The notes under the pieces were generated by a model that searched no databases, was not told the DNA's origin, and was given only the letters and a program-made list of their open reading frames with translations. This document shows, piece after piece, positions 1-64,000 of a DNA stretch of 64,000 bases (position 1 is its first letter; each line of letters starts with the position of its first letter). The DNA is from Candidatus Sysuiplasma acidicola. GTDB taxonomy: Archaea > Thermoplasmatota > Thermoplasmata > Sysuiplasmatales > Sysuiplasmataceae. The stretch covers positions 1 through 64,000 of the forward strand of contig JAHEAA010000002.1 in the NCBI GenBank assembly GCA_019721035.1. The letters run 5' to 3'. Both the position numbers and the translations under genes were made by a program.

Positions 1-251
1 AGTATGACGACCTTCTGCTCGGGCGTCACCTTCGGCGGCCTGCCCGTGCCGCCGTCAGCAGACAGTATGATTGACGATGCACTCTTCACAACAGTGTACA
101 GTTCCCTTGCAGCACACTTTATCCGCTGTTCATATGACTGCTCATACTCACTCCAGTCCCTTGCGGTGTGCCTGGCGTACTGTTCCCTGTACTTCTTCAC
201 AAGGAAATCGAATTCACTGCGGAAACGGTCGAGCTGCTCGTTTGTCAGCAC
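1..251 (-). CDS. IS transposase, N-terminal part (runs off left edge)
   Basis: The minus strand is open from a GTG at 251 to the left edge, giving about 83 residues. The frame is rich in charged helical residues and reaches the segment GRPPKVTPEQKVVI, which resembles the start of the helix-turn-helix region of archaeal IS transposases. A DUF2080 protein sits divergently on the plus strand; that family is known as transposase-associated. The catalytic domain lies outside the window, so the IS family and intactness cannot be judged. The start is uncertain because a TTG lies slightly upstream. Confidence 0.6.
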   Translation of the reverse strand, partial: MLTNEQLDRFRSEFDFLVKKYREQYARHTARDWSEYEQSYEQRIKCAARELYTVVKSASSIILSADGGTGRPPKVTPEQKVVI

Positions 252-275
252 AAACAGTAATGGTCGCAAAGGTAT

Positions 276-301
276 ATATGGATATCCATCAATATCCATA
301 T
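276..301. repeat. Inverted repeat between transposase and DUF2080 genes
   Basis: The 10-bp arms ATATGGATAT and ATATCCATAT are perfect inverted copies separated by 6 nt. A shorter perfect palindrome (ATGGATATCCAT, 278-289) lies inside. The element sits in the short gap between two divergent IS genes, where a shared operator or promoter is expected. It could instead be part of the IS structure. Confidence 0.5.
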
Positions 302-358
302 GCAGACAGACGGGCAATCTGCTTAAACGCACGTTGTCCATGCTCTGACGGTCATAAC

Positions 359-520
359 ATGTCGCGCGAAATAAAGGTGGATGAGGGCACGATACTGCTG
401 AAAGACGAGGTTGAGGTATTCTATGAGCGGAAGATCACAAAGTTCGGCAACTCTGCAAAGCTCGATGCACCGAAGAAATACATAGGCAAAAGAGCCTATG
501 TTATCGTTCTCAAGAGATAG
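359..520 (+). CDS. DUF2080 family transposase-associated protein
   Basis: This is a 53-residue protein starting at the ATG at 359. Its core reads like the DUF2080 consensus: a short acidic, beta-rich start, then FERK-like (YERKITKFGNSAK) and a C-terminal KKYIGKRAYVIVL segment. The pattern resembles a small AbrB/SpoVT-like swapped-hairpin fold, but that is inference. The family is found beside archaeal transposases, and here a transposase is divergently encoded just to the left. The frame is open further upstream, but that stretch is low-complexity translation and the 359 start fits the family length. Confidence 0.75.
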   Translation: MSREIKVDEGTILLKDEVEVFYERKITKFGNSAKLDAPKKYIGKRAYVIVLKR

Positions 521-593
521 CCCGTGGGCGACTTATGTCCCACTCCCCCGGTGCTGCATTGATTTATTAATGTGTATGTATCTTTCCAAAGCG

Positions 594-818
594 ATGGCTG
601 AAAGGCACGCATTAAGAAAGGGCTCGACAGAATCATGTTCGGTTGCCGGTTGCGGGGAACCTGCTATGAAATCAGTTTCGGCCAGGGAAGCAGATAAAAA
701 GGCAAAGCTTTCGCTGGAGGGAAACGCCAGTGGCAGGGCACATCTCTGCAAATATCATTACAAAGAATACAAAAAGGCAACGAAGGCGGAACGTGAACTG
801 GACAGACTTGCATGGTAA
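594..818 (+). CDS. Small conserved zinc-finger-like protein
   Basis: This is a 75-residue basic protein from the ATG at 594. It has a CSVAGC pair near residues 15-20 and a C-x-x-H element (LCKYHYKEYKK) near residues 53-63, a plausible single zinc site. The C-terminus is helical and charged. It ends 52 nt before the likely RNase Z start on the same strand, so the two may be co-transcribed. No function is recognised; a role in RNA or nucleic-acid binding is a guess from the charge and Cys/His pattern. Confidence 0.6.
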   Translation: MAERHALRKGSTESCSVAGCGEPAMKSVSAREADKKAKLSLEGNASGRAHLCKYHYKEYKKATKAERELDRLAW

Positions 819-870
819 CCTGAAACGACAGTGAGCTGTGACAGTTTCAGCCTCTCAAGGAGAGAATGTT

Positions 871-1782
871 GTGGAAGTGCTTTTTCTCGGTACTGGTGCA
901 ACCTTGCCTTCCAGGAAGCGCAATGTTTCATCCACTGCAGTGATACTGGATGACAGCAGGATGATGCTGCTTGACTGCGGAGAGGGAACTCAGCGGCAAT
1001 TGATGCTTTCAGGCCGTTCGTACATGAAGGTGAGATGGATAGCACTCTCTCACTTCCACGGTGATCATATGCTCGGTATACCGGGGCTCGTACAGTCCAT
1101 GCAATTTTCCGGAAGAAAGGAGGAGCTGACGTTTTTCGGACCTGCAGGGCTGGTCCGCCTTCTGAAGGCGATGCGAACTGCGGGCCTGCTGAATAACACG
1201 TTCCCGATACGTGCTGTTGAAATGCATGACGGGAGAGTCCGTGCTGTCGACCTGGGGAAGTTCACACTCCGCGCCATCGATTCGGAACACAATGCTCCTT
1301 CTCTCGCATTCAGGGTGCAGGAGAAGGACAGACCGGGCAGATTCCATCCGGGAAAGGCGCGCAGACTCGGTGTTCAGCCAGGGCCGCTGTTCAGCAGGCT
1401 CCAAAAGGGTATGTCTGTCACAGTTAACGGGAAAGTAATCAGGCCGGAGATGGTAATGGGCCCTCCTCGCCCCGGCCCCTCAGTAGGCTACGCCGTGGAT
1501 ACAAGGCCCACTGCAGGAATCACGGAATTCATGCATATGGTGAGCGTTCTTGTTTTCGATTCCACCTTCGACAGCGGGCTGCGCTATAGAGCGCTTGAAA
1601 CGAAGCACTCGACATGTGTGGAGGCGGCAGAGACGGCAAAGCAGGCAGAGGTCGGGAGACTGTACCTTACACACATCGGGGGAAGATATGATGACCCTGG
1701 CCTGCTTAGCGAGCAGGCAAGGAGCATCTTCCCGTCATCATTTGTTGCAAGAGATTTCCTGAGATACGTTCCAAGAAAATGA
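871..1782 (+). CDS. rnz: Ribonuclease Z (tRNA 3'-endonuclease)
   Basis: RNase Z removes the 3' trailer from tRNA precursors. The metallo-beta-lactamase motif HFHGDH is at residues 61-66, preceded by the family-typical DCGEGTQRQ block, and further histidines (HNAPS, THIGGRYDD) complete the two-zinc site. The frame is open to a GTG at 838, but the GTG at 871 has an AAGGAG ribosome site 8 nt upstream and gives the usual N-terminus beginning VEVLFLGTG. The resulting 303 residues match the short archaeal form. Confidence 0.93.
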   Translation: MEVLFLGTGATLPSRKRNVSSTAVILDDSRMMLLDCGEGTQRQLMLSGRSYMKVRWIALSHFHGDHMLGIPGLVQSMQFSGRKEELTFFGPAGLVRLLKAMRTAGLLNNTFPIRAVEMHDGRVRAVDLGKFTLRAIDSEHNAPSLAFRVQEKDRPGRFHPGKARRLGVQPGPLFSRLQKGMSVTVNGKVIRPEMVMGPPRPGPSVGYAVDTRPTAGITEFMHMVSVLVFDSTFDSGLRYRALETKHSTCVEAAETAKQAEVGRLYLTHIGGRYDDPGLLSEQARSIFPSSFVARDFLRYVPRK

Positions 1783-1814
1783 ATAAGCTGTTCGTATGTG
1801 CCTCTTGAACTGGA

Positions 1815-1830
1815 TATTCCATATGGAATA
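1815..1830. promoter_or_regulatory. Perfect 16-bp palindrome upstream of SAM synthetase
   Basis: TATTCCATATGGAATA is a perfect palindrome about 70 nt upstream of the SAM synthetase start and 33 nt past the RNase Z stop. Its position suits an operator for a dimeric repressor. No regulator can be named from the sequence. Confidence 0.4.
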
Positions 1831-1901
1831 CATTTCGGACAAACAGCTATTAACGATCAAAATATCGGAGCGTTAAAAGAGGTTACAAGGGAGTTAGTAA
1901 T

Positions 1902-3101
1902 TTGGCAAAGAATATCACAGTCAGAGATCTGAAATCCGAGCCTGTTGAGAAGAAAGAGACGGAGATGGTGGAGAGGAAGGGCATTGGCCATCCAGACAGT
2001 GTGGCTGACGGCATATCGGAGCAGGTGAGCAGGGCGCTGAGCAGATATTACTTGAAGAATTTCGGCAGAGTTCTGCACCACAATACCGATGAGTGCCAGA
2101 TAGTCGGCGGTCAGGCAACTCCCGCGTTCGGCGGCGGTGTCATAACGGAGCCTGTGTACATCCTTCTTGTCGGAAGAGCGACTGACTCGGTTAACGGCAC
2201 CAAAGTCCCGGTCAAGGATATTGCCGAGGAGGCTGCAAGAAATTACCTTAAGAATACATTCGGCGAACTCAACACCGAGAAGGATGTCATCATTGCTACG
2301 AAAATTGGACCGGGCTCGGTGGACCTCAGGGGAGTGTACGAGACACAGAAGCTCCTTGCCAATGACACAAGTTTTGGTGTCGGTTTCGCGCCGTTTACTG
2401 AAGCAGAGCGTATTACGCTAGAAACTGAAAGATATATCAACGGCGAACTGAAGAAGAGCATACCTGGTGCCGGCAAAGATGTCAAGGTTATGACCTCGAG
2501 GCGGGGTGACAGGATTGTCGTTACATGTGCCGTCGCCATGATCGGCAGACGCATTCGAGACAGAGATCACTACGTTAGCGTCAAGGAAGAGCTGCGCGAG
2601 AAGGTACTAGACTTTGCGGTGCGCATCACCTCCCGTGAAGTGGTCGTCAATGTCAATACCGCGGATGATTATGAGAGTGGCATATACTACAATACCGTCA
2701 CTGGCCTATCAATGGAGAATGGGGACGATGGCTCCGTCGGAAGGGGTAACAGGGTGAACGGGCTGATCACACCTTTCAGGCCGATGAGTCTTGAGGCAGC
2801 TGCAGGCAAGAATCCTGTTACACACGTTGGCAAGATATACAATCTGCTCTCAAACCAGGTGGCCGCGAAGGTGTGCGAGGTTGCAGGAGGAGATGTTATC
2901 GAGGCTAATGTCAGGATACTCTCACAGATTGGCAAGCCCGTTTCGGAACCGCTCTCCAGCAATGTAGATATGATACTGGGCAACGGCGTGAAACCCGGCA
3001 GATGGTCAAGCGAGGCAGAAAGCATACTATCGGAATACCTAGACAACACAGATAAGTATGTAACACAGAGAATAATAAGGGATGAACTATCGGTTTTCTG
3101 A
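1902..3101 (+). CDS. mat: S-adenosylmethionine synthetase, archaeal type
   Basis: This enzyme makes S-adenosylmethionine from methionine and ATP. The 399 residues match the archaeal MAT family, which is distinct from bacterial MetK. Conserved blocks seen are ERKGIGHPDSVADGI near the N-terminus, GGQATPAFGGG, and the phosphate-binding-like GNRVNGLITPFRPMS. The start is TTG with an AAGGGAG ribosome site 7 nt upstream. The 3' end overlaps the possible start of the next gene by 20 nt, so the two are probably co-transcribed. Confidence 0.95.
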   Translation: MAKNITVRDLKSEPVEKKETEMVERKGIGHPDSVADGISEQVSRALSRYYLKNFGRVLHHNTDECQIVGGQATPAFGGGVITEPVYILLVGRATDSVNGTKVPVKDIAEEAARNYLKNTFGELNTEKDVIIATKIGPGSVDLRGVYETQKLLANDTSFGVGFAPFTEAERITLETERYINGELKKSIPGAGKDVKVMTSRRGDRIVVTCAVAMIGRRIRDRDHYVSVKEELREKVLDFAVRITSREVVVNVNTADDYESGIYYNTVTGLSMENGDDGSVGRGNRVNGLITPFRPMSLEAAAGKNPVTHVGKIYNLLSNQVAAKVCEVAGGDVIEANVRILSQIGKPVSEPLSSNVDMILGNGVKPGRWSSEAESILSEYLDNTDKYVTQRIIRDELSVF

Positions 3102-3687
3102 ACTGCTCCGTATGGGCGGCAAATCGGAAAAGGGGCCAGGAAGGAAATTTGGCCCCTTTCATTATTTTAAAGCACTGACGCTGATTGACAAAGCAGGAAG
3201 GACAGGAAGAGCGAAACTTGCCTCTGAGATCGGGATCGGTGAGGGAAGCATAAGGACTCTGCTGGATGATCTGGAAACGAACTCGCTTATTGCAAGAAAC
3301 AATTCCGGCAACGTCGTGACATCTGAAGGGAAACGTGTTATCTCCTCTCTGCCTATCGCGATAATGGGCATACAAAACTGCAGCCTTTCTCTCTCGGGTC
3401 ATTCGAGTGTCGCCGTTGTCAAATCCGCTTCAAAACGTGTGACGAACGGCATAATGCAGAGGGACGAGGCTGTTCGCAATGGCGGTGTTGGTGCCACCAC
3501 GCTGATTGTAAGGAAGAAGGGCCTCTATATACCGCCTGAAATGAAGCATGTAAACGACAGGGAACTCGAAAATGCCGTGTTCGGGGAGATGCATGCGAGC
3601 GAGGGTGATGTGGTTATCGTTGGGTCAGGCAGCACTGCCATCTCTTCTGAAATCGCCGTTTTCTCAGCTTCATTAACACTATTGTGA
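3082..3687 (+). CDS. Winged-helix protein, DUF4443-like
   Basis: This is a 201-residue protein with an N-terminal winged helix-turn-helix (roughly residues 25-75, including EIGIGEGSIRTLLDDLE) followed by an alpha/beta domain with a VVIVGSGST segment. The architecture matches the archaeal DUF4443 family, whose C-terminal domain may bind a small ligand. The start at 3082 overlaps the SAM synthetase gene; the ATG at 3112 is an alternative and begins closer to the conserved domain. Coupling to SAM synthetase suggests a regulatory link to methyl metabolism, which is inference. Confidence 0.7.
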   Translation: MNYRFSELLRMGGKSEKGPGRKFGPFHYFKALTLIDKAGRTGRAKLASEIGIGEGSIRTLLDDLETNSLIARNNSGNVVTSEGKRVISSLPIAIMGIQNCSLSLSGHSSVAVVKSASKRVTNGIMQRDEAVRNGGVGATTLIVRKKGLYIPPEMKHVNDRELENAVFGEMHASEGDVVIVGSGSTAISSEIAVFSASLTLL

Positions 3688-3917
3688 AACAGCCACATTT
3701 GGATTCATAGTGCCGTTGGCCGAAACGTCATGCACACATACTGTCCTCTTCTCATCATGAGCAAACTTTTTGTCTGAATGCCATCGAAGTACCGCCGGTG
3801 GATGCACCCAGGGGCATAAGAACGTCACAGAATGCACTTCGAACGCCTGTCTTGGTGACTCGAAACGCATCGCTGGAACTCACTGGCTGACGAATCGTCA
3901 TACAATGTACGACGCAC

Positions 3918-3936
3918 AACAAAAATATTATATACT
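3918..3936 (+). promoter_or_regulatory. Likely TATA region for RHH/FtsZ-like operon
   Basis: An A/T-rich run containing AAATATTATATAC lies 50-65 nt upstream of the RHH gene start, in a gap of nearly 300 nt without a convincing gene. It is the best promoter candidate for the RHH and FtsZ-like genes. Confidence 0.4.
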
Positions 3937-3984
3937 ATCCGACTGTTATCTTCACTTCGCAAATACCCGAAGGAGTGTAGCATA

Positions 3985-4374
3985 ATGTCGGACAACCGGA
4001 TATCTCTGCGTCTTGACGACCACGAGATTAGGACCATCGACGAATTCCTGGATACGCATCCGGATATCGCCAACAGGTCCCAGCTCGCAAGAGTGTCGAT
4101 AAGACGGTTTATCACCGAGGAGAACGGTGAGAAACTGTCTGATGACTCTCAGGCAGATCAAGAGCGGGGAAAAAGGGTGATGGTTGTTCTTGCCCCGGCT
4201 GAAGCGGATTTGCTCGAGCAGATGGTGAAGAACGGATTATTCGTGTCCTTGAAGGATGCGATAAGCTACATCATGAAGACTTACACCATAAACAGGGAGA
4301 ACAGGCTCGAGAAAGTCATGGAGTCTATCTGTGACATGAGGGAAAAGCTGGTGCAAGTGGACCGCGAGCACTGA
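3985..4374 (+). CDS. Tandem ribbon-helix-helix regulator upstream of FtsZ-like gene
   Basis: The protein has 129 residues. Residues 4-45 read as a ribbon-helix-helix unit (strand NRISLRLDDHEIRTIDEFL, then a second helix). Residues 63-100 look like a second, related unit (strand RVMVVLAPAEADLLEQMV followed by a helix). The C-terminus is a charged helix. An AGGAG ribosome site precedes the ATG. The FtsZ-like gene follows 103 nt downstream on the same strand. In haloarchaea the RHH protein CdrS is encoded with and controls ftsZ2, so a division regulator is a reasonable inference, though this protein is longer. Confidence 0.75.
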   Translation: MSDNRISLRLDDHEIRTIDEFLDTHPDIANRSQLARVSIRRFITEENGEKLSDDSQADQERGKRVMVVLAPAEADLLEQMVKNGLFVSLKDAISYIMKTYTINRENRLEKVMESICDMREKLVQVDREH

Positions 4375-4477
4375 GAAGGGAAAGAGTTTAGCGGCTGTCA
4401 GAAGGGATGGGATGCACGTACAGTTCCTAAACAATGGGCACCTTCGGGATATTTCGGATAAATAAAGGAGGAGACAA

Positions 4478-5242
4478 ATGTCTGAATTCGGAGAGTTCAT
4501 CCAGGAAGGAATGGATGTGTCCATTGTGGGCGGAATCGGAGAACCCAAAGTATGCGTTGTTGGCTGCGGCGGCGCGGGCAACAATGTGGTCGAGGGGCTA
4601 TACTGGGACCACCCCGGCATAGAAACGATAGCCCTTAATGATAATCAGGACAGGCTCTGCTCGATTTCGTGCAGTTCGGCGCTGTTGATCAGGCCGGAAG
4701 ACATGGATGCAATCGAAGAGCTTTACGGCGGAGCGATACGGGAGAAACTGTCAAATTCAGACATCGTTTTCGTGGTTGTCGGCCTGGGTGGAACATTCGG
4801 TTCGGTAGTGGCGCCTGTTGTTTCAAAAGTGGCCAAGGAGATGAATCTGACTGTCCTCTCTGTAGGCATACAGCCCTTCGCGGAGGAGATGAGACCGCAT
4901 TGCGAGGAGACGCTCAGGGAACTGAGAGTCATGTCGGATGCCGTCGTAGTCATAGATAACAACAAACTGACTGAGATTTCCGAGGACCTTACGGTTGAAG
5001 AGGGTTTCAAGATCATACAGAACGGCATATCAAAGATCATCACGGCAGTCTGCCAGCACATAACGGACCAGATCGCGAGCTACCTCAATACCGACATAGC
5101 GGAGGAAATAAGATACGACCTGCAGAGCATGAGCGATGTGGGGCACGAGCAGACGCCAGGGCACGCAGTCACAGGCACAGAGTCCGCATTCATGCAGGCG
5201 TCACTATTCAGCGTCGAAGGTCCGTTCTTTAACTTTCAGTGA
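4478..5242 (+). CDS. Divergent FtsZ/tubulin-superfamily GTPase, C-terminal domain missing
   Basis: This 254-residue protein is recognisable as FtsZ-related. GCGGAGNN (residues 29-36) matches the first nucleotide loop. GLGGTFGS (102-109) takes the place of the tubulin signature GGGTGTG, and NTDIAE (204-209) matches the T7 loop NxDxxD with the last Asp changed to Glu. The usual T3 GAGG loop is not visible. The protein ends about 45 residues after T7, so the second domain of FtsZ (normal length about 350-400) is absent. The ATG has a strong AAAGGAGGA ribosome site. It may be a regulatory or filament-capping paralogue rather than the main division protein. Confidence 0.75.
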   Translation: MSEFGEFIQEGMDVSIVGGIGEPKVCVVGCGGAGNNVVEGLYWDHPGIETIALNDNQDRLCSISCSSALLIRPEDMDAIEELYGGAIREKLSNSDIVFVVVGLGGTFGSVVAPVVSKVAKEMNLTVLSVGIQPFAEEMRPHCEETLRELRVMSDAVVVIDNNKLTEISEDLTVEEGFKIIQNGISKIITAVCQHITDQIASYLNTDIAEEIRYDLQSMSDVGHEQTPGHAVTGTESAFMQASLFSVEGPFFNFQ

Positions 5243-5392
5243 TTGCGTAGCCGCAACCAACCTCCCTGCGAGTTGAATGCACTCGGGGGAGAAATCCATT
5301 TCCACTTAACTTTCGACGTGCTAAAGCGACTGGACTCGAAAAGACATGTTCAGCATCCGACATAAACGTCTTATTCTATCTAATCCTCACTA

Positions 5393-6016
5393 GTGCTTGT
5401 GTACGTACCAAAATATTACATCATGGAAGGAAAACATGCTAAGGTTGAATTCATCCGTAAGAATTCATTCGGTGTGATGTTCTCACGGCATGAGGATGCC
5501 CCATGGGCGACGCACACCCCATTCATCTACGCAGAGAAGGCAGACGATCATGATGTCCTTCTTGGGCACATGGCAAGGGCCAATCCGCAATGGAAGGACA
5601 TGGACTCGCAGAAAGTCCTGGTTGTTTTTCAAGGTCCGCATGCGTATATATCGCCTTCGTGGTATATCGAGAAGAATCAGGTGCCGACGTGGAACTACGT
5701 CGCGGTGCACGTCACTGGAACTGCAAGTGTGCTCGATGATGCAGGAACAAGAGAGGTTGTTGCAGGACTGCTGAGTTTCTATCGCAGCGATGCTAACTTG
5801 ATAGAAAGTCTGGGCGATGAGCCTTTCAGGAGTTTGTTGAAGGCGACAGTTGGTTTCAGCATAGCGATTGAAAAGCTTGAGGGTGTTACAAAGCTGAACC
5901 AGAACAAGTCGACCGCGAGCAGGGCAAATGTTGCCGAACAACTGCTGGTTTCGGAAAATCCCACAACAAAGGAACTTGGCAGGATTATGAAGGATTATAT
6001 TTCCTTCAAAGAGTGA
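5393..6016 (+). CDS. PaiB-family FMN-binding regulator-like protein
   Basis: This is a 207-residue protein of the PaiB family (flavin-reductase-like split barrel). Diagnostic blocks are YVPKYY at the N-terminus, LLGHMARANPQW, VVFQGPHAYISPSWY and VPTWNYVAVHVTG. PaiB was first described as a negative regulator of sporulation and protease genes in Bacillus; the fold binds flavin and the true role in archaea is unknown. The start is GTG at 5393, with another GTG two codons later. No ribosome site is visible, so the mRNA may be leaderless. It stands alone. Confidence 0.9.
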   Translation: MLVYVPKYYIMEGKHAKVEFIRKNSFGVMFSRHEDAPWATHTPFIYAEKADDHDVLLGHMARANPQWKDMDSQKVLVVFQGPHAYISPSWYIEKNQVPTWNYVAVHVTGTASVLDDAGTREVVAGLLSFYRSDANLIESLGDEPFRSLLKATVGFSIAIEKLEGVTKLNQNKSTASRANVAEQLLVSENPTTKELGRIMKDYISFKE

Positions 6017-6188
6017 CAATCCTACGGAACATCCGGTGCTTTCTTTTTGATCTGTGTAACGGCTCTCCTAATGGCTGAAGAAGTGAAGGTCTAATTAACA
6101 CATTTCGATAGTTGCAGATTCCATCGTCGGTTATGCTGAGAGTTTGAATGTGATTGCCGCCTGGTTTACGAACCTGCAAACTAAGCGT

Positions 6189-6521
6189 TCAGGCATGCGG
6201 ATCACCTACAAACCACATTTCCAGAGCTTCATTTTCCCCTTTGAACATCCAGCCCCCTCCCAATCGTCTCCTGCCAATGGTCTTGGTGAAAAGATATATT
6301 ACCTTGTTTTCTAGCACAACTTTGAGCGGTGGTATGAGTCCACGTGAATCTCTGAATCTCTCACCGCACGTCACAGTTATGTCCTTTATTGAGCGCTTTT
6401 CTATAATGAACAAGAGATCCATCTTATCGTTATAGAAGCGCAGGGCATTCTCTGTAACAGACAGATATCCTTCATGCTTGTGCAGGGGTCTACCCAGAGG
6501 CTGTGATGTGTGAGCTGTAAG
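6189..6521 (-). CDS. PH/GRAM-like domain frame, same frame as RHH gene after one stop
   Basis: The minus frame from 6521 to 6189 encodes about 110 residues with a beta-rich pattern (GYLSVTENALRFY, then strand-rich segments, then KVIYLFTKT) resembling a bacterial PH or GRAM-like domain. No ATG, GTG or TTG occurs before the ATG at 6422, and starting there would remove the first strands. The frame is the same as that of the RHH gene just upstream, and only the TGA at 6522-6524 separates them. Either one RHH-PH gene has been broken by a nonsense change, or the stop is read through, or the domain uses a rare start. Confidence 0.45.
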   Translation of the reverse strand, partial: LTAHTSQPLGRPLHKHEGYLSVTENALRFYNDKMDLLFIIEKRSIKDITVTCGERFRDSRGLIPPLKVVLENKVIYLFTKTIGRRRLGGGWMFKGENEALEMWFVGDPHA

Positions 6522-6707
6522 TCATCTTTCCAATTTCGTAATGTTTTCAAACTCATCTGAAAATATCCACAAAGCCTCAAACAGGGAACCGGCTGTCTTG
6601 AGCACATTCTCAATGTACTTGCTTCTTGGAACGTCTCCTATCTCCGCATCTATTAGTTTGATTATATTTTCATCGAGAGATATGCTTATTTTTTCATTCG
6701 TCTGCAC
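6522..6707 (-). CDS. Ribbon-helix-helix DNA-binding protein
   Basis: This is a 61-residue protein starting with GTG. The strand KISISLDENIIKLIDAEI and the following helix (PRSKYIENVLKTAG) are typical of the RHH/CopG fold. The C-terminal tail is helical and is followed by a TGA, after which the same frame continues into a PH-like domain. A perfect 18-bp palindrome lies 38 nt upstream of the start, the expected place for an autoregulatory operator of a dimeric RHH protein. Confidence 0.7.
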   Translation of the reverse strand: MQTNEKISISLDENIIKLIDAEIGDVPRSKYIENVLKTAGSLFEALWIFSDEFENITKLER

Positions 6708-6744
6708 TGCCTCATGCGATTATCGCACTTTATGAATTAATGCT

Positions 6745-6762
6745 TTTACTACTAGTAGTAAA
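6745..6762. promoter_or_regulatory. 18-bp perfect palindrome, likely RHH operator
   Basis: TTTACTACTAGTAGTAAA is perfectly self-complementary and lies directly upstream of the RHH gene. It contains repeated TACTA half-sites, which suits binding of RHH dimers in the major groove. Autoregulation is inferred from position. Confidence 0.6.
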
Positions 6763-6885
6763 TATTTGCATTACACAATTCAATCACCACCGTTGCGGAA
6801 ACCTGCAAGACTGCATCTCTCCTCATGAATGTGTCTGATACGTCTTCATGAGGTTGAGCGGAGAATCGCAGACGAAGAATGCTGA

Positions 6886-6970
6886 TGCAGGAGGCCGGAT
6901 TCGAACCGGCGAACCACTGCTGGACAAGGTCCTAAGCCTTGCGCCTTTGGCCAGTCTTGGCTACCCCTGC
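6886..6970 (-). tRNA. tRNA-Leu(UAG)
   Basis: This is a complete 85-nt class II tRNA on the minus strand. The acceptor stem GCAGGGG pairs with CTCCTGC (one G-T pair), the anticodon stem-loop is CAAGG-CTTAGGA-CCTTG with anticodon TAG, there is a 14-nt variable arm, and the T-arm GCCGG-TTCGAAT-CCGGC is perfect. There is no intron and CCA is not encoded. The first 10 nt overlap the end, including the stop codon, of the upstream COG1325 gene. Confidence 0.95.
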
Positions 6971-7446
6971 TTATTCCGTACCTCGTCTATTAATCTACTG
7001 ATGAAGCCGATTGCAGTCTCTCTTTTCCCTGGATATGTGATGAGACGTATTTCAATGTCTACAGAATCCCTTTGTTTCCTAGATGCCGGGTCCGCCGACG
7101 AGTACAGTACCGGAGCATCGGCAAAGGCAGACTGCTTGTCAAATCTCATATGAAGTCTGTTCGAATCATCCATCCTCTGGTCCAGCTGATTAAGTAGTTG
7201 ATCAATATCTTTCCCTGTCAATCTTGATAGTATATGTGTGAACGCCGCATTGCCTTCCGTTCGTCCAGTGACCAGCTTCATGGGCAGACCAAAGTGCGAC
7301 TCTGCGACTACCAGTTCAAATCTTGCATCAGGTCCGAGAAGGTTACGTATGGCCGTCACTACTTTCTCCGGATCTTCTGTGGGGTGACAGATGCCCAGGC
7401 ATGAGATATCGCCTATTCTTCCCTTAGGGTACTGTTCTTTTTCCAT
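6961..7446 (-). CDS. COG1325-type predicted exosome-associated RNA-binding protein
   Basis: The protein has about 161 residues and matches the archaeal DUF54/COG1325 family: the N-terminal ISCLGICHPTEDPEKVVTAI and the mid-region KDIDQLLNQLDQRMDD are characteristic. The family is predicted to act with RNA or the exosome; the biochemical role is unproven. The ATG at 7446 fits family N-termini; a GTG at 7497 is an in-frame alternative. The TAG stop lies inside the 5' end of the downstream tRNA-Leu, so cutting the tRNA out of a joint transcript would damage this mRNA's last codons. Confidence 0.8.
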   Translation of the reverse strand: MEKEQYPKGRIGDISCLGICHPTEDPEKVVTAIRNLLGPDARFELVVAESHFGLPMKLVTGRTEGNAAFTHILSRLTGKDIDQLLNQLDQRMDDSNRLHMRFDKQSAFADAPVLYSSADPASRKQRDSVDIEIRLITYPGKRETAIGFISRLIDEVRNKQG

Positions 7447-7556
7447 ATTTTGCACCTTCAGGCAACTGCCAGGTTTCAGCGTACAAAACTCAATCACTAC
7501 TTATTTCTAGCCTGTCCGTATTGGAATTCCTGCCGGATGGCAGGGCACGTCAGATG

Positions 7557-7570
7557 GGCTAGATTTAATT
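7557..7570 (+). promoter_or_regulatory. Likely TATA box for DUF6015 gene
   Basis: The A/T-rich element AGATTTAATT is centred about 25 nt upstream of the GTG at 7590. That spacing suits a leaderless transcript beginning at the start codon. Confidence 0.4.
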
Positions 7571-7589
7571 CTGAGTTTGCGTTAATGCT

Positions 7590-8000
7590 GTGAACAAAGA
7601 AGACGGTGTGCATAACGTGGTGCCTAAAGCCAATGACCTGGTGAATGCCGAAATACTTTCTGCAGCCATTCAGGCAAAGACCGGTTTGAGCCCGGCAGAA
7701 TCAGACGGGATAGCAGAGATGGTGCTCTCGTATTTCGGCTTTGACCTGCAGGTAATAGACAACGCGCTAGAGCCCGACGACAGAAAGGTGTTCTATCTGC
7801 TACATGATGCAGGCATACTGTCCAGTGACTGGGAGGAGACGATGATACCGAACGGCAAGATGTGGCGCATCTACTACTGGGAACTAAACGTGGCGCAGGT
7901 AAGGAATATCATCTCTAAAAAGAAGAGCGGCGTCACTGACACGAGCGTATATGATCGTCTGCCTTCTGAGGCATGGGAGCGCCACACAACGCGGAGATGA
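7590..8000 (+). CDS. DUF6015 family protein
   Basis: This 136-residue protein resembles DUF6015, a family found mainly in Thermoplasmata and one of the taxonomic pointers in this window. It is mostly helical (AEMVLSYFGFDLQVIDN) with a central WRIYYWEL segment that looks like the end of a small winged-helix-like unit. No catalytic residues are evident. The GTG start is leaderless by position. It ends one nt before the phosphoglycerate mutase start and is probably co-transcribed with it. Confidence 0.75.
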   Translation: MNKEDGVHNVVPKANDLVNAEILSAAIQAKTGLSPAESDGIAEMVLSYFGFDLQVIDNALEPDDRKVFYLLHDAGILSSDWEETMIPNGKMWRIYYWELNVAQVRNIISKKKSGVTDTSVYDRLPSEAWERHTTRR

Positions 8001-8001
8001 A

Positions 8002-9234
8002 ATGATGAAACGAAAAATATTGTTAATAGTGTGCGACGGCCTCGGTGACAGGCCTACGCCGGATCTTGGTGGTAAGACGCCGCTGCAGGCTGCCTTGAAG
8101 CCGAACATTGACATGCTTGCGGGAAAAGCGATGCATGGACTCATTTACACCATCTCACCTGGCATTGTGCCTGGCAGCGACACATCGCACCTTTCCCTGC
8201 TGGGCTACGATCCGCGGGATTTCTATACAGGGAGGGGCCCGTTTGAAGCACTGGGTGCAGGCATGAAACTGAAACCCGGGGAAGTAGCTTTCAGGTGTAA
8301 TTTCGCAACAGTCGACGGGAAGGGAGTCATCACTGACAGACGGGCCGGAAGGATTCGGGAGCCGGAGACCGCTGAGCTCGCATCGCTCGTCTCCGATATG
8401 CATATAAACGGAGCGCACGTGCGATTTAAGGAGAGCACCGAGCACCGGTGCGTGCTAGTCATCGGCGGCAAGGGGCTAGGACCAAAGGTCAGCGACACAG
8501 ACCCTGGCAGTACCGGCATGCCACTGCAGCTTTCAAAGGGTAAAGACGCCGCTTCGGCTAAAACGGCAAAGATACTCAATGAATTCACAAGAATCGCAGG
8601 CAAAGCATTTTCAGACAGCGCGATAAACAGGGATAGAATCAAACAGGGCCTGCCGCCTGCCAATGCGGTGGTTGCGCGCAGCGGCGGCACATTCCCCTCA
8701 ATCGAACCATTCAGAGAGAAGCACGGTCTTAAATTCGGCGCGGTTGCCGCAGAGGGCCTGATAATAGGGCTGTGCAAGGCTCTTGGCGGAGAAGTTGTCA
8801 CGCCTCCGGGCGCTACCGCCGGTATGGATACGAATCTGAGAGCCAAGGGCAAGGCTGCTCTGGCGATGCTCAGAGAAAAGGATTTTGTCCTGGTGCATGT
8901 CAAGCCCACTGATATTGCAGGACATGACGGCAACGCTCGCGGTAAAGTGGACATACTGCAGAGGACGGACGCAATGCTCGGCGACATAATAAGTAAGGCT
9001 GGAGATGACGTTGTTCTGGCAATCACCGGAGACCATTCGACGCCCGTTTCTGCGAAAGAACACACATGCGATCCTGTCCCGCTCATGGTTTTTGCCAGTG
9101 GTCTGCGTCCGGACGGCATTCCGGCGTTCGATGAAATCAGCGCTTCCACCGGATCGCTCAACTGGCTTAAGGGCCTGGAACTGATGCCGCTGCTGAAAGG
9201 ATATGCAGGGTGGAATGAGAAGTACGGTGCCTAG
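8002..9234 (+). CDS. apgM: 2,3-bisphosphoglycerate-independent phosphoglycerate mutase, archaeal type
   Basis: The enzyme interconverts 3- and 2-phosphoglycerate in glycolysis and gluconeogenesis without a bisphosphoglycerate cofactor. It belongs to the alkaline-phosphatase superfamily: IVCDGLGDRP at the N-terminus carries the first metal Asp, GSDTSHLSLLGYDP the catalytic Ser/Thr region, and ITGDHSTP a C-terminal metal site. About 410 residues is the normal length for archaeal ApgM. The tandem ATG at 8002 is preceded by CGGAG. The last 4 nt overlap the convergent isopropylmalate dehydrogenase gene. Confidence 0.95.
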   Translation: MMKRKILLIVCDGLGDRPTPDLGGKTPLQAALKPNIDMLAGKAMHGLIYTISPGIVPGSDTSHLSLLGYDPRDFYTGRGPFEALGAGMKLKPGEVAFRCNFATVDGKGVITDRRAGRIREPETAELASLVSDMHINGAHVRFKESTEHRCVLVIGGKGLGPKVSDTDPGSTGMPLQLSKGKDAASAKTAKILNEFTRIAGKAFSDSAINRDRIKQGLPPANAVVARSGGTFPSIEPFREKHGLKFGAVAAEGLIIGLCKALGGEVVTPPGATAGMDTNLRAKGKAALAMLREKDFVLVHVKPTDIAGHDGNARGKVDILQRTDAMLGDIISKAGDDVVLAITGDHSTPVSAKEHTCDPVPLMVFASGLRPDGIPAFDEISASTGSLNWLKGLELMPLLKGYAGWNEKYGA

Positions 9235-10268
9235 GCTGAATCGTGCGTCTCTCTGATGGCTTTCGCCACTGCCTTACCGAACTGCGACGTCGTGCACGAC
9301 CCCCCTGCGTCCGGCGTACTGATACCTTTCGACAGAAGTTCCGACACTGCAGCCTCGATGGCTTCAGCCGCTCCGGAGTACTCACTGGCCGCTTTCTTCA
9401 TGGACAGGTGCCTGAACATCATGGCGCCTGACAGTATGAGTGCAACGGGGTTGGCCACGTCACGCCCTGCTATGTCAAAGGCAGAGCCGTGAACAGGTTC
9501 GAATATGGCATGCTCCTCCCCTATATTTGCTGAAGGTGCGAAGCCCAGACCGCCGACAACCTGCGCCGCCTCATCTGAAAGTATGTCACCATAAAGATTC
9601 GATGTGACTATGATATCAAATGCTGCCGGGTCCCGCACCAGATTCATGGCGGCAGCATCGACGAGCATTTCGTCATATCTCACGCCTCCGAACTTTGACA
9701 CCGTCTCCCGGCATGTTCTTGAAAAGAGTCCATCCGTTACCTTAAGCACATTTGACTTGTGCACGCATGTGACCCTCTTCCCCCTGTTTCTTCCGGCCGC
9801 GAGCTTCGAAGCGTATTCCGCAACCCTTGCTGTTGCCTTTTGTGTGATCAGTCTCAATGCCAGGGCCCCGCCTTCAAATTCAAATTCCATCCCCCTGTAG
9901 AGATCTTCCGTGTTCTCCCTGACGACCACGAGATCGACGTTGCTGCAGACAGAAGCGACGCCGGGCAGATTCCTGGCTGGCCTTATATTTGCATACAAAT
10001 CGAGCAGTTGTCTCAGTTTCACTATGACCTCCGCAGCGCACTGACCGACAGGAGCCTTGAGGCAGGCATCCGATGAACGAATAATTTCCAGTGAGCGCTC
10101 AGGCAGCGCCGTGCCGGAGGCATTCTTTACCCGATCGCCGGCGTCCGCGCTCTCCAGTTTGACTTCGAAGCTGAATTTATCTGCTACTGCTTCAATGATC
10201 GGGTATACTGCCCTCATAACTTCGGGTCCGATACCGTCCCCTTCCATGATCGCAATGTTCAGTGGCAC
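9231..10268 (-). CDS. leuB: 3-isopropylmalate dehydrogenase family (last gene of leu operon)
   Basis: This 345-residue beta-decarboxylating dehydrogenase has the family signatures EGDGIGPE at the N-terminus, RENTEDLYRG in the substrate loop and NLYGDILSDEAAQ at the metal and cofactor site. In a leuACDB-like operon it should convert 3-isopropylmalate to 2-ketoisocaproate in leucine synthesis. The same family includes homoisocitrate dehydrogenase, so a lysine-pathway role is not excluded. It starts 9 nt after leuD and overlaps apgM by 4 nt at its 3' end. Confidence 0.88.
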   Translation of the reverse strand: MPLNIAIMEGDGIGPEVMRAVYPIIEAVADKFSFEVKLESADAGDRVKNASGTALPERSLEIIRSSDACLKAPVGQCAAEVIVKLRQLLDLYANIRPARNLPGVASVCSNVDLVVVRENTEDLYRGMEFEFEGGALALRLITQKATARVAEYASKLAAGRNRGKRVTCVHKSNVLKVTDGLFSRTCRETVSKFGGVRYDEMLVDAAAMNLVRDPAAFDIIVTSNLYGDILSDEAAQVVGGLGFAPSANIGEEHAIFEPVHGSAFDIAGRDVANPVALILSGAMMFRHLSMKKAASEYSGAAEAIEAAVSELLSKGISTPDAGGSCTTSQFGKAVAKAIRETHDSA

Positions 10269-10277
10269 GTCTTTACC

Positions 10278-10796
10278 CTACCTTCCGGAAGAGAGTCTTT
10301 CTTTGAGTCTGCTCCTGGCCATTCCCAAATTGCCGCCGCGCATGACGACTTCCAGCTCCTTGTCATCCACGAGAAGCGACGATAGGCGTTCGCCGGATTC
10401 CGAAAGCACGATCCTGTCCTCCAAATTTATCTCAATCTCCTGCCCGGGACTCATCTCATCAACACTCTGTGCTTTAAGCAGCGGAAGGCCGTTGTTGACG
10501 GCGTTTCTGTAAAATATATCCGGAAAGGACAAGGCTATTACGGCCACGACATTATTGAATTTCAGTGAATACACTGCCTGCTCTCTGGAGCTGCCGCAAC
10601 CGAAGTTCTCTCCTGCCACAACTATGTTCCGTTCATTCTTCCTGCACGCCGCCGCAAAGCCTGGATCATACTTTTCGAATGCATGCTCCGCGAAGAAGCT
10701 GCCTTCCCAGCTTTCCTGAAGCAGATTCGCGGGTATGATGAAGTCTGTATTTATGTTGTTCCCGAATTTTCTCACTATTCTGCCTTTAAGTTTCAA
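10278..10796 (-). CDS. leuD: 3-isopropylmalate dehydratase small subunit family
   Basis: The 172 residues form the swivel-domain subunit that pairs with LeuC. Visible landmarks are FGNNINTDFIIPANLL and ENFGCGSSREQA. The substrate-selecting loop after DFIIP reads ANLLQES, which does not clearly match the loops I remember for isopropylmalate isomerase or homoaconitase, so the substrate is less certain than the fold. Its start overlaps the leuC stop by 4 nt, indicating translational coupling of the two subunits. Confidence 0.88.
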   Translation of the reverse strand: MKLKGRIVRKFGNNINTDFIIPANLLQESWEGSFFAEHAFEKYDPGFAAACRKNERNIVVAGENFGCGSSREQAVYSLKFNNVVAVIALSFPDIFYRNAVNNGLPLLKAQSVDEMSPGQEIEINLEDRIVLSESGERLSSLLVDDKELEVVMRGGNLGMARSRLKERLSSGR

Positions 10797-12115
10797 GCGT
10801 CATCACCGATGTAATTCCTAGGATCTGTTATTCTTCCCTCCAATGCCGATGCAGCTGCCACCGCCGGAGAGGACAGGTAGATGAACGCGTCATCGGCACC
10901 CATCCTGCCTCTGTAATTCCTGTTGCTTGTGCTTAGGCATCTGTTTCCCGGACCGAGAACACCCATGTGCTTGCCGAAGCAGGGTCCGCAGTTCGACGAC
11001 TCTATGTTTGCCCCAGCATCCGCTATAGCTGAGAGAATGCCGTTCGAAGCGGCCCAGTTGAACACCCTCCTGCTTGCCGGTATCACAATCAGGTTCACGC
11101 TGCTGCTCACCCGTCTTCCCCTGAGTATGCGCGCCACAATTTCAAGATCAGTTTTTCTTGCATTTGCGCAGGAGCCTATGAAAACTGTGTCAATCTCATC
11201 GTGCACCTCGCTGACCGGTTTCGCATTAGCGGGTGAGTGTGGAAGTGACACCGTAGGTTCGACAGTGGATGCGTCAATATCCACCCTTCCTGCGTAGTCT
11301 GCATCGGCGTCGCTGGTCCGCGCATTAATCATTGCATGTTCGTCGAAATGCCTGCCTGTGTTTACGAAAGCCTGCCTGACGTATTCTGCCGTAATGTGGT
11401 CGGGATTCACCAACGCGCTGCGCGCTCCCATTTCGACAGAAAGATTGCACATGGTGAATCTGCCGTCCATCTCCATGGCGGAGACAGTATCACCAGAAAA
11501 CTCCGCAACCCTCCTGGAACAGCCGCCCTCTCCCATCATGCCAAGAATGTGCAGTATCAGATCCTTTGGAAAAACACCTCTTCCCAGTTTGCCCGAAATC
11601 GAAAAGAGTATGGTCTCCGGCACCGTAAATGAATACAGTTCTCCGTTTGCCAGAGCATGATTTGCTTCGGTGGTGCCTATGCCGAAGGCAAGAGCTCCAA
11701 GTCCGCCCTGAGTGCACGTGTGAGAGTCAGTCGCCACAGCTATTTCACCGGGAAGAACAAACCCCTCTTCTCCTGCAACGGTATGTTCTATCCCGTCTCC
11801 TTCATGATACATCTTCACGCCTGTCTGCGAGGAGAATTCGTGCATCAGTCCGATTCCCCTGCTCACGCTTTCGGAACAGGAGGGAACGCTGTGGTCCGGG
11901 AAGAAGTTCACTCTCGAACGATCAAACACATACGGCTTCTTCCCCGCTTCCCTGAATATTTGACCGAAATCCCTGTCGAAGTTTAGAATCGCAGGAGGCG
12001 CGATGACCTCATTAAGATAGAGCCTGTCCACCGGCAGCGCATCTATTTTCTCTCCCGCACGGACATCCCTCCCCATGGCCCTGGAGACTATCTTCTCCAC
12101 TGCGGTTCGCTTCAT
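10793..12115 (-). CDS. leuC: 3-isopropylmalate dehydratase large subunit family
   Basis: This is a 440-residue aconitase-superfamily subunit with [4Fe-4S] ligands in GSCANARKTD and SSNCGPCFGKHMG, and ATDSHTCTQGGLGA near the N-terminal third. With LeuD it isomerises 2-isopropylmalate to 3-isopropylmalate, or the equivalent homologue in lysine synthesis. It starts one nt after the leuA stop and overlaps leuD by 4 nt. Confidence 0.9.
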   Translation of the reverse strand: MKRTAVEKIVSRAMGRDVRAGEKIDALPVDRLYLNEVIAPPAILNFDRDFGQIFREAGKKPYVFDRSRVNFFPDHSVPSCSESVSRGIGLMHEFSSQTGVKMYHEGDGIEHTVAGEEGFVLPGEIAVATDSHTCTQGGLGALAFGIGTTEANHALANGELYSFTVPETILFSISGKLGRGVFPKDLILHILGMMGEGGCSRRVAEFSGDTVSAMEMDGRFTMCNLSVEMGARSALVNPDHITAEYVRQAFVNTGRHFDEHAMINARTSDADADYAGRVDIDASTVEPTVSLPHSPANAKPVSEVHDEIDTVFIGSCANARKTDLEIVARILRGRRVSSSVNLIVIPASRRVFNWAASNGILSAIADAGANIESSNCGPCFGKHMGVLGPGNRCLSTSNRNYRGRMGADDAFIYLSSPAVAAASALEGRITDPRNYIGDDA

Positions 12116-13393
12116 TTATACGCCTCCGTCATGCATGGCAATCTCGCCTGTCACTGTCTGTCTGGCCGCCTGTGCCAGCTGCACCAGTTCGTCTGTGGAA
12201 GTGATGCTTCCGTTGTCTCCCCTCTCCTTAACCTTCCTGACCACCCAACCCAGTTCCTTCGGTCCAAGGCTGATGTTCAGCGCATTGAGCTGCGCGGCAA
12301 TGCCGTGCCTCCCAGAGTGCTTTCCCGCCTGCATCCACCTGCCTCTTCCGACGATGCCAGGATCGAACGGTTCATATGTGAGTGGATTTTCCATGATGCC
12401 CTGGGTATGTATGCCCGATTTGTGGCCGAATGCGTTGGTCCCGACAATCGGCTTGTTGACCGATATGGGGAATCCCGTGATCTCTGAAACGAAATTGCAC
12501 GCTTCTGCGAGCCTACCGATCCTGATGCCCGTACTGAAACCGTAGAGCCTCTGCGCGGCCATCACGAACTCCTCGAGCGATGTATTGCCCGCTCTTTCCC
12601 CTATGCCTATGAGAGTTGTGTGCACTTGCTTCGCACCGGCCTCCACAGCCGAAATGCTGTTGGCTACAGCCAGTCCAAAATCATTGTGGCAGTGTACGCT
12701 GACGTCAATGCCAGTGGCGAAGATGGCCCGTACCAGTGCTCTCATTCTTTCAGGTGTACATATGCCAACCGTGTCCGCTATGTCGAACATTGTTGCACCG
12801 GCATCCCTCACGACACGTGCCACTTCGATTAGGTGAGACGTGTCTGTCCGTGTAGCATCCATCGCGGAGAACTCAATCTCAAGGCCGTGTGCCTTTGCAA
12901 ATTCGACCGCATCCACGGCCTTCTTCATCATCTCTTCACGCGAAATTCTCAGCTGGTCTCTCAGGTGTATGTCTGATGATGAAATGAAGATGTGTATGCC
13001 GCCTACGCCGCAGTCAATCGCCTTTTCGATGTCCCTTATCTCTGCGCGTGCCAGGCATGTCACTTTGGCATCGAGTTCCGAGGATGCAATCATACTTACG
13101 GCCTTCTGCTCTCCCGCTGATGTTATCGGGAAACCCGCTTCAATTGTATTTACGCCGAGGTCATCTAGCATTCTTGCTATGTCCATCTTCTGTCTTTCCG
13201 TGAGAGATATGCCCGGCGTCTGTTCGCCATCCCTCAGTGTGGTGTCAAGTATGCTTACAGCACCTCTGCCGAAAGGAGTCGTGGCGTCGCCGATGTCTGT
13301 TGCGTACGGTTCTATCTCTGCAGGCACATTGTTTCCAATCCGCACATGGGCGGAACGTTCAGTAGCTGAGTATTCACTTCTCAAAAATACCAC
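12116..13393 (-). CDS. leuA: 2-isopropylmalate synthase family, without allosteric domain
   Basis: The protein has 425 residues. The catalytic TIM barrel is complete: LDTTLRDGEQTPG near the start and HCHNDFGLAVANS for metal binding. The linker region with NAFGHKSGIHTQG is also present. It ends without the roughly 120-residue C-terminal domain that gives leucine feedback inhibition in most LeuA enzymes. Homocitrate synthases of the same family also lack it, so the substrate (2-ketoisovalerate or 2-oxoglutarate) rests on operon context with leuC, leuD and leuB. The GTG start leaves about 45 residues before the barrel; a later start is possible. Confidence 0.85.
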   Translation of the reverse strand: MVFLRSEYSATERSAHVRIGNNVPAEIEPYATDIGDATTPFGRGAVSILDTTLRDGEQTPGISLTERQKMDIARMLDDLGVNTIEAGFPITSAGEQKAVSMIASSELDAKVTCLARAEIRDIEKAIDCGVGGIHIFISSSDIHLRDQLRISREEMMKKAVDAVEFAKAHGLEIEFSAMDATRTDTSHLIEVARVVRDAGATMFDIADTVGICTPERMRALVRAIFATGIDVSVHCHNDFGLAVANSISAVEAGAKQVHTTLIGIGERAGNTSLEEFVMAAQRLYGFSTGIRIGRLAEACNFVSEITGFPISVNKPIVGTNAFGHKSGIHTQGIMENPLTYEPFDPGIVGRGRWMQAGKHSGRHGIAAQLNALNISLGPKELGWVVRKVKERGDNGSITSTDELVQLAQAARQTVTGEIAMHDGGV

Positions 13394-13404
13394 CTGGAAT
13401 GATA

Positions 13405-13439
13405 GAGAGACAACAGACTGATCGCAGTCTGTGTCTCTC
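13405..13439 (-). promoter_or_regulatory. Strong hairpin in leuA leader
   Basis: The arms form 15 base pairs with a single bulged A and a 4-nt loop (core CAGACTG-N4-CAGTCTG, outer arms AGAGACA and TGTCTCT). It lies 11 nt before the leuA start codon and downstream of the predicted transcription start, so it would be present in the leader RNA. It could also be a DNA operator. There is no U-tract on the minus strand to make it a simple terminator. Confidence 0.55.
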
Positions 13440-13527
13440 AGTTCAACAAAAGCAAGGCTGCATCATGCGAGACAAAAACAGCTGAAGCAGTCGTGCAATT
13501 GTTCATCTGTATGCGACATAGTAGCTT

Positions 13528-13543
13528 GCTTTTTAAACTTTTC
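13528..13543 (-). promoter_or_regulatory. Likely BRE/TATA promoter of leu operon
   Basis: On the minus strand the sequence GAAAAGTTTAAAAAGC looks like an archaeal BRE plus TATA box. Transcription would begin near 13508, giving a leader of about 115 nt that contains the hairpin. The remaining gap up to 13832 contains short unconvincing frames and a second TATA-like run near 13640. Confidence 0.45.
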
Positions 13544-13831
13544 TGTACGCTTTTTTCTGTGAGTTGCACAGCGCAGCAAACGGTCGGTTTCGGGGGAATC
13601 GTGATGGAACAGGTATATTGCTTTGTGCATCCGTATATTTTTAAAAACTTCAGTTCGAGTCAAGCATCAATGTTGTCTTCGAACGAGATTGAAATCCATT
13701 TTTATGCTAAGCGCCGTGCCATTGCTCTACTCATGATGCGGCGTGGTTTCAGACTCCGTAACTGCAATAATCCACGATACACTGCCTTCAGGAAACAACG
13801 TCTCTGTTTGTGACATAATTGTGTTGCAATT

Positions 13832-14311
13832 TCAGCTTTTATCTGCAAGCTGCTCCGATACACTGACCTCTGCGCCTCCGGCGAGTTCGATGAGCCTTTT
13901 AACCGGAATCCTGAAGACTGAGTTTGTTTCACCGCCCGCAGTCCAAACGTGTTTGAATCGTTTGAGTGATGTGTCAATCAGCGTGCGCACCTCGCCGTTG
14001 TGCGGAAACGGCGGAACCCCACCGGCAGTATATCCCGTGAGTTTTTTCACCTCATTCCTCGGTGCCAATCTGACCTTTGAGCCCAGTGCAGATGAAAGTT
14101 TCGATGTGCTTACTCTCATGTCTCCTGAAACAACAACGACAAACGTCCCTGCGCCTGTGAAAACAACGGATTTCGCAATTTCAGCCACGCTGCAACCCAG
14201 TGCGGCTGCAGCGAGTTCCGAACTCTCGGTGCTCTCTGCGAACGTTACAATTTCTGCGGGCAGGCCCCGTTCAGCAATATATTTGCGGACCCTTTCGACA
14301 TCGTCTGGCAT
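13832..14311 (-). CDS. YbaK/EbsC-family aminoacyl-tRNA deacylase
   Basis: The 159 residues match the YbaK/ProX fold, which removes wrongly attached amino acids from tRNA (Cys-tRNA-Pro or Ala-tRNA-Pro in known cases). Typical segments are AALGCSVAEIAKSVVF, the mid-region FVVVVSGDMRVSTSKL with the conserved lysine, and TGYTAGGVPPFPH. It is free-standing rather than fused to prolyl-tRNA synthetase. It lies between prephenate dehydratase and the leu operon on the same strand. Confidence 0.88.
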   Translation of the reverse strand: MPDDVERVRKYIAERGLPAEIVTFAESTESSELAAAALGCSVAEIAKSVVFTGAGTFVVVVSGDMRVSTSKLSSALGSKVRLAPRNEVKKLTGYTAGGVPPFPHNGEVRTLIDTSLKRFKHVWTAGGETNSVFRIPVKRLIELAGGAEVSVSEQLADKS

Positions 14312-14390
14312 TCCGGTATGTATCGGTAAAGCCGCTATTATATTTTCGATTTACGCAGCAGGGCTGAAAAATCTAAACGCACAGAGTTAT

Positions 14391-15245
14391 TCAGATAGCA
14401 TTATTGCTTTTCGGAGGGAGCGCCATCGGATATGATCCAAGCACTTTTACATACTGTGAAAGGCCGCGCAACCGTCTGACTGCGTTTATGCATGCTTCAT
14501 CATCCATGTTTCCTTCGAAATCCATGAATAGGTGGTATTCCCAGGGATGCCCTTTCTTTGGTCTCGACTCGACCTTGCACAGATTGATGCCCAGTTCCGC
14601 AAAAGGCGCCAGTGCCTTGTATAAAGATCCTGGTGTGTGGTCCACTGAAAATATGAGCGATGTCTTTGCCTGTTCAGCTACATGTTGAGAGTCCCTGGAC
14701 AGGATCAGGAACCGGGTGTAGTTCGCGCTCTTTCCCTCTATGCCTTTCTCTATGACTGAAAGACCGTACAGTGCTGCGTTTTGCTCACCGGCTATCGCCG
14801 CGCCGTCCTTCATGCCCTTTTCCTTTATCATGCGTACGCTTCCAGCTGTGTCGTAGGTTCCCACCATCTTGACTCCAAGCCGGGTAAGAAATTCCCTGCA
14901 CTGCTCAATCGCCTGGGGGTGTGAGTACACAGTCCGGATCTCTGAAAGGTGCGCTCCGTGAAGGCCTATTAGGCAGTGTTCGATTTTCAGCACGATTTCG
15001 CCAGTAATATTCAATGTCGTTTCTGCAAGCATGTCGTACGTTTCATAGATATTTCCCCCGATAGAGTTCTCAACTGGTACTACCCCTGCTTCCGTTTCGC
15101 CATTTTCGACTGCCCTGAATACATCACTGACAGTTCTCAGCGGGACGGGCTCAACATCTTGCCCGAAGTGATCGAATATTGCCTGTTCGCTGTATGCACC
15201 GTGCTCTCCCTGGAAGCCTATGTGTTTGACTGACAATTCATCCAT
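14391..15245 (-). CDS. pheA: Prephenate dehydratase
   Basis: This enzyme converts prephenate to phenylpyruvate in phenylalanine synthesis. The 284 residues include the catalytic dehydratase domain (GFQGEHGAYSEQA at the N-terminus, VPVENSIGG, and SANYTRFLIL with the active-site Thr-Arg-Phe) and a C-terminal ACT domain (TPGSLYKAL and KVESRPKKGHPWEY), which binds phenylalanine for feedback control. There is no chorismate mutase fusion. Confidence 0.95.
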   Translation of the reverse strand: MDELSVKHIGFQGEHGAYSEQAIFDHFGQDVEPVPLRTVSDVFRAVENGETEAGVVPVENSIGGNIYETYDMLAETTLNITGEIVLKIEHCLIGLHGAHLSEIRTVYSHPQAIEQCREFLTRLGVKMVGTYDTAGSVRMIKEKGMKDGAAIAGEQNAALYGLSVIEKGIEGKSANYTRFLILSRDSQHVAEQAKTSLIFSVDHTPGSLYKALAPFAELGINLCKVESRPKKGHPWEYHLFMDFEGNMDDEACINAVRRLRGLSQYVKVLGSYPMALPPKSNNAI

Positions 15246-15521
15246 CCATGTGTTCTGATGAGCTGTGTGTCACTTCTTCGCTCAAGGAACAGTAGGTGAC
15301 ATACTCTTCCCATTAAAAGGTGTCGTCTTGCCGCTTCAGTGTATATGTTTATTCTACCTCAGTTTTCACTTTGGTGTACCATCTGAATCAGTAGACGTGC
15401 GGGAGGAACAATACTTCATCGCGCAAGGAAGGGCATATTTCATATTTTGGGCGCGAAACTTCTCTTGTCAGAAACTTTAATAGTTGGATGATTTCATGCA
15501 CACCCACGGAGAAGAGACAAT
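15246..15521. other. Divergent intergenic region pheA / rpe
   Basis: About 275 nt without a convincing gene. It must hold promoters for pheA (minus) and rpe (plus). Only weak A/T-rich runs are visible. Confidence 0.5.
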
Positions 15522-16169
15522 TTGTCTAGCATCTCACCCTCCATACTTTCCAGCGATTTTGGAAACCTTCGTTCCGAAGTCAGAATGATTGACGCTGCTG
15601 GAGCCAGCAGCGTCCATATAGATGTCATGGACGGGCATTTCGTGCCAAATCTGACGTTCGGACCAGCACTTGTCAAATCTATCAGAGATGCCACGAAACT
15701 GCGTTTCGATACTCATCTTATGATTGAAAGGCCGGACAAGTTCATACCTCAATTTTCGGATGCAGGTTCAGACCTTCTGATAGTTCATCCTGAAGCAAAG
15801 CACGATATGCGGAAGACGCTGAAACTCATTGCAGACTGCGGCAAGAGACGAGGTGTGGCCGTGAATCCGGAAACACCAATAGTGAAAGTGCACGATTACA
15901 TTGCTGACGCGGATCTTCTGCTCATAATGACAATCAATCCAGGCTTTGGCGGGCAGAAATTCATGCCTGAAATGATACCCAAGGTCGAGGAGGCACGCAG
16001 GTACATAGACAGGGAGGGCCTGAGAGCGATAATATCGATAGACGGCGGTGTTGACCTCGAGAATGGGAAACTGCTGCTAAGTGCTGGCGCACACGAGCTC
16101 GTTGCAGGGACGGCTGTCTTTCGTTCCGGAAATCCAGCCGAGGCCATCAGGCGATTCATTGCGCTCTGA
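15522..16169 (+). CDS. rpe: Ribulose-phosphate 3-epimerase
   Basis: Rpe interconverts ribulose 5-phosphate and xylulose 5-phosphate. The 215-residue TIM barrel shows SPSILSSDFGNL, the metal and catalytic HIDVMDGHFVPNLTFG, the second Asp in SIDGGV, and MTINPGFGGQKF. The TTG start has a GGAGAAGAG ribosome site. It stands alone and gives the cell a route between pentoses and glycolytic sugars. Confidence 0.94.
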   Translation: MSSISPSILSSDFGNLRSEVRMIDAAGASSVHIDVMDGHFVPNLTFGPALVKSIRDATKLRFDTHLMIERPDKFIPQFSDAGSDLLIVHPEAKHDMRKTLKLIADCGKRRGVAVNPETPIVKVHDYIADADLLLIMTINPGFGGQKFMPEMIPKVEEARRYIDREGLRAIISIDGGVDLENGKLLLSAGAHELVAGTAVFRSGNPAEAIRRFIAL

Positions 16170-16549
16170 GATATTATACTCAGGTCATGACTGTTAATTG
16201 CAATTTAATCGATGGATTACTCCCGTTGGTTCTGATGCTTGCAATTGATAGAACGCCTTCCAACAGGCATATTGATGGGTCTAATACAGCCAGTCCTCAC
16301 TTCTGCGTGATCTTGCATTAGGAAGGAGTCTAGGCACAGGGTTTAAATTCTCCAATGTGAGAACATTGTGGATGTTTTCCGTTTGGAGACTGCAAGTGAA
16401 AAATTTCGGCAGGAATCTGATATGCATTTCCCCAGGCACGCCCTGGTTATTGAATGCACTGTTTCTTCGATTTTCGAACTGATTAACGTATTTTTCAAAA
16501 GAACTGTCCTGAAAGTTAGATTATGGTGTATTTCATGGGTGGCAGTGTA
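16170..16549. other. Intergenic region, no gene seen
   Basis: About 380 nt. A 60-codon frame exists but has no homology that I recognise and no ribosome site. A TATA-like GGGTTTAAATTC at about 16339-16350 could drive the next gene with a long leader. No tRNA or clear C/D-box RNA was found by eye. Confidence 0.4.
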
Positions 16550-16942
16550 ATGTCGCACAAGCTACCGAGCGAAGAAGACATCGCAAAGGCAATCATATCG
16601 TGCCTCAATGAACACGGAGTGGTGAATTCTCAGAGGAAGCTTGGTGAACTGGTAAGACAGAAAATCAAAGGGGAGGAAAGCAGTTATATTGTAAGCGACA
16701 AGAGAATCAGAAAAATCGCAATATCCAGGAAACTGGTCGAACTCGAATTGAAATATAAGGAAGAGAGATACAGCAGTCTCCCTCACAAGTGCCCAATATG
16801 CGGCTCTAGACTCAAACGGTTGAGAAACATGACTGTTTATGGAGGTACCGTGACGCTCGGCTACATTTGCAACGGATGCAAGTACTGGACGGGCCTGAAG
16901 AGAAACGTCCCAGCCAGATATATTTTCACCTCCAGAAGGTAG
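16550..16942 (+). CDS. Zinc-ribbon protein with N-terminal HTH-like region
   Basis: This is a 130-residue basic protein. The N-terminal 75 residues are helical (SEEDIAKAIISCLNEHG, then RKLGELVRQKIKG) and resemble a small winged-helix-like unit. The C-terminal part carries two Cys pairs, CPICG and CNGC, forming a zinc ribbon. This suggests a nucleic-acid-binding protein; I do not recognise the family. The ATG at 16550 is preferred over a start nine codons earlier because it begins the structured part. Confidence 0.6.
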   Translation: MSHKLPSEEDIAKAIISCLNEHGVVNSQRKLGELVRQKIKGEESSYIVSDKRIRKIAISRKLVELELKYKEERYSSLPHKCPICGSRLKRLRNMTVYGGTVTLGYICNGCKYWTGLKRNVPARYIFTSRR

Positions 16943-17041
16943 GAGAAACCGATTGTCTCTTCATTCATTTCTGAAACAACCTTTAAATCGGTGTCATCAT
17001 TTCAATCAGGGTAATCAGAGTGCAAAGAGGAGGCGTTTTTC

Positions 17042-18589
17042 ATTAGGCCGCTGAACGCACTTTTCAGCGTTCACGACAAACAGGGATTGGGGGAGTTTGC
17101 CCTCGAGCTTCAAAAATTCGGCATCGGCTTTTATGCAACCGACAGCACAGGCGCGTATCTGGAAACGCATGGTATAAACGTCAGGCGCATTTCTGACATA
17201 ACAGGCTTTTCAAATCTCCTTGATGGGCGGGTGAAGACACTTCATCCGTCCATCTTCGCGTCGATACTCGCGGTACGCGGCGACCCTGAGCATATGAAAC
17301 AACTCTCTTCGCTCAACATGCCGCCGATAGACATTGTGGTTTCGGATCTCTATCCCTTCGAATCTGCTGTCAGGGAGCCAAATCGCAGGCTGGAGCACAT
17401 GCTCGAAAATATAGACATAGGTGGTGTTTCTCTCATCAGAGCTGCGGCAAAGAATTTCCAGAACGTTGCTGTTGTAACCGAGAAGCGGCAGTTTAAGGAA
17501 GTCGTACAGGACCTCGAAAAAAACGGCGGCTCTTTTTCAGATCATCTGCTCAGAGAGCTCTGTATCTCCGCCTATCGTAAGACTGCATACTATGACAGCG
17601 TGATCGCAGAAGCACTTTCCGGGATGCTCGGCATTGACGGATTTCCTGAGAGACTCACACTGAACGGTGCTCTGAAGACGGGACTGAAGTACGGCGAAAA
17701 CCCGTACCAGCGGGCCGCCTCATACACAAAATGGAACAGCGGCGACGATTCCATACTCTCTGCCGAAATAGATGGTGGAAAAGAACTATCGTACAACAAT
17801 CTGCTCGATGTCAACATGGCAGTCGAGCTGATATCCGGGTTCTCATTGCCTGGTGCTGTGGTCGTCAAGCACGCCAATCCCTGTGGCGTCGCGACAGCCG
17901 ACGATGCCTTCAAGGCACTTTCGAGTGCGTTTGAAACGGATACCCTGTCCGCGTATGGTTCTGTGATTGCCGTGAACAGGAACTTGAATGCAGAAAGCGC
18001 GAGTTATCTCTCGGGGAAATTTGTAGAGGTCATAGTTGCCCCTGGTTACGACACTGAAGCGCTTGGAATATTAAGAAAGAAAAAGAAGCTGCGCATCATA
18101 ACATATCGCGGGAAACCTGCTCGGGAAGGCAGTAATTTTGATGTCAGACGGGTGATCGGCGGATATCTGGTCCAATCGGTTGAGACCCCAGAGGTCCTGA
18201 ATAGTGATTTGAAGATCGTAACAAAAAGAGCCCCCACAGATGAGGAGATGGCCGGTTTGCTCTTCGCCACAAGAATCGTGCGGTTTCTCTGGTCCAATGC
18301 CATTGTGCTTGCAAGCGGAACAAAGACCGTGGGCATCGGCGCCGGTCAGAGCAGCCGGGTTGACGCCGTGAAAATAGCTGTCTCGAAGAGCTGTGGAAAG
18401 TCGCGGGGCAGCGTCATGGGCTCTGACGCTTATTTTCCTTTCCGGGACGGCATCGACGAGGCTGCCAATGGCGGGGTTACGGCTGTGATGCAGCCTGGCG
18501 GCTCAATAAGGGATGCTGAAGTCATAAGGGCGGCAGATGAGAACGACATGGCAATGGTCTTTACAGGGATAAGACTTTTCAGACATTGA
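17042..18589 (+). CDS. purH: Bifunctional AICAR transformylase / IMP cyclohydrolase, non-canonical start
   Basis: PurH carries out the last two steps of IMP synthesis. The N-terminal cyclohydrolase domain has [24 protein letters not shown] and [16 protein letters not shown]. The C-terminal transformylase domain has [30 protein letters not shown] and [10 protein letters not shown]. The first TTG (17087) would remove the conserved first strand and loop ([12 protein letters not shown]). Upstream, the only candidates before the in-frame stop at 17012 are ATT at 17042, which has GAGGAGG about 8 nt before it, or CTG at 17051. The ATT is used here. It is followed after one nt by folD, whose product recycles its folate. 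Confidence 0.88.
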
Positions 18590-18590
18590 G

Positions 18591-19523
18591 ATGGCAGACA
18601 TGCATAGCTGCAGGACGATAGATGGAAAGAAGATCGCGGCATCGATAAGGGCGGGGACGATTGAACTGCTCAGCGCCGGTGGAGGCAGTTCGAAACCGGT
18701 TATTCTGACTGTTAGCATCGGAAACGATCCTTCGGTGGAAAGTTATGCCAGGCAGAAAGAGAAGGAGGCGGCTTACACCGGCATCGAATTCAGGAGAGCA
18801 CACTTTGGTGCCGAGGCAGACGAGGGGGAGGTCACGGACCTCCTCCGAAAGGGTGCAAACGACGCAAATGTGAATGCGATAATGATACATGCGCCAACAC
18901 CGCCGGGATTCGACATCGACAGATTGAGTGCTGCCATTCCGCCGGAGAAGGATGTTGACTGCCTTACCAGCGTTAGCCGCGGAATGCTGTTTTCCGGAAA
19001 GCCGATGTTTGCCCCTGCGACCGCTGAGGCCGTGATAGAGATACTGAAACACGAGCACATAGTTACGTCGAAAAAGCATGTCGTGATAATAGGAAGGAGT
19101 CTCACCGTCGGAAAGCCGTTGGCGAGTCTGCTGCTGATGCGCGGACAGTACGCCGATGCGACAGTCACATTATGTCATTCGGCGACCGACGACATAGCGA
19201 AATACACCAGACAGGCAGACATCCTGGTGGCTGCGGCAGGCAGGGCACATCTCGTGACGGGAGAAATGATACGGAGCGGTGCAACGGTGATAGACGTGGG
19301 CATCAATCCATTGCCGGTGCAGGGATCTGAACGCAGACAGGATATCACCGGTGACGTCGACTTCGACTCCGCTTTTCCGATCGCTGGAGTAATGACACCT
19401 GTACCCGGTGGCGTAGGGCCTGTGACATCTGCAGTCCTGATGAGGAACGTTGCCAGAGCCTGGCTGAAGGGAATCAGCCGACGACGACCAGATCGTATTT
19501 CATCTGCAGAAGATCGTGACTAG
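18591..19523 (+). CDS. folD: Methylenetetrahydrofolate dehydrogenase/cyclohydrolase
   Basis: FolD produces 10-formyl-tetrahydrofolate, the donor used by PurH encoded just upstream (1 nt gap). The 310 residues show the catalytic [10 protein letters not shown] region, [16 protein letters not shown] for NADP binding and the signature [15 protein letters not shown]. The usual QLPLP substrate motif is replaced by HAPTPPG, which is unusual. The last 50 nt overlap the convergent metallo-beta-lactamase gene; the extra C-terminal 15 residues beyond the family core lie in that overlap. Confidence 0.93.
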
Positions 19524-20193
19524 CTATGTAATCTCCGCCGATCGCCCGCAGCCTGTCTATGGACGCTAGCTCACTCTTCGGATCATACATTATTCCTGTC
19601 ACATCACGGCGCTCAAGATTTTCCATCAGGGGACATGCATCACCCATGTATACAATCCGTTTGCCGCCGGCCTCTATGACTACAGATTGATGGCCCGGTG
19701 TATGGCCCGGCGTCTCAATCACATTCAGGCCCGAAGCTATGTTGCTGTCCCCGTCCACCAGCTCGAATTGCAATTCGTTGAAAAACTCCCTGACGTAGCC
19801 CCCTCTCATCCACCGATCAGGATTGTTTGCATAATGCAATTCCTGTTTCTGGACAAAATATCTCGCTTTTCTGAATAACCTGTTGTTCCCGCAGTGATCC
19901 ATGTGCAGGTGTGTGTTAACCACGATTGTAATATCATCAGGAGTGAGGCCAAATTCGGAAAGACTTCCGACAATATCCTTCTTCTTCGTATATCTCACAT
20001 GTTTTGCGAGACTGTCCGGCAGTGGAGCGATGCCCGTATCAACAATAATGTTTTCGTTATCCGTCCTGACAAGCAGCGGCTTGAGCGCTGCCATGTATTT
20101 TATCCCGTAATAGGGTGTTTTCATGTAAACGAGCATTCCCATATCCAGTTCGAGATAACCGTCCTCAAGAAGGTGAACTTCCTTTACAGGCAT
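19474..20193 (-). CDS. Metallo-beta-lactamase protein, N-acyl-homoserine-lactonase-like
   Basis: The protein has about 239 residues. It has the dinuclear zinc motif NTHLHMDHCG, then TPGHTPGHQS and YMGDACPL, and a C-terminal ASHD. The arrangement is that of the AiiA/AttM lactonase group, whose members open lactone rings, but many relatives have other substrates. The ATG at 20193 gives a start like lactonases; a TTG at 20229 is the alternative. Its 3' end overlaps folD by 50 nt in antisense. Confidence 0.83.
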   Translation of the reverse strand: MPVKEVHLLEDGYLELDMGMLVYMKTPYYGIKYMAALKPLLVRTDNENIIVDTGIAPLPDSLAKHVRYTKKKDIVGSLSEFGLTPDDITIVVNTHLHMDHCGNNRLFRKARYFVQKQELHYANNPDRWMRGGYVREFFNELQFELVDGDSNIASGLNVIETPGHTPGHQSVVIEAGGKRIVYMGDACPLMENLERRDVTGIMYDPKSELASIDRLRAIGGDYIASHDLLQMKYDLVVVG

Positions 20194-20357
20194 AATCGAT
20201 CTGAACGCAATGACAGGCCCATAAATCAATCTTGCCTGTACCGCCGCATTGTCGGGAGAAGGAAAGGCAACGTGCTGTTCGCTTATGCAACGGCGCTAAG
20301 CAGGAGTCGACAATTAAATAAGAATGCCCGTTCATACGGCTGCCGGGATGCACGTAG

Positions 20358-21824
20358 ATGGTCGAGTCAGCAGAGTCAGCATATTCTACACATTTTGCCG
20401 GTCCTGAAGAGGAAGCACTCGGTATTGTGTTCGGCAACGCCGGCACGTATGAATTCGAATTCGTCGTCACAGGTAATGTGGAGAGAAACGAATACGTCCA
20501 GGTACAGCACGAATCTTACGGTTGGATACTGGGGACAGTACAGGAGGTAAAAGTCAGGACGGATCTTTCGGACGAAGGCGCAAAGCGCATAGCCCTCGGG
20601 GAGAACGTGCAATTCGAGAGGACTACTATCGGCTCTGTCCGTGTATTCGGATATCCGGATGGAAAGGGCGGTATCAGTTCACCTGGAACGCCGGTTTCAC
20701 CCGGGACACAGGTATTCCGTGCCACCGATGAAGCCATATCCTCAACGCTCGGCCTTAGTTTCAGGAAGAATGGCGCATACGTCGGCTCACTCAGAGGCCG
20801 CGACATACATGTGATGCTGGACATCGACACCATGGTGCAGAAGCACATCTCGGTTATAGCGAAGACTGGAGGAGGCAAGAGCTACCTTGCCGGTGTCATT
20901 ATAGAGGAACTCGTGAAGAACGGAGTGACTGTGCTCATACTCGATCCGCATGGAGAGTACGGGACGCTCAGGGAGAGTGCTCCTGCAGGCGGCGCGGTAT
21001 TCAATTATGGGAAGCATGTTGTGGAATTTGCATTCAACACAGAGATTAACAAAGGCGCGCGGGAGCTGCGCCTTACGTGCTCGAATTTCACAGCCCGTGA
21101 ACTGCTCTCGATCACTTCTATCGGCGACAGCAAGGCACACCTCTCGATTCTCTCCTCGGCGATAGAGGAGGCAAAGAAGGAGGGCGGCTACGGCATCGAT
21201 ACGCTGATGAAGATACTGGAAAATGACGAAAGCCAGTTCTCTCTCCAGCTCATTGCGGAACTGAAGAATCTGGAGGAGGCACACATTTTTGCGCCCGAAG
21301 GAACGAAAATGACAGAGATAGTGAACAGCGGCATGGCAACAATACTCAACATGAAGGGAGCAGTTCCGGAAATCCAGTGTCTCTTCGTCAGGAGAATACT
21401 CACCGCGCTCTTTGAACTGAGAAAGAGGGACAGGATACCGCCGCTCCTCGCTGTTCTCGAAGAAGCACACAATTTCAGCCCACAGCAGGGCAAGACTGAT
21501 GCGAGCAGAATCATACGGACAATAGCGGCGGAAGGGAGGAAGTTCGGACTGGGCATGATGGTCATAACGCAGAGGGCGGCAAAGGTAGACAAGAATGTGC
21601 TGAGCCAGTGCAACACGCAGTTCATACTCAGGATAACCAACCCGAATGATCTGAAGGCAGTCTACACTTCGATTGAAGGGCTGACGGAGGAACTCATGGA
21701 GGAGGTACCCAGACTCGCCACTGGGGTATGCATCGGTATAGGCGCAGGACTTCAGGTGCCGATCATGCTCGATGTGAGAAGAAGAGAAACGAAGCACGGC
21801 GGAGAGAGTGTAAAGGTGACATGA
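20358..21824 (+). CDS. herA: HerA-type hexameric DNA translocase
   Basis: The protein has 488 residues. An N-terminal HAS-barrel-like region (about residues 1-140) precedes the ATPase with Walker A AKTGGGKSY (about 168-176), DPHGEYG, and Walker B LLAVLEEAHNF. The C-terminal VITQRAAKVDKNVLSQCNT region carries the arginine finger. HerA works with the nuclease NurA in DNA end resection, but nurA is not adjacent here. The last 4 nt overlap a DUF357 gene, which suggests a functional link to that small helical protein. Confidence 0.93.
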   Translation: MVESAESAYSTHFAGPEEEALGIVFGNAGTYEFEFVVTGNVERNEYVQVQHESYGWILGTVQEVKVRTDLSDEGAKRIALGENVQFERTTIGSVRVFGYPDGKGGISSPGTPVSPGTQVFRATDEAISSTLGLSFRKNGAYVGSLRGRDIHVMLDIDTMVQKHISVIAKTGGGKSYLAGVIIEELVKNGVTVLILDPHGEYGTLRESAPAGGAVFNYGKHVVEFAFNTEINKGARELRLTCSNFTARELLSITSIGDSKAHLSILSSAIEEAKKEGGYGIDTLMKILENDESQFSLQLIAELKNLEEAHIFAPEGTKMTEIVNSGMATILNMKGAVPEIQCLFVRRILTALFELRKRDRIPPLLAVLEEAHNFSPQQGKTDASRIIRTIAAEGRKFGLGMMVITQRAAKVDKNVLSQCNTQFILRITNPNDLKAVYTSIEGLTEELMEEVPRLATGVCIGIGAGLQVPIMLDVRRRETKHGGESVKVT

Positions 21825-22117
21825 AAACAGACAGAATCACGGACGAGAAACTGCGCAGATATACCGAAATCACAGAACAGGCAATTTCAAAGCTGATAAT
21901 ATCCGTCCCGGAAGAAGGACTGCTGCGCAAAGCAGCGGAAGACTACCTCAGCATGGCGAAAAACTATTACAGCGATTCGAAGCACTTCGCTTCGGAAGGC
22001 GATTTCGTGAATGCATTTGCGTGCCTCAACTATGCGTACGGATGGATCGACGCAGGGGCCAGGCTGGGCCTGTTCAACGTCGGGTCCGACCATAAACTCT
22101 TCACGCTCTCGAAATGA
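21821..22117 (+). CDS. DUF357 family helical protein
   Basis: The 98 residues are predicted to be almost entirely helical, with the family-like stretch AKNYYSDSKHFASEGDFVNAF followed by ACLNYAYGWIDAGARLGLF. DUF357 is an archaeal family of unknown function. The ATG overlaps the herA stop (ATGA), so the two are translationally coupled; a partner or regulator of HerA is a reasonable inference. Confidence 0.85.
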   Translation: MKTDRITDEKLRRYTEITEQAISKLIISVPEEGLLRKAAEDYLSMAKNYYSDSKHFASEGDFVNAFACLNYAYGWIDAGARLGLFNVGSDHKLFTLSK

Positions 22118-22134
22118 ACAGGCGGTAATGTTGA

Positions 22135-23313
22135 TCAGAGTGAAGGGAGCATACCAACAATCATTTCAGCGAGCTCTCTCTTCGTGCCTTCAACGAGTTC
22201 ATCTGTTTCTTTCGTTATCAGATGTGCTCTGGTCGTGTCGTCGCGCACGTGTGCCAGATTGTTTGCAACTATCATATCAAGCCGCGCTTCCTTCAACCGC
22301 TTTCTGGCGCTGCCCACAACGGCCGCCTCGTCCCCGACATCGGCCTTGAATGCGACCAGTACTTTGCATTTTTCCCTTATTTCTTCGATAAACTTCGGTG
22401 CCCTTTTGAGCCTGAGCTGTAAGTCGGAGGTCGACGGCATCTTTCCTTTCTTCCTTTCGGGTATGAAGTCCGGCAGGGACGCAGGAACGATCACTATGTC
22501 GAATTTCCTGTCAGCAATCATTGCACGCAAATCAGAAAGGGTCCTGAACGGCGTGCATTTTAGGTACGAAGGCACTTCAACGTCCATTCTGCCGCACCAC
22601 AATGTGACATTCGCCTTCTGCTCGTAGGCGGCAGTTGCAATCTCAATCGCCGTCCTGCCGGTGCTCCTGCTTGTCACCATCCTGACGTCGTCAATCTGCT
22701 CTTCGCCTGCACCTCCGACAACGAGGACGCCGCGTCTCCTAAGTGTCCCTGTTGAGAAACATCTTGCCACCTCCTCGACGATGAACGCGTTGTCGAGAAG
22801 CTTCGCCTCGTCTTCAGCAATAATGGACGGGAGCACGTTGACGCCCTGTCTCCTCAGGCTTTCAATATTTCTCTTGAGAAACGGGTTGTTCATCATCGTC
22901 GAGCTCATGGACGGCGCAACGATCACAGGGACGTTCATGCCGAGTGCGTTCAGGCAGAGTGTCGTAACGGCGTCATCCGCGATTGCGTGCGAAATTTTGC
23001 TTAGGACATCGGCAGTCGCAGGCGCAACCACAACCGCATTCTGCCTGTCTTTGGCAAATGCCGATATGTGCTCAACTTCGCCCGTAAGCGCCGTGACAGG
23101 CTCCACGCCGCATGCAAACCGCAGCGCATCTCTGCTTATAATCCGCGTGGCCGCTTCAGTCATCAGCGGCACGACTTCTGCGCCGTGCCTGATGAGTTCT
23201 CTTGACAGCTTTACAGTCTCCGTCGCAGCTATGCTTCCCGAGATGCACAGCAGTACCCTGTTGCCACCGAGTCTCCTGTCCCTGTTTCCAAATATTCTGG
23301 TTGCCGGATGCAT
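22135..23313 (-). CDS. coaBC: Phosphopantothenoylcysteine decarboxylase / phosphopantothenate-cysteine ligase
   Basis: CoaBC makes 4'-phosphopantetheine for coenzyme A. The N-terminal flavin decarboxylase domain (about residues 15-180) has ISGSIAATETVKL, the catalytic His in EHISAFAKD, and APSMSSTMMNNP. The C-terminal ligase domain has the KMPS lysine motif (KKGKMPSTSDL) and a nucleotide-binding VVGGAGEEQID. The ATG at 23313 overlaps the thymidylate kinase stop by one nt; an earlier start inside that gene is less likely. Confidence 0.93.
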   Translation of the reverse strand: MHPATRIFGNRDRRLGGNRVLLCISGSIAATETVKLSRELIRHGAEVVPLMTEAATRIISRDALRFACGVEPVTALTGEVEHISAFAKDRQNAVVVAPATADVLSKISHAIADDAVTTLCLNALGMNVPVIVAPSMSSTMMNNPFLKRNIESLRRQGVNVLPSIIAEDEAKLLDNAFIVEEVARCFSTGTLRRRGVLVVGGAGEEQIDDVRMVTSRSTGRTAIEIATAAYEQKANVTLWCGRMDVEVPSYLKCTPFRTLSDLRAMIADRKFDIVIVPASLPDFIPERKKGKMPSTSDLQLRLKRAPKFIEEIREKCKVLVAFKADVGDEAAVVGSARKRLKEARLDMIVANNLAHVRDDTTRAHLITKETDELVEGTKRELAEMIVGMLPSL

Positions 23314-23987
23314 CAGCTCAGCTCCATTGCACTTTTTATTGCGTAGAGCACTTCCTCGCAAACCTCCGATGCCCGTCCGTTCGCATTTATGCTCAGTTTC
23401 GCCCCACGGTATGCACGGTATTCTCTTCTGTACGACGCGGCGGTCTCGCGGAGGAGTTGTTCGTTCTCAAACAAAGGCGAATGAGCGCCCCTGCTCCTTA
23501 TCCTGCTGATTGCCACTGATGTATCACTGTCCATGTAAATCAGCATGTCGGGAGCATCCATGAATGGTCTGTTTATGGCGCGGAGCCACGAAGAACGGTC
23601 CACGCCTTTCAATCTGTACTGTGCCCCCTGGTATGCTATCGTAGACATGAAATACCTGTCACACAACACCGTCTTCCCCTGTGTCAGCCACCGTCTGATG
23701 TTGAGCGTGTGCACTGCCCGGTCGTGTGTGAACAGCAGTGCGCTGCAGTCTATTGCTGATACTGGCGCATCAGCGAATTTCCTCTCGCAGGCCTCCGCCG
23801 TTGCAAGAATCGTTCTGTCGTAAGGCTCTGATGTGAGTTTAACGCTGCAGACTTTCCTCAATCTGTTGTAAATGAACCGCGATACGGTCGTCTTGCCGCT
23901 TCCGTCTATTCCTTCGAAAACGATGAAGAATGGTCTGCGGGGCGTGCAATCACCTGCGCCCCATCGGACGCGGTTCGCGACGCACGC
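23313..23987 (-). CDS. tmk: Thymidylate kinase, start codon unclear
   Basis: The enzyme phosphorylates dTMP to dTDP. The P-loop FEGIDGSGKTT lies at about 23890-23922 and is followed by EPYD, the CDRYFMSTIAYQG block and a lid region (RSRGAHSP). The frame is open back to the TGA at 23988-23990, which is also the stop codon of gcvPB in the same frame. Between that stop and the P-loop there is no ATG, GTG or TTG; the first standard start (TTG, 23861) would delete the P-loop. Translation must begin at a rare codon, possibly after an AGGTGAT element at 23949-23955. Coordinates give the full open frame. Confidence 0.8.
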   Translation of the reverse strand, partial: ACVANRVRWGAGDCTPRRPFFIVFEGIDGSGKTTVSRFIYNRLRKVCSVKLTSEPYDRTILATAEACERKFADAPVSAIDCSALLFTHDRAVHTLNIRRWLTQGKTVLCDRYFMSTIAYQGAQYRLKGVDRSSWLRAINRPFMDAPDMLIYMDSDTSVAISRIRSRGAHSPLFENEQLLRETAASYRREYRAYRGAKLSINANGRASEVCEEVLYAIKSAMELS

Positions 23988-25454
23988 TCACTTCCCGCTC
24001 CCCCTTTGTTCGAATTCCTTCCAGGTGAACACCATGTTCCTGGCCGCCCTTACTTCATCTATCCTGCTGCGCCCGGTGGAATGGGGTGCGGTGTGCAGCA
24101 CTTCCGCAGGTTCCGAGGCCGTCTCAATGAACATGCGCGCGACTTCATCCAGTGTGTCCCTCGACAGGTTTTCCGTCGGTTCTATCATCAGCGCCTCGCT
24201 TACTATCTGTGGGAAATAAATCGTCGGAGGATGTATGCCATAATCAATGAGCCTCTTGGAAATGTCCAGCGTGCTGACGCCTCGCTTTGACTTGATGTCG
24301 GATGCGCTGGCTACAAATTCATGTTTCTTCAGCCGCTTGTACGGAACCGAATACGCGGACGAAATGCGCTTCATCAGGTAATTGGAATTCAGCACTGCCG
24401 TCTCGCTGTTGTGTACAAGCCCGTCGCTGCCGTTCATGAGAATGTATGCATATGCCCGGAGAAGAATGCCGAAGTTGCCATAGAAGGAGTGGAGTTTGCC
24501 TATGCTCTCCGGCCTGTTGTAATCAAGATCATATGAATCGTTTCTGTGCACGACTACAGGCACTGGAAGGAATTTTTCGAGATGCTGCCTTACGCCGACA
24601 GGGCCGGCCCCGGGCCCACCGCCGCCGTGTGGAGTCGCGAATGTCTTATGGAGGTTGAAATGAACGATGTCGAAACCCATCGCGCCCGGGTTCGTCTTGC
24701 CGATGATGGCGTTCATGTTAGCTCCGTCGTAATAGAGCAGCGAACCCCTCTCGTGCATGATGTCCGCAATTTCGCCAACCTCTTCCTCGAAGAGCCCGAG
24801 CGTGTTCGGATTGGTCAGCATTATGGCTGCGACACTGTCATCCACAGATTTTCTGAGCAGACCGACATCGACCATACCGTCCTTTGACGGCAGCTCCCGG
24901 ACTTCGTAACCTGCCATGGCGGCACTGGCGGGATTCGTGCCGTGAGCGGAGTCAGGCACGAGTATGGTATCCCTCTTCTCGCCTTTTTTCTCGAAGTGCG
25001 CTTTCGTCATGAGCATGCCTGCAAATTCACCCTGTGCGCCACCGGCAGGCTGCAGCGACACTGCATCCATACCTGATATTCTGCAAAGTGCCTGTGAGAG
25101 CTCATACAAGATGCGAAGTGCGCCCTGAACAGTTTCAACAGGCTGCAACGGGTGTAATCTAGCTACTTTTTCAAGCGAAGCTATATTCTCTGAAACCTTT
25201 GGATTGTACTTCATTGTGCATGAGCCCAGAAGGTGAGGGCCGTTGTCTACAGAATAATTCATTTGCGAGAGGTTGACGTAATGTTTCATCAGATATCGTT
25301 CAGATACATCGGGGAGGTGCAGCACCTTTCTCTCTAGCACACCCTTGTCTGTTCTGGCTGAGGGCCGCCTGATCTTGTTGTCGAAACCGAATACAGCAGG
25401 TGCCTCGATCTCGTTCAGCAGCGGCTCTTCCCAGTGAGCCTGGGAAAAGTTCAA
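23988..25454 (-). CDS. gcvPB: Glycine dehydrogenase (decarboxylating) subunit 2
   Basis: This is the PLP-binding half of the split P-protein of the glycine cleavage system (488 residues). The cofactor lysine is in HFNLHKTFATPHGGG; other family blocks are LLGSCTMKYNPK and SLQPAGGAQGEFAG. It starts with a 4-nt overlap after gcvPA, so the two subunits are coupled. No H- or T-protein genes are in the window. Its TGA stop is in frame with the downstream thymidylate kinase. Confidence 0.95.
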   Translation of the reverse strand: MNFSQAHWEEPLLNEIEAPAVFGFDNKIRRPSARTDKGVLERKVLHLPDVSERYLMKHYVNLSQMNYSVDNGPHLLGSCTMKYNPKVSENIASLEKVARLHPLQPVETVQGALRILYELSQALCRISGMDAVSLQPAGGAQGEFAGMLMTKAHFEKKGEKRDTILVPDSAHGTNPASAAMAGYEVRELPSKDGMVDVGLLRKSVDDSVAAIMLTNPNTLGLFEEEVGEIADIMHERGSLLYYDGANMNAIIGKTNPGAMGFDIVHFNLHKTFATPHGGGGPGAGPVGVRQHLEKFLPVPVVVHRNDSYDLDYNRPESIGKLHSFYGNFGILLRAYAYILMNGSDGLVHNSETAVLNSNYLMKRISSAYSVPYKRLKKHEFVASASDIKSKRGVSTLDISKRLIDYGIHPPTIYFPQIVSEALMIEPTENLSRDTLDEVARMFIETASEPAEVLHTAPHSTGRSRIDEVRAARNMVFTWKEFEQRGSGK

Positions 25455-26776
25455 TTTACCGATGCGACTGCTTTGACCAGTTTCCGTATTTCTTCACCAT
25501 CCGTTCTCTCGTTTACAGCCCAGAGGGATGCGTTGCCGAGTTCCGGCAATATGTCGCCGAGCGGCAGGCCCGCAATCACGTGATGTCTGAGCATCTCCTT
25601 TGCAATGTGTTCCGGTTTGCTGTTCGTCTTCAAGACGAATTCATTGAAACCGTACCCGCGAAACGGCACAATGAAACCCGCCTTCACAAATGCATCCATC
25701 GCGAGTGACCTGTTATACTCTATGGTATCAGCGAGTGATTTCAGTCCTCTGGTGCCCATCGCAGCTATGTATACGGAGGCGGCAACAGAAAGCAGCGTCT
25801 GATTGGTACACACATTGGACGTTGCCTTTGACCGTCTAATGTGTTGCTCTCTCGCCTGCAGCGTGAGGCAGAATGACCTCCTCCCCTCCCCGTCCACCGT
25901 CACGCCGACGACTCTGCCGGGCATCTTTCTCACATGCTCCTTTCTGCAGGCGAAAATGCCGAGATAAGGGCCGCCGAAGTTAAGTCCGAGGCCAAGCGGC
26001 TGCCCCTCTCCAACGACGATATCTGCACCGTACTCTCCGGGAGGAACTACTGTCGCAAGCGAAAGTGGGTTAACACCGGCCACAAGCGGTACATTCCCTA
26101 TGCTGTTCTTGATATCCATGATGTCCTCCTGGTAGATGCCTAGGAAATTCGGCATCTCGACATAGGCGCCGCAGGCTCCCTCCCTGGCCATGGTCCTCAG
26201 TTCATCAGTGTTTGCCTGGCCAGTTGTTGCTGAATAGCCGTATTCCCTGAGTGTAACTCCTGTTCCGACCAGGTAGTTGGCTATGACTGATTTCTTCCAT
26301 GGCGCCATGGCTCTTGGAATCAGGAAATTGCTACCCTCCCGAATGCGAGTGCACATCATCGCAGCTTCGCCTGTCGCGCTGGCTCCGTCATAAAGCGATG
26401 CATTGACAACGTCCATGGCTGTGAGTTCGCTCATCATGCTCTGGTATTCGAATATGAGCTGCAGCAGCCCCTGGCTCAATTCTGCCTGATAGGGTGTATA
26501 TGAAGTGTAAAGCTCGGAGCGCCCTATAACGTGCTGGACCAGCGCCGGAACAAACGTGTCGTAAGCTCCGGCGCCGACGTATGATGTGTATTCCGCAGAA
26601 CTCACGTTCAAGTCGAGCACATTCTTCAAATACGAAACGACTTCCATCTCGCTCATGCCTTCGGGTATGTCGGGCCTGCCCGTTCGAAACTTTTCCGGTA
26701 TGTCTGAGAACAGATCATCGACAGAGCGCAGCCCCAGAAAGCGAAGCATCTCTTCGTTTTCATTCAAGTGTATCAC
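25451..26776 (-). CDS. gcvPA: Glycine dehydrogenase (decarboxylating) subunit 1
   Basis: The 441 residues match the N-terminal half of the P-protein: VGAGAYDTFVPALVQH near the start, YTPYQAELSQGLLQLIFEYQ and DGASATGEAAMMCTR. With GcvPB it decarboxylates glycine and transfers the aminomethyl group to the H-protein lipoyl arm. The product feeds methylene-tetrahydrofolate, which FolD, also in this window, can use. Confidence 0.95.
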   Translation of the reverse strand: MIHLNENEEMLRFLGLRSVDDLFSDIPEKFRTGRPDIPEGMSEMEVVSYLKNVLDLNVSSAEYTSYVGAGAYDTFVPALVQHVIGRSELYTSYTPYQAELSQGLLQLIFEYQSMMSELTAMDVVNASLYDGASATGEAAMMCTRIREGSNFLIPRAMAPWKKSVIANYLVGTGVTLREYGYSATTGQANTDELRTMAREGACGAYVEMPNFLGIYQEDIMDIKNSIGNVPLVAGVNPLSLATVVPPGEYGADIVVGEGQPLGLGLNFGGPYLGIFACRKEHVRKMPGRVVGVTVDGEGRRSFCLTLQAREQHIRRSKATSNVCTNQTLLSVAASVYIAAMGTRGLKSLADTIEYNRSLAMDAFVKAGFIVPFRGYGFNEFVLKTNSKPEHIAKEMLRHHVIAGLPLGDILPELGNASLWAVNERTDGEEIRKLVKAVASVN

Positions 26777-26837
26777 CTACGATCAAAGTGGACCAGGACT
26801 TAATCTTTCCTAGCTAGCAGCAATGTATGTTTGCCCA

Positions 26838-27533
26838 TCAAATGCCATGAGATGCAATCTCCACCGCAACCTTTCTGTTCGTGAGTATTTTCGCATACTG
26901 TGCCGGTATGTTTGCCACTTCACCTTTTTTCAAACTGAAATCACCGAATTCTGTTGAAAATTTCGGAGCGTCGCTGATGAATCGCAGCAGGACCATCTTC
27001 TGCTCACCAACCTCATGATCTATCTCATGATCTGTGTGTGCAATCCCAGCGGCAATCTGGGCCGGCGGTTCAGGATATTCATTTACAGTTTCGACGCGCT
27101 CCTTCACTGTTTCCACGCTTGTTTTGGCAGCTGTAACATACTCTTCCTTCTGAGGCTTTCCATCGAGTGATGACTTTTCATGCAGTCTTACAACGGATAC
27201 TGCCTTCGAGAGAAGTGCCCTTTCTTCGTCTGCGAGCCCGCGGAGTTCCACTTCGGCCTGATGTCTCTGGCTCACAGCCAGCAGCATGAGTTTCCTGGTC
27301 CTGAATTCCCATATGTGCCTCAGCAGTTTAGTCGCCTCATTGATTTGTGATCTAGCGGCAGCAGAGAGCTCGCTGTTCTCGCGGCTTCTCTCCTCCTCCG
27401 CCGTCAGTTCCTCTATGTAGAGACGGGCCTTCGCGTAAAAATCGCCGGGGAGTTCGGTCAGCACATCTTTCCTTTCGTTCCTGTATATCTTTGTTATTTC
27501 GCTGTAGTTGACCCTGTACTCTTCTGAGGCCAT
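26838..27533 (-). CDS. GINS complex subunit, GINS51 type
   Basis: The protein has 231 residues. It has an N-terminal helical A domain (about 1-150), a linker, and a C-terminal small beta domain (about 175-230: MVLLRFISDAPKFSTE, then GEVANIPAQYAKILTNRKVA). This A-then-B order is that of archaeal GINS51/15, part of the CMG-like replicative helicase with MCM and GAN/RecJ. It is divergent from the Toprim gene. Confidence 0.85.
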   Translation of the reverse strand: MASEEYRVNYSEITKIYRNERKDVLTELPGDFYAKARLYIEELTAEEERSRENSELSAAARSQINEATKLLRHIWEFRTRKLMLLAVSQRHQAEVELRGLADEERALLSKAVSVVRLHEKSSLDGKPQKEEYVTAAKTSVETVKERVETVNEYPEPPAQIAAGIAHTDHEIDHEVGEQKMVLLRFISDAPKFSTEFGDFSLKKGEVANIPAQYAKILTNRKVAVEIASHGI

Positions 27534-27610
27534 CGCTGATTGATAGCCGGGACATTATAAGAAACCTTTTTTTATGAGTGCACAGATCTGTAAGCAGAGC
27601 GGCGCCCGGC

Positions 27611-28012
27611 ATGACTTCTTCCCGCGAGTTTCTTGAGAAGATGGAAAAGGTCATCGCGGATCTTCGCGAACTGAATTCGGAGACTCCAATTATCGTGGAG
27701 GGACAGAACGACAGAAAGGCGTTGAGAAGTCTCGGCATCGGCGGCGAAATAATCGTTCTCAACGGCAGGCATACGATATTCGAAATGTGCGAAGAACTGG
27801 GGCGTAGGTACAGAAGGGCCATCATACTCACTGACTGGGACAGGAAGGGAGGGCAGCTGTGCCGTGCACTGTCGCACGGACTCGCGTCTAATGGCGTAAG
27901 GCCGGATGACCGTGTCAGGGCACGCATTTCTTCGCTCAGTATTGGCGAATCAAAGGATGTGGAAGGTCTACCATCGTATGTTGAGCGGCTGAAGAAGAGG
28001 GCGCTGAAGTGA
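27611..28012 (+). CDS. Toprim-domain protein (small primase-like)
   Basis: The 133 residues form a stand-alone Toprim domain: the acidic IIVEGQNDRKALRSLG, then RAIILTDWDRKGG with the DxD metal site. Similar archaeal proteins are annotated as UPF0292 or COG1658-like and may act on RNA (5S rRNA maturation or primase-like). The ATG at 27611 is preferred over an upstream GTG because it begins the structured domain. It is divergent from GINS. Confidence 0.83.
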   Translation: MTSSREFLEKMEKVIADLRELNSETPIIVEGQNDRKALRSLGIGGEIIVLNGRHTIFEMCEELGRRYRRAIILTDWDRKGGQLCRALSHGLASNGVRPDDRVRARISSLSIGESKDVEGLPSYVERLKKRALK

Positions 28013-28184
28013 TACATTTCGCGATGCCGTAGTTCCACATGCACAATCAATTTAACCCCCCTGATGTTATGGGTGAATTCGCTGAGAGCGTGTATCATCT
28101 GGAGTGCCTGAATCATGCATGTCCGAAAGGTCAGTTGTATGTGCCTGTGGACTGCAGTAGTTCATCTCCATGTTCATGCTTCAC

Positions 28185-28278
28185 GGGTCCGTAGCTCAGC
28201 TAGGTAGAGCAATCGGCTCTTAACCGAAAGGTCGAGGGTTCGAATGACACGCAGTGTCCGAATCTCCCTCCGGGCCCG
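28185..28278 (+). tRNA. tRNA-Lys(CUU) with intron in the T-loop
   Basis: The acceptor GGGTCCG pairs with CGGGCCC, the D-arm is GCTC/GAGC, and the anticodon loop CTCTTAA gives anticodon CTT (one A-A mismatch at pair 27-43). The T-stem is GAGGG/CCCTC, but 27 nt instead of 7 lie between its arms. Removing 28245-28264 leaves a loop TTCGAAT of exactly 7 nt. The discriminator is G at 28278 and CCA is not encoded. The mature tRNA would be 74 nt. Confidence 0.95.
28245..28264 (+). other. 20-nt BHB intron in tRNA-Lys at position 59/60
   Basis: The precursor folds as a bulge-helix-bulge: outer helix GAGGG/CCCTC, 4-bp central helix TTCG/CGAA, 3-nt bulges AAT and TCT on opposite strands, and an inner hairpin GACAC-GCA-GTGTC. 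Cleavage after the second base of each bulge, as the archaeal splicing endonuclease does, removes this segment and joins TTCGAA to T. Confidence 0.88.
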
Positions 28279-28456
28279 CTTTCGAACTTATGTGATCCTG
28301 ACATCGACAGTTGCTCGGCATGCATCTGCCATCATGAATCCGCGCGTAACACATATTTATGCTGCATTGCTTGATAATCTCGGACAATATGTGATCATAG
28401 CGACAAGATGAACACATTAATCTACAAGGATATACCAAAGACATCGTGGTGAGATC

Positions 28457-29227
28457 ATGAAAAAAATCGTATTCGTCGGCACTGCAGGTGCAGGGAAAAC
28501 CACACTTACGGCGGCTTTTCAGAACTGGATGCACGATAACGGCTATGATGCCGTCACTATGAATTTGGACCCGGGGGCCGATAAGCTGCCCTATTCACCT
28601 GATGTGGATATAAGAGACTGGGTGAAACTGGACAGTGTGATGAATGAATACAGTTTGGGTCCAAACGGCGCTCAGATTGTTGCGGCCGATCTTCTCGCGC
28701 TTAATATGGACAAAGTCCTAGAACCTGTGGAGAAGCTTGACAGCGACTATCTGCTCGTTGACACCCCCGGTCAGCTTGAGCTGTTTGCGTACAGGCAATC
28801 AGGTAGTATTGTTATCGAGAAGTTAGGGCTGGACGAGAGCATTCTTGCGTTTGTGACTGAACCCACTATGTGTAAGACGCCCTCGGGTTTTGTCTCTTCC
28901 GCCATGCTCTTTGCAAGCGTAAATTTCAGATTCGATGTGCCCGCGCTCAATATACTCTCCAAATCTGACATAGTGACGGGAGACGAGCTGGCAAAGATCA
29001 TAGAATGGTCAAGTTCGGAATCGGGGCTGTACGAGGATCTCATGAACTCCGATGCAAAGGCATCAAAAGTCCTCAGTATCGAGGTGTATAAGGCACTTCA
29101 GGAAATAAGTGCGTACAGCGAGATGATCCCTGTCTCTGCAGAAGACTACTCCGGTCTCGCGGATGTGTATGGAAAGGCACAGGGGATATTCCAGGGCGGC
29201 GAGGATCTGGACAAGCGCATCAGCTAA
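28457..29227 (+). CDS. GPN-loop GTPase
   Basis: The 256 residues show P-loop GTAGAGKTTLT, the family-defining Gly-Pro-Asn in LGPNGAQ, the switch DTPGQLELF and a specificity motif near SKSD. Archaeal GPN proteins are homodimeric; eukaryotic relatives assemble RNA polymerase II. The ATG is preceded by GGTGAG. It stands alone between tRNA-Lys and ilvD. Confidence 0.93.
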   Translation: MKKIVFVGTAGAGKTTLTAAFQNWMHDNGYDAVTMNLDPGADKLPYSPDVDIRDWVKLDSVMNEYSLGPNGAQIVAADLLALNMDKVLEPVEKLDSDYLLVDTPGQLELFAYRQSGSIVIEKLGLDESILAFVTEPTMCKTPSGFVSSAMLFASVNFRFDVPALNILSKSDIVTGDELAKIIEWSSSESGLYEDLMNSDAKASKVLSIEVYKALQEISAYSEMIPVSAEDYSGLADVYGKAQGIFQGGEDLDKRIS

Positions 29228-29341
29228 TGCACCTGATAGCATTGGTCGGGCGGAAAGGCACGGTGCAGGCAGCCGGGCATGATCCGCCGATGTATCCACT
29301 TCTGCAAATATGTGCAATCTGTAGCAAGCGCAACAGGTGTT

Positions 29342-31021
29342 TCAGCTGGCCCGCGGATTCAGCACCGCTCCCTCAGAAGCAGACGATACCAGGGCAGCAT
29401 ATTGGCGCAGCAGACCCGGGCCCGCGCCGTCCTCCTTCTTCTTCCATACACTCCTGCGCCGCGACAGTTCGGCTTCGTCCACATGGACATCCAGTCTGCC
29501 GTTTTCCGTATCGATGGTTATGCTGTCTCCGTCCTTCACGAGCGCAATGGGTCCGCCTGCAGCCGCTTCAGGGCAGACGTGCCCTACCATGATGCCTCTG
29601 GTGGCACCCGAGAACCGTCCGTCTGTCACGAGGCCGACTTTCTCTCCAAGCCCCTGGCCGACTATTGCTGCCGTTACTGCCAGCATTTCCCTCATACCCG
29701 GTCCTCCGCGCGGTCCTTCATATCTTATGAGGACTATGTCCCCCTCCCTGATGCTCTTCTTCATAACCGCGTTGAATGCATCTTCTTCCGAATCGAAGAC
29801 TCTGGCCTTGCCAGTCATCTGCTCAACTCTGGAAGCGGAAGCCTTGATTACGGCACCATCAGGAGCGAGGGAACCATGCAATATTTTTATTCCTCCGCGG
29901 CGGTATATCGGTGATGATATTTCATGGACAACTTCCTGCGTCATGCCATTCGTCTCCAGCACTGAAAGGTTTTCTCCAACCGTTTTTCCCGTCACAGTCA
30001 GCGCATCATTTCTCAGCATGCCTGCATCAAGCAGCTTCTTCATCAGCGCCGGAACGCCGCCGACCCTGTGGAGATCGGCCATGACGTATTTGCCGGATGG
30101 CTTCATGTCCACAATCTCCGGGACCTTCGCGCCTATCCTGTCAAACTCTTCAAGGTCAAGTTTCAGACCGGCTTCACTCGCTATCGCAATGAGGTGAAGA
30201 ACTGCATTCGTCGAGCCTCCGGAAGCCATGAGCACAGCGATGGCGTTTTCGAATGATTCGTGCGATAGTATGTCTCTGGGTTTCAGGTCCGTCTCCAGCA
30301 GATCCATCAGCTTCCGGCCGGTCTCGAACACAAAACTCGTTTTGGATCCTTCCACCGCCGGAGGTGAAGCGCTTCCGGGCAGCGCGAGGCCCAGTGCTTC
30401 CGTCATCATGGCCATAGTATTGGCTGTGTAGAGACCGCCGCAGGCTCCCGCCGTGGGTATGGCGCAGTCTTCCATGACCTTCAGCTCCTTTGCGGACATG
30501 TTGCCTGCCGAGTATGCTCCAACCGCTTCGTAAACATCTCCTATGGCGATTGGTTTGCCGTGGTAGCTTCCGGGAAGCGTGGTGCCACAGTACATTACAA
30601 TGGACGGAAGGTTGAGCCTGGCCATTGCCATCATCATGCCGGGATTGGTCTTGTCACAACCTGAAAGGCCGACAAAACCGTCATATCCGTGTGCATTTAC
30701 TGTGAGTTCCACTGTGTTTGCGACAAGCTCCCTGCTTATAAGCGAATATTTCATTCCTCTCGTGCCCATCGCTATGCCGTCAATAACAACGGGGGCGGTG
30801 AACATGCGCGGAGTTCCGCCCGCAGATCTAATGCCTTCCTTCGCTTTTTCGCCCAGTGATAGAACATGCATGTTGCATGGTCCTGCCTCATTCCATGCCG
30901 CGGCCACTCCGACGATGGCATGTTCCAGATCGTTGTCTGTCAGTCCCATCGACTTCATGAATGCCCTGTTCGGCGCCCTCTCGGGCCCTGCATAGACTTC
31001 CCTGGATCTTCTCTCAGACAT
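29342..31021 (-). CDS. ilvD: Dihydroxy-acid dehydratase
   Basis: IlvD makes the 2-keto acids for valine, isoleucine and leucine. The 559 residues show the iron-sulfur cysteines in [11 protein letters not shown] and [15 protein letters not shown], and [12 protein letters not shown] near the C-terminus. The frame opens 22 codons earlier, but the ATG at 31021 ([13 protein letters not shown]) matches family starts. Its 2-ketoisovalerate would feed the leuA-type enzyme encoded at 12-13 kb. Confidence 0.95.
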
Positions 31022-31111
31022 GCGCTTAAACTCTGATTCATGTAATTTAATCTTGCGCAGCAAGACTGTTTTACTCAAGTGTAGCACGACTCGGATGCCG
31101 CGGCATGGCCA

Positions 31112-32401
31112 TTAAATGGCGAATTTTCCCCTCACTATAGTCCTGTCTCTGGAATGCCCGACCGAAATAATCCTCGCTCTGACTTCGAGGAATTTTTCTA
31201 TGAACGAGATGTAGGTCTTCGCCGCTTCCGGAAGTCCGGAATACCGATCCATCCCTTCGTCCAGCTCGTCCGACCAGCCTTTGAATTCCCTGTACACCGG
31301 TTTCACGGATGAAAGCACCGAAGCATCTGACGGGTAGTCCTTGAGCTTCCTGCCTTCGTATTCGTAACCCACTGCAACCTTCAGCCTGTCGATGCCCGAT
31401 AGAACATCCAGTTTGGTCAGCGCCACCTCGCTTGCCCCGGACACCATAATTGCGTGGCGCACTGCGAACAGATCCAGCCATCCACAGCGCCTGGGCCTTC
31501 CGGTCGTGGTTCCGACTTCCATACCTTTGAGCGCAAGATGCTCCCCGACCTCATCCGAAAGCTCAGTCGGGAAGGGTCCGGCGCCCACTCTGGTAGAATA
31601 CGCCTTCAGTACACCGAAGGTTTTTATCCTATGTCTCGGCGACATGCCTGACGAAGAATATGCATTCCCCGCGACTGTATTCGATGAAGTGACAAACGGA
31701 TAATTGCCGTGGTCGATGTCAAGCATTATGCCATGCGCACCTTCAAAGAGCAGTTTCCTGTCTCTTGACATCATGTCATTAATCATGCTGGCTGTATCCC
31801 TGACGTGGCCTGAAATGACGGCATGGAATTTCAGTAAGGCGTCGTATATCTCGTCCGCATCTATTTTCACATCCAGTGAAAGGGCGGAAGCGTATGCACT
31901 TTTCACCCTGCAGACAAATTCCAGTTTCTGTTTCAGTTCATGGGGCTTCTGCAGTTCGTTAATCCTGAAACCGAGTCGTGCACATTTGTCTGCATAGCAG
32001 GGGCCTATCCCTTTCTTCGTCGTGCCCAGCGCATTCGCTCCACGCAGCATCTCTTCCGCACCGTCGAGCTGTTTGTGGTACGGCATCACCATATGCGCCC
32101 TGTCGCTTATGTAGAGCTTCGAGAGGTTGAAACCCTTGCTCTCTATGCCTTCCATCTCCGAAAGCAGTTCGCCCGGGTCCACGACTGAGCCGTTGGCTAT
32201 TATGCCGGTGACACCCTTGTGCAGGATTCCCGACGGTATCTGGTGAAACTTGAAGCGCCTGTTGTCAAATTCCACGGTGTGGCCTGCATTCGCTCCTCCC
32301 TGAAAGCGCACTACTGCATTCGCCATCCCGGCCATAAAGTCGGTAATCTTACCCTTTCCTTCATCTCCCCATTGAAGGCCTACAAGAACAGTGGCAGGCA
32401 T
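31112..32401 (-). CDS. purA: Adenylosuccinate synthetase
   Basis: PurA commits IMP to AMP synthesis. The 429 residues include QWGDEGKGKITD, NAGHTVEF, TKKGIGPCYADK and a C-terminal GRPRRCGWLD. The ATG at 32401 has GAGG nine nt upstream; a TTG at 32422 is less likely. With PurH upstream in the window, this gives two parts of the IMP-to-AMP route, though not in one operon. Confidence 0.95.
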   Translation of the reverse strand: MPATVLVGLQWGDEGKGKITDFMAGMANAVVRFQGGANAGHTVEFDNRRFKFHQIPSGILHKGVTGIIANGSVVDPGELLSEMEGIESKGFNLSKLYISDRAHMVMPYHKQLDGAEEMLRGANALGTTKKGIGPCYADKCARLGFRINELQKPHELKQKLEFVCRVKSAYASALSLDVKIDADEIYDALLKFHAVISGHVRDTASMINDMMSRDRKLLFEGAHGIMLDIDHGNYPFVTSSNTVAGNAYSSSGMSPRHRIKTFGVLKAYSTRVGAGPFPTELSDEVGEHLALKGMEVGTTTGRPRRCGWLDLFAVRHAIMVSGASEVALTKLDVLSGIDRLKVAVGYEYEGRKLKDYPSDASVLSSVKPVYREFKGWSDELDEGMDRYSGLPEAAKTYISFIEKFLEVRARIISVGHSRDRTIVRGKFAI

Positions 32402-32555
32402 AGTTGCCTCAATCACGGTCAAAGCATAAAACTATCTCCGATCGTTTATCGTGCCTTATGACAATGTGAATCACGTTTCCACCGGGTGTGTTCAGCACTT
32501 AATTTGCAATGCAGCTGTGAATTAACATCTTTCGGCGACCTCTCCCCCTGTCGCC

Positions 32556-32566
32556 GTTTAAATAAC
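32556..32566 (+). promoter_or_regulatory. TATA box of RecA-like/PolB2 cassette
   Basis: GTTTAAATAAC is centred about 26 nt before the ATG at 32587, so the cassette mRNA should be leaderless and begin at the first gene's start codon. Confidence 0.55.
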
Positions 32567-32586
32567 CCTGCCTCCTGGATATTTAC

Positions 32587-33300
32587 ATGCAAACAGTAAA
32601 TCCACGGCATGCCTCCTTCGTCCATCCTGGTGATGACGCAAGCGGTGTGCACGCGTACATGCCTATTGCCGAGTGCCCCGGACAGTTGATGGAGAGCGGC
32701 CGCAGCTATCTTCTACATGGCGACAGTCTTGCCGTGAACCGCATACTGCACTCCACCGTTTTCAAGTCACTGTGCGTCTCAGATGGCACCGTTCTATGGG
32801 TTGACGGCGGTAATGCATTCAATCCGTACGATATCGCCGAACTTGCGGAAAGATGCGGGTACGACACGCAGAAATTCCTCTCGAGGATAAGGGTGGCAAG
32901 GGCATTCACAGCTCATCAGCTGAACTCAATTTCACGCTCCGCAATGGCCGAGGCTGACCTGCACGGCGTTTCATTTCTTGCAGTCTCATCTATTGCCGAA
33001 CTCTTCACCGGCGAAGTCAGGTGGAGAGAGGGCACGGATCTGCTCGTAAATTCGCTGAACAGATTCGGAGAACTCACGGCAAGACACGGATGCTGGACAC
33101 TGATGACAACTTCCGTGGACGTCTGCGGGAGCAGTGAAATGGAACACGCGCTGAGCACCGGCTTCGACAGGACACTGTATGTGCAATATTGCAGCGGCAG
33201 GATAGCGGTAAGTGCCGACGGTGAGGCACCAGCCATAACCAGATGGAATGCGCATCACCATCAGCGTTCATTGCAGGAATTCGGGGAGGAAGTGTGCTGA
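32587..33300 (+). CDS. RecA-superfamily-like protein with degraded P-loop (PolB2 cassette)
   Basis: The protein has 237 residues. The order of elements recalls RadB/RecA proteins: a beta strand and loop SYLLHGDSLAVNRILHS (about 41-56) at the place of Walker A, then TVLWVDGGNAFNPYDIAEL (about 68-86), like the strand after the ATPase core helix in RadB. The Walker A lysine is absent (GDSLAVN instead of GxxxxGKT), so ATP binding is doubtful. Two small gaps separate it from a helical protein and an inactivated PolB on the same transcript. ImuA-like partnership with the polymerase is inference. Confidence 0.65.
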   Translation: MQTVNPRHASFVHPGDDASGVHAYMPIAECPGQLMESGRSYLLHGDSLAVNRILHSTVFKSLCVSDGTVLWVDGGNAFNPYDIAELAERCGYDTQKFLSRIRVARAFTAHQLNSISRSAMAEADLHGVSFLAVSSIAELFTGEVRWREGTDLLVNSLNRFGELTARHGCWTLMTTSVDVCGSSEMEHALSTGFDRTLYVQYCSGRIAVSADGEAPAITRWNAHHHQRSLQEFGEEVC

Positions 33301-33546
33301 ATGGGAAGAACCGTTCCTACATTCAGGGAAGAGATAGAGCGGGTCGTTGCACGATGGGAATTTTTCGGCAGAGCGCTGAGGCGTGAAGATCGAATATACC
33401 TGAAACGAATAATCGTAAAGGCACGGCGTAACGCCGCCGCATCCTCGTACGCCGCTTTTCTGAATCCGGTGGAAGGCATGATGCTTTCCATTCTCATGGA
33501 GCAGGAAAAGGACATAGAGGAACTCAAAAACGGTCACCGCTTCTGA
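33301..33546 (+). CDS. Small helical protein of PolB2 cassette
   Basis: The 81 residues are basic at the N-terminus and centre (RALRREDRIYLKRIIVKARR) and end in an acidic helix (EKDIEELK). It starts at the nucleotide after the RecA-like gene's stop and ends 2 nt before the PolB2 start, so it is tightly coupled to both. I recognise no domain. A bridging or clamp-like role between the two neighbours is a guess from position. Confidence 0.65.
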   Translation: MGRTVPTFREEIERVVARWEFFGRALRREDRIYLKRIIVKARRNAAASSYAAFLNPVEGMMLSILMEQEKDIEELKNGHRF

Positions 33547-33548
33547 AC

Positions 33549-35687
33549 GTGGCGGAACAGATGGAAGGGCATATACTGGACTGCTATGCAGATACAGAAA
33601 GAAACAGGATCGTCCTCTGGGTCAGTGGAAAGGAGACAAAGAAGATAGAGTGTGAATACAGGCCATATTTCTATATCCAGGGGACCGGCCTGGATCGTCT
33701 TGCAAAACAGATCGCCGCAGAAGGTGCCGACGTGCTGTTTGAAAGCAGGAGGACCGCGCCGTCCATGCGTGTATCTAGGCTGCTGAAAGTTTCTTCATGC
33801 AATTTCGGGCTGCTGAAAAGACTCGCGGAGCGCATATATGCTTCAGGGGCACATTCGGCATTTACGCTTTATGATGTTGACATACCGTATGAACAGCGTT
33901 TCATGATCGACACCGGCATTTTCCCGCTCGCCCGCGTCTCGATATCCGGCGGAGGGCGCATATATTGCATGGATTCCGCAAGCGATCTGGATTACGACTT
34001 GCCGGAGTTCAGTGTGTGCAGAATGGGTGCTACGATGCGCGGACGCGGCATCACGCAGAGCATAAGCGGAATCGATGTAGACGATACGGCATTGCGCGGC
34101 GATGAACGGCATATGCTCATGGAGGCAGTGCGGATACTCAGAGAAAAATCTGCAGACATAATAGTCACAGAAGGGGGCGATGATTTCATAAGGCAGATGT
34201 ACCGTAGAGCGTCGGCCCTGTCGCTGCATTCATTCACGCTTGGAAGGGAAGAAGGGCTGCGTGATTCCTACGGCGCGAAGAGCTACACAACGTACGGACG
34301 CGTGATGTACAGGCCATCGCCTTCCATGCTCAAAGGCCGTGCACACATCGATGCAGACAACTCCTTCCTTTTTCTCGAATCCGGGATGAACGGCCTGGTG
34401 GAAATATCGCGCCTGTCGCTCATAGGGCTGCAGCAGATGGCAAGACTTTCTCCAGGCACGGCAATAAGCAGCATGGAGACAGCCGAGGCACTGAAGAGAG
34501 GTGTGGCCGTTCCGTGGAAGAAGAACAGACCAGAAGATTTCAAGAGCGCTTCGGAGCTCATCGTTTCGGACAGGGGCGGTTTCATATATACGCCACGCCC
34601 GGGTTTCTACAGCGATGTGTATGGCGTAGATTTTTCGTCGCTGTATCCAGGCATTATGGAGAAGGAGAATATATCTGTGGACACGCTCAACTGCGTCTGC
34701 TGTGCGGATGTGGCTGCACGTGTGCCGGGTCTCCGCTACCATTTCTGCAGAAGCAGAAAGGGCATCGTGCCTGCCGTTGCAGGCATGCTGATGGCGCGCA
34801 GGCGCCGCTACAGAAGATCTGGTAGCCATGCATCGCGGGAGAGGAGCAATGCGCTGAAATGGGTTCTCGTCACTTCGTTCGGGTATACCGGCTACAGGAA
34901 CGCTAAATTCGGCAGCATAGAGTGCCACGAATCGATAAACGCGTTCGGAAGAGAGATGCTCCTGAAGGCAGCCGATATTGCAGGTGAAATGAACTTCAGC
35001 GTGCTGCACGGAATAGTGGATTCGCTCTGGCTCCGCGGTGATGGCGACATAGGCTCTTTTGCCCGGAGGGTCAGTGAGGAGACCGGCATTACGCTCTGCG
35101 TGGAAGGCAGATACAGATGGATCGTCTTCCTCGAAAACAAAGGAAACGGTGAAGGGAGTTTGAACAAATATTACGGTGAGTTTGAAGACGGCAGCATGAA
35201 ACTCAGGGGAATAGAGTTGAGGCGTTCCGACACACCGGGTGTGGTGCGTTTTGCGCAGAACATCCTGTTGCAGAAACTCCGCGGGTCGTCAGGCATTGAG
35301 GATTTCCTGTCAAGAGCATCTGAGGGAATCAGCAGTATAAAGGATATTGTGAAATCCGTCGGGCGCGGAAACTATCCGGTGGATGAGCTCATAATGACGA
35401 AGAAGGTGTCGAAAAATATCGTCGAGTACAGAACTGAAAATGAGCAGAAGCTGGCACTCGCAGCTCTCCGCGCAGGGGGCATTGACCTGAATGCGGGAGA
35501 AACCGTGCGTTTTGTCGTCGCCCCGGACGGAAACGGCAGCAGAATTATTCCAGAACAGTTCCTGTCAGGTGGTGAGCTGTACGACGCATATTACTACACA
35601 AGACTCGTTGCAAGAGCCGTTTCCACAATGCTCTCTCCGTTCGGATACACCGAGGAGCGCGTGCTTTCCATGCTCAAACGTTCCTGA
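33549..35687 (+). CDS. Inactivated family-B DNA polymerase (PolB2 type)
   Basis: The 712 residues have a recognisable PolB palm: motif A VDFSSLYPGI with Asp361, and motif B NALKWVLVTSFGYTGY. In motif C the usual YGDTDS is HGIVDS: Asp491 remains but the first Asp is Ile489, so a catalytic metal ligand is lost. In the exonuclease region the DIE motif is not visible; IDVDDT at its likely place lacks the pattern. The replicative PolB at the right end of this window keeps all these residues. The start is GTG (33549) or ATG (33561). The 3' end overlaps dnaJ by 14 nt. Confidence 0.85.
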   Translation: MAEQMEGHILDCYADTERNRIVLWVSGKETKKIECEYRPYFYIQGTGLDRLAKQIAAEGADVLFESRRTAPSMRVSRLLKVSSCNFGLLKRLAERIYASGAHSAFTLYDVDIPYEQRFMIDTGIFPLARVSISGGGRIYCMDSASDLDYDLPEFSVCRMGATMRGRGITQSISGIDVDDTALRGDERHMLMEAVRILREKSADIIVTEGGDDFIRQMYRRASALSLHSFTLGREEGLRDSYGAKSYTTYGRVMYRPSPSMLKGRAHIDADNSFLFLESGMNGLVEISRLSLIGLQQMARLSPGTAISSMETAEALKRGVAVPWKKNRPEDFKSASELIVSDRGGFIYTPRPGFYSDVYGVDFSSLYPGIMEKENISVDTLNCVCCADVAARVPGLRYHFCRSRKGIVPAVAGMLMARRRRYRRSGSHASRERSNALKWVLVTSFGYTGYRNAKFGSIECHESINAFGREMLLKAADIAGEMNFSVLHGIVDSLWLRGDGDIGSFARRVSEETGITLCVEGRYRWIVFLENKGNGEGSLNKYYGEFEDGSMKLRGIELRRSDTPGVVRFAQNILLQKLRGSSGIEDFLSRASEGISSIKDIVKSVGRGNYPVDELIMTKKVSKNIVEYRTENEQKLALAALRAGGIDLNAGETVRFVVAPDGNGSRIIPEQFLSGGELYDAYYYTRLVARAVSTMLSPFGYTEERVLSMLKRS

Positions 35688-36810
35688 GTTTCGAGAAAAA
35701 ACCTTTGCCCTTTTCATCGATGGTTTCAAACTTGCGCAACAGTTCCTTCTGTTCAGAACTGAGCTTTTTCGGTATCCTGACATTCACAGAAACAAACAGG
35801 TCACCATTGCCCTTGCCACGCATCCTCGGCAAGCCTAGCCCTGCCATCCTCAGCGTCGTTCCGGGCTGAGTGCCCTGCGGAATCTGCATCTTTGCCTTGC
35901 TGCCGATTGTCGGCACCTCTATTTCACCGCCAAGTGCAGCAAGCGTGAACGGAATTTCTGCCGTATAGAAGATATTCTCTCCCTCTCTCTTGAAGTGTGG
36001 ATGCTCGGCAACATTCAGCACAACGTAAAGGTCGCCGGGCGGCCCGCCATTGGTTCCGGGCTCACCAGCGCCTGCAATCCTGAGGTGAGTTCCTTCCTCA
36101 GCTCCGCGCGGTATCTGCACCTCGATTTTGGAAAGGGTGTGCGTCTTTCCCTTTCCGTTGCAGGCGCGACACCTCTCCCTTATCACTTTGCCTCTGCCGC
36201 CGCAGGTCTGGCACGTCCTGACGGTGACAAAATTACCGCCGAGAGAACTCTGCCTGTGTGTCATCTGACCCTTGCCGTTGCACGTCGGGCATGTCGATAG
36301 ATTGCCTTTCTCTGCTCCCGTTCCTTTGCACTCGGTGCAGGGGACTGCTCTTGGCACCTCTATGGTCCTGCTGCTCCCTGTATTCACTTCCTCGAGCGTT
36401 ACGTCCAGGTCATACTGAAGCGATGCACCGGTTTCTGCATAGGAACCGCGTCGTTGCCTCTGCGAGCCAAAGAAAACATCGAAGATGGAGCCGCCACCGC
36501 CAAAGCCGAAACCAAGATTGCTGAAGATGTCACCAATGTCCTGGAAATGTGTGAAATTTGACCAGTCAAAGCCTCCACCGCCGAAGTTTACTGCCTCGCT
36601 GCCGTACGTGTCATAATTTTTCCTCTTCTGGGGGTCCATGAGAACTTCATAGGCTTCGGATATTGTCTTGAATTTCTCCTCGGCTTCCTTTCTGTCAATC
36701 TTGGCGACGTCCGGGTGATATTGTTGTGCCAGTTTCCTGTACGCGCGTTTTATATCGTCGGGGGAAGCGTCCTTGCCGACGCCCAGCACGGCATAGTAGT
36801 CCTTCGCCAT
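35674..36810 (-). CDS. dnaJ: Chaperone DnaJ
   Basis: This is a 378-residue type I Hsp40. The J domain has the HPD motif (QQYHPDVAK). It is followed by a Gly/Phe-rich region, then four zinc-finger repeats (CTECKGTG, CPTCNGKG, CQTCGGRG, CRACNGKG) and the substrate-binding C-terminal domains. It stimulates DnaK ATPase. It is the third gene of grpE-dnaK-dnaJ, 25 nt after dnaK. Confidence 0.97.
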   Translation of the reverse strand: MAKDYYAVLGVGKDASPDDIKRAYRKLAQQYHPDVAKIDRKEAEEKFKTISEAYEVLMDPQKRKNYDTYGSEAVNFGGGGFDWSNFTHFQDIGDIFSNLGFGFGGGGSIFDVFFGSQRQRRGSYAETGASLQYDLDVTLEEVNTGSSRTIEVPRAVPCTECKGTGAEKGNLSTCPTCNGKGQMTHRQSSLGGNFVTVRTCQTCGGRGKVIRERCRACNGKGKTHTLSKIEVQIPRGAEEGTHLRIAGAGEPGTNGGPPGDLYVVLNVAEHPHFKREGENIFYTAEIPFTLAALGGEIEVPTIGSKAKMQIPQGTQPGTTLRMAGLGLPRMRGKGNGDLFVSVNVRIPKKLSSEQKELLRKFETIDEKGKGFFSKLRNV

Positions 36811-36835
36811 CTGATGCAGACCTCAGGTAAATCTT

Positions 36836-38713
36836 TCACTTGTCATCCACTATTTTGTAGTTTGCGTCGACGTAACCGTCGCCGTCCTTTCCATCGCTCC
36901 CGCCTGCGCCAGACTGCGAATCACCGGATGTGGCGGTTGCTTCACCCGACGGAGGCTGCTGACTGGCCGCCTGACTCTGATAAACTTTTGACGACGTTTC
37001 GTAGAGCATCTTGCTCAGCTCCTCTGTCTTCTGCTTCAGCTTCTCGGTGTCGTCGCCTTTCAGCAGTTCCTCCAGTTCCTTCCTCACGTTCTCTATCTTT
37101 TCCTTGTCCTCTGCAGTGAGTTTATCTCCCAGGTCGTCCACAGTCTTCTTTGTGGTGTAGGATAGGGACTCGGCCATGTTCCTGACTTCGGCCTTATCCT
37201 TTGCCTTACGATCATCTTCTGCAAACTGCTCCGCTTCCTTCATCATTTTGTCAATTTCATCCTTTGAAAGCTTGTTGCTTGCGGAGATGGTTATCTTCTG
37301 CTCCTTCCCCGTTCCCTTGTCCCTGGCACTTACATGGAGTATGCCGTTTGCATCTATGTCGAACTCGACTTCAATTTGCGGAACACCGCGCGGCGCCGGA
37401 GGAATGCCTATCAGGCTGAATTGACCGAGCGTGACGTTGTTGGCCGCCATCGGTCTTTCGCCCTGAAGCACGTGTATCTCGACGCTCGTCTGGCCATCTG
37501 CCGCAGTCGTAAATGTCTCTGCCTTCTTTGTCGGTATTGTTGTATTCCGCTCTATGAGTTTGTGGAACACGCCGCCCTGCACTTCAACGCCAAGCGACAG
37601 CGGAGTCACATCCAGGAGCAGTATGTCTTTCACAGTCCCCTCCAGCACTCCTCCTTGTATTGAAGCGCCCATCGCAACACATTCCATCGGGTCCACGCCC
37701 CTCACGATCTTGCTGCCGAGTATGTCTTCGACGAATTTCTGCACGATCGGCATCCTTGTTGGACCGCCCACCAGTATGATCTTGTCTATGTTGGAAGCAC
37801 TGACTTTCGCGTCACTCAGTGCCTGATTTATCGGCGCCCTGCATCTTTCTATAATGGGTCTGATAAGATCCTCAAGCTTTGCGCGCGTGAGCTTCATCGT
37901 CAGATGCCTGGGGCCGCTGGCGTCCTGCGCTATGAATGGAAGATTGATCTCCGTTTCCAGAACGGTGGAGAGTTCCACTTTTGCCTTTTCGCACGCCTCT
38001 CTTATCCTCTCCATTGCCGTCTTGTCGTTAACAAGATCGATTCCGCTTTCCTTTTTGAAGGTCCCAACCACATGGTCTATGATTGCCTTGTCCATGTCTG
38101 TTCCGCCGAGCTGCGTATCGCCGCTCGTCGATATGACCTCAAAAACACCCTGCCCGAATTCCATGGTGGTGACATCAAGCGTTCCGCCGCCCAGATCAAA
38201 GACGAGTATTTTCTGCTCCTTGTCTGATTTGTCAAGTCCGTACGCGAGTGCCGCGGCCGTCGGTTCGTTGATGATGCGTACGACTTCCAGGCCTGCTATT
38301 GATCCTGCGTCCTTGGTCGCCTGCCTCTGGTTATCGTTGAAGTACGCAGGAACGGTTATTACTGCCTTCTGGACCGGTCCGCCGAGGAATGCCTCGGCAT
38401 CCCTCTTGATTTTCTGAAGTATGAATGCGGAAATCTGCTGAGGCGTGTAATTCTTTCCTTCAATGCTGTATTTGTAATCCGAGCCCATTTTCCGCTTTGC
38501 AGCAAATATGGTTCCAGCAGGATTGGTGATGGCCTGCCTTCTTGCCGGTTCGCCTATTAGCACACCGTCCTTAGTAAATGCGACAACTGAAGGAAAGGCC
38601 TTGCCGCCGATGCTGGTTCCTTCCGCGCTCGGTATAATCGTCGGCCTACCGCCTTCTATTACTGCGGCTGCCGAATTGCTTGTTCCCAGATCTATTCCAA
38701 TGATTTTTGCCAT
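36836..38713 (-). CDS. dnaK: Chaperone DnaK (Hsp70)
   Basis: The 625 residues include the ATPase domain ([31 protein letters not shown]), the substrate-binding domain ([14 protein letters not shown]) and a C-terminal lid ending in [11 protein letters not shown] with a Gly/Ser-rich linker. It seems to lack the insertion typical of proteobacterial DnaK near residue 80-110, like Gram-positive and archaeal forms. Archaeal Hsp70 is thought to have come from bacteria by transfer. It lies 21 nt after grpE. Confidence 0.98.
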
Positions 38714-38734
38714 ATTTTTCTCACCTTGTGATAT

Positions 38735-39370
38735 TCAAACATTCCTGTCCGTCTCTTCTGCGCTCTGTTTACGCTCCACTCTCCTCGACACCCGCACCTT
38801 CGCTGGCCTGACAACCTTGCCGTTCAGTGTATATCCTTTCTGGTACACTTCCATTATCTCGTTGTCCCCGTATTCGGAATTCTCCTGAACGACAAGTGCC
38901 TCATGGTAATAAGGATCGAAGAGCTTGTTCGTCGGTATCTCTTTCAAGCCTTCCTCGACCAGTATCTGCATGGTGTTTTCCCTGATTTTTTCTATTCCTG
39001 CCCTGAATGCGTCGTTGCCACCGTTTCCGTGCATTTCACCGAGTCCCCTCTCCAGGTCATCGATAACGTTCAGGAGTTTTTTTACAAGACGCTCATTGAT
39101 GAGTTTACTGTACTCTTCACGCTCCCGCTCGATGCGCTTTCTGTAATTGTCAAAGTCAGCTTGTATTTTCTTCAGCAAATTTTCGTAGTCCCTGATTGTT
39201 GTCTCCTTTTCTATGAGGGACTTGCGCAGCAATTCTGTTTCAGTCCTGAGCATTTCTGCCGATTCCGCGCTTCCGACCTCGTCAACTTGTGCTTTCGCAT
39301 CGGCGTTGCTCTTGCTACGCTCACCGTTATCTGTGCCTGCGATCTCCCTTTCCGACGAATCATTCTCCAT
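38735..39370 (-). CDS. grpE: Nucleotide exchange factor GrpE
   Basis: The 211 residues show an acidic disordered N-terminus, a long coiled coil (about 45-130: EMLRTETELLRKSLIEKE and further), and the GrpE head with FDPYYHEALVV and VYQKGYTLNGKVVRPAKV. GrpE swaps nucleotide on DnaK. The ATG at 39370 has AAGGT upstream; a TTG at 39385 is the alternative. It leads the grpE-dnaK-dnaJ operon. Confidence 0.95.
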   Translation of the reverse strand: MENDSSEREIAGTDNGERSKSNADAKAQVDEVGSAESAEMLRTETELLRKSLIEKETTIRDYENLLKKIQADFDNYRKRIEREREEYSKLINERLVKKLLNVIDDLERGLGEMHGNGGNDAFRAGIEKIRENTMQILVEEGLKEIPTNKLFDPYYHEALVVQENSEYGDNEIMEVYQKGYTLNGKVVRPAKVRVSRRVERKQSAEETDRNV

Positions 39371-39426
39371 GTTTTCAACCTTCAACGCAGTGTCGGCCTT
39401 TGCAATCCGTTTGCACCTGCTCTGTT

Positions 39427-39440
39427 ATTAATTTTATGGA
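39427..39440 (-). promoter_or_regulatory. Likely TATA box of grpE-dnaK-dnaJ operon
   Basis: On the minus strand TCCATAAAATTAAT lies about 60 nt before the grpE start, in the gap after the thermosome gene. It is the only strong TATA candidate there. Confidence 0.45.
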
Positions 39441-39486
39441 ATCCCTGTTCATCCACGGCACGTTGCTGACCTGAAGATTGTTGCGC

Positions 39487-41130
39487 TCAGTCCTCGTCTC
39501 CACCTTCGCCGTACCCGCCAGGAGGAGTCTTTCCTCCTGGTGCGGAAGATTTTACAGATATTACATCATCTATGCGCAGTATCATCGACGCCGCATCGGC
39601 GGCCGACTGGATAGCCTGTCTGCCCACTCTCAGAGGCTCAAGTACCTTTTCCTTGCGCATGTCAGCTACCCTGCCTTTGAGTACATCCACTCCGTGATAC
39701 TTGTTGCCCGCCTTGTGGCTGCTCCTGAGCTCAATCAGTATGTCGATAGTGTCCATGCCTGCATTTTCTGCCAGGGCCGTTGGTATGACTTCAAGTGCAT
39801 TTGCAAAAGCTTCAATGGCCATCTGTTCTCTTCCTCCTACAGACGTTGCATAATCACTGAGTTTCTGCGAAAGTTCTATGGCTGTTGCTCCTCCGCCGGC
39901 GACCATTTTCCCGTCCTCCACTGCGAGGGCAACTACACTGATGGCATCGATGAGCGATCTCTCCAGCTCATCAACCACGTGCTCGCTCCCTCCTCTCAGC
40001 AGCACTGAAACGGACTTGGGATTCTTGCACCCTGTGACGAATGTAAGTTCATCATCCTGTATCTTGCGCGCCTCGACAGTTGCCGCATGCCCCAGATCGT
40101 TTGCACTCAGGTCGTTCAATCTGGTTACAATATTCGCGCCGGTGGCCTTGGCCAGTTTCTCCATGTCTGATTTCTTAACCCTTCTCACCGCGAATATGCC
40201 CTCTTTGGCAAGGAAGTGTTGAACAATATCATCTATACCCTTCTGACAGAACACTGTGTTGGCTCCTGCTTTCTTTATGCTTTCAACCATAGACTTGAGC
40301 ATCCCCTCTTCCTCGTCCAGGAATCCGCGAAGCTGTGAAGGATCCGTGATCTCAATCTTGGAATCAAGTTCTGTTTTCTTTATTTCCAGGGCGGCGTCAA
40401 TAACGGCAATTTTGGCATTCTTGACGGTTCTTGGCATAGCGCTGTGTACCGGCTCCTTGTCGATGATTATGCCGTTAAGGAGCATCGTGTCTCCAATTCC
40501 CCCTCCCTGCTTCTTGACAAGCTGTATGTCGTCATCATCGACGTGATAACTGCCGTCGACCAATTCCGCTACGCTGGTGACCGCATCGACTGCAATTTTT
40601 GCCAGCTGCTCCCTTACACCTGCAACTCCCTTCGAACTCATAGCTGTGGCGGCTATTTCCTGGAGCGTTTCTTTGTCTCCTGGCGAAATTTTGATGGACA
40701 CACTGTCAAGGTAATCCATGCATCTGTTCGCGGCGTCTTTGTATCCTCTTGTGACGACAGTTGGATGCACGTTGGATGAGATGAGCTGCTGTGCGTTCTT
40801 CAGCAGTTCCCCTGCGAGAATTACGGCCGTTGTGGTTCCATCGCCGCATTCAGAATCCTGTGTCTTTGCGACTTCAACAATCATTTTTGCGGCCGGATGC
40901 TCGATTTCCATCTCCTTGAGTATTGTCACACCGTCATTGGTTATCACGACATCTCCCATGCCGTCAACGAGCATTTTGTCCATGCCGCGCGGACCGAGTG
41001 TCGTCTTCACTGCGTTTGCAATTGCCATGGCTGCATTTATGTTGTTGGACTGGGCGTCCTTGCCCTTTTCTCTCTTCGTTCCTTCTCTCAATATCAAAAT
41101 CGGTATCTGATTGCCTTGACCTGCCATCAT
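39487..41130 (-). CDS. ths: Thermosome (group II chaperonin) subunit
   Basis: The 547 residues match archaeal thermosome subunits: [32 protein letters not shown] is split here into [17 protein letters not shown] and ITNDGVTIL, with [15 protein letters not shown] for ATP hydrolysis. The C-terminal tail is Gly-rich. It folds proteins in a double-ring cage. It lies directly upstream of grpE on the same strand, so group II chaperonin and Hsp70 genes are neighbours. Confidence 0.97.
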
Positions 41131-41172
41131 GCTTTTAATCGCCTCTGTTTATAACTGCTTATGTTTGCATTT

Positions 41173-41187
41173 CTATATATACTTTTC
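41173..41187 (-). promoter_or_regulatory. BRE/TATA promoter of thermosome gene
   Basis: On the minus strand GAAAAGTATATATAG is a textbook archaeal BRE plus TATA box about 50 nt before the thermosome start. A GAGG ribosome site lies in the leader. The rest of the gap up to 41449 holds no gene that I can support. Confidence 0.65.
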
Positions 41188-41448
41188 TATCAGCTTTCAG
41201 GTCTGCCGCATCTTCCATCCAATCACGACCTCTCTGCTTCCGCTTTCACGCGAGCTACCGAATCACATCTTTGATGGTTCAAGGATTCTTTGCGTGCAGG
41301 CAATTGGTGCTTCAGAGATTCCGCGCGCATGCCGCCAAGTCAATATGACCGTGTAAAGGGTGGCAAATTTCTGAGCAACGGCAGAGCTCTATTGCATACA
41401 GGGGTCTCAATGCAAGATATTTATTACCACTTGCATCTCCACTTCCGA

Positions 41449-42075
41449 ATGAGCGGGCAGCGAATCATAGAAGTTGACGTTTCCGGCGGCTACGTTATTA
41501 CAGATGGGGAGCGTATAGACCCTTTCGACGTTGTCGATTCATTGCATGGCACGGGCGATAAAATATTGATTCACGATATGGATGGAAGACGCCGCAATAA
41601 GCATCAGCTAGATATGATTCAGGATCTTTCAGCAGAAATAACGGTGTGGTATGAAGGCGGTTTCAGACGCGCCGATAATTTAATCGACCCCATTGTCGCT
41701 GGGGCTGAAGAGATAGTTGTCGGCCGTGGCCATTTCACAATGGCGGAGTTCGAAACGGCAATCAGAATAACTGATAGCGTTGTTATAGATGCTGATTTTG
41801 AACATACCGATGGGGTGAAGGATGCGGGTTTTTCGGAACAGTCCCTTTTCAGAATGCGCGATCTTTTTAATATGGGTTATTCGGGTTTCATACTTTCACC
41901 TGACAAGATTGAGGGTTTAAGTGAGTTCATAGGCAAAGCAGATATGAATCTCTGGATTAGAACGGGCGAGTCGATAGACTCGCTGTCTCAACTTTCAAGA
42001 GAGTTCCCGGCTCTAATGACTAAAGTGCAGGGACGTATAGCATCTATCAGTGAGCTGGAGGATAAAGATGGCTGA
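41449..42075 (+). CDS. HisA-like TIM-barrel protein (COG1411 type)
   Basis: The protein has 208 residues. The pattern of beta strands (IIEVDVSGGYVI, ILIHDMDGRRRN, ITVWYEGGFRRA, IVVGRGHFTM) is that of a HisA/ProFAR-isomerase-related half-barrel pair, and the family COG1411 is the best match I recognise. No other his genes are nearby, so a histidine role is doubtful. A TATA-like GATATTTATTAC (41416-41427) lies 26 nt before the ATG, which supports this leaderless start over upstream ones. The last 8 nt overlap the DUF2240 gene. Confidence 0.72.
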   Translation: MSGQRIIEVDVSGGYVITDGERIDPFDVVDSLHGTGDKILIHDMDGRRRNKHQLDMIQDLSAEITVWYEGGFRRADNLIDPIVAGAEEIVVGRGHFTMAEFETAIRITDSVVIDADFEHTDGVKDAGFSEQSLFRMRDLFNMGYSGFILSPDKIEGLSEFIGKADMNLWIRTGESIDSLSQLSREFPALMTKVQGRIASISELEDKDG

Positions 42076-42553
42076 TATTCAGGCCCTGAAGACTGCCGTT
42101 TCTGCAATTTTCAGAAGAAAAGGCAAAAAGACTATCACCGAGGAGGAATTTGTTTTTGCCGCATCGATGGAGCTGCGATGGTTCCCGCCAGACAGGGCTG
42201 CGGTTTTTCTCCGAAACGCGAAGCGGGCAGGACTCATACTGCAGAAGGAAGGCGGAATATGCCCTTCTTTTGACATCAATTCAAAGGATATAAAGCAGGT
42301 CATCACACCTCCGCTAACCATCGCAGAGGAACCAGGAGACGCTGCCGCTGAAATTGTTGAGGCCATTGCATCCAGTCTCAGGCTGAGCAAGAGTGAGGCT
42401 ATGGCGAGAGTCAACCGAGTGCGCAAGGAATTGAATCTGGAAACAGCCGCTGCAGCAGTGCTTGTGGGCCTGAAGGAACATCTCGACATGTCCGAGTATG
42501 CGGAACTCGCGCTGGATGAGATGCGCCGTAACTACGGACATGCAAAGCAGTGA
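42068..42553 (+). CDS. DUF2240 family protein
   Basis: The 161 residues match the archaeal DUF2240 family: an N-terminal winged-helix-like part (KKTITEEEFVFAASMELRW), a middle linker, and a C-terminal helical part (LSKSEAMARVNRVRKELN). Function is unknown; the fold suggests nucleic-acid binding. It overlaps the HisA-like gene by 8 nt and is probably co-translated. Confidence 0.8.
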   Translation: MADIQALKTAVSAIFRRKGKKTITEEEFVFAASMELRWFPPDRAAVFLRNAKRAGLILQKEGGICPSFDINSKDIKQVITPPLTIAEEPGDAAAEIVEAIASSLRLSKSEAMARVNRVRKELNLETAAAAVLVGLKEHLDMSEYAELALDEMRRNYGHAKQ

Positions 42554-42577
42554 TTACGTTCCGATCGCCCTGTTAAC

Positions 42578-43093
42578 TCATTGTTCGAGAAAATCGCCGA
42601 GTGTCAACTCTCTCTTCTTTGCCGCGGGCAGTTTGTAATCAAATTTGGCATTCTCGATGAGCTTGATCTTCAACTGTTTCTCCAGCTTTCTCACGAGTGC
42701 ATCACTCGGTGTCAGTTTGCCCGATTCCAACTCCCTTATCACGCTTCGCTTCTCGTTCAGCTTTGCCGCAAGTTCCTCCTGATTCAGTCCCATGGCAGTT
42801 CTCGCTCCCAGTATCCTTTTTGAATAGTCTCTCGCAAGTTCGCCGGCGCCCTCGCTGAGCGGATCCGGTTCATCTTTTTTTGCCGTTTTGGGTTTCAATG
42901 AGCCTGCCGCAGGGCTGATAGAAACTGTCCTGTATGACTTAGATGTGGAACTAACGATTTGATTTCTACGTGTGGGTGTTTCCACCAGTTTGCCGAATCT
43001 CATGCACTCCGGTCCGAGCAGCATGGTTGCGTTCTCAACTCTTGCTCTGACAACCTTACCAACTTCATTTCCGCACAATTCACAAACTGCCAT
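42578..43093 (-). CDS. MBF1-type transcription factor (zinc ribbon + HTH)
   Basis: The 171 residues begin with a zinc-ribbon-like CELCGNEV and C-x-x motif, followed by a linker rich in Lys/Pro, and a classical HTH of the Cro/CI type (LNQEELAAKLNEKRSVIRELESG). The C-terminus ends KKRELTLGDFLEQ as in archaeal and eukaryotic MBF1. MBF1 links regulators to TBP in eukaryotes and binds the ribosome in archaea. The ATG at 43093 starts the zinc ribbon; an upstream start is less likely. Confidence 0.9.
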   Translation of the reverse strand: MAVCELCGNEVGKVVRARVENATMLLGPECMRFGKLVETPTRRNQIVSSTSKSYRTVSISPAAGSLKPKTAKKDEPDPLSEGAGELARDYSKRILGARTAMGLNQEELAAKLNEKRSVIRELESGKLTPSDALVRKLEKQLKIKLIENAKFDYKLPAAKKRELTLGDFLEQ

Positions 43094-43283
43094 TTGAACC
43101 GCTCCTTGATTATCTTCAGGGACTGTACCCCCGACCACGGCGCACAGGGCACGTGCGCGTCGATGTCGCACGCTCTGTTATCCCGCATCAGGACATAGGT
43201 ACTGGAAATAGAATAATCTATGCTTTTTCATATCTTTTTCAAGAATTGATACGCAAATACGCCCCGTCAGTCATGCCGCATCT

Positions 43284-44051
43284 CTACTGCAATATGTCTC
43301 GTTCGGCCATTGAACGGAGCAACGTTGCCTTTTGGACCAGCTCATCGCTCTCCAAATTGCCTATCTGAAATAACGAAGTCAGTTCGATATATGCTTCAGG
43401 CATGTCAAGGATTTCAACCATCTGCTCTTTAATCCATTTGTCATATGCGATGGGATAAGTTTTTCTGCTTATGAACAGAGCCTGTAGATACTCCCTTGAC
43501 GCGTTAAGAAGCCTTTCGAGGCACTGAAAGTGTAATCCTCTCCCCTCATAGAGAGGGATATGCTCCAGATTGTTGAACATATATCGTTTCACTTCCGCAA
43601 GTCTACGCTTTCTGAGTGTTTCGTCGTAGTAGGGCAGAAAGACGTTGCCCAATGCCTCGAATCTGCCGCGCCTGTCATAAAGGAGATGTGAATAAACAAA
43701 TGTGTTTCCTATCTCCAGTTCAAAATTGTCAGGACCTGATGTCCAGCCGCGTTTCACCGGCAGTAACTTGCCGTCGGTTAAGTTAAGGTCAAGGTGTGAA
43801 AATCTGCCCGCACCTTCCAGTTCTTTTAATTCACGCACATTCATGCAGGCTTCTCCTACTTCCTTTTCAAGATGCGAAGCATGTGCCATGTCATCTAGCA
43901 GGATTGTTATATCGACGCACGAATCTGTGGTGGCTCTGCCTCTGGCACAGGAACCAACTAACAAAATTGATTCCACATGCTGATTTACGCTGAACAATTC
44001 GACGAATTTTTCCGCAGCTTTACGATGTAGGTCTGAGGGGTATGCTACCAC
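43284..44051 (-). CDS. Nucleotidyltransferase-domain protein
   Basis: This is a 255-residue protein with a GSCARGRATTDSCVDITILL segment (about residues 32-51) typical of the minimal DNA-polymerase-beta nucleotidyltransferase fold (GS-x-A-R-G...D-x-D). The C-terminal half is helical with several aromatic residues. Substrate is unknown; relatives include antibiotic and RNA nucleotidyltransferases and DUF4037-like proteins. The start is GTG. It stands alone. Confidence 0.78.
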   Translation of the reverse strand: MVAYPSDLHRKAAEKFVELFSVNQHVESILLVGSCARGRATTDSCVDITILLDDMAHASHLEKEVGEACMNVRELKELEGAGRFSHLDLNLTDGKLLPVKRGWTSGPDNFELEIGNTFVYSHLLYDRRGRFEALGNVFLPYYDETLRKRRLAEVKRYMFNNLEHIPLYEGRGLHFQCLERLLNASREYLQALFISRKTYPIAYDKWIKEQMVEILDMPEAYIELTSLFQIGNLESDELVQKATLLRSMAERDILQ

Positions 44052-44322
44052 GTTATCTGTTATCCTTGTAACTTTACAGCTTTTTTAATATTGTGAGCTG
44101 CGAATCTGCTCTATTTAGGAAAAAGTGTTGAAACTGAAACGCTTTATGGCCCAATATGCTTCTACTGTCAAGCATGGGCGGTGACGGAACCGAACCCTGA
44201 AATGCGTATGGAGCTCGGTGTTCGCATAACCCGTAATGGTGGCACTAATGTTCCGATTTTATGGCGAATTTTCATCGTCAACCTGGGAGTAAGTCACGCG
44301 TTCGGATGCAGATGATTAGTAA

Positions 44323-44515
44323 TGAGCGGAATTTCTGGTAAGAATGCAATAGTATCTACAGTGAGCCACAATCAGGCAAAGCATTCATATGAAGCGTTTC
44401 GGTGAGCCGGAGGATCTGGGACAGCAGATGGCATTTATAGGCTCTAAAGAATCTTCAGACATCACAGGAGCAAACATTCAGATCGACAGGGGAATAATTA
44501 AATTTCCGTTTTGAT
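44323..44515 (+). pseudogene. Short-chain dehydrogenase remnant with internal deletion
   Basis: Two fragments of an SDR protein are visible. MSGISGKNAIVS (from 44323) resembles an SDR N-terminus before the cofactor glycines. From 44390, in a different frame, KRFGEPEDLGQQMAFIGS and the following ITGANIQIDRG match an SDR C-terminus. About 200 residues of the core are missing between them. The gene is best read as a deletion remnant. Confidence 0.6.
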
Positions 44516-44549
44516 GTTATGATGAATCAAGTTGTTACAGAACGGTGGT

Positions 44550-44915
44550 ATGGGCTTGGTTGTTAAGCTGGAAAAAGTCTCCTGGGATGGCGTGAAGCAG
44601 GACACACTCTCAGACATGATAACAAGGCAGATGGTTTACGGGGAAAAGGCAATGGTGGCAAGGATTTTTCTCAAAAAGGGGGCAGTGGTCCCCGCACACA
44701 AACACGAAAGCGAGCAGCTTACATGGATCATTAGCGGTGCCTTGGAGTTCACGATAGATGGCAAGAAACTGACGGTCATCGCAAATGAAGTTCTCAAGAT
44801 TCCTTCCATGGTGGAGCATGCGGCTGTTGCGCTCGAGGACACATACGACGTGGACATATTCAGTCCTATACGGCTGGACTGGATAAACGGGGACGACGCA
44901 TACATGAGAAAGTAG
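44550..44915 (+). CDS. Cupin-domain protein
   Basis: The 121 residues form a single small cupin barrel: VPAHKHESEQLTWIISGALEF carries the first metal-binding His/His/Glu motif and KIPSMVEHAAVA the second His. Substrate is unknown. The ATG at 44550 is preferred; an upstream TTG adds six residues. It follows an SDR remnant and is convergent with an OsmC gene 9 nt away. Confidence 0.85.
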   Translation: MGLVVKLEKVSWDGVKQDTLSDMITRQMVYGEKAMVARIFLKKGAVVPAHKHESEQLTWIISGALEFTIDGKKLTVIANEVLKIPSMVEHAAVALEDTYDVDIFSPIRLDWINGDDAYMRK

Positions 44916-44924
44916 GATTTATGA

Positions 44925-45431
44925 TCAGACCTCGAGAATCTCCGTCTCAATCGGATGTTCGACCGCAAACACTGCCGGGCATCTCTTTCTTGCGGCCGAC
45001 ACCTGCGTTCTTATGTCCCTGTCGGCGATGACTTCTATCTTGAGTTTCTTAATGATGGGTATGTCGTTTTCGACCACAATCGGTCCGATATCATACGACA
45101 GTGTGCCTTTAACCTTCAGTTCTTTGAGTTCGATTCCGTCCACGGCACACTGTATTGCTAGCGTGGATGTATAGCATGCAAGCACGCCATACAGCATGTA
45201 GGCAAGAGGTGAGGGTCTGACGCCCTTTCCTCCCAGCGGTGAAGGCTCGTCACAGCTGACCAAAAAATCAGAGTAATCTGTGTGGAGCGTGGCTGTGAAC
45301 ATCGGACTTCCGATGAGGCTGAATGTACCGACGACCTCTTTCTCTATGGGTATCGAGCCGTTGTTCGCTCTGGCTTTCCTGGACGTTTCCTCAATTATGT
45401 CAAGAGAAAGATTATTTGCAATGCGTGCCAT
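44925..45431 (-). CDS. OsmC-family thiol peroxide-reducing protein
   Basis: The 168 residues match OsmC/Ohr-like proteins. The two redox cysteines are in VLACYTSTLA and RKRCPAVFAV. The N-terminal GSPMFTATLHTDYSDFLVSCDEPSPLGG is split in evidence to show the family-typical DEPxxxGG turn (CDEPSPLGGKG). Members detoxify organic hydroperoxides. It is convergent with the cupin gene. Confidence 0.88.
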   Translation of the reverse strand: MARIANNLSLDIIEETSRKARANNGSIPIEKEVVGTFSLIGSPMFTATLHTDYSDFLVSCDEPSPLGGKGVRPSPLAYMLYGVLACYTSTLAIQCAVDGIELKELKVKGTLSYDIGPIVVENDIPIIKKLKIEVIADRDIRTQVSAARKRCPAVFAVEHPIETEILEV

Positions 45432-45985
45432 GCTGTTCCCGCAAACTCATAATTGTGACCATACTAATAAATTGGCCAATCTTCGAGTGTGCCGGACAGG
45501 GTGGGACATGTTCGGGACAATACAGCATACTTTCCTTGAGATACTGTCCAGATGGTGTTGCCTGCACGGGTAAAGAGAGTGGATGCCGACCAGATTTAGA
45601 CGTGCAGTATCAGCGATGCGATGAGAGGTGGACTTTTTAATATGAACTCAACCAGATGTTAAGCGTCGGTGCTCTACTCATTGCAACAGTCTGGCGGATG
45701 ACGGCGGACGGCAGTCCCAGCGCGATTCTGAAGAACCTTTCGGCGGTTGTTTCTGCACATTCTGAAAGTAGCATACCCTGCGCAACATCCTTATGAAGAG
45801 ACACCGGTATAAGGCTTCAATCAGATTGATGGCGGATAATGGCGGTCATAATTCTGGTCGATCTAAGGCTTCCAGGATAATACACCTAAAACAAACAGGT
45901 TATCGTCTGAGCGATTATGAACGGAGCTCAGTCGGGGAGATTGCCAACGAAACCAACAATTATCTAATCAGGCATACTCTACAAC
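45432..45985. other. Intergenic stretch, no supported gene
   Basis: About 550 nt. On the minus strand 45804-45637 is a 55-codon frame (GTG start) with a protein-like composition (AERFFRIALGLPSAVIRQ), perhaps a gene remnant, but nothing confirms it. The plus-strand 71-codon frame ending at 46008 has no recognisable domain. No RNA gene was seen. Confidence 0.4.
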
Positions 45986-46639
45986 ATGGAAATAAAGGGC
46001 ATCGTTGACCTTACAAATGAAGTTCGCACGCACATGCCTATATGGCCCACCTCTCCATTGCCTGTAATCTCGCCGGTCGGAGTCTTGAGCAGAGATGGTT
46101 ACAATTTCGAAACGATTTCCGCGGGCACGCATACAGGCACACATGTAGACGCGCCTTATCATTTTGATGAAAAGGGAAAAACAGTGGATAAGATAGAACT
46201 CAAGACGCTGGTGAGCGAGGGCTATTGCCTGAAGTTCACCCCGAAAGGCACGGAGATAACCGTATCTGATATGAGGGCCAAATGGAAGCCTGAGTATGAC
46301 GGAAGGACGATTCTTTTCAACACAGGATGGAGCAAAAAGAGGGGTTTCACAAAGGAATTTTTGTATGATTTCCCGGGCCTCTCGCTCGACACAGTCGAGT
46401 TTATCGTAGATCACGGCATCAACGTTCTTGGAATCGACACGCTTAGCATGGACCCATTCGCGCATTCAAAGTTCGATGTCCACAGGGCTCTCCTGTCAAG
46501 GGGAAAGGTATTCCTGGAAGACCTTACGAATCTGGAGGCGCTCACCGAAGGCAAAAAATATCTGATAGCCGCACTGCCGCTGAAACTTCAGAACGCCAGC
46601 GGCTCAATGGCGCGTGTTATCGCGCTCGACGTTTTCTGA
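45986..46639 (+). CDS. Cyclase family protein (kynurenine-formamidase-like)
   Basis: The 217 residues carry the family signature HTGTHVDAPYHF (about residues 51-62) that binds the metal, and other conserved parts (LGIDTLSMDP, HRALLSRGKVFLEDLTNLE). The family includes kynurenine formamidase, isatin hydrolase and polyketide-type cyclases; the substrate here is unknown. It begins with ATG without a clear ribosome site. Confidence 0.9.
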   Translation: MEIKGIVDLTNEVRTHMPIWPTSPLPVISPVGVLSRDGYNFETISAGTHTGTHVDAPYHFDEKGKTVDKIELKTLVSEGYCLKFTPKGTEITVSDMRAKWKPEYDGRTILFNTGWSKKRGFTKEFLYDFPGLSLDTVEFIVDHGINVLGIDTLSMDPFAHSKFDVHRALLSRGKVFLEDLTNLEALTEGKKYLIAALPLKLQNASGSMARVIALDVF

Positions 46640-46700
46640 AGGATTCTGAACCCTGGGCTGTCGGTTGAGCCACTTGAATAGTGACATATGGCTGTAAAAA

Positions 46701-47651
46701 TTGAATTTGTGCGCAGAGCTTTTAAGACGGAGCACATCACTCTTAAACCTGGTAACCGGTTTGGAAAAAAACAGAGCCGCCACCCTGTCACTGATAAGCA
46801 ACAGTGCGCTCTCGGTTTCCAAGATTGCTGTGGGGATCATGACCGGCTCCGCGGCAGTATTCAGCGATGGAATTCATTCATTCACCGATGTTGCTGCATC
46901 TCTTTCGACTGCTGTTTCTGTCCGCGCTGCATCGAAACCCGCAGACTTCCACCACAGATTCGGGCACCAAAAGTTTGAAAATGTCTCGGGTGTCTTCGAA
47001 TCTATTCTGTTGCTTGGTGCCGGCGTCGTTATTGTAGCAGAGGCTCTGGGGCGGATAGCCGTGGGTTACCGAATAACCGATATGTGGATTGCCATCGCGG
47101 TCATGATTGTGTCCGCCGTGGTGGATTTCTCTGTCGCCTTGCCGGTACGCAACGCATCGAAGAGAGCTGATTCAATAGCGCTGAGGGTGGACTATGCTCA
47201 TATCGCGACAGATGCGCTGGCATCTGTCGGCGTAATCGTCGCACTCCTCCTGGTTCAACTGACCGGCAACATCTTTTTTGATACAGCTACTGCATTTATG
47301 ATCGCGATAATAATGGGCTTCTCCGGCCTGTCATTGCTGCGCGAGTCCGGCGGACCGCTTGTGGATGTTAAAATATCTGACTCCGAGGAGGAACGTATCA
47401 GGGAAATTCTGCTGCGATATTCTGATACATGCGGTTACCACATGCTGCGAACCAGAAAGGCAGGCAACGTACGGTTTGTTGATTTTCATCTTACGTTCCC
47501 GCTCTCGATCACATTGCTTGAGGCCCATGACATATCCGACAGAATAGAAGCGGAATTGATGGCTGTGCTTCAGAACTGCAATCTCACCATACACATGGAA
47601 CCCGTGGGCGTAGATTGTGAATCCGACGTGCATGATGGTAAGAAATCCTGA
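46701..47651 (+). CDS. Cation diffusion facilitator family transporter
   Basis: The 316 residues have about six membrane segments (about 28-220) with the metal-site residues in SDGIHSFTD and DYAHIATDALASVG, and a C-terminal cytoplasmic domain (about 225-305). CDF proteins export Zn2+, Fe2+, Mn2+ or similar ions by proton exchange. The DxxxD-like second site (His-Asp) is closer to iron/zinc types, but specificity cannot be read. The start (TTG) is uncertain. Confidence 0.88.
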   Translation: MNLCAELLRRSTSLLNLVTGLEKNRAATLSLISNSALSVSKIAVGIMTGSAAVFSDGIHSFTDVAASLSTAVSVRAASKPADFHHRFGHQKFENVSGVFESILLLGAGVVIVAEALGRIAVGYRITDMWIAIAVMIVSAVVDFSVALPVRNASKRADSIALRVDYAHIATDALASVGVIVALLLVQLTGNIFFDTATAFMIAIIMGFSGLSLLRESGGPLVDVKISDSEEERIREILLRYSDTCGYHMLRTRKAGNVRFVDFHLTFPLSITLLEAHDISDRIEAELMAVLQNCNLTIHMEPVGVDCESDVHDGKKS

Positions 47652-48164
47652 CCCGGATACCGGCAACGCACTCGGGCCGATTCACGGTTGACTGCTGCCG
47701 TTCAATGTTCATGACCCGCTCGCTGTTTGTAACCTTTCTGTTAGCACACATCAATCTGAAGAGAATGCAACTGGAACTCGACCTCATGCCCGACCAAACA
47801 AGATCACTGATTGTTGCACCAAATCATGTCTTAATCTTTTCACCTGCTGTAGAGCAAAGAGGAGAAAAGGCAGTATGCCGTTCTTAGCCACAATTCCACC
47901 CCTCCTGGGAGTATTCAGCTTGTAAAGTTTTCCGACCTCGCCGTAGACGTTCATTACTTAGGATAGTTCCGCGCTCCTGTATCAAAAGTCCGAGAAAATG
48001 GAAAGGCATTATGTCGCAGGAATCAGGAGTTGTGTGCCGGGACGCATGCAACTCTGCGTCCTCTCCATGGAGTGGAATCGTTCATCTGTGGTCTTTGGCT
48101 CGTGCATCTCTTTGGCAGACAAGGTTTCATGAAGAAGAAGGAGTTTAACAGGCGAGCAAGCTGA
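47652..48164. other. Intergenic stretch, no supported gene
   Basis: About 510 nt between the CDF transporter and isocitrate dehydrogenase. A 56-codon minus frame (47954-47784) exists but I recognise nothing in it. No tRNA, terminator or repeat was found. Confidence 0.4.
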
Positions 48165-49625
48165 ATGAAGAATGATAACATGACGCAACGAACTTCGATC
48201 TCAGTAGCATATGGGGACGGCATTGGCCCGGAAATAATGAAGGCAACACTGGATGTGATTCAAGCTGCCGGCGCGAACATCGAAACCGAGATTGTTGAGA
48301 TTGGTGAAAAGGTGTACCTGCGTGGCGTGGAAACAGGAATAGAGCCAAGTGTATGGGATTCTCTGCGACGCACCAAGGTATTTCTCAAGGCACCGATAAC
48401 CACTCCACAGGGAGGTGGGTACAAAAGCCTTAACGTCACTATGAGGAAGGCTCTGGGATTGTACGCAAACGTTCGCCCGTGCGTGTCTTATCACCCATTT
48501 GTCCAAACCAGGCATCCGACAATGGATGTTGTCATTATTCGCGAAAACGAAGAGGACCTGTATGGCGGGATTGAACACAGGCAGACGAGTCAGGTGTATC
48601 AGTGTCTCAAGCTCATAACAAGACCGGGGTCAGAGAAGGTTATTCGTTACGCGTTTGAGTATGCCCGTGCTAACGGGCGCAAAAAAGTCACTTGTTTTGT
48701 CAAGGACAACATCATGAAGCTTACCGACGGACTTTTTCACAAGGTGTTCGACGAAATTGCCGTCGAGTATCCCGATATCAAGAATGAAACGTGGATTGTC
48801 GATATCGGTGCTGCCAAGCTTGCTGACGGTCCGGAAAACTTTGACGTGATCGTCATGCCGAATCTGTACGGCGACATACTGTCGGACGTGGCTGCGCAAA
48901 TCGCAGGATCTGTCGGGCTGGCCGGTTCTGCCAATATTGGAGAGCAGTGCGCAATGTTTGAGGCCATTCACGGCTCTGCACCACGACGTGCCGGACAGAA
49001 TGTTGCGAATCCGTCAGGATTGCTGCTCGCTGGAGTCATGATGCTGGCTCACATCGGTCAGCCGGACGTTGCAGCACGTGTGTACAATGCATGGCTGAAG
49101 ACGATCGAGGATGGCATTCACACTTATGACATATTCACCGAAGGTGTCAGCAGACAGAAGGTCGGTACAAGTGAATTTGCCGAGGCCGTGATAAGTCGTC
49201 TGGGAGAAGTGCCCGTGACGCTTAAGCCAGCAACCTATGCCACATCGCAGTCCATGCATCTGTGGCAGGCAGGGAACCGGGACAATAAGCCTGAGAAGCG
49301 TCTGGTAGGTGTCGATGTATTTCTGGATTGGGAACGTGGCTCTCCGGACGATCTCGGCACAGCTCTCAGTCAGATATCGGGCGGCCCTCTGCATCTGCAG
49401 ATCATAACGAATCGTGGCATAAAGGTCTGGCCGAACGGATTGCCGGAAACATTCTGTACGGATCACTGGCGGTGCAGGTTTACAGGAAACGGAGAGGAAG
49501 CAGTTCAACCCATCCAGGTGATAGAACTGCTCAGGCGTGTAATAGAGGCGGGTTTTGATAACATCAAGACGGAAAACCTCTATCTCTTTGATGGCAAACC
49601 GGGATTCTCTGCCGTGCACGGATAG
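48165..49625 (+). CDS. icd: NADP-type isocitrate dehydrogenase, bacterial long form
   Basis: The 486 residues are longer than most archaeal IDH (about 420). The catalytic core has AYGDGIGPEIM, IRENEEDLYGGIEHR, NLYGDILSDVAAQ and GSAPRRAGQNVANPS. A C-terminal extra domain (about residues 350-486) resembles the type found in Thermus and alphaproteobacteria. It is a likely bacterial acquisition. It lies in a loosely packed accessory stretch and converts isocitrate to 2-oxoglutarate. Confidence 0.9.
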   Translation: MKNDNMTQRTSISVAYGDGIGPEIMKATLDVIQAAGANIETEIVEIGEKVYLRGVETGIEPSVWDSLRRTKVFLKAPITTPQGGGYKSLNVTMRKALGLYANVRPCVSYHPFVQTRHPTMDVVIIRENEEDLYGGIEHRQTSQVYQCLKLITRPGSEKVIRYAFEYARANGRKKVTCFVKDNIMKLTDGLFHKVFDEIAVEYPDIKNETWIVDIGAAKLADGPENFDVIVMPNLYGDILSDVAAQIAGSVGLAGSANIGEQCAMFEAIHGSAPRRAGQNVANPSGLLLAGVMMLAHIGQPDVAARVYNAWLKTIEDGIHTYDIFTEGVSRQKVGTSEFAEAVISRLGEVPVTLKPATYATSQSMHLWQAGNRDNKPEKRLVGVDVFLDWERGSPDDLGTALSQISGGPLHLQIITNRGIKVWPNGLPETFCTDHWRCRFTGNGEEAVQPIQVIELLRRVIEAGFDNIKTENLYLFDGKPGFSAVHG

Positions 49626-49718
49626 GAACTCTCAGCATGATGGTTTCGGACCGAAGGGAAACAACGCTGAATTGACGTGCAGGGATACAACTACTTTCCG
49701 CGCCCTGTCTGCAGAATC

Positions 49719-50336
49719 CTATTCTGCAGTAATTTCTATCCTTCTTCTTCGCAGCTGCATCACCGTCATCCTGAATGTGTTCATGGAATCGAACACCAGC
49801 GTGACAGGTGCGCTTGCTCCTGCTAAAGACATGCTCAACGACTGCATACCGGAAGGCATCGTCGAAGTCTTGACGCTTTCTATGTTGCTATAATAGAAAA
49901 CTTCATTTCTTCCCGCATTCCGCACGCCGAAACCCTTCGCGAAAAATCGAATTCCGATCGCATTTCTTCTTGCAATCGGTGACAGGAACATTATCGCGAA
50001 GAGGAACGGGATAAAATATATTGGAGGCAGTTTGGCGAAGTACTCGAGCAGTACGAAAGCTGCGAACGGGCCGAACGATACAATTGTGGGCAACCATCTG
50101 TGCAATCCCTTCTTGCTTTTTATCTCGATTGTCGAGCCCGAAAGCGCCTCTGCTGCAGACGTACCGGCCGGCGGAGAATACGCAGTCGTTTGCGTATTGC
50201 GTGCCGATACGCTGCTGGAATGCAGGGAAGACGATATCCCGAGCTGACTGTCGAGAAGATAGTAACCGCAATTGGAACAAATTGCAACCGAGCCCTTGTT
50301 CTTGTAACCGCAATGAGCGCAGACTGTCTTTGCCAC
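49719..50336 (-). CDS. Zinc-ribbon membrane protein with C-terminal beta domain
   Basis: The 205 residues have an N-terminal zinc ribbon (CAHCGYKN ... CSNCGYY), a Ser/Thr-rich linker, two hydrophobic segments (about 90-130) and a C-terminal PH-like beta-rich part (FFAKGFGVRN, NEVFYYSNIESVKTS). The C-terminal domain resembles bacterial PH-like domains of membrane proteins, but I do not name a family. GTG start; a TATA box 26 nt upstream suggests a leaderless message. Confidence 0.6.
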   Translation of the reverse strand: MAKTVCAHCGYKNKGSVAICSNCGYYLLDSQLGISSSLHSSSVSARNTQTTAYSPPAGTSAAEALSGSTIEIKSKKGLHRWLPTIVSFGPFAAFVLLEYFAKLPPIYFIPFLFAIMFLSPIARRNAIGIRFFAKGFGVRNAGRNEVFYYSNIESVKTSTMPSGMQSLSMSLAGASAPVTLVFDSMNTFRMTVMQLRRRRIEITAE

Positions 50337-50355
50337 GGAACATCAACAGTCAGGC

Positions 50356-50366
50356 AAGATATATAT
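50356..50366. promoter_or_regulatory. Shared symmetric TATA element between divergent genes
   Basis: AAGATATATAT is centred 26 nt before the minus-strand GTG at 50336 and can serve the plus strand from the other side with a start near 50387. The near-palindromic TATA could drive both genes. Confidence 0.45.
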
Positions 50367-50499
50367 GAGTAATCCTTCCTCCGTCGCGTTCTCCGGGGAG
50401 GACGCCTCATCGGGAACGTCCATTCGCAGCACGTATCGGTGCGCCCGCTCCCTCTCATATGGCAAATGCCGATATATGCATGGAAACAATTGCCCCTGC

Positions 50500-51069
50500 A
50501 TGGCAAAAGACAGAAAATTCTGCAGATTCAACCGCGGTGCGTCTACTACTGTCGGCGATGTAAAGGATGATCCAGTGCTCACTAGGGACATACCAGAAGG
50601 TGGGTTCTGCATATCTGTGTTTGTTGTGATCAGACAGCGCGGCAAACAGAAGAATGTGCTCTTCGGAAAAATCAATCCGTCGGCAGACTGGAAGAATATT
50701 GGTGCACTCGACGAAAAGAGGGTGGAATTGTTCAAGGACGGATGGATGCTGCCGTCATCCCACCTGATTGTCCACGAATCACCGGCTGATGCTGCAGAAA
50801 GAATATTGGACGAGCAGCTTGGAATGCCAGGACTCAAACTCAGGGAACCAATCGTTGTTTCTGAGACATATCGTTCTTCACTCAAGCCGGAGGGACCGGA
50901 ACACTGGGACATCCATCTCATATTCAACGGCACAATCAGCGGGAGCCGCCTGCTGCCGACCAATGCATGGTCGGAACTCAAGTTCATCAATACGGCAGGT
51001 ACATCTGCGCGCAAGGTTGTACGCAACCACATGGACATCGTGCGATTCTCGTCCCGGGCGGGTAAATAA
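50500..51069 (+). CDS. Nudix-like protein with degenerate Nudix box
   Basis: The 190 residues include GWMLPSSHLIVHESP followed by AAERILDEQLGM. Aligned to the Nudix box G-x5-E-x7-R-E-U-x-E-E-x-G-U, the Arg, one Glu and the Gly are present, but the first and last acidic positions are changed (RE to RI, EE to EQ), so metal-dependent hydrolysis is doubtful. The ATG at 50500 starts the domain; longer frames start inside the shared TATA box. No ribosome site is seen. Confidence 0.6.
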   Translation: MAKDRKFCRFNRGASTTVGDVKDDPVLTRDIPEGGFCISVFVVIRQRGKQKNVLFGKINPSADWKNIGALDEKRVELFKDGWMLPSSHLIVHESPADAAERILDEQLGMPGLKLREPIVVSETYRSSLKPEGPEHWDIHLIFNGTISGSRLLPTNAWSELKFINTAGTSARKVVRNHMDIVRFSSRAGK

Positions 51070-51077
51070 GCTTCAGC

Positions 51078-51524
51078 TCATGCCGCCTGCTTGAAATAGG
51101 CCACAACGCGCGGTCTTGTCAGGTATATGAGCAGCACTATGCCTATGACGGTTCCGAGCGGGAAGGAGATGAGTTCAAGCACCGCGAGAATCATGACCAG
51201 TATGCGAGCCCAGTTTCTCCCTGTCAGCAGCGCAGCGCCGAATATTATTTCCAGCAGCGAAATGGCTATGAGGCCGAGACCCAGCACACCAAACGGCGTG
51301 ACAGAAAGCAACGTCGCTATGGCCGATGAGAATATCAGCGATCCCGCTCCGGCAAGTACCTGGAGTATTCCAAGGATCGTGACGCCAGTCGGTCGCCGTA
51401 TTCGTGCGGGTGGATAATCGACAAACCTGGTGGATCCACAGGCATGGCAGTATGTCGTACCACGGTCCTCGGCGGTGCCACAGGTCGCGCAGTAATATCT
51501 CGGGGAGGCTATTTGGTTTGCCAT
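51078..51524 (-). CDS. Zinc-ribbon integral membrane protein
   Basis: The 148 residues begin with a zinc ribbon (CATCGTAEDRGTTYCHACG, two Cys pairs) and continue with about four hydrophobic segments (about residues 45-145) rich in Leu, Ile, Gly and Ala. The family is typical of small archaeal membrane proteins of unknown function. It is convergent with the Nudix-like gene. Confidence 0.75.
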   Translation of the reverse strand: MANQIASPRYYCATCGTAEDRGTTYCHACGSTRFVDYPPARIRRPTGVTILGILQVLAGAGSLIFSSAIATLLSVTPFGVLGLGLIAISLLEIIFGAALLTGRNWARILVMILAVLELISFPLGTVIGIVLLIYLTRPRVVAYFKQAA

Positions 51525-51763
51525 GGCGTTTCCATCGATCAGTCCGTGTTAAAATGGATGCTATCTGGTTATCACATTGATTATTCAGTTGCGCATTTCC
51601 GGTCGCCGATTGCGTCAGGCCGCGGAGCAAGATTCAGACAAAACAACTATGATATGGGCATTGCTGGGGGATGTGAAATATGTACTGTTACGGCAGAAAT
51701 GTGTGCGGAGATTCGTCGCGTGCTGCGCTGTGCTTGGAACGACTTACGGGCGGTGCGGGCTGA

Positions 51764-52591
51764 TTGATGAACAAGAGTGAAACGGTTGAAAAATTGTGCG
51801 ATTATATTCGCAGGAACGCTTCGTCAGAGATGTCTCTGTCGAGTCTGGGCAAGCATTTCAAATTGAGCCCGTTCACCATACAGAAGATGTTCAAGGAGAT
51901 TATGGGCATCTCTCCAAGGAAATATATCGAGGAGTGCCGCATAGTCCTGCTGAAGAAGCATCTCAAAAACGGAGAACCGATTCCCGCTGCCATATACAAG
52001 TCAGGATATAACTCTCAGAGCTGGCTTTATGTCGATTCGACTTCGAAGCTTGGCATGACGCCGTCATGCTACAGGAAAGGAGGAGAGGGGGTCCATATAC
52101 GCTATATGACGGCAAAGTGCAGACTCGGTCGTCTGCTCGTCGCGGAGACAGAGCACGGGATATGTGCAGTCAGCATAGCAGACGGCGAGCAGCAGTTGAT
52201 TTCAACACTTCGCAACGAATATCCGAAGGCAGAAGTCACCAGATCAGAGAAGGTGAGGGACCGCCTGAATGCTGTTCTCGATTATTTCGATGGTCAGTTG
52301 CTGAACTTGCCTGTTGATATTGGAGGAACGGACTTCCAGCGGAGGGTATGGGCTGCCCTGCTCACCATACCATACGGTGAGACGCGAACATACAGCGACG
52401 TGGCGGAAATGATAGGCATGCCTCTCGCTCACAGGGCGGTTGCAAACGCATGCGCGGCGAATCCGGTTCCACTCATCGTTCCGTGCCATAGGGTCGTAAG
52501 GAAAGACGGGCAGATTGGGGGATATGCCCTCGGTCCGGAAAGGAAGAGCTATCTGCTTGAGCACGAACGTGACCGAAGGAGCCCTGGTTAG
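51764..52591 (+). CDS. Ada-like protein: AraC-type HTH fused to methylguanine methyltransferase
   Basis: The 275 residues have an AraC-type double HTH (about 1-100: SLSSLGKHFKLSPFTIQKM) and a C-terminal O6-alkylguanine-DNA alkyltransferase domain (about 110-270) with active-site PCHRV, YSDVAEMIG helix and GGYALG. The N-terminal zinc domain of E. coli Ada that repairs methyl phosphotriesters and triggers the response is missing, so the sensing mechanism must differ. The start may be the second Met. An EamA transporter starts at 52593 directly after. Confidence 0.9.
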   Translation: MMNKSETVEKLCDYIRRNASSEMSLSSLGKHFKLSPFTIQKMFKEIMGISPRKYIEECRIVLLKKHLKNGEPIPAAIYKSGYNSQSWLYVDSTSKLGMTPSCYRKGGEGVHIRYMTAKCRLGRLLVAETEHGICAVSIADGEQQLISTLRNEYPKAEVTRSEKVRDRLNAVLDYFDGQLLNLPVDIGGTDFQRRVWAALLTIPYGETRTYSDVAEMIGMPLAHRAVANACAANPVPLIVPCHRVVRKDGQIGGYALGPERKSYLLEHERDRRSPG

Positions 52592-52592
52592 G

Positions 52593-53531
52593 TTGTCTGC
52601 GGAGGCGAAATTGACGGTGCCGTCCGCTGTTACGGCTCGGACGGCGCGGACAGGCAGAAAGCAAAGAATCGAGGCGTATTCTCTTCTCGTTCTGCTGGGT
52701 ATAATCTGGGGAATGGCATTTGTGGCGCTGAAAGTGATGGAAACCTACCTTTCGCCGGTGAACATGACGCTTCTGAGGTGGCTTATAGCATGTGCCGCAT
52801 TTATCGCACTCGCTCCTGTGGCGGGCAGGCTGAAGACAAGATTCAACATCAGGGATCTTCCAAGATTCCTGATAGTCGCCTTCACTCTAGTGGTGTGTTA
52901 CAATCTCGCCCTGAATTTCTCGGAGAAAATAATATCCGCAGGTCTCGCGGGCCTCCTTGTTGCCCTGGGTCCTGTGTTCCTGATCATCCTCTCCTATGTC
53001 TTCACCGGAGAAGAACGCAGACGTGAAGTGGTGCTTGCAATGGTACTCGCCTTTTCGGGCGCTCTTATACTCTCATTTGGAGCTGAAGGCGGCGGAAGCG
53101 ATTCAATCATAGGGGTGATGGAAGCGGTAGGATCGGCGCTTTCATTTGCCGTATATGCACTTCTGTCGAAACCGCTTGTAACGAAGTACGGCGCCAGGCC
53201 GCTGACGATATGGACAGGCATTGCCGGAACTGCCATGCTTCTTCCTCTTCTGTCGTCAAGTTTCTTCAGTCATGTGCAGGCGATGCCGCCCGCTGGATGG
53301 ATGGCTATACTGTACCTTTCTTTGCTAAGCTCGGTAGTAGGCTATATGCTGTTCTATATGCTGCTTGACCGTGGCCTCATCTCAAGGCTTTCGATACAGC
53401 TCTATCTCGTGCCGGTTGTAAGCGTGATTGGCGGAACAGTACTGCTCTCGGAGCCTGTTACCGTTTACACAATTGGAGGAGGCGGCATGCTTCTGTCGGC
53501 GATAGCGCTCTCCTCCAGAAAGCGGAAATGA
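52593..53531 (+). CDS. EamA/DMT-family transporter
   Basis: The 312 residues contain ten hydrophobic segments in two repeats, with LGIIWGMAFVALKVMETYLSP divided across the first helix and the short family-typical turn, and a second repeat at about residues 165-300. Members export amino acids, nucleobases or similar metabolites. The TTG at 52593 is 11 nt after AGGAG and follows the Ada-like gene by one nt; an upstream start inside that gene is possible. The pairing with a repair gene may be coincidental. Confidence 0.85.
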   Translation: MSAEAKLTVPSAVTARTARTGRKQRIEAYSLLVLLGIIWGMAFVALKVMETYLSPVNMTLLRWLIACAAFIALAPVAGRLKTRFNIRDLPRFLIVAFTLVVCYNLALNFSEKIISAGLAGLLVALGPVFLIILSYVFTGEERRREVVLAMVLAFSGALILSFGAEGGGSDSIIGVMEAVGSALSFAVYALLSKPLVTKYGARPLTIWTGIAGTAMLLPLLSSSFFSHVQAMPPAGWMAILYLSLLSSVVGYMLFYMLLDRGLISRLSIQLYLVPVVSVIGGTVLLSEPVTVYTIGGGGMLLSAIALSSRKRK

Positions 53532-53625
53532 GTTTCCGCGATTCTGCCTCATCTAACGTCCACAGGGCGCATATGAGTCAAGACCGTAAAAACCGGATGA
53601 AAAAGGTTTGCCGGATGATCCTCGC

Positions 53626-55017
53626 TCAGCCCGTCTGCACGTATCCTGCTGTGCTGTCGCTGTAGTATGCGAAACTCCAAGTCGGCGGAGCGTTCAGTAT
53701 GAACGGAATCATGTAGCTTGCATTCAGCGGTATCAACGAAGCGGTGCTTCCGTACTCGATGTTGTAAAGGCTTCCGTTGAAGTAGTAGTCGCTTATCGGA
53801 TAGCTCGAGAAAGGCTGGAATTCAAGCTGCGTATACGTGCTGTAGAACGCCGTGCCGTTGTATGGTATCGTTGCATTCCAGTACTTGTATTGGGCAGGAG
53901 CATTCTGGTCGATAATCTGGAAAAAGAGGCTGTTGTTTGACGGCTGGTCTATGATGCTGAGTGTCAGCACTGATCCTGCCGGTGTCGGAAAGCCCGGCTG
54001 GATGCTTGGATTGCTGGAGTTAAGGAAGTAGTGAGCTATGCAGTTGACGCCCGGGACATACCACGGAGAGATGTATCCGTTCGGATTGATATCGACACCC
54101 AGCTGGAAGAAACCCACGCAGCTGGAGCGCGTGGTGCCGTAATAGTTCATTGCGTTAATCTGGAAGCTGAGCACACCTGTTTCAGGCACATTCCAGCTGT
54201 TCAGAACCATGTTAGCACGAAGAACGGTGAAGGCCGGCAGAATGTTGACCAGAAGGCCAGACCCTTGCCCGTAGCCTTCCATGGGGTTGTATCCCGGTAT
54301 GTTTATGGGAATCTCGTAGCTAGTCAGGACGATGTCGGTGAAGTATGACGATGATGTAGTCGAACCTGCGACTGCGATTTCTATGCCGGTGTAACTGTAT
54401 GCGGCAGGAGTGCTCAGGTTAAAGAAGTACGAGCTTGAGCCATCAACGAACAACTGCATTGTCCAGGAATACGACGTTGGCGTGCTCGTGTTGAGAACGA
54501 TTGCCGTAACGTATACCCATCCGTCAGGATATACAGACTGGGGTATCGGCGCAGCCACCGGTCGGAGGCTGTTGAAACTCTGGCCTGCATAAACAACTGT
54601 CCCGCTCACCCCGACGGCGGCTACCTGACTGCCTGAAGCGCCTTGAATACCGAACATAGCCATTCCATTGCCCGCATAGATGGCGACCTGGAATGAAATA
54701 AGCTGGTCACCCTGAACGACTCCTTTTGAATCGGAGAGCAGACTGCCTGATTTCACTTTCAGTACATTTTCACCATAATAATTTGGCCTGTCGGTAAGCC
54801 TGGCACTTCCAGACAGCAGATTCCAGCCATAGCTGCCGTATGTCGTTCCCCTTGCAAATGTCGACACAAGGGCGAAAGCTCCCGTTGTTGAGGCGGCGGG
54901 TGCCATCCTTTCCTCCATTGTGGCCTGGTGACTTCCCGGTTGTGCGTACGCAGGGACCAGGGATGCGATCATGAACATTACCACACATATACACAGAATC
55001 CCCCTGATTTTCTGCAT
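53626..55017 (-). CDS. Secreted beta-rich glycoprotein candidate
   Basis: The 463 residues begin with a signal peptide (MQKIRGILCICVVMFMIAS followed by AYA), cleaved before QPG. The rest is Ser/Thr/Tyr/Asn-rich, beta-strand-rich and has eight N-glycosylation sequons of the Asn-x-Ser/Thr type. No transmembrane segment is visible at the C-terminus, so the protein should be released or held by others. Blocks such as GVSGTVVYAGQSF suggest a lectin or jelly-roll fold. I do not recognise the family. A start upstream at 55131 exists, but the ATG at 55017 begins the signal peptide. Confidence 0.7.
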   Translation of the reverse strand: MQKIRGILCICVVMFMIASLVPAYAQPGSHQATMEERMAPAASTTGAFALVSTFARGTTYGSYGWNLLSGSARLTDRPNYYGENVLKVKSGSLLSDSKGVVQGDQLISFQVAIYAGNGMAMFGIQGASGSQVAAVGVSGTVVYAGQSFNSLRPVAAPIPQSVYPDGWVYVTAIVLNTSTPTSYSWTMQLFVDGSSSYFFNLSTPAAYSYTGIEIAVAGSTTSSSYFTDIVLTSYEIPINIPGYNPMEGYGQGSGLLVNILPAFTVLRANMVLNSWNVPETGVLSFQINAMNYYGTTRSSCVGFFQLGVDINPNGYISPWYVPGVNCIAHYFLNSSNPSIQPGFPTPAGSVLTLSIIDQPSNNSLFFQIIDQNAPAQYKYWNATIPYNGTAFYSTYTQLEFQPFSSYPISDYYFNGSLYNIEYGSTASLIPLNASYMIPFILNAPPTWSFAYYSDSTAGYVQTG

Positions 55018-55379
55018 GAGCCAGCAAACAGCACTCGCGTATTTAATCAAGACGCGTGTCGCGATACGGAATTTTCTCGTGCGCCTGATTTGAACCGGAC
55101 TCCGCGCCTGTTCATTGACGCTCTGATCCACTGTTCAGAATTCGGTCCAATGGCATGAAGGCCGCAAGGAAAAACGGAAAATCGGCGCTGAAAGGGCAGG
55201 CCATAAACGTTTTGGCCCTTCAATTTGTACTCTCATCCCGTTTCTATTTCCCAGCCGAATATGCGTCCCGTTGCTTCGTTGCCGGCTCTTTTCGAATGTG
55301 ACGACCTGTTTTTAAGCACAACCTTTTTAATCGTATCCCTCTTACTTAAAAATGACGAACAGAAAAGCGGAGATAATAT
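55018..55379. other. Divergent intergenic region, secreted protein / aIF1A
   Basis: About 360 nt. It should hold promoters for the minus-strand secreted gene and plus-strand aIF1A. A TATA-like CCTTTTTAATCG at 55320-55331 and a GGAGAT ribosome site at about 55366-55371 serve aIF1A. No other gene is supported. Confidence 0.45.
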
Positions 55380-55760
55380 TTGAGCATTAAAAGTAACAGA
55401 GAAAGACAGGCGAGATTCGAGAGCAGAGCGGAGTCGGTGGTTGAGGGCGAGGAGGGCACCGACAATTATATGCGTGTCCCGCTTCCCAGGAGGAAGCAGG
55501 GCGAAATGCTGGCCGTAGCCGATCAGCTACTCGGAGGTTCCCGGATAAAGGTCCAGTGTGCCGACGGAAAAGCAAGGATGGGACGCATTCCCGGCAAGAT
55601 CAAGAAGAAGATGTGGATCCGTGAAGGAGATCTGGTCATAGTCAAACCGTGGGATTTCCAGGAAGATAAAGCAGATATACTGTACCGTTACACCAAGACT
55701 CAGTCGTCGTATCTAAGCAGAAGGAATCTCATACCATCCGGCATCAACATTTTCACATGA
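55380..55760 (+). CDS. Translation initiation factor aIF1A
   Basis: The 126 residues are the archaeal version of eIF1A: a basic N-terminus, an OB-fold (LGGSRIKVQCADGKARMGRIPGK is shortened here to RIKVQCADGKARMGRIPGK) with the end KMWIREGDLVIVKPWDFQ and a C-terminal tail. It helps place initiator tRNA on the small ribosomal subunit. The TTG start has GGAGAT nine nt upstream. It leads the translation/RNA gene island. Confidence 0.93.
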   Translation: MSIKSNRERQARFESRAESVVEGEEGTDNYMRVPLPRRKQGEMLAVADQLLGGSRIKVQCADGKARMGRIPGKIKKKMWIREGDLVIVKPWDFQEDKADILYRYTKTQSSYLSRRNLIPSGINIFT

Positions 55761-55866
55761 TGCTTATAAGAGGCTGTCTTTCTTCAATGTGGCATACGCG
55801 GCATCGGGTGACGGCATAGGCTGTTTGCCGGAAGCGATGCCGCTGTCCGAACCGGGTGCAGAGACA

Positions 55867-56658
55867 ATGGTAAATGCCAAGGAAGACAGGTACGAAAGGA
55901 TGCTCGAACCGCTCAAGAAGCGTATCAAGGGAGCGGATGATAGAAAAGTCTACGATCAGTTCTTCGACAGCCGTACTCTCATGCACATTTATTCGCTCAT
56001 GAAGGCAGGCATCATCAATACGGTCGACTTTCCAGTAGCCACCGGGAAGGAAGGCGGTGTTTTCAAGTGCACGGCACCCAACGGCTCGGCTCTTGCAATG
56101 AAAGTGTACAGGATATCAAATGCAACTTTCAGATCTCTGTCAACATATATCGCCGGCGATGAACGATTCCGCGGGATAACCGGCAACTTTGGCAAAACCA
56201 TAACCGCCTGGGTGGACCGAGAATTCGTCAATCTGTCGAGACTCAACAGCACTGGCCTGTTCGTGCCGTTCCCTGTCGCTCATCGTGGAAACGTCCTCGT
56301 CATGTCCTACCTGGGGAATGAGAGCGGGCCTGCGCCCCTGTTGAAGGATTATGCTTTAACCTCAGATGAAGCAAAGATATTTTACGCTGAATTGCTCAGC
56401 TTCGTTTCAGGGGCATTCATGGACGCGAAACTTGTTCACTGCGATCTCAGTCAATATAATGTCATGGTTTTTGACGGGCGTACATACGTCATAGATTGCA
56501 GTCAGGGCATCACCACAAGGCACCCGGAGTGCATGAAATATCTGAAAAGGGATGTTGACAACATAAACAGATTTTTCAGATCAAAGGATGTGAAGGTGAT
56601 TGCGGTGGAGGATATCATGCGCAGCCTGGCAGGCGGTGAGAGAATTGCAGTATCTTAG
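55867..56658 (+). CDS. rio1: RIO1-type serine/threonine protein kinase
   Basis: The 263 residues match RIO1: the ATP-binding loop TGKEGGVFKCTAPNG, ALAMKVYR, the catalytic loop LVHCDLSQYNV and the metal-binding VIDCSQG. RIO1 acts in late small-subunit ribosome maturation. The frame is open to a GTG at 55789, but the ATG at 55867 matches archaeal lengths. It overlaps the KH gene by 23 nt, as in other archaea where RIO1 and a KH protein are adjacent. Confidence 0.92.
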   Translation: MVNAKEDRYERMLEPLKKRIKGADDRKVYDQFFDSRTLMHIYSLMKAGIINTVDFPVATGKEGGVFKCTAPNGSALAMKVYRISNATFRSLSTYIAGDERFRGITGNFGKTITAWVDREFVNLSRLNSTGLFVPFPVAHRGNVLVMSYLGNESGPAPLLKDYALTSDEAKIFYAELLSFVSGAFMDAKLVHCDLSQYNVMVFDGRTYVIDCSQGITTRHPECMKYLKRDVDNINRFFRSKDVKVIAVEDIMRSLAGGERIAVS

Positions 56659-57214
56659 GGTACCGCAGGAGCGTATAGGGGTATTGCTTGGAAAACAGGG
56701 TGCGTTGAAAAAGAGGATCGAGTCGGAAACGGGGGTCCGAATCAACATTGACTCAGGGGAAGGCTATGTGGAGGTTGATGGCAGCGCTGCGAGGGATCCG
56801 GTGATGGAACTCAAAGTATCGTCATACGTGACTGCAATATCAAGGGGTTTTTCGCCCGAAAGAGCCGAACGTCTTCTTGGCGAAGACATATTCTTCGACA
56901 TTGTCGACATATCAGATTACGCCGGCGGCGGCAAGAAAAGGCTGCAGCGGATGAGAGGCAGAGTCATAGGCAAGGATGGCAGGGCTAGAAAAATGATTGA
57001 GAATCTCACCGAAACGATGATCTCAGTTCACGGCGATACGGTAGGAATTATAGGCGATCAGCTGGAACTCCAACTTGCGAAATCGGGAATAGATATGCTG
57101 CTCAGGGGAAGCGAGCATTCAGCTGTTTTTCATTTTCTCGAGGGCAGGAGACGAGAATTGAAGATCAAAGAGCTGGCCTATTCCAGGGAGCCTGAATGGC
57201 GGGAGAGTGAGTGA
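56636..57214 (+). CDS. KH-domain rRNA-processing protein (Krr1/Pno1-like)
   Basis: The 192 residues have two KH-like parts: PQERIGVLLGKQGALKKRIE (about residues 9-28) with the GxxG loop, and RGRVIGKDGRARKMIENLT (about 104-122). The order and length are those of the archaeal relatives of Pno1/Dim2 and Krr1, which bind 16S/18S rRNA during assembly. The GTG start lies inside the 3' end of rio1, and the last 4 nt overlap pus10. Confidence 0.9.
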   Translation: MRELQYLRVPQERIGVLLGKQGALKKRIESETGVRINIDSGEGYVEVDGSAARDPVMELKVSSYVTAISRGFSPERAERLLGEDIFFDIVDISDYAGGGKKRLQRMRGRVIGKDGRARKMIENLTETMISVHGDTVGIIGDQLELQLAKSGIDMLLRGSEHSAVFHFLEGRRRELKIKELAYSREPEWRESE

Positions 57215-58473
57215 ACCTGGAAAGGGGAAGCAGCAGGATCGCGCCTCCGTTCAATCAGACGATTGGAAGGGTCAAGACAGGTGATCCGAATCCTGAAAGA
57301 TGCATCTGTGATGCGTGTGCCCTGAGGATTGTTGGAATTCGGTCGGACGAGAAGGAGCATGCAGCATTGACACTTCCGTCTGGTTACCGCCTCGTGCCAG
57401 AAGACGATGACAGCTGCACCGTGTGTGGCGGGCTGCTCAAGAGGCTTGAACCGGCTTCCAGGCTGCCGCTTGCTGAACTCTCCGCGTGGGAGTTCAGCAC
57501 ATTCTGGGTCGGCACTAAAGTGGAATTCGGTCTTCTCGCGAGGGAGCAGGAAGTGGCCGCTGATTTCGGCATAGTTCCTGCTCGATCGATAAAGGTCGAT
57601 ATAAACAGACGCATCGGGCTGCTCATTGCATCGGCCACTGGTAAGGAGGCACGGCTGGAGAACCCGGACATGCTGATCATTATAGATATTGCCTTCCTGG
57701 CATTCGAACTGGAACCGGCACCGCTCTTCATCTACGGGAGGTATACTAAGCTGGCCAGGGGCATCCCACAGACAAAGTGGCCATGCAGGAAATGTCACGG
57801 AAAGGGATGCAGTTACTGTGATTTCAAAGGGCGTATGTATGAGACGAGCGTTGAAGAAATAGTTGCTGCTCCTGCCATGCGAACTGCTTCCGCTGCATCA
57901 CATTCATTTCATGGCATGGGAAGAGAAGACATAGATGCGCTTATGCTCGGAGAGGGCAGGCCCTTCATACTACAGCTGGACAGACCGCACAGGAGATCGT
58001 TCAGCCTGACGATATTGTGCGAACAGATCAATATAGAAGGCGAGGGCATCGTGCATGTCTCCGATCTCAGGTTTTCGAATCGCGAGGAAGTAAGGAATCT
58101 GAAGGCTGCAGCGCCGCACAAGGCATATGTCGCACGTTTTACCACGTTGGGCAAAGTTAATAAAGAGAAACTGGTTGAGGTGCTTTCCAGACTTAGCGGA
58201 ACAACCCTTTCACAACGTACACCACTGAGGGTGGCTCATCGTAGGGCCGACCTTGTGAGGATGAGGACGATTGTCGAATGCAGGCTGTTAGAGTATGATG
58301 GTCAGACTGCTTCGGTCGAGATAATCGCCGAATCTGGAACGTATATAAAGGAGTTCGTGACAGGAGATGGCGGCAGAACTGTGCCAAGCATATCCGAATC
58401 TCTTGGGACGGGCTGCACCGTTATTTCGTTGGATGTGATGAAAATAGAAACAGGAGCTGGTGACGCATGGTAA
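57211..58473 (+). CDS. pus10: tRNA pseudouridine synthase Pus10
   Basis: Pus10 makes pseudouridine at positions 54 and 55 of tRNA. The 420 residues have an N-terminal THUMP-like and zinc region (CICDACALRI ... CTVCGG, and a second CRKCHGKGCSYC) and a C-terminal catalytic domain with the Asp in GREDIDALMLG. The C-terminus includes SGTYIKEFVTGDGGRTVPS. The GTG start overlaps the KH gene by 4 nt and the end overlaps L21e by 7 nt. Confidence 0.95.
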   Translation: MNLERGSSRIAPPFNQTIGRVKTGDPNPERCICDACALRIVGIRSDEKEHAALTLPSGYRLVPEDDDSCTVCGGLLKRLEPASRLPLAELSAWEFSTFWVGTKVEFGLLAREQEVAADFGIVPARSIKVDINRRIGLLIASATGKEARLENPDMLIIIDIAFLAFELEPAPLFIYGRYTKLARGIPQTKWPCRKCHGKGCSYCDFKGRMYETSVEEIVAAPAMRTASAASHSFHGMGREDIDALMLGEGRPFILQLDRPHRRSFSLTILCEQINIEGEGIVHVSDLRFSNREEVRNLKAAAPHKAYVARFTTLGKVNKEKLVEVLSRLSGTTLSQRTPLRVAHRRADLVRMRTIVECRLLEYDGQTASVEIIAESGTYIKEFVTGDGGRTVPSISESLGTGCTVISLDVMKIETGAGDAW

Positions 58474-58760
58474 AAGCATCAAAGGGTCTCAGGAGGAGAT
58501 CCAGGAACATACTCAGAAAGAGCCCGAGGACGAGGGGCATACCACCAGTCGCGAGGATTATAAGGAAATTTGAAGAAGGGGACAGCGTCTCAATAAAGGT
58601 GGAGCCGAGCATCAAGGACGGTGCTCCTCACATAAGGTTCCAGGGACGAACGGGAAAGATCGTTGGAATCCAGGGACGCGCCTACAAGATACTCATATAT
58701 GACGGCGGAAAGCAGAAAATTATATTATCAGATGCCGTTCATCTTACCAAGGCTGAGTGA
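58467..58760 (+). CDS. rpl21e: Ribosomal protein L21e
   Basis: The 97-residue basic protein matches archaeal/eukaryotic L21e: KGLRRRSRNILRKSPR at the N-terminus, GDSVSIKVEPS and FQGRTGKIVGIQGRAYKI as the SH3-like core. The ATG overlaps the pus10 end by 7 nt, and the TGA overlaps the next start (GTGA). Confidence 0.95.
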   Translation: MVKASKGLRRRSRNILRKSPRTRGIPPVARIIRKFEEGDSVSIKVEPSIKDGAPHIRFQGRTGKIVGIQGRAYKILIYDGGKQKIILSDAVHLTKAE

Positions 58761-59086
58761 ACTACATGTCGGCAGGTCGTTACGTGACGCTCGCAGAGGT
58801 AAAGCAGCTTCTGTCGAAGGAAGAGAAAAACAGAGAGCTTACCCAGGAGCAGAAGGTCGCGTACGAACATGCGCAGAGATTCGCCAGGCTTGATGTGGAT
58901 TCTGCAAAGAAACTTCACAAAGACCTCACTGAAATAGGTGTTGGCAGCGAACAGAACATCGTCAAGATTATAGATCTATTGCCGTCAGTGCCCGAGGACG
59001 TGAGACTCATCTTTTCAAAAGAGCGCCTGACGCCTGAAAAGAAGCAGATAGAACAGATTATCGAAGCCGTTCGAAAGTATATGTAG
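58757..59086 (+). CDS. rpoF: RNA polymerase subunit F (Rpb4-like)
   Basis: The 109 residues are the archaeal homologue of Rpb4, which with subunit E forms the stalk of RNA polymerase. LAEVKQLLSKEEK, a central helical part and the HRDC-like end (VRLIFSKERLTPEKKQIEQI) match the family. The GTG at 58757 overlaps L21e; an ATG at 58766 is the alternative. Confidence 0.92.
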   Translation: MNYMSAGRYVTLAEVKQLLSKEEKNRELTQEQKVAYEHAQRFARLDVDSAKKLHKDLTEIGVGSEQNIVKIIDLLPSVPEDVRLIFSKERLTPEKKQIEQIIEAVRKYM

Positions 59087-59094
59087 GCTGGTGA

Positions 59095-59649
59095 TTGACC
59101 TTGGAAGACTTCGCCTATATACTTGATTATCTGCCACAGGGCTCTCCATCAGAGAGGGGCTTCAAGCATGAGCCTACCAGTTATGCCATAGGCTCAGAGG
59201 AATTCAAGCTATTCGAACTTGTGCCGAGACCCGGCGTCGTGACGTCACCAGGCGACAGGGTGTACATCGGAAAAGAGATGGACAAAAGGGAACATATCGC
59301 GCATGTCAAGAGACGCCTTTCTTTTGAGGAGCTTACCTCCAACAGCCAGTCAGAACTCCCGCATACGCTTGAGCGCATAGTACTGGACAACGAATCCAGA
59401 TTCATACGTTTTTTCAACGAAGCTCAGCCGATAACCACAAGGCTTCACACGCTGGAGCTGCTTCCGGGTCTTGGAAAGAAGAGCATGTGGTCAATCATCG
59501 AGGAGCGTAAAAAGGAGAAATTCAGGGACTTTGCGGATCTGCAGCAGCGCGTACCTACTGTTCACAGCCCTGCAAAGATAATTGCGAAACGGATAACAGA
59601 CGAACTGTCCAATCACGAGCAGAAGTACAGGATTTTCGTGGCCAGATGA
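59095..59649 (+). CDS. DUF655 family nucleic-acid-binding protein
   Basis: The 184 residues match archaeal DUF655: an N-terminal OB-like beta part (about 1-75: AYILDYLPQGSPSE, RVYIGKEMDKREHI) and C-terminal helix-hairpin-helix segments (LHTLELLPGLGKKSMWSIIE). The family always sits in this L21e-rpoF-DUF655-ksgA order, which suggests an rRNA role. The TTG at 59095 is 8 nt after rpoF; another TTG follows two codons later. Confidence 0.9.
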   Translation: MTLEDFAYILDYLPQGSPSERGFKHEPTSYAIGSEEFKLFELVPRPGVVTSPGDRVYIGKEMDKREHIAHVKRRLSFEELTSNSQSELPHTLERIVLDNESRFIRFFNEAQPITTRLHTLELLPGLGKKSMWSIIEERKKEKFRDFADLQQRVPTVHSPAKIIAKRITDELSNHEQKYRIFVAR

Positions 59650-59662
59650 AGGTGAATCACCC

Positions 59663-60475
59663 TTGTCTGCAGGCGAAATAAGACAGTCTCTGATGGAAAT
59701 CGGGCTCTATCCGCGTAAAAAGCTTGGTCAGACCTTCCTCGCCGATGACAACATAGCAGACAGGGAGATCGCTGCCGCCGCCATCACGCGCAGGGAAACA
59801 GTTCTGGAGATAGGACCGGGTCTCGGTGTTCTCACGACGAGGCTATGCGAAGTGGCGCGTAAGGTCATAGCCATCGAAACGGACGATCGTCTGGTCTTCC
59901 ACCTGAATCAACTGCTTGCAAACCGGGCCGAAGTGATACACGGAGATGCCATGGAAGTCGAACTTCCGCGCTTCGATGTTGCTGTCGGGAATCTTCCATA
60001 TTCTGTTGCTTCCCAACTCATATTCAGGCTCTCTGACGCGGGCATGAAGAGGGGGCTCTTTATGATACAGCGGGAAATGGCGGAAAGAGTGGTGGCCCCA
60101 CCGTACACTGCTGAATACTCAAGGATGGCGGCCGTGCTGCAACGATCCTATGCTGTAAAGCTGCTGTTTAACGTCGGCCATTCACACTTCTACCCTCAGC
60201 CTGATGTCGACTCATCTGTGCTGCTGTTCAGGAAAAGAAAGGGCGTAAAGAAGTGGCCGGAGTACGAGAGGGCGGCCGCTATCCTGTTCTCGCAGCGCAG
60301 GAAGATGATGGCATCCATACTCCGAAAGGCGCTGCCGGTTGATAGCACGCTCGATCTGAAATCCATGCCATACGGCTCAAGCCGGATTGAGGAACTCACT
60401 GTGGCGAAAATTGAAAAGGTTGTTTCATGGCTGCTGACTGATGCAGCCGCGTCGAGGATGCTGCGAAACCAATAA
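59663..60475 (+). CDS. ksgA: 16S rRNA dimethyladenosine transferase KsgA/Dim1
   Basis: The enzyme dimethylates two adenines near the 3' end of 16S rRNA. The 270 residues show GQTFLADDNIAD, the SAM-binding LEIGPGLGVLT, the catalytic NLPYSVASQL, and the C-terminal helical domain. The TTG start is 13 nt after DUF655. It is part of the conserved archaeal order L21e-rpoF-DUF655-ksgA. Confidence 0.95.
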   Translation: MSAGEIRQSLMEIGLYPRKKLGQTFLADDNIADREIAAAAITRRETVLEIGPGLGVLTTRLCEVARKVIAIETDDRLVFHLNQLLANRAEVIHGDAMEVELPRFDVAVGNLPYSVASQLIFRLSDAGMKRGLFMIQREMAERVVAPPYTAEYSRMAAVLQRSYAVKLLFNVGHSHFYPQPDVDSSVLLFRKRKGVKKWPEYERAAAILFSQRRKMMASILRKALPVDSTLDLKSMPYGSSRIEELTVAKIEKVVSWLLTDAAASRMLRNQ

Positions 60476-60482
60476 GAGAGGC

Positions 60483-61691
60483 ATGCCGATAAGTCTGAAC
60501 ACCATGCAGATAGGCATAGTGGGAAAACCGAACGTGGGCAAGAGCACATTCTTTTCTGCCGCAACACAGTCGAATGTCGAGATGGCCCCTTACCCGTTCA
60601 CGACAATAAAGGCGAACCGCGGCATAGGATATGTCCGTGGCAGGTGCCCGGAGGCGGATTTCGGCGTAAAGTGCAATCCCAACAATGCATCCTGCGTGGA
60701 CGGAACCAGATTCATTCCAGTGGAACTCCTCGATGTTGCGGGTCTTGTTCCGGACGCCTGGAAAGGGAAGGGCCTCGGAAATGCATTTCTCGATGAGCTG
60801 AGACAGGCCGATGCGCTCATACATGTTGTCGATGCGAGCGGCGGAACAGACGCCGACGGCAATCAGGTACCAGTGGGGACAAGGGATCCTGTGGATGACG
60901 TCCGCTTCCTCGAGCGTGAACTGACGATGTGGATAAAGAGCATACTGGATAAAAATTTTCAGAAGACTGCGAAAAAGATACATCTTGAAGGACTGAAAGT
61001 CGAGGCGATGCTCCAGGAGAGACTCAGCGGGCTCGGAGTCACACAGGGAGACATATCAGCTGCCATGCGCGCCACCAATCCTGGTGCGGATCCTTCTCTC
61101 TGGTCCGACGCTGATCTGCTTAGGCTCTCCGATGCAATCAGGAAGATAAGCAAGCCAATGATTATAGTGGCAAACAAGGCCGACATTGCACCGGATGAGA
61201 ACATCAGGCGGCTCAGGGAAGCCTCCGGTTATGAGATTGTGCCATGTGCTGCAGAGTATGAACTTGCCCTGAGACGTGCGTCTAAGGCCGGGGCCATAGC
61301 ATACAGGCCGGGTGACAGCGCTTTCAAAATACTCTCTTCATCACTCAATGAAAAACAGCAGAACGCGCTGGGCCGGATAAGTTCCTTCCTGTCGCACAGT
61401 GATACGGGTGTCCAGAGGGCACTTGAAGTGGCGGCGTTCGAGCTACTTTCGCTTGTTTCTGTTTACCCGGTCGAGGATGAGAATGCGCTTACGAACCACG
61501 ATGGTATGGTGCTTCCGGATGCATTCCTTCTGAGGAAGGGAAGCGGCCCGCAGGATCTTGCATACAGGATCCACACTGACATTGGCAGGAATTACATAAC
61601 GGCAGTCAACGCGAGAACAAAAAAACCAGTCGGACACGATTACGAAATCAAAGATGGCGATGTCATAAAAATTGTTGCGAAGAGAAGCTGA
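60483..61691 (+). CDS. Obg/YchF-type redox-regulated NTPase with TGS domain
   Basis: The 402 residues have the P-loop GKPNVGKSTFF, switch LLDVAGLVPDAWKGKG, NKADI, and a C-terminal TGS domain (about 330-400). Archaeal members of COG0012 resemble YchF/OLA1, whose preference may be ATP. It likely interacts with the ribosome. The ATG at 60483 is 7 nt after ksgA; an ATG at 60504 (MQIGIVGKP) is the alternative. Confidence 0.93.
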   Translation: MPISLNTMQIGIVGKPNVGKSTFFSAATQSNVEMAPYPFTTIKANRGIGYVRGRCPEADFGVKCNPNNASCVDGTRFIPVELLDVAGLVPDAWKGKGLGNAFLDELRQADALIHVVDASGGTDADGNQVPVGTRDPVDDVRFLERELTMWIKSILDKNFQKTAKKIHLEGLKVEAMLQERLSGLGVTQGDISAAMRATNPGADPSLWSDADLLRLSDAIRKISKPMIIVANKADIAPDENIRRLREASGYEIVPCAAEYELALRRASKAGAIAYRPGDSAFKILSSSLNEKQQNALGRISSFLSHSDTGVQRALEVAAFELLSLVSVYPVEDENALTNHDGMVLPDAFLLRKGSGPQDLAYRIHTDIGRNYITAVNARTKKPVGHDYEIKDGDVIKIVAKRS

Positions 61692-61792
61692 AATCTGCAG
61701 CTGCCGGCTCGCGGCAGCCTCGATGATCATGCGGCTGAACCGCCTATCCCGTCCAAGAAAGCTTAATGAGGATCATCACTTTTGTTAAAGCG

Positions 61793-64000
61793 ATGGAAGA
61801 AAGCGGATTCTGGGACATGCGCCTTCTGACAGCCACGTACAAGAGGGGTCCGGAAGACAGCATAACTGTTGAGCTGTACGGCAAGACAAGGGAGGGTAAA
61901 TCCGCCGTGGCACGTTATTCGGCATTCAGGCCCTACTTTCAATTCATCGGCGATATTGAAAAAGTCAGGAGATTTCTCGCAACGCGCAATGACGTCATAG
62001 ATATAAAGGAGGCTGAATTTTTCAACGCGGGCGAAACGGCGCGCGGCGGTATCGTTACGGTAAAATTTCCGTGGACGGTGCCGGATTTCCGGTCGATGCT
62101 CAGGGACATCGTCGAAGTGCGCGCAGCCGATATACCATTTGCACACAGATTCATCTATGACAAAGACATAGCATCCTGTTGCAGAGTGAGAGGAAGACAG
62201 GCGGACACTAGGCTGAGGGCCGCTTATTCTTGCGATATTGTCATTGAGGCGGAAAGTTTCGAAGAAACGCAGGACTTCATGCCCGAACTCAAGGTTCTGA
62301 GCTTCGACATCGAAACCAGCATCAAGAACGGAAACATCTGGTGCATTTGCCTTGCATACAGGGAAAACGGTTCCATCGTCACGGAGCAAATAGATGAGGA
62401 CGACGAGAAAAAAATGCTTCTGCGATTTTTTGAGAGCATAAGGCGCATTGACCCGGACGTACTGACGGGCTACAACATCGACGGCTTCGACATACCGAAG
62501 ATCGATGAACGCAGCGGGAAACACAAGATCGAGCGGAGGGCGTGGGGAAGGGACGGAGACAATGTCCGTCAGGTGAGCAACAGGTTCTGGAGATGTAATG
62601 GCAGAATCGTCGCAGACGCATGGTGGCACATGAAGAAGCATTTTCATCCGAAGCAGGAAACGCTGAACGCTGTTTCGAGAGAACTGCTCAATGAGGAGAA
62701 ACTCGACGTAGACAGGCTCAGGATTGACGAGGAGTGGAAAACGAACAGGAAACGCGTCCTGGAATACTGCGCAAAGGACGCAGATCTGGCGTTGCGCATA
62801 CTAGAAAAAACCAGAGTGCTCACGAGGGGAATGGATATGGCCACTGTGTCGAAGCTGCCGCTCGATGATTCTCTCAATAGCGGCGCGTCACAGCTTGTCG
62901 ATTCGCTGCTAATCAGAGCGGCGGACAGGGAGCACATAGCTACCCCGATGACAGCAAGGTGGCAGGACTCGGAAGAGGGAAGCATCGAGGGCGGCTATGT
63001 GCACAGCATTGCCCCGGGACTGTACCACTGGGTCGGCGTGCTGGATTTCAAGAGCATGTACCCTTCGCTCATCATTGCGAAGAACATATGCTTTACGACA
63101 TTGAGCCAGAACGGCACGATCGTCAGCCCGACCGGCGTCAGGTTCCTTTCTACGGACATCAGAAAAGGCGTCATACCCGCCCTGCTCAGCAACCTCATGG
63201 ATCAGAGGGACAACATAAAGTCCAGAATGAAGGCGACAACATCACAGGAGGAATATGCCTATCTCGACGGTCTCCAGCAGGCGGTGAAGATACTCATGAA
63301 CTCGTTTTACGGCGTACTCGCATCTTCGTTCTATCGCTTCACCAACGTGGCGATTGGCGGGAGCATCACCGCCTTTGCAAGAGAGACGACCAAGGGTGTA
63401 ATAAAACAGCTCGAGGACGACGGCTTCGCAGTGATTTACAGCGACACAGATTCAGTGTTTTTCAAGAGCCCTGTAGACAACCTCGACGGCACAATTGCAC
63501 TGGGGAAGCAGCTGAGCGAAAGATTCTCCAGCCAGGGCGTCACGCTGGAATTCGAGGAGGTGATGGAGCCGCTGTTCTCCCATGGGAAGAAGAAGAGATA
63601 TGTCGGAAGGCTCGTCTGGCCAGAAGAGGGACTGATTGTCAGAGGTTACGAGATCAGGCGGACAGATTCGTTCGATTACCAGAGTGAGAGCCTTTCCGCC
63701 GTCTTCGAAGAGATACTGAAGGGAAACACCGAGGGTGCAGTGAAGCTTTCCAGAAAGCTGGTGAGCGACGTGCTCAGCGGCTCGGTTTCGAAGGAGAAGC
63801 TTGTCATATCCAGATCATGCAGACCGTTTTCGGAATACAAGGATGAAGCGACACAGGTGCCAGTACAGACAGCCAAGAAACTCATTGCAATGGGAGAGGA
63901 GTTTATTCCCGGCATGAAGGTTTCATGGATCGTGGTGAACAGCCGCAAGTCTCCGCAGCAGGTTGAGCCATATATCCCGGGAAGGGAATTCAATTTCACT
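61793..64000 (+). CDS. polB: Replicative family-B DNA polymerase, partial (right edge)
   Basis: The frame runs from the ATG at 61793 (or 61766) beyond the edge. The exonuclease is intact: SFDIETS and later TGYNIDGFD and YCAKDADL. The polymerase motifs are complete: A DFKSMYPSLI, B ILMNSFYGVL, C YSDTDS, followed by KKKRYVGR. About 736 residues are present; the thumb and C-terminus are missing. A TATA-like AAGCTTAAT lies about 27 nt before 61793, which favours a leaderless start there. It contrasts with the inactivated PolB2 at 33.5 kb. Confidence 0.95.
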   Translation, partial: MEESGFWDMRLLTATYKRGPEDSITVELYGKTREGKSAVARYSAFRPYFQFIGDIEKVRRFLATRNDVIDIKEAEFFNAGETARGGIVTVKFPWTVPDFRSMLRDIVEVRAADIPFAHRFIYDKDIASCCRVRGRQADTRLRAAYSCDIVIEAESFEETQDFMPELKVLSFDIETSIKNGNIWCICLAYRENGSIVTEQIDEDDEKKMLLRFFESIRRIDPDVLTGYNIDGFDIPKIDERSGKHKIERRAWGRDGDNVRQVSNRFWRCNGRIVADAWWHMKKHFHPKQETLNAVSRELLNEEKLDVDRLRIDEEWKTNRKRVLEYCAKDADLALRILEKTRVLTRGMDMATVSKLPLDDSLNSGASQLVDSLLIRAADREHIATPMTARWQDSEEGSIEGGYVHSIAPGLYHWVGVLDFKSMYPSLIIAKNICFTTLSQNGTIVSPTGVRFLSTDIRKGVIPALLSNLMDQRDNIKSRMKATTSQEEYAYLDGLQQAVKILMNSFYGVLASSFYRFTNVAIGGSITAFARETTKGVIKQLEDDGFAVIYSDTDSVFFKSPVDNLDGTIALGKQLSERFSSQGVTLEFEEVMEPLFSHGKKKRYVGRLVWPEEGLIVRGYEIRRTDSFDYQSESLSAVFEEILKGNTEGAVKLSRKLVSDVLSGSVSKEKLVISRSCRPFSEYKDEATQVPVQTAKKLIAMGEEFIPGMKVSWIVVNSRKSPQQVEPYIPGREFNFT

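Follow-up and report, generated by a model that had tools for sequence, protein, structure and literature searches.

A T-loop intron in tRNA-Lys(CUU) of Candidatus Sysuiplasma acidicola and its counterparts in lysine tRNA genes of Thermoplasmatota

The window analysed here, a stretch of 64,000 nucleotides from the acid-habitat archaeon Candidatus Sysuiplasma acidicola, contains a gene that reads as tRNA-Lys(CUU) except for its T-loop, which comprises 27 nt instead of the normal 7. This raises the question whether the gene can still supply a lysine tRNA and, if so, by which route the T-loop is restored. We consider it highly probable (roughly 0.93) that the locus is a functional, single-copy tRNA-Lys(CUU) gene, the insert being an intron at position 59/60 that would be removed by protein splicing. 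The elements of the gene are as follows.

28185-28278, plus strand: interrupted tRNA-Lys(CUU) gene
28185-28244, plus strand: 5' exon, nucleotides 1-59, with the anticodon CTT at 28219-28221
28245-28264, plus strand: putative 20-nt intron at position 59/60 (TGACACGCAGTGTCCGAATC), from the bulge-helix-bulge (BHB) parse
28265-28278, plus strand: 3' exon, nucleotides 60-73 (T, CCCTC, CGGGCCC, G73); CCA is not encoded
28234-28270, plus strand: hBHBh' splicing motif, from the sequence read, the MFE fold and family comparison
28234-28238/28266-28270, plus strand: outer helix of the motif, i.e. the T-stem GAGGG/CCCTC, 5 bp
28239-28242/28259-28262, plus strand: central helix TTCG/CGAA, 4 bp
28243-28245 and 28263-28265, plus strand: bulges AAT and TCT, 3 nt each
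28246-28250/28254-28258, plus strand: inner helix GACAC/GTGTC, 5 bp, with the loop GCA

The numbered parse places the insertion between positions 59 and 60 of a tRNA with the acceptor stem GGGTCCG/CGGGCCC (GU allowed). The mature cloverleaf is sound apart from the anticodon stem (28211-28228), which contains an A27.A43 mismatch that is kept in every family sequence read and in both lysine tRNAs. Within the insert the archaeal BHB pattern is present, i.e. a 4-bp central helix between two 3-nt bulges on opposite strands, and the same element appears unchanged in the minimum-energy structure predicted for the 94-nt gene (z = -2.58). If each bulge is cut behind its second nucleotide, the 20 nt from 28245 to 28264 drop out and TTCGAAT is left, whereupon ARAGORN calls the spliced sequence as tRNA-Lys(ctt). 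The first-pass annotation, which had proposed a 20-nt 59/60 BHB intron in a tRNA-Lys(CUU) of Thermoplasmata, is thus borne out by parse, fold, restored loop and gene call, and its lineage is correct. Random 20-nt inserts at the same site yield an in-register 4-bp helix in 3.1% of trials, and this helix together with an inner helix of at least 5 bp in 0.03%.

In its unspliced form the gene is not called as a tRNA by ARAGORN and scores 28.7 bits against the Rfam tRNA cut-off of 29, i.e. 0.3 bits under it; the Rfam match DAOA-AS1_2 that overlaps the gene is due to chance. Being missed by standard finders, together with the A27.A43 mismatch, could be taken to mark the window copy as a pseudogene, AAG being read by another gene or tRNA. 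However, it is the sole Lys(CUU) gene found in the genome: a second, intact copy, which the first-pass annotation had named as a sign of a pseudogene, was not found, although a draft genome of 95% completeness leaves a residual chance of such a copy. An ARAGORN call for Lys(ctt) at C23:19965 proved on the correct strand to be tRNA-Ala(CGC) with a D-loop intron. Moreover, the mature sequence is intact, the intron-bearing gene is conserved in every family genome where it was found, and tRNA-Lys(UUU), which could read AAG by wobble, is likewise interrupted. We therefore regard a pseudogene as hardly credible and treat the locus as a working gene that T-loop interruption hides from standard gene finders, as it does the interrupted tRNA-Lys genes in much of Thermoplasmatota. 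Non-canonical introns are searched for by tRNAscan-SE 2.0 (PMC8450103), whose database may already list some of the interrupted Lys genes.

Within the family Sysuiplasmataceae, the Lys(CUU) intron at 59/60 (20-21 nt) is present in 7/7 genomes in which the gene was found; the gene was not found in the eighth draft genome. All 13 counted motif pairs are kept in the seven sequences, the three helices being invariant, and variation is seen in the hairpin loop and at one or more bulge positions. As no helix position varies, a covariation test within the family is uninformative; what the alignment indicates is constraint, not covariation. The first-pass annotation had also proposed a genome-wide check for other T-loop introns, and this check found one in the second lysine tRNA gene of the same organism.

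Contig C10, 871-977: tRNA-Lys(UUU), with a 19-nt intron at 20/21 and a 14-nt intron at 59/60

Both introns are present in 8/8 family Lys(UUU) genes, and at the locus in the Candidatus Sysuiplasma superficiale record the D- and T-loop are identical to those of a genome of the same genus (G001). A further feature of this tRNA concerns position 55, which is near-universally U (pseudouridine 55): its spliced T-loop reads TCCGAAT in 8/8 family genomes, so that position 55 is C. C55 also occurs in tRNA-Ile(GAT) of Sysuiplasma acidicola.

In the Sysuiplasma acidicola assembly, which comprises 1.97 Mb in 35 contigs and is 95% complete, 45 tRNA genes could be recognised; about half of them are interrupted. 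By our own count, 22 of the 45 carry 24 introns, 19 of them at 37/38 and five at non-canonical positions: 59/60 in Lys(CUU), 20/21 and 59/60 in Lys(UUU), and one each in the D-loops of Ala(CGC) and Thr(GGT), the last beside a 37/38 intron. Reported shares of intron-bearing tRNA genes are ~8% in Euryarchaeota and 48% in Crenarchaeota (PMC4090602). Many of the 37/38 introns of this genome have an inner helix of 0-1 bp. The 37/38 intron of tRNA-Trp(CCA) (contig C6, ~3908-4080, minus strand) is 102 nt long and, like its counterpart in other Euryarchaeota, includes box C/D-like motifs. A second tRNA-Asn(GTT) gene (contig C3:43007-43078) is intronless and quite unlike the intron-bearing Asn gene. 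Initiator tRNA-Met and tRNA-Arg(CCG) were not recognised among the 45; they may lie in missing sequence or may be interrupted beyond recognition.

To follow the intron through the phylum, we surveyed 60 genomes from 22 families, ran a named scan with one genome per species and swept 390 phylum genomes. The first-pass annotation had expected only canonical 37/38 introns in Thermoplasmata, an expectation that does not hold: a Lys(UUU) intron at 59/60 occurs in at least 16 Thermoplasmatota families, two of which (f31, f54) lie outside the class Thermoplasmata, and it is usually accompanied by a second intron at 20/21. Of the Lys(UUU) genes in the named scan, 79 could be parsed: 65 contain both introns, 10 the T-loop intron only, 2 the D-loop intron only and 2 neither, a tally that does not represent prevalence as the scan pattern selects for a T-loop intron. 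Matches removed by eye were intronless genes with a chance downstream TCCC (G067, G109, G071; L204, L207, L209, L251), and the same holds for most of the 27 matches in another pattern scan. In families f6, f12, f13 and f17 the Lys(UUU) T-loop intron is absent where the gene was found. The corresponding Lys(CUU) intron is rarer; it is found in all Sysuiplasmataceae in which the gene was found and in members of f7, f11, f24, f25, f29 and f31. In one genome (G051) the CUU and UUU T-loops match at 31/37 positions, a likeness that suggests copying from one gene into the other; copying of introns between genes has been proposed for Thermoproteales (PMC4033280). Taken together, an intron at 59/60 appears to be of long standing in the tRNA-Lys genes of the phylum; Lys(UUU), with a second intron at 20/21, is its most frequent host.

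Further information on whether the insert is removed at all comes from the phylum's 59/60 introns, of which 109 distinct ones were compared. Hereby, the in-register central helix is complete (4/4) in 100 introns and 3/4 in the remaining 9, while shifts of 1-3 nt give a 4/4 helix in none. In 72/109 the bulge is directly followed by an inner helix of 3 bp or more, and the restored T-loop is TTCGAAT in 93/109. Compensatory change is also seen, T-loops with TCCG facing CGGA in the family and those with TTCG facing CGAA or CGGA elsewhere. In 75 introns at 20/21 the in-register helix is 4/4 in 58 and 3/4 in 17, with the pair types CTAG/CTAG, GTAG/CTAC, CCAG/CTGG and CCCG/CGGG, i.e. two-sided changes that keep the pairing; these introns leave two unpaired nucleotides (A14, G15) opposite the 3' bulge and thus have a relaxed 3' site. 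Judged by these comparisons, the BHB motif of the Lys introns is under selection. Since the insert folds stably, it could alternatively persist after maturation as a hairpin that lengthens the T-arm, the unspliced tRNA being functional. Yet T-loop lengths range from 21 to 65 nt among species and still a 7-nt loop results from the cut register in every case, the 4-bp helix stands in register at the EndA sites only, and Lys(UUU) would need to retain a 20/21 insert as well. A retained hairpin is thus very improbable, and removal of the insert by splicing remains our preferred reading.

The same type of intron bears on a gap reported for a cultured relative. In Methanomassiliicoccus luminyensis, tRNAs were found for all amino acids except Lys, which was supposed to be encoded in unsequenced DNA (Borrel et al. 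2014, PMC4153887). In family f24, Lys(UUU) carries both introns in 15/15 genomes, and these introns match those of records with Methanomassiliicoccus in their titles. One f24 genome (G427; 2.6 Mb, ~30 contigs, 99% complete, G+C ~62% over 53 kb, sole member of its genus in the set) carries an intron in the T-loop of Lys(CUU) as well as of Lys(UUU), and both genes were missed by ARAGORN and Rfam. This genome fits M. luminyensis B10 (26 contigs, 61% gene G+C; PMC4153887), with which we presume it to be identical. Hence, T-loop introns probably explain the reported absence of tRNA-Lys in this organism.

Removal of the window intron would depend on a splicing endonuclease and a ligase, and genes for both are present in the genome.

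Contig C10, 11421-12434: EndA, one gene of ~355 aa with N-C-N-C domains in one frame
Contig C3, 5781-7088: RtcB ligase, match 1.2e-171, in the same genome as EndA

The EndA chain has two catalytic-domain and two N-domain matches, i.e. the alpha'2 architecture, for which a dimer is predicted; the type of EndA was a further check that the first-pass annotation had called for. This is the only EndA gene in the genome, and neither a separate beta gene nor a three-unit chain, as in (alpha-beta)2 or epsilon2 enzymes, was found. In unit 2 the catalytic positions Tyr, His and Lys are conserved (FRAY, AHA and VRK motifs), and the 8 residues between the YG/FG and LS/IS motifs of this unit equal the A. 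fulgidus spacing. The loops CSL and ASL, insertions beside the active site with a conserved Lys, which confer broad specificity on (alpha-beta)2 and epsilon2 enzymes (PMC12397907, PMC6379350), are absent in EndA of every surveyed class member with a readable site, the ASL site being judged via the statement that ASL and CSL occupy analogous positions. Sysuiplasma EndA hereby differs from A. pernix EndA and the A. fulgidus/A. pernix chimera 3p1y, which have the insertion. Nearly all surveyed relatives share the alpha'2 architecture. The exceptions are families f4, f13 and f17, in which EndA is shortened or degenerate and the catalytic-domain match of the first unit is weak or undetected; these families have few or no T-loop introns, f4 keeping the Lys(UUU) intron.

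Against removal of the window intron by this enzyme speak reviews according to which alpha2-type enzymes cut canonical BHB motifs only and their hosts have 37/38 introns only (PMC4090602, PMC4033280). A. fulgidus and T. acidophilum, too, have alpha'2 enzymes, and these are classed as narrow (PMC6379350). The first-pass annotation had concluded that the window intron implies an endonuclease with broader specificity. Such an enzyme could indeed have allowed introns to reach the T- and D-loops, a proposition that is compatible with our reading and is suggested by the relaxed 3' site of the 20/21 introns with their 2-nt strand facing the 3' bulge, by the many 37/38 introns with hardly any inner helix, and by one group's report that homodimeric EndA cuts BHL-like motifs (PMC8707768). 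Against it stand the alpha'2 type itself, which lacks the CSL/ASL insertion in the surveyed lineages with a readable site, and the narrow listing of the A. fulgidus and T. acidophilum enzymes. Moreover, a narrow enzyme suffices for the window intron because the motif of that intron is a strict BHB, so that broader specificity is not required here. We regard a broad-specificity origin as possible but, on balance, somewhat doubtful. Some tolerance in EndA may nonetheless be indicated by the relaxed 20/21 motif; it does not follow from the window intron.

Based on these elements, we propose that processing of the lysine precursor would be ordered. In the precursor the 3' portion of the intron would base-pair with T54-T55-C56-G57, which would keep the T-loop from folding. 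The alpha'2 EndA would bind the strict BHB and cut at 28244/28245 and 28264/28265, after which RtcB would join the exons; only then would the T-loop form, contact the D-loop and become available to Pus10, whose substrate loop would thus exist only after splicing. Since archaeal tRNA genes have external promoters, transcription should be unaffected by a T-loop interruption, which in eukaryotes would disturb the internal B box. A gene for Pus10 is encoded in the same window, as the first-pass annotation had noted.

57211-58473, plus strand: Pus10, tRNA pseudouridine 54/55 synthase (Pfam Pus10_C 1.5e-65, and Pus10_THUMP_arc)

A similar dependence is known from Cyanidioschyzon merolae, in which Pus4, the eukaryotic Psi55 synthase, is inactive on pre-tRNA with a T-arm intron (PMC9602550). 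As a wider explanation we tentatively suggest, at slightly less than an even chance, that the 59/60 introns, together with those at 20/21, are old and largely vertically inherited in Thermoplasmatota tRNA-Lys, that alpha'2 EndA is tolerant without CSL or ASL, and that lysine decoding needs splicing to precede formation of the elbow and of Psi55. If this is true, a tolerant alpha'2 enzyme and old Lys introns would contradict the rule that associates alpha2 enzymes with introns at 37/38 alone. In the reviews, alpha4 and alpha2 enzymes are paired with 37/38 introns, and introns at other positions are assigned to (alpha-beta)2 and epsilon2 enzymes, which bear a loop; as a large euryarchaeal phylum with alpha'2 EndA has retained introns in the T- and D-loop of an essential tRNA, this rule becomes testable by ordinary enzymology. 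In addition, T-loop introns probably account for lysine tRNAs that appear to be missing from deposited genomes.

The type of intron is already known; what is unexpected is the large lineage, the conservation and the accompanying enzyme type. In the open-licence literature we found no prior report of a Lys T-loop intron spread in Thermoplasmatota, nor of its pairing with a "narrow" enzyme; an earlier description outside that literature is possible. The closest likeness is to the introns of Thermoproteales and other Crenarchaeota (PMC4090602), with which the present ones share the 59/60 position, the BHB motif, short length, occurrence of several per gene and, presumably, protein splicing. They differ in belonging to Thermoplasmatota, in being accompanied by an alpha'2 enzyme that lacks the loop of the crenarchaeal one, and in being mostly found in tRNA-Lys and conserved in many families. 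Canonical euryarchaeal 37/38 introns have the same BHB motif and the same enzyme, whereas the window intron blocks the T-loop and not the anticodon loop. The genomes with ARMAN-2 epsilon2 and crenarchaeal (alpha-beta)2 systems (PMC12397907, PMC6379350) are likewise rich in non-canonical introns, but their EndA carries the ASL or CSL loop with a key lysine, an insertion that Sysuiplasma alpha'2 EndA lacks. Finally, pre-tRNA-Ile(UAU) of C. merolae also has D- and T-arm introns, the latter blocking Psi55 formation by Pus4 (PMC9602550); this system is eukaryotic, with another endonuclease and another tRNA, and the likeness does not imply common descent.
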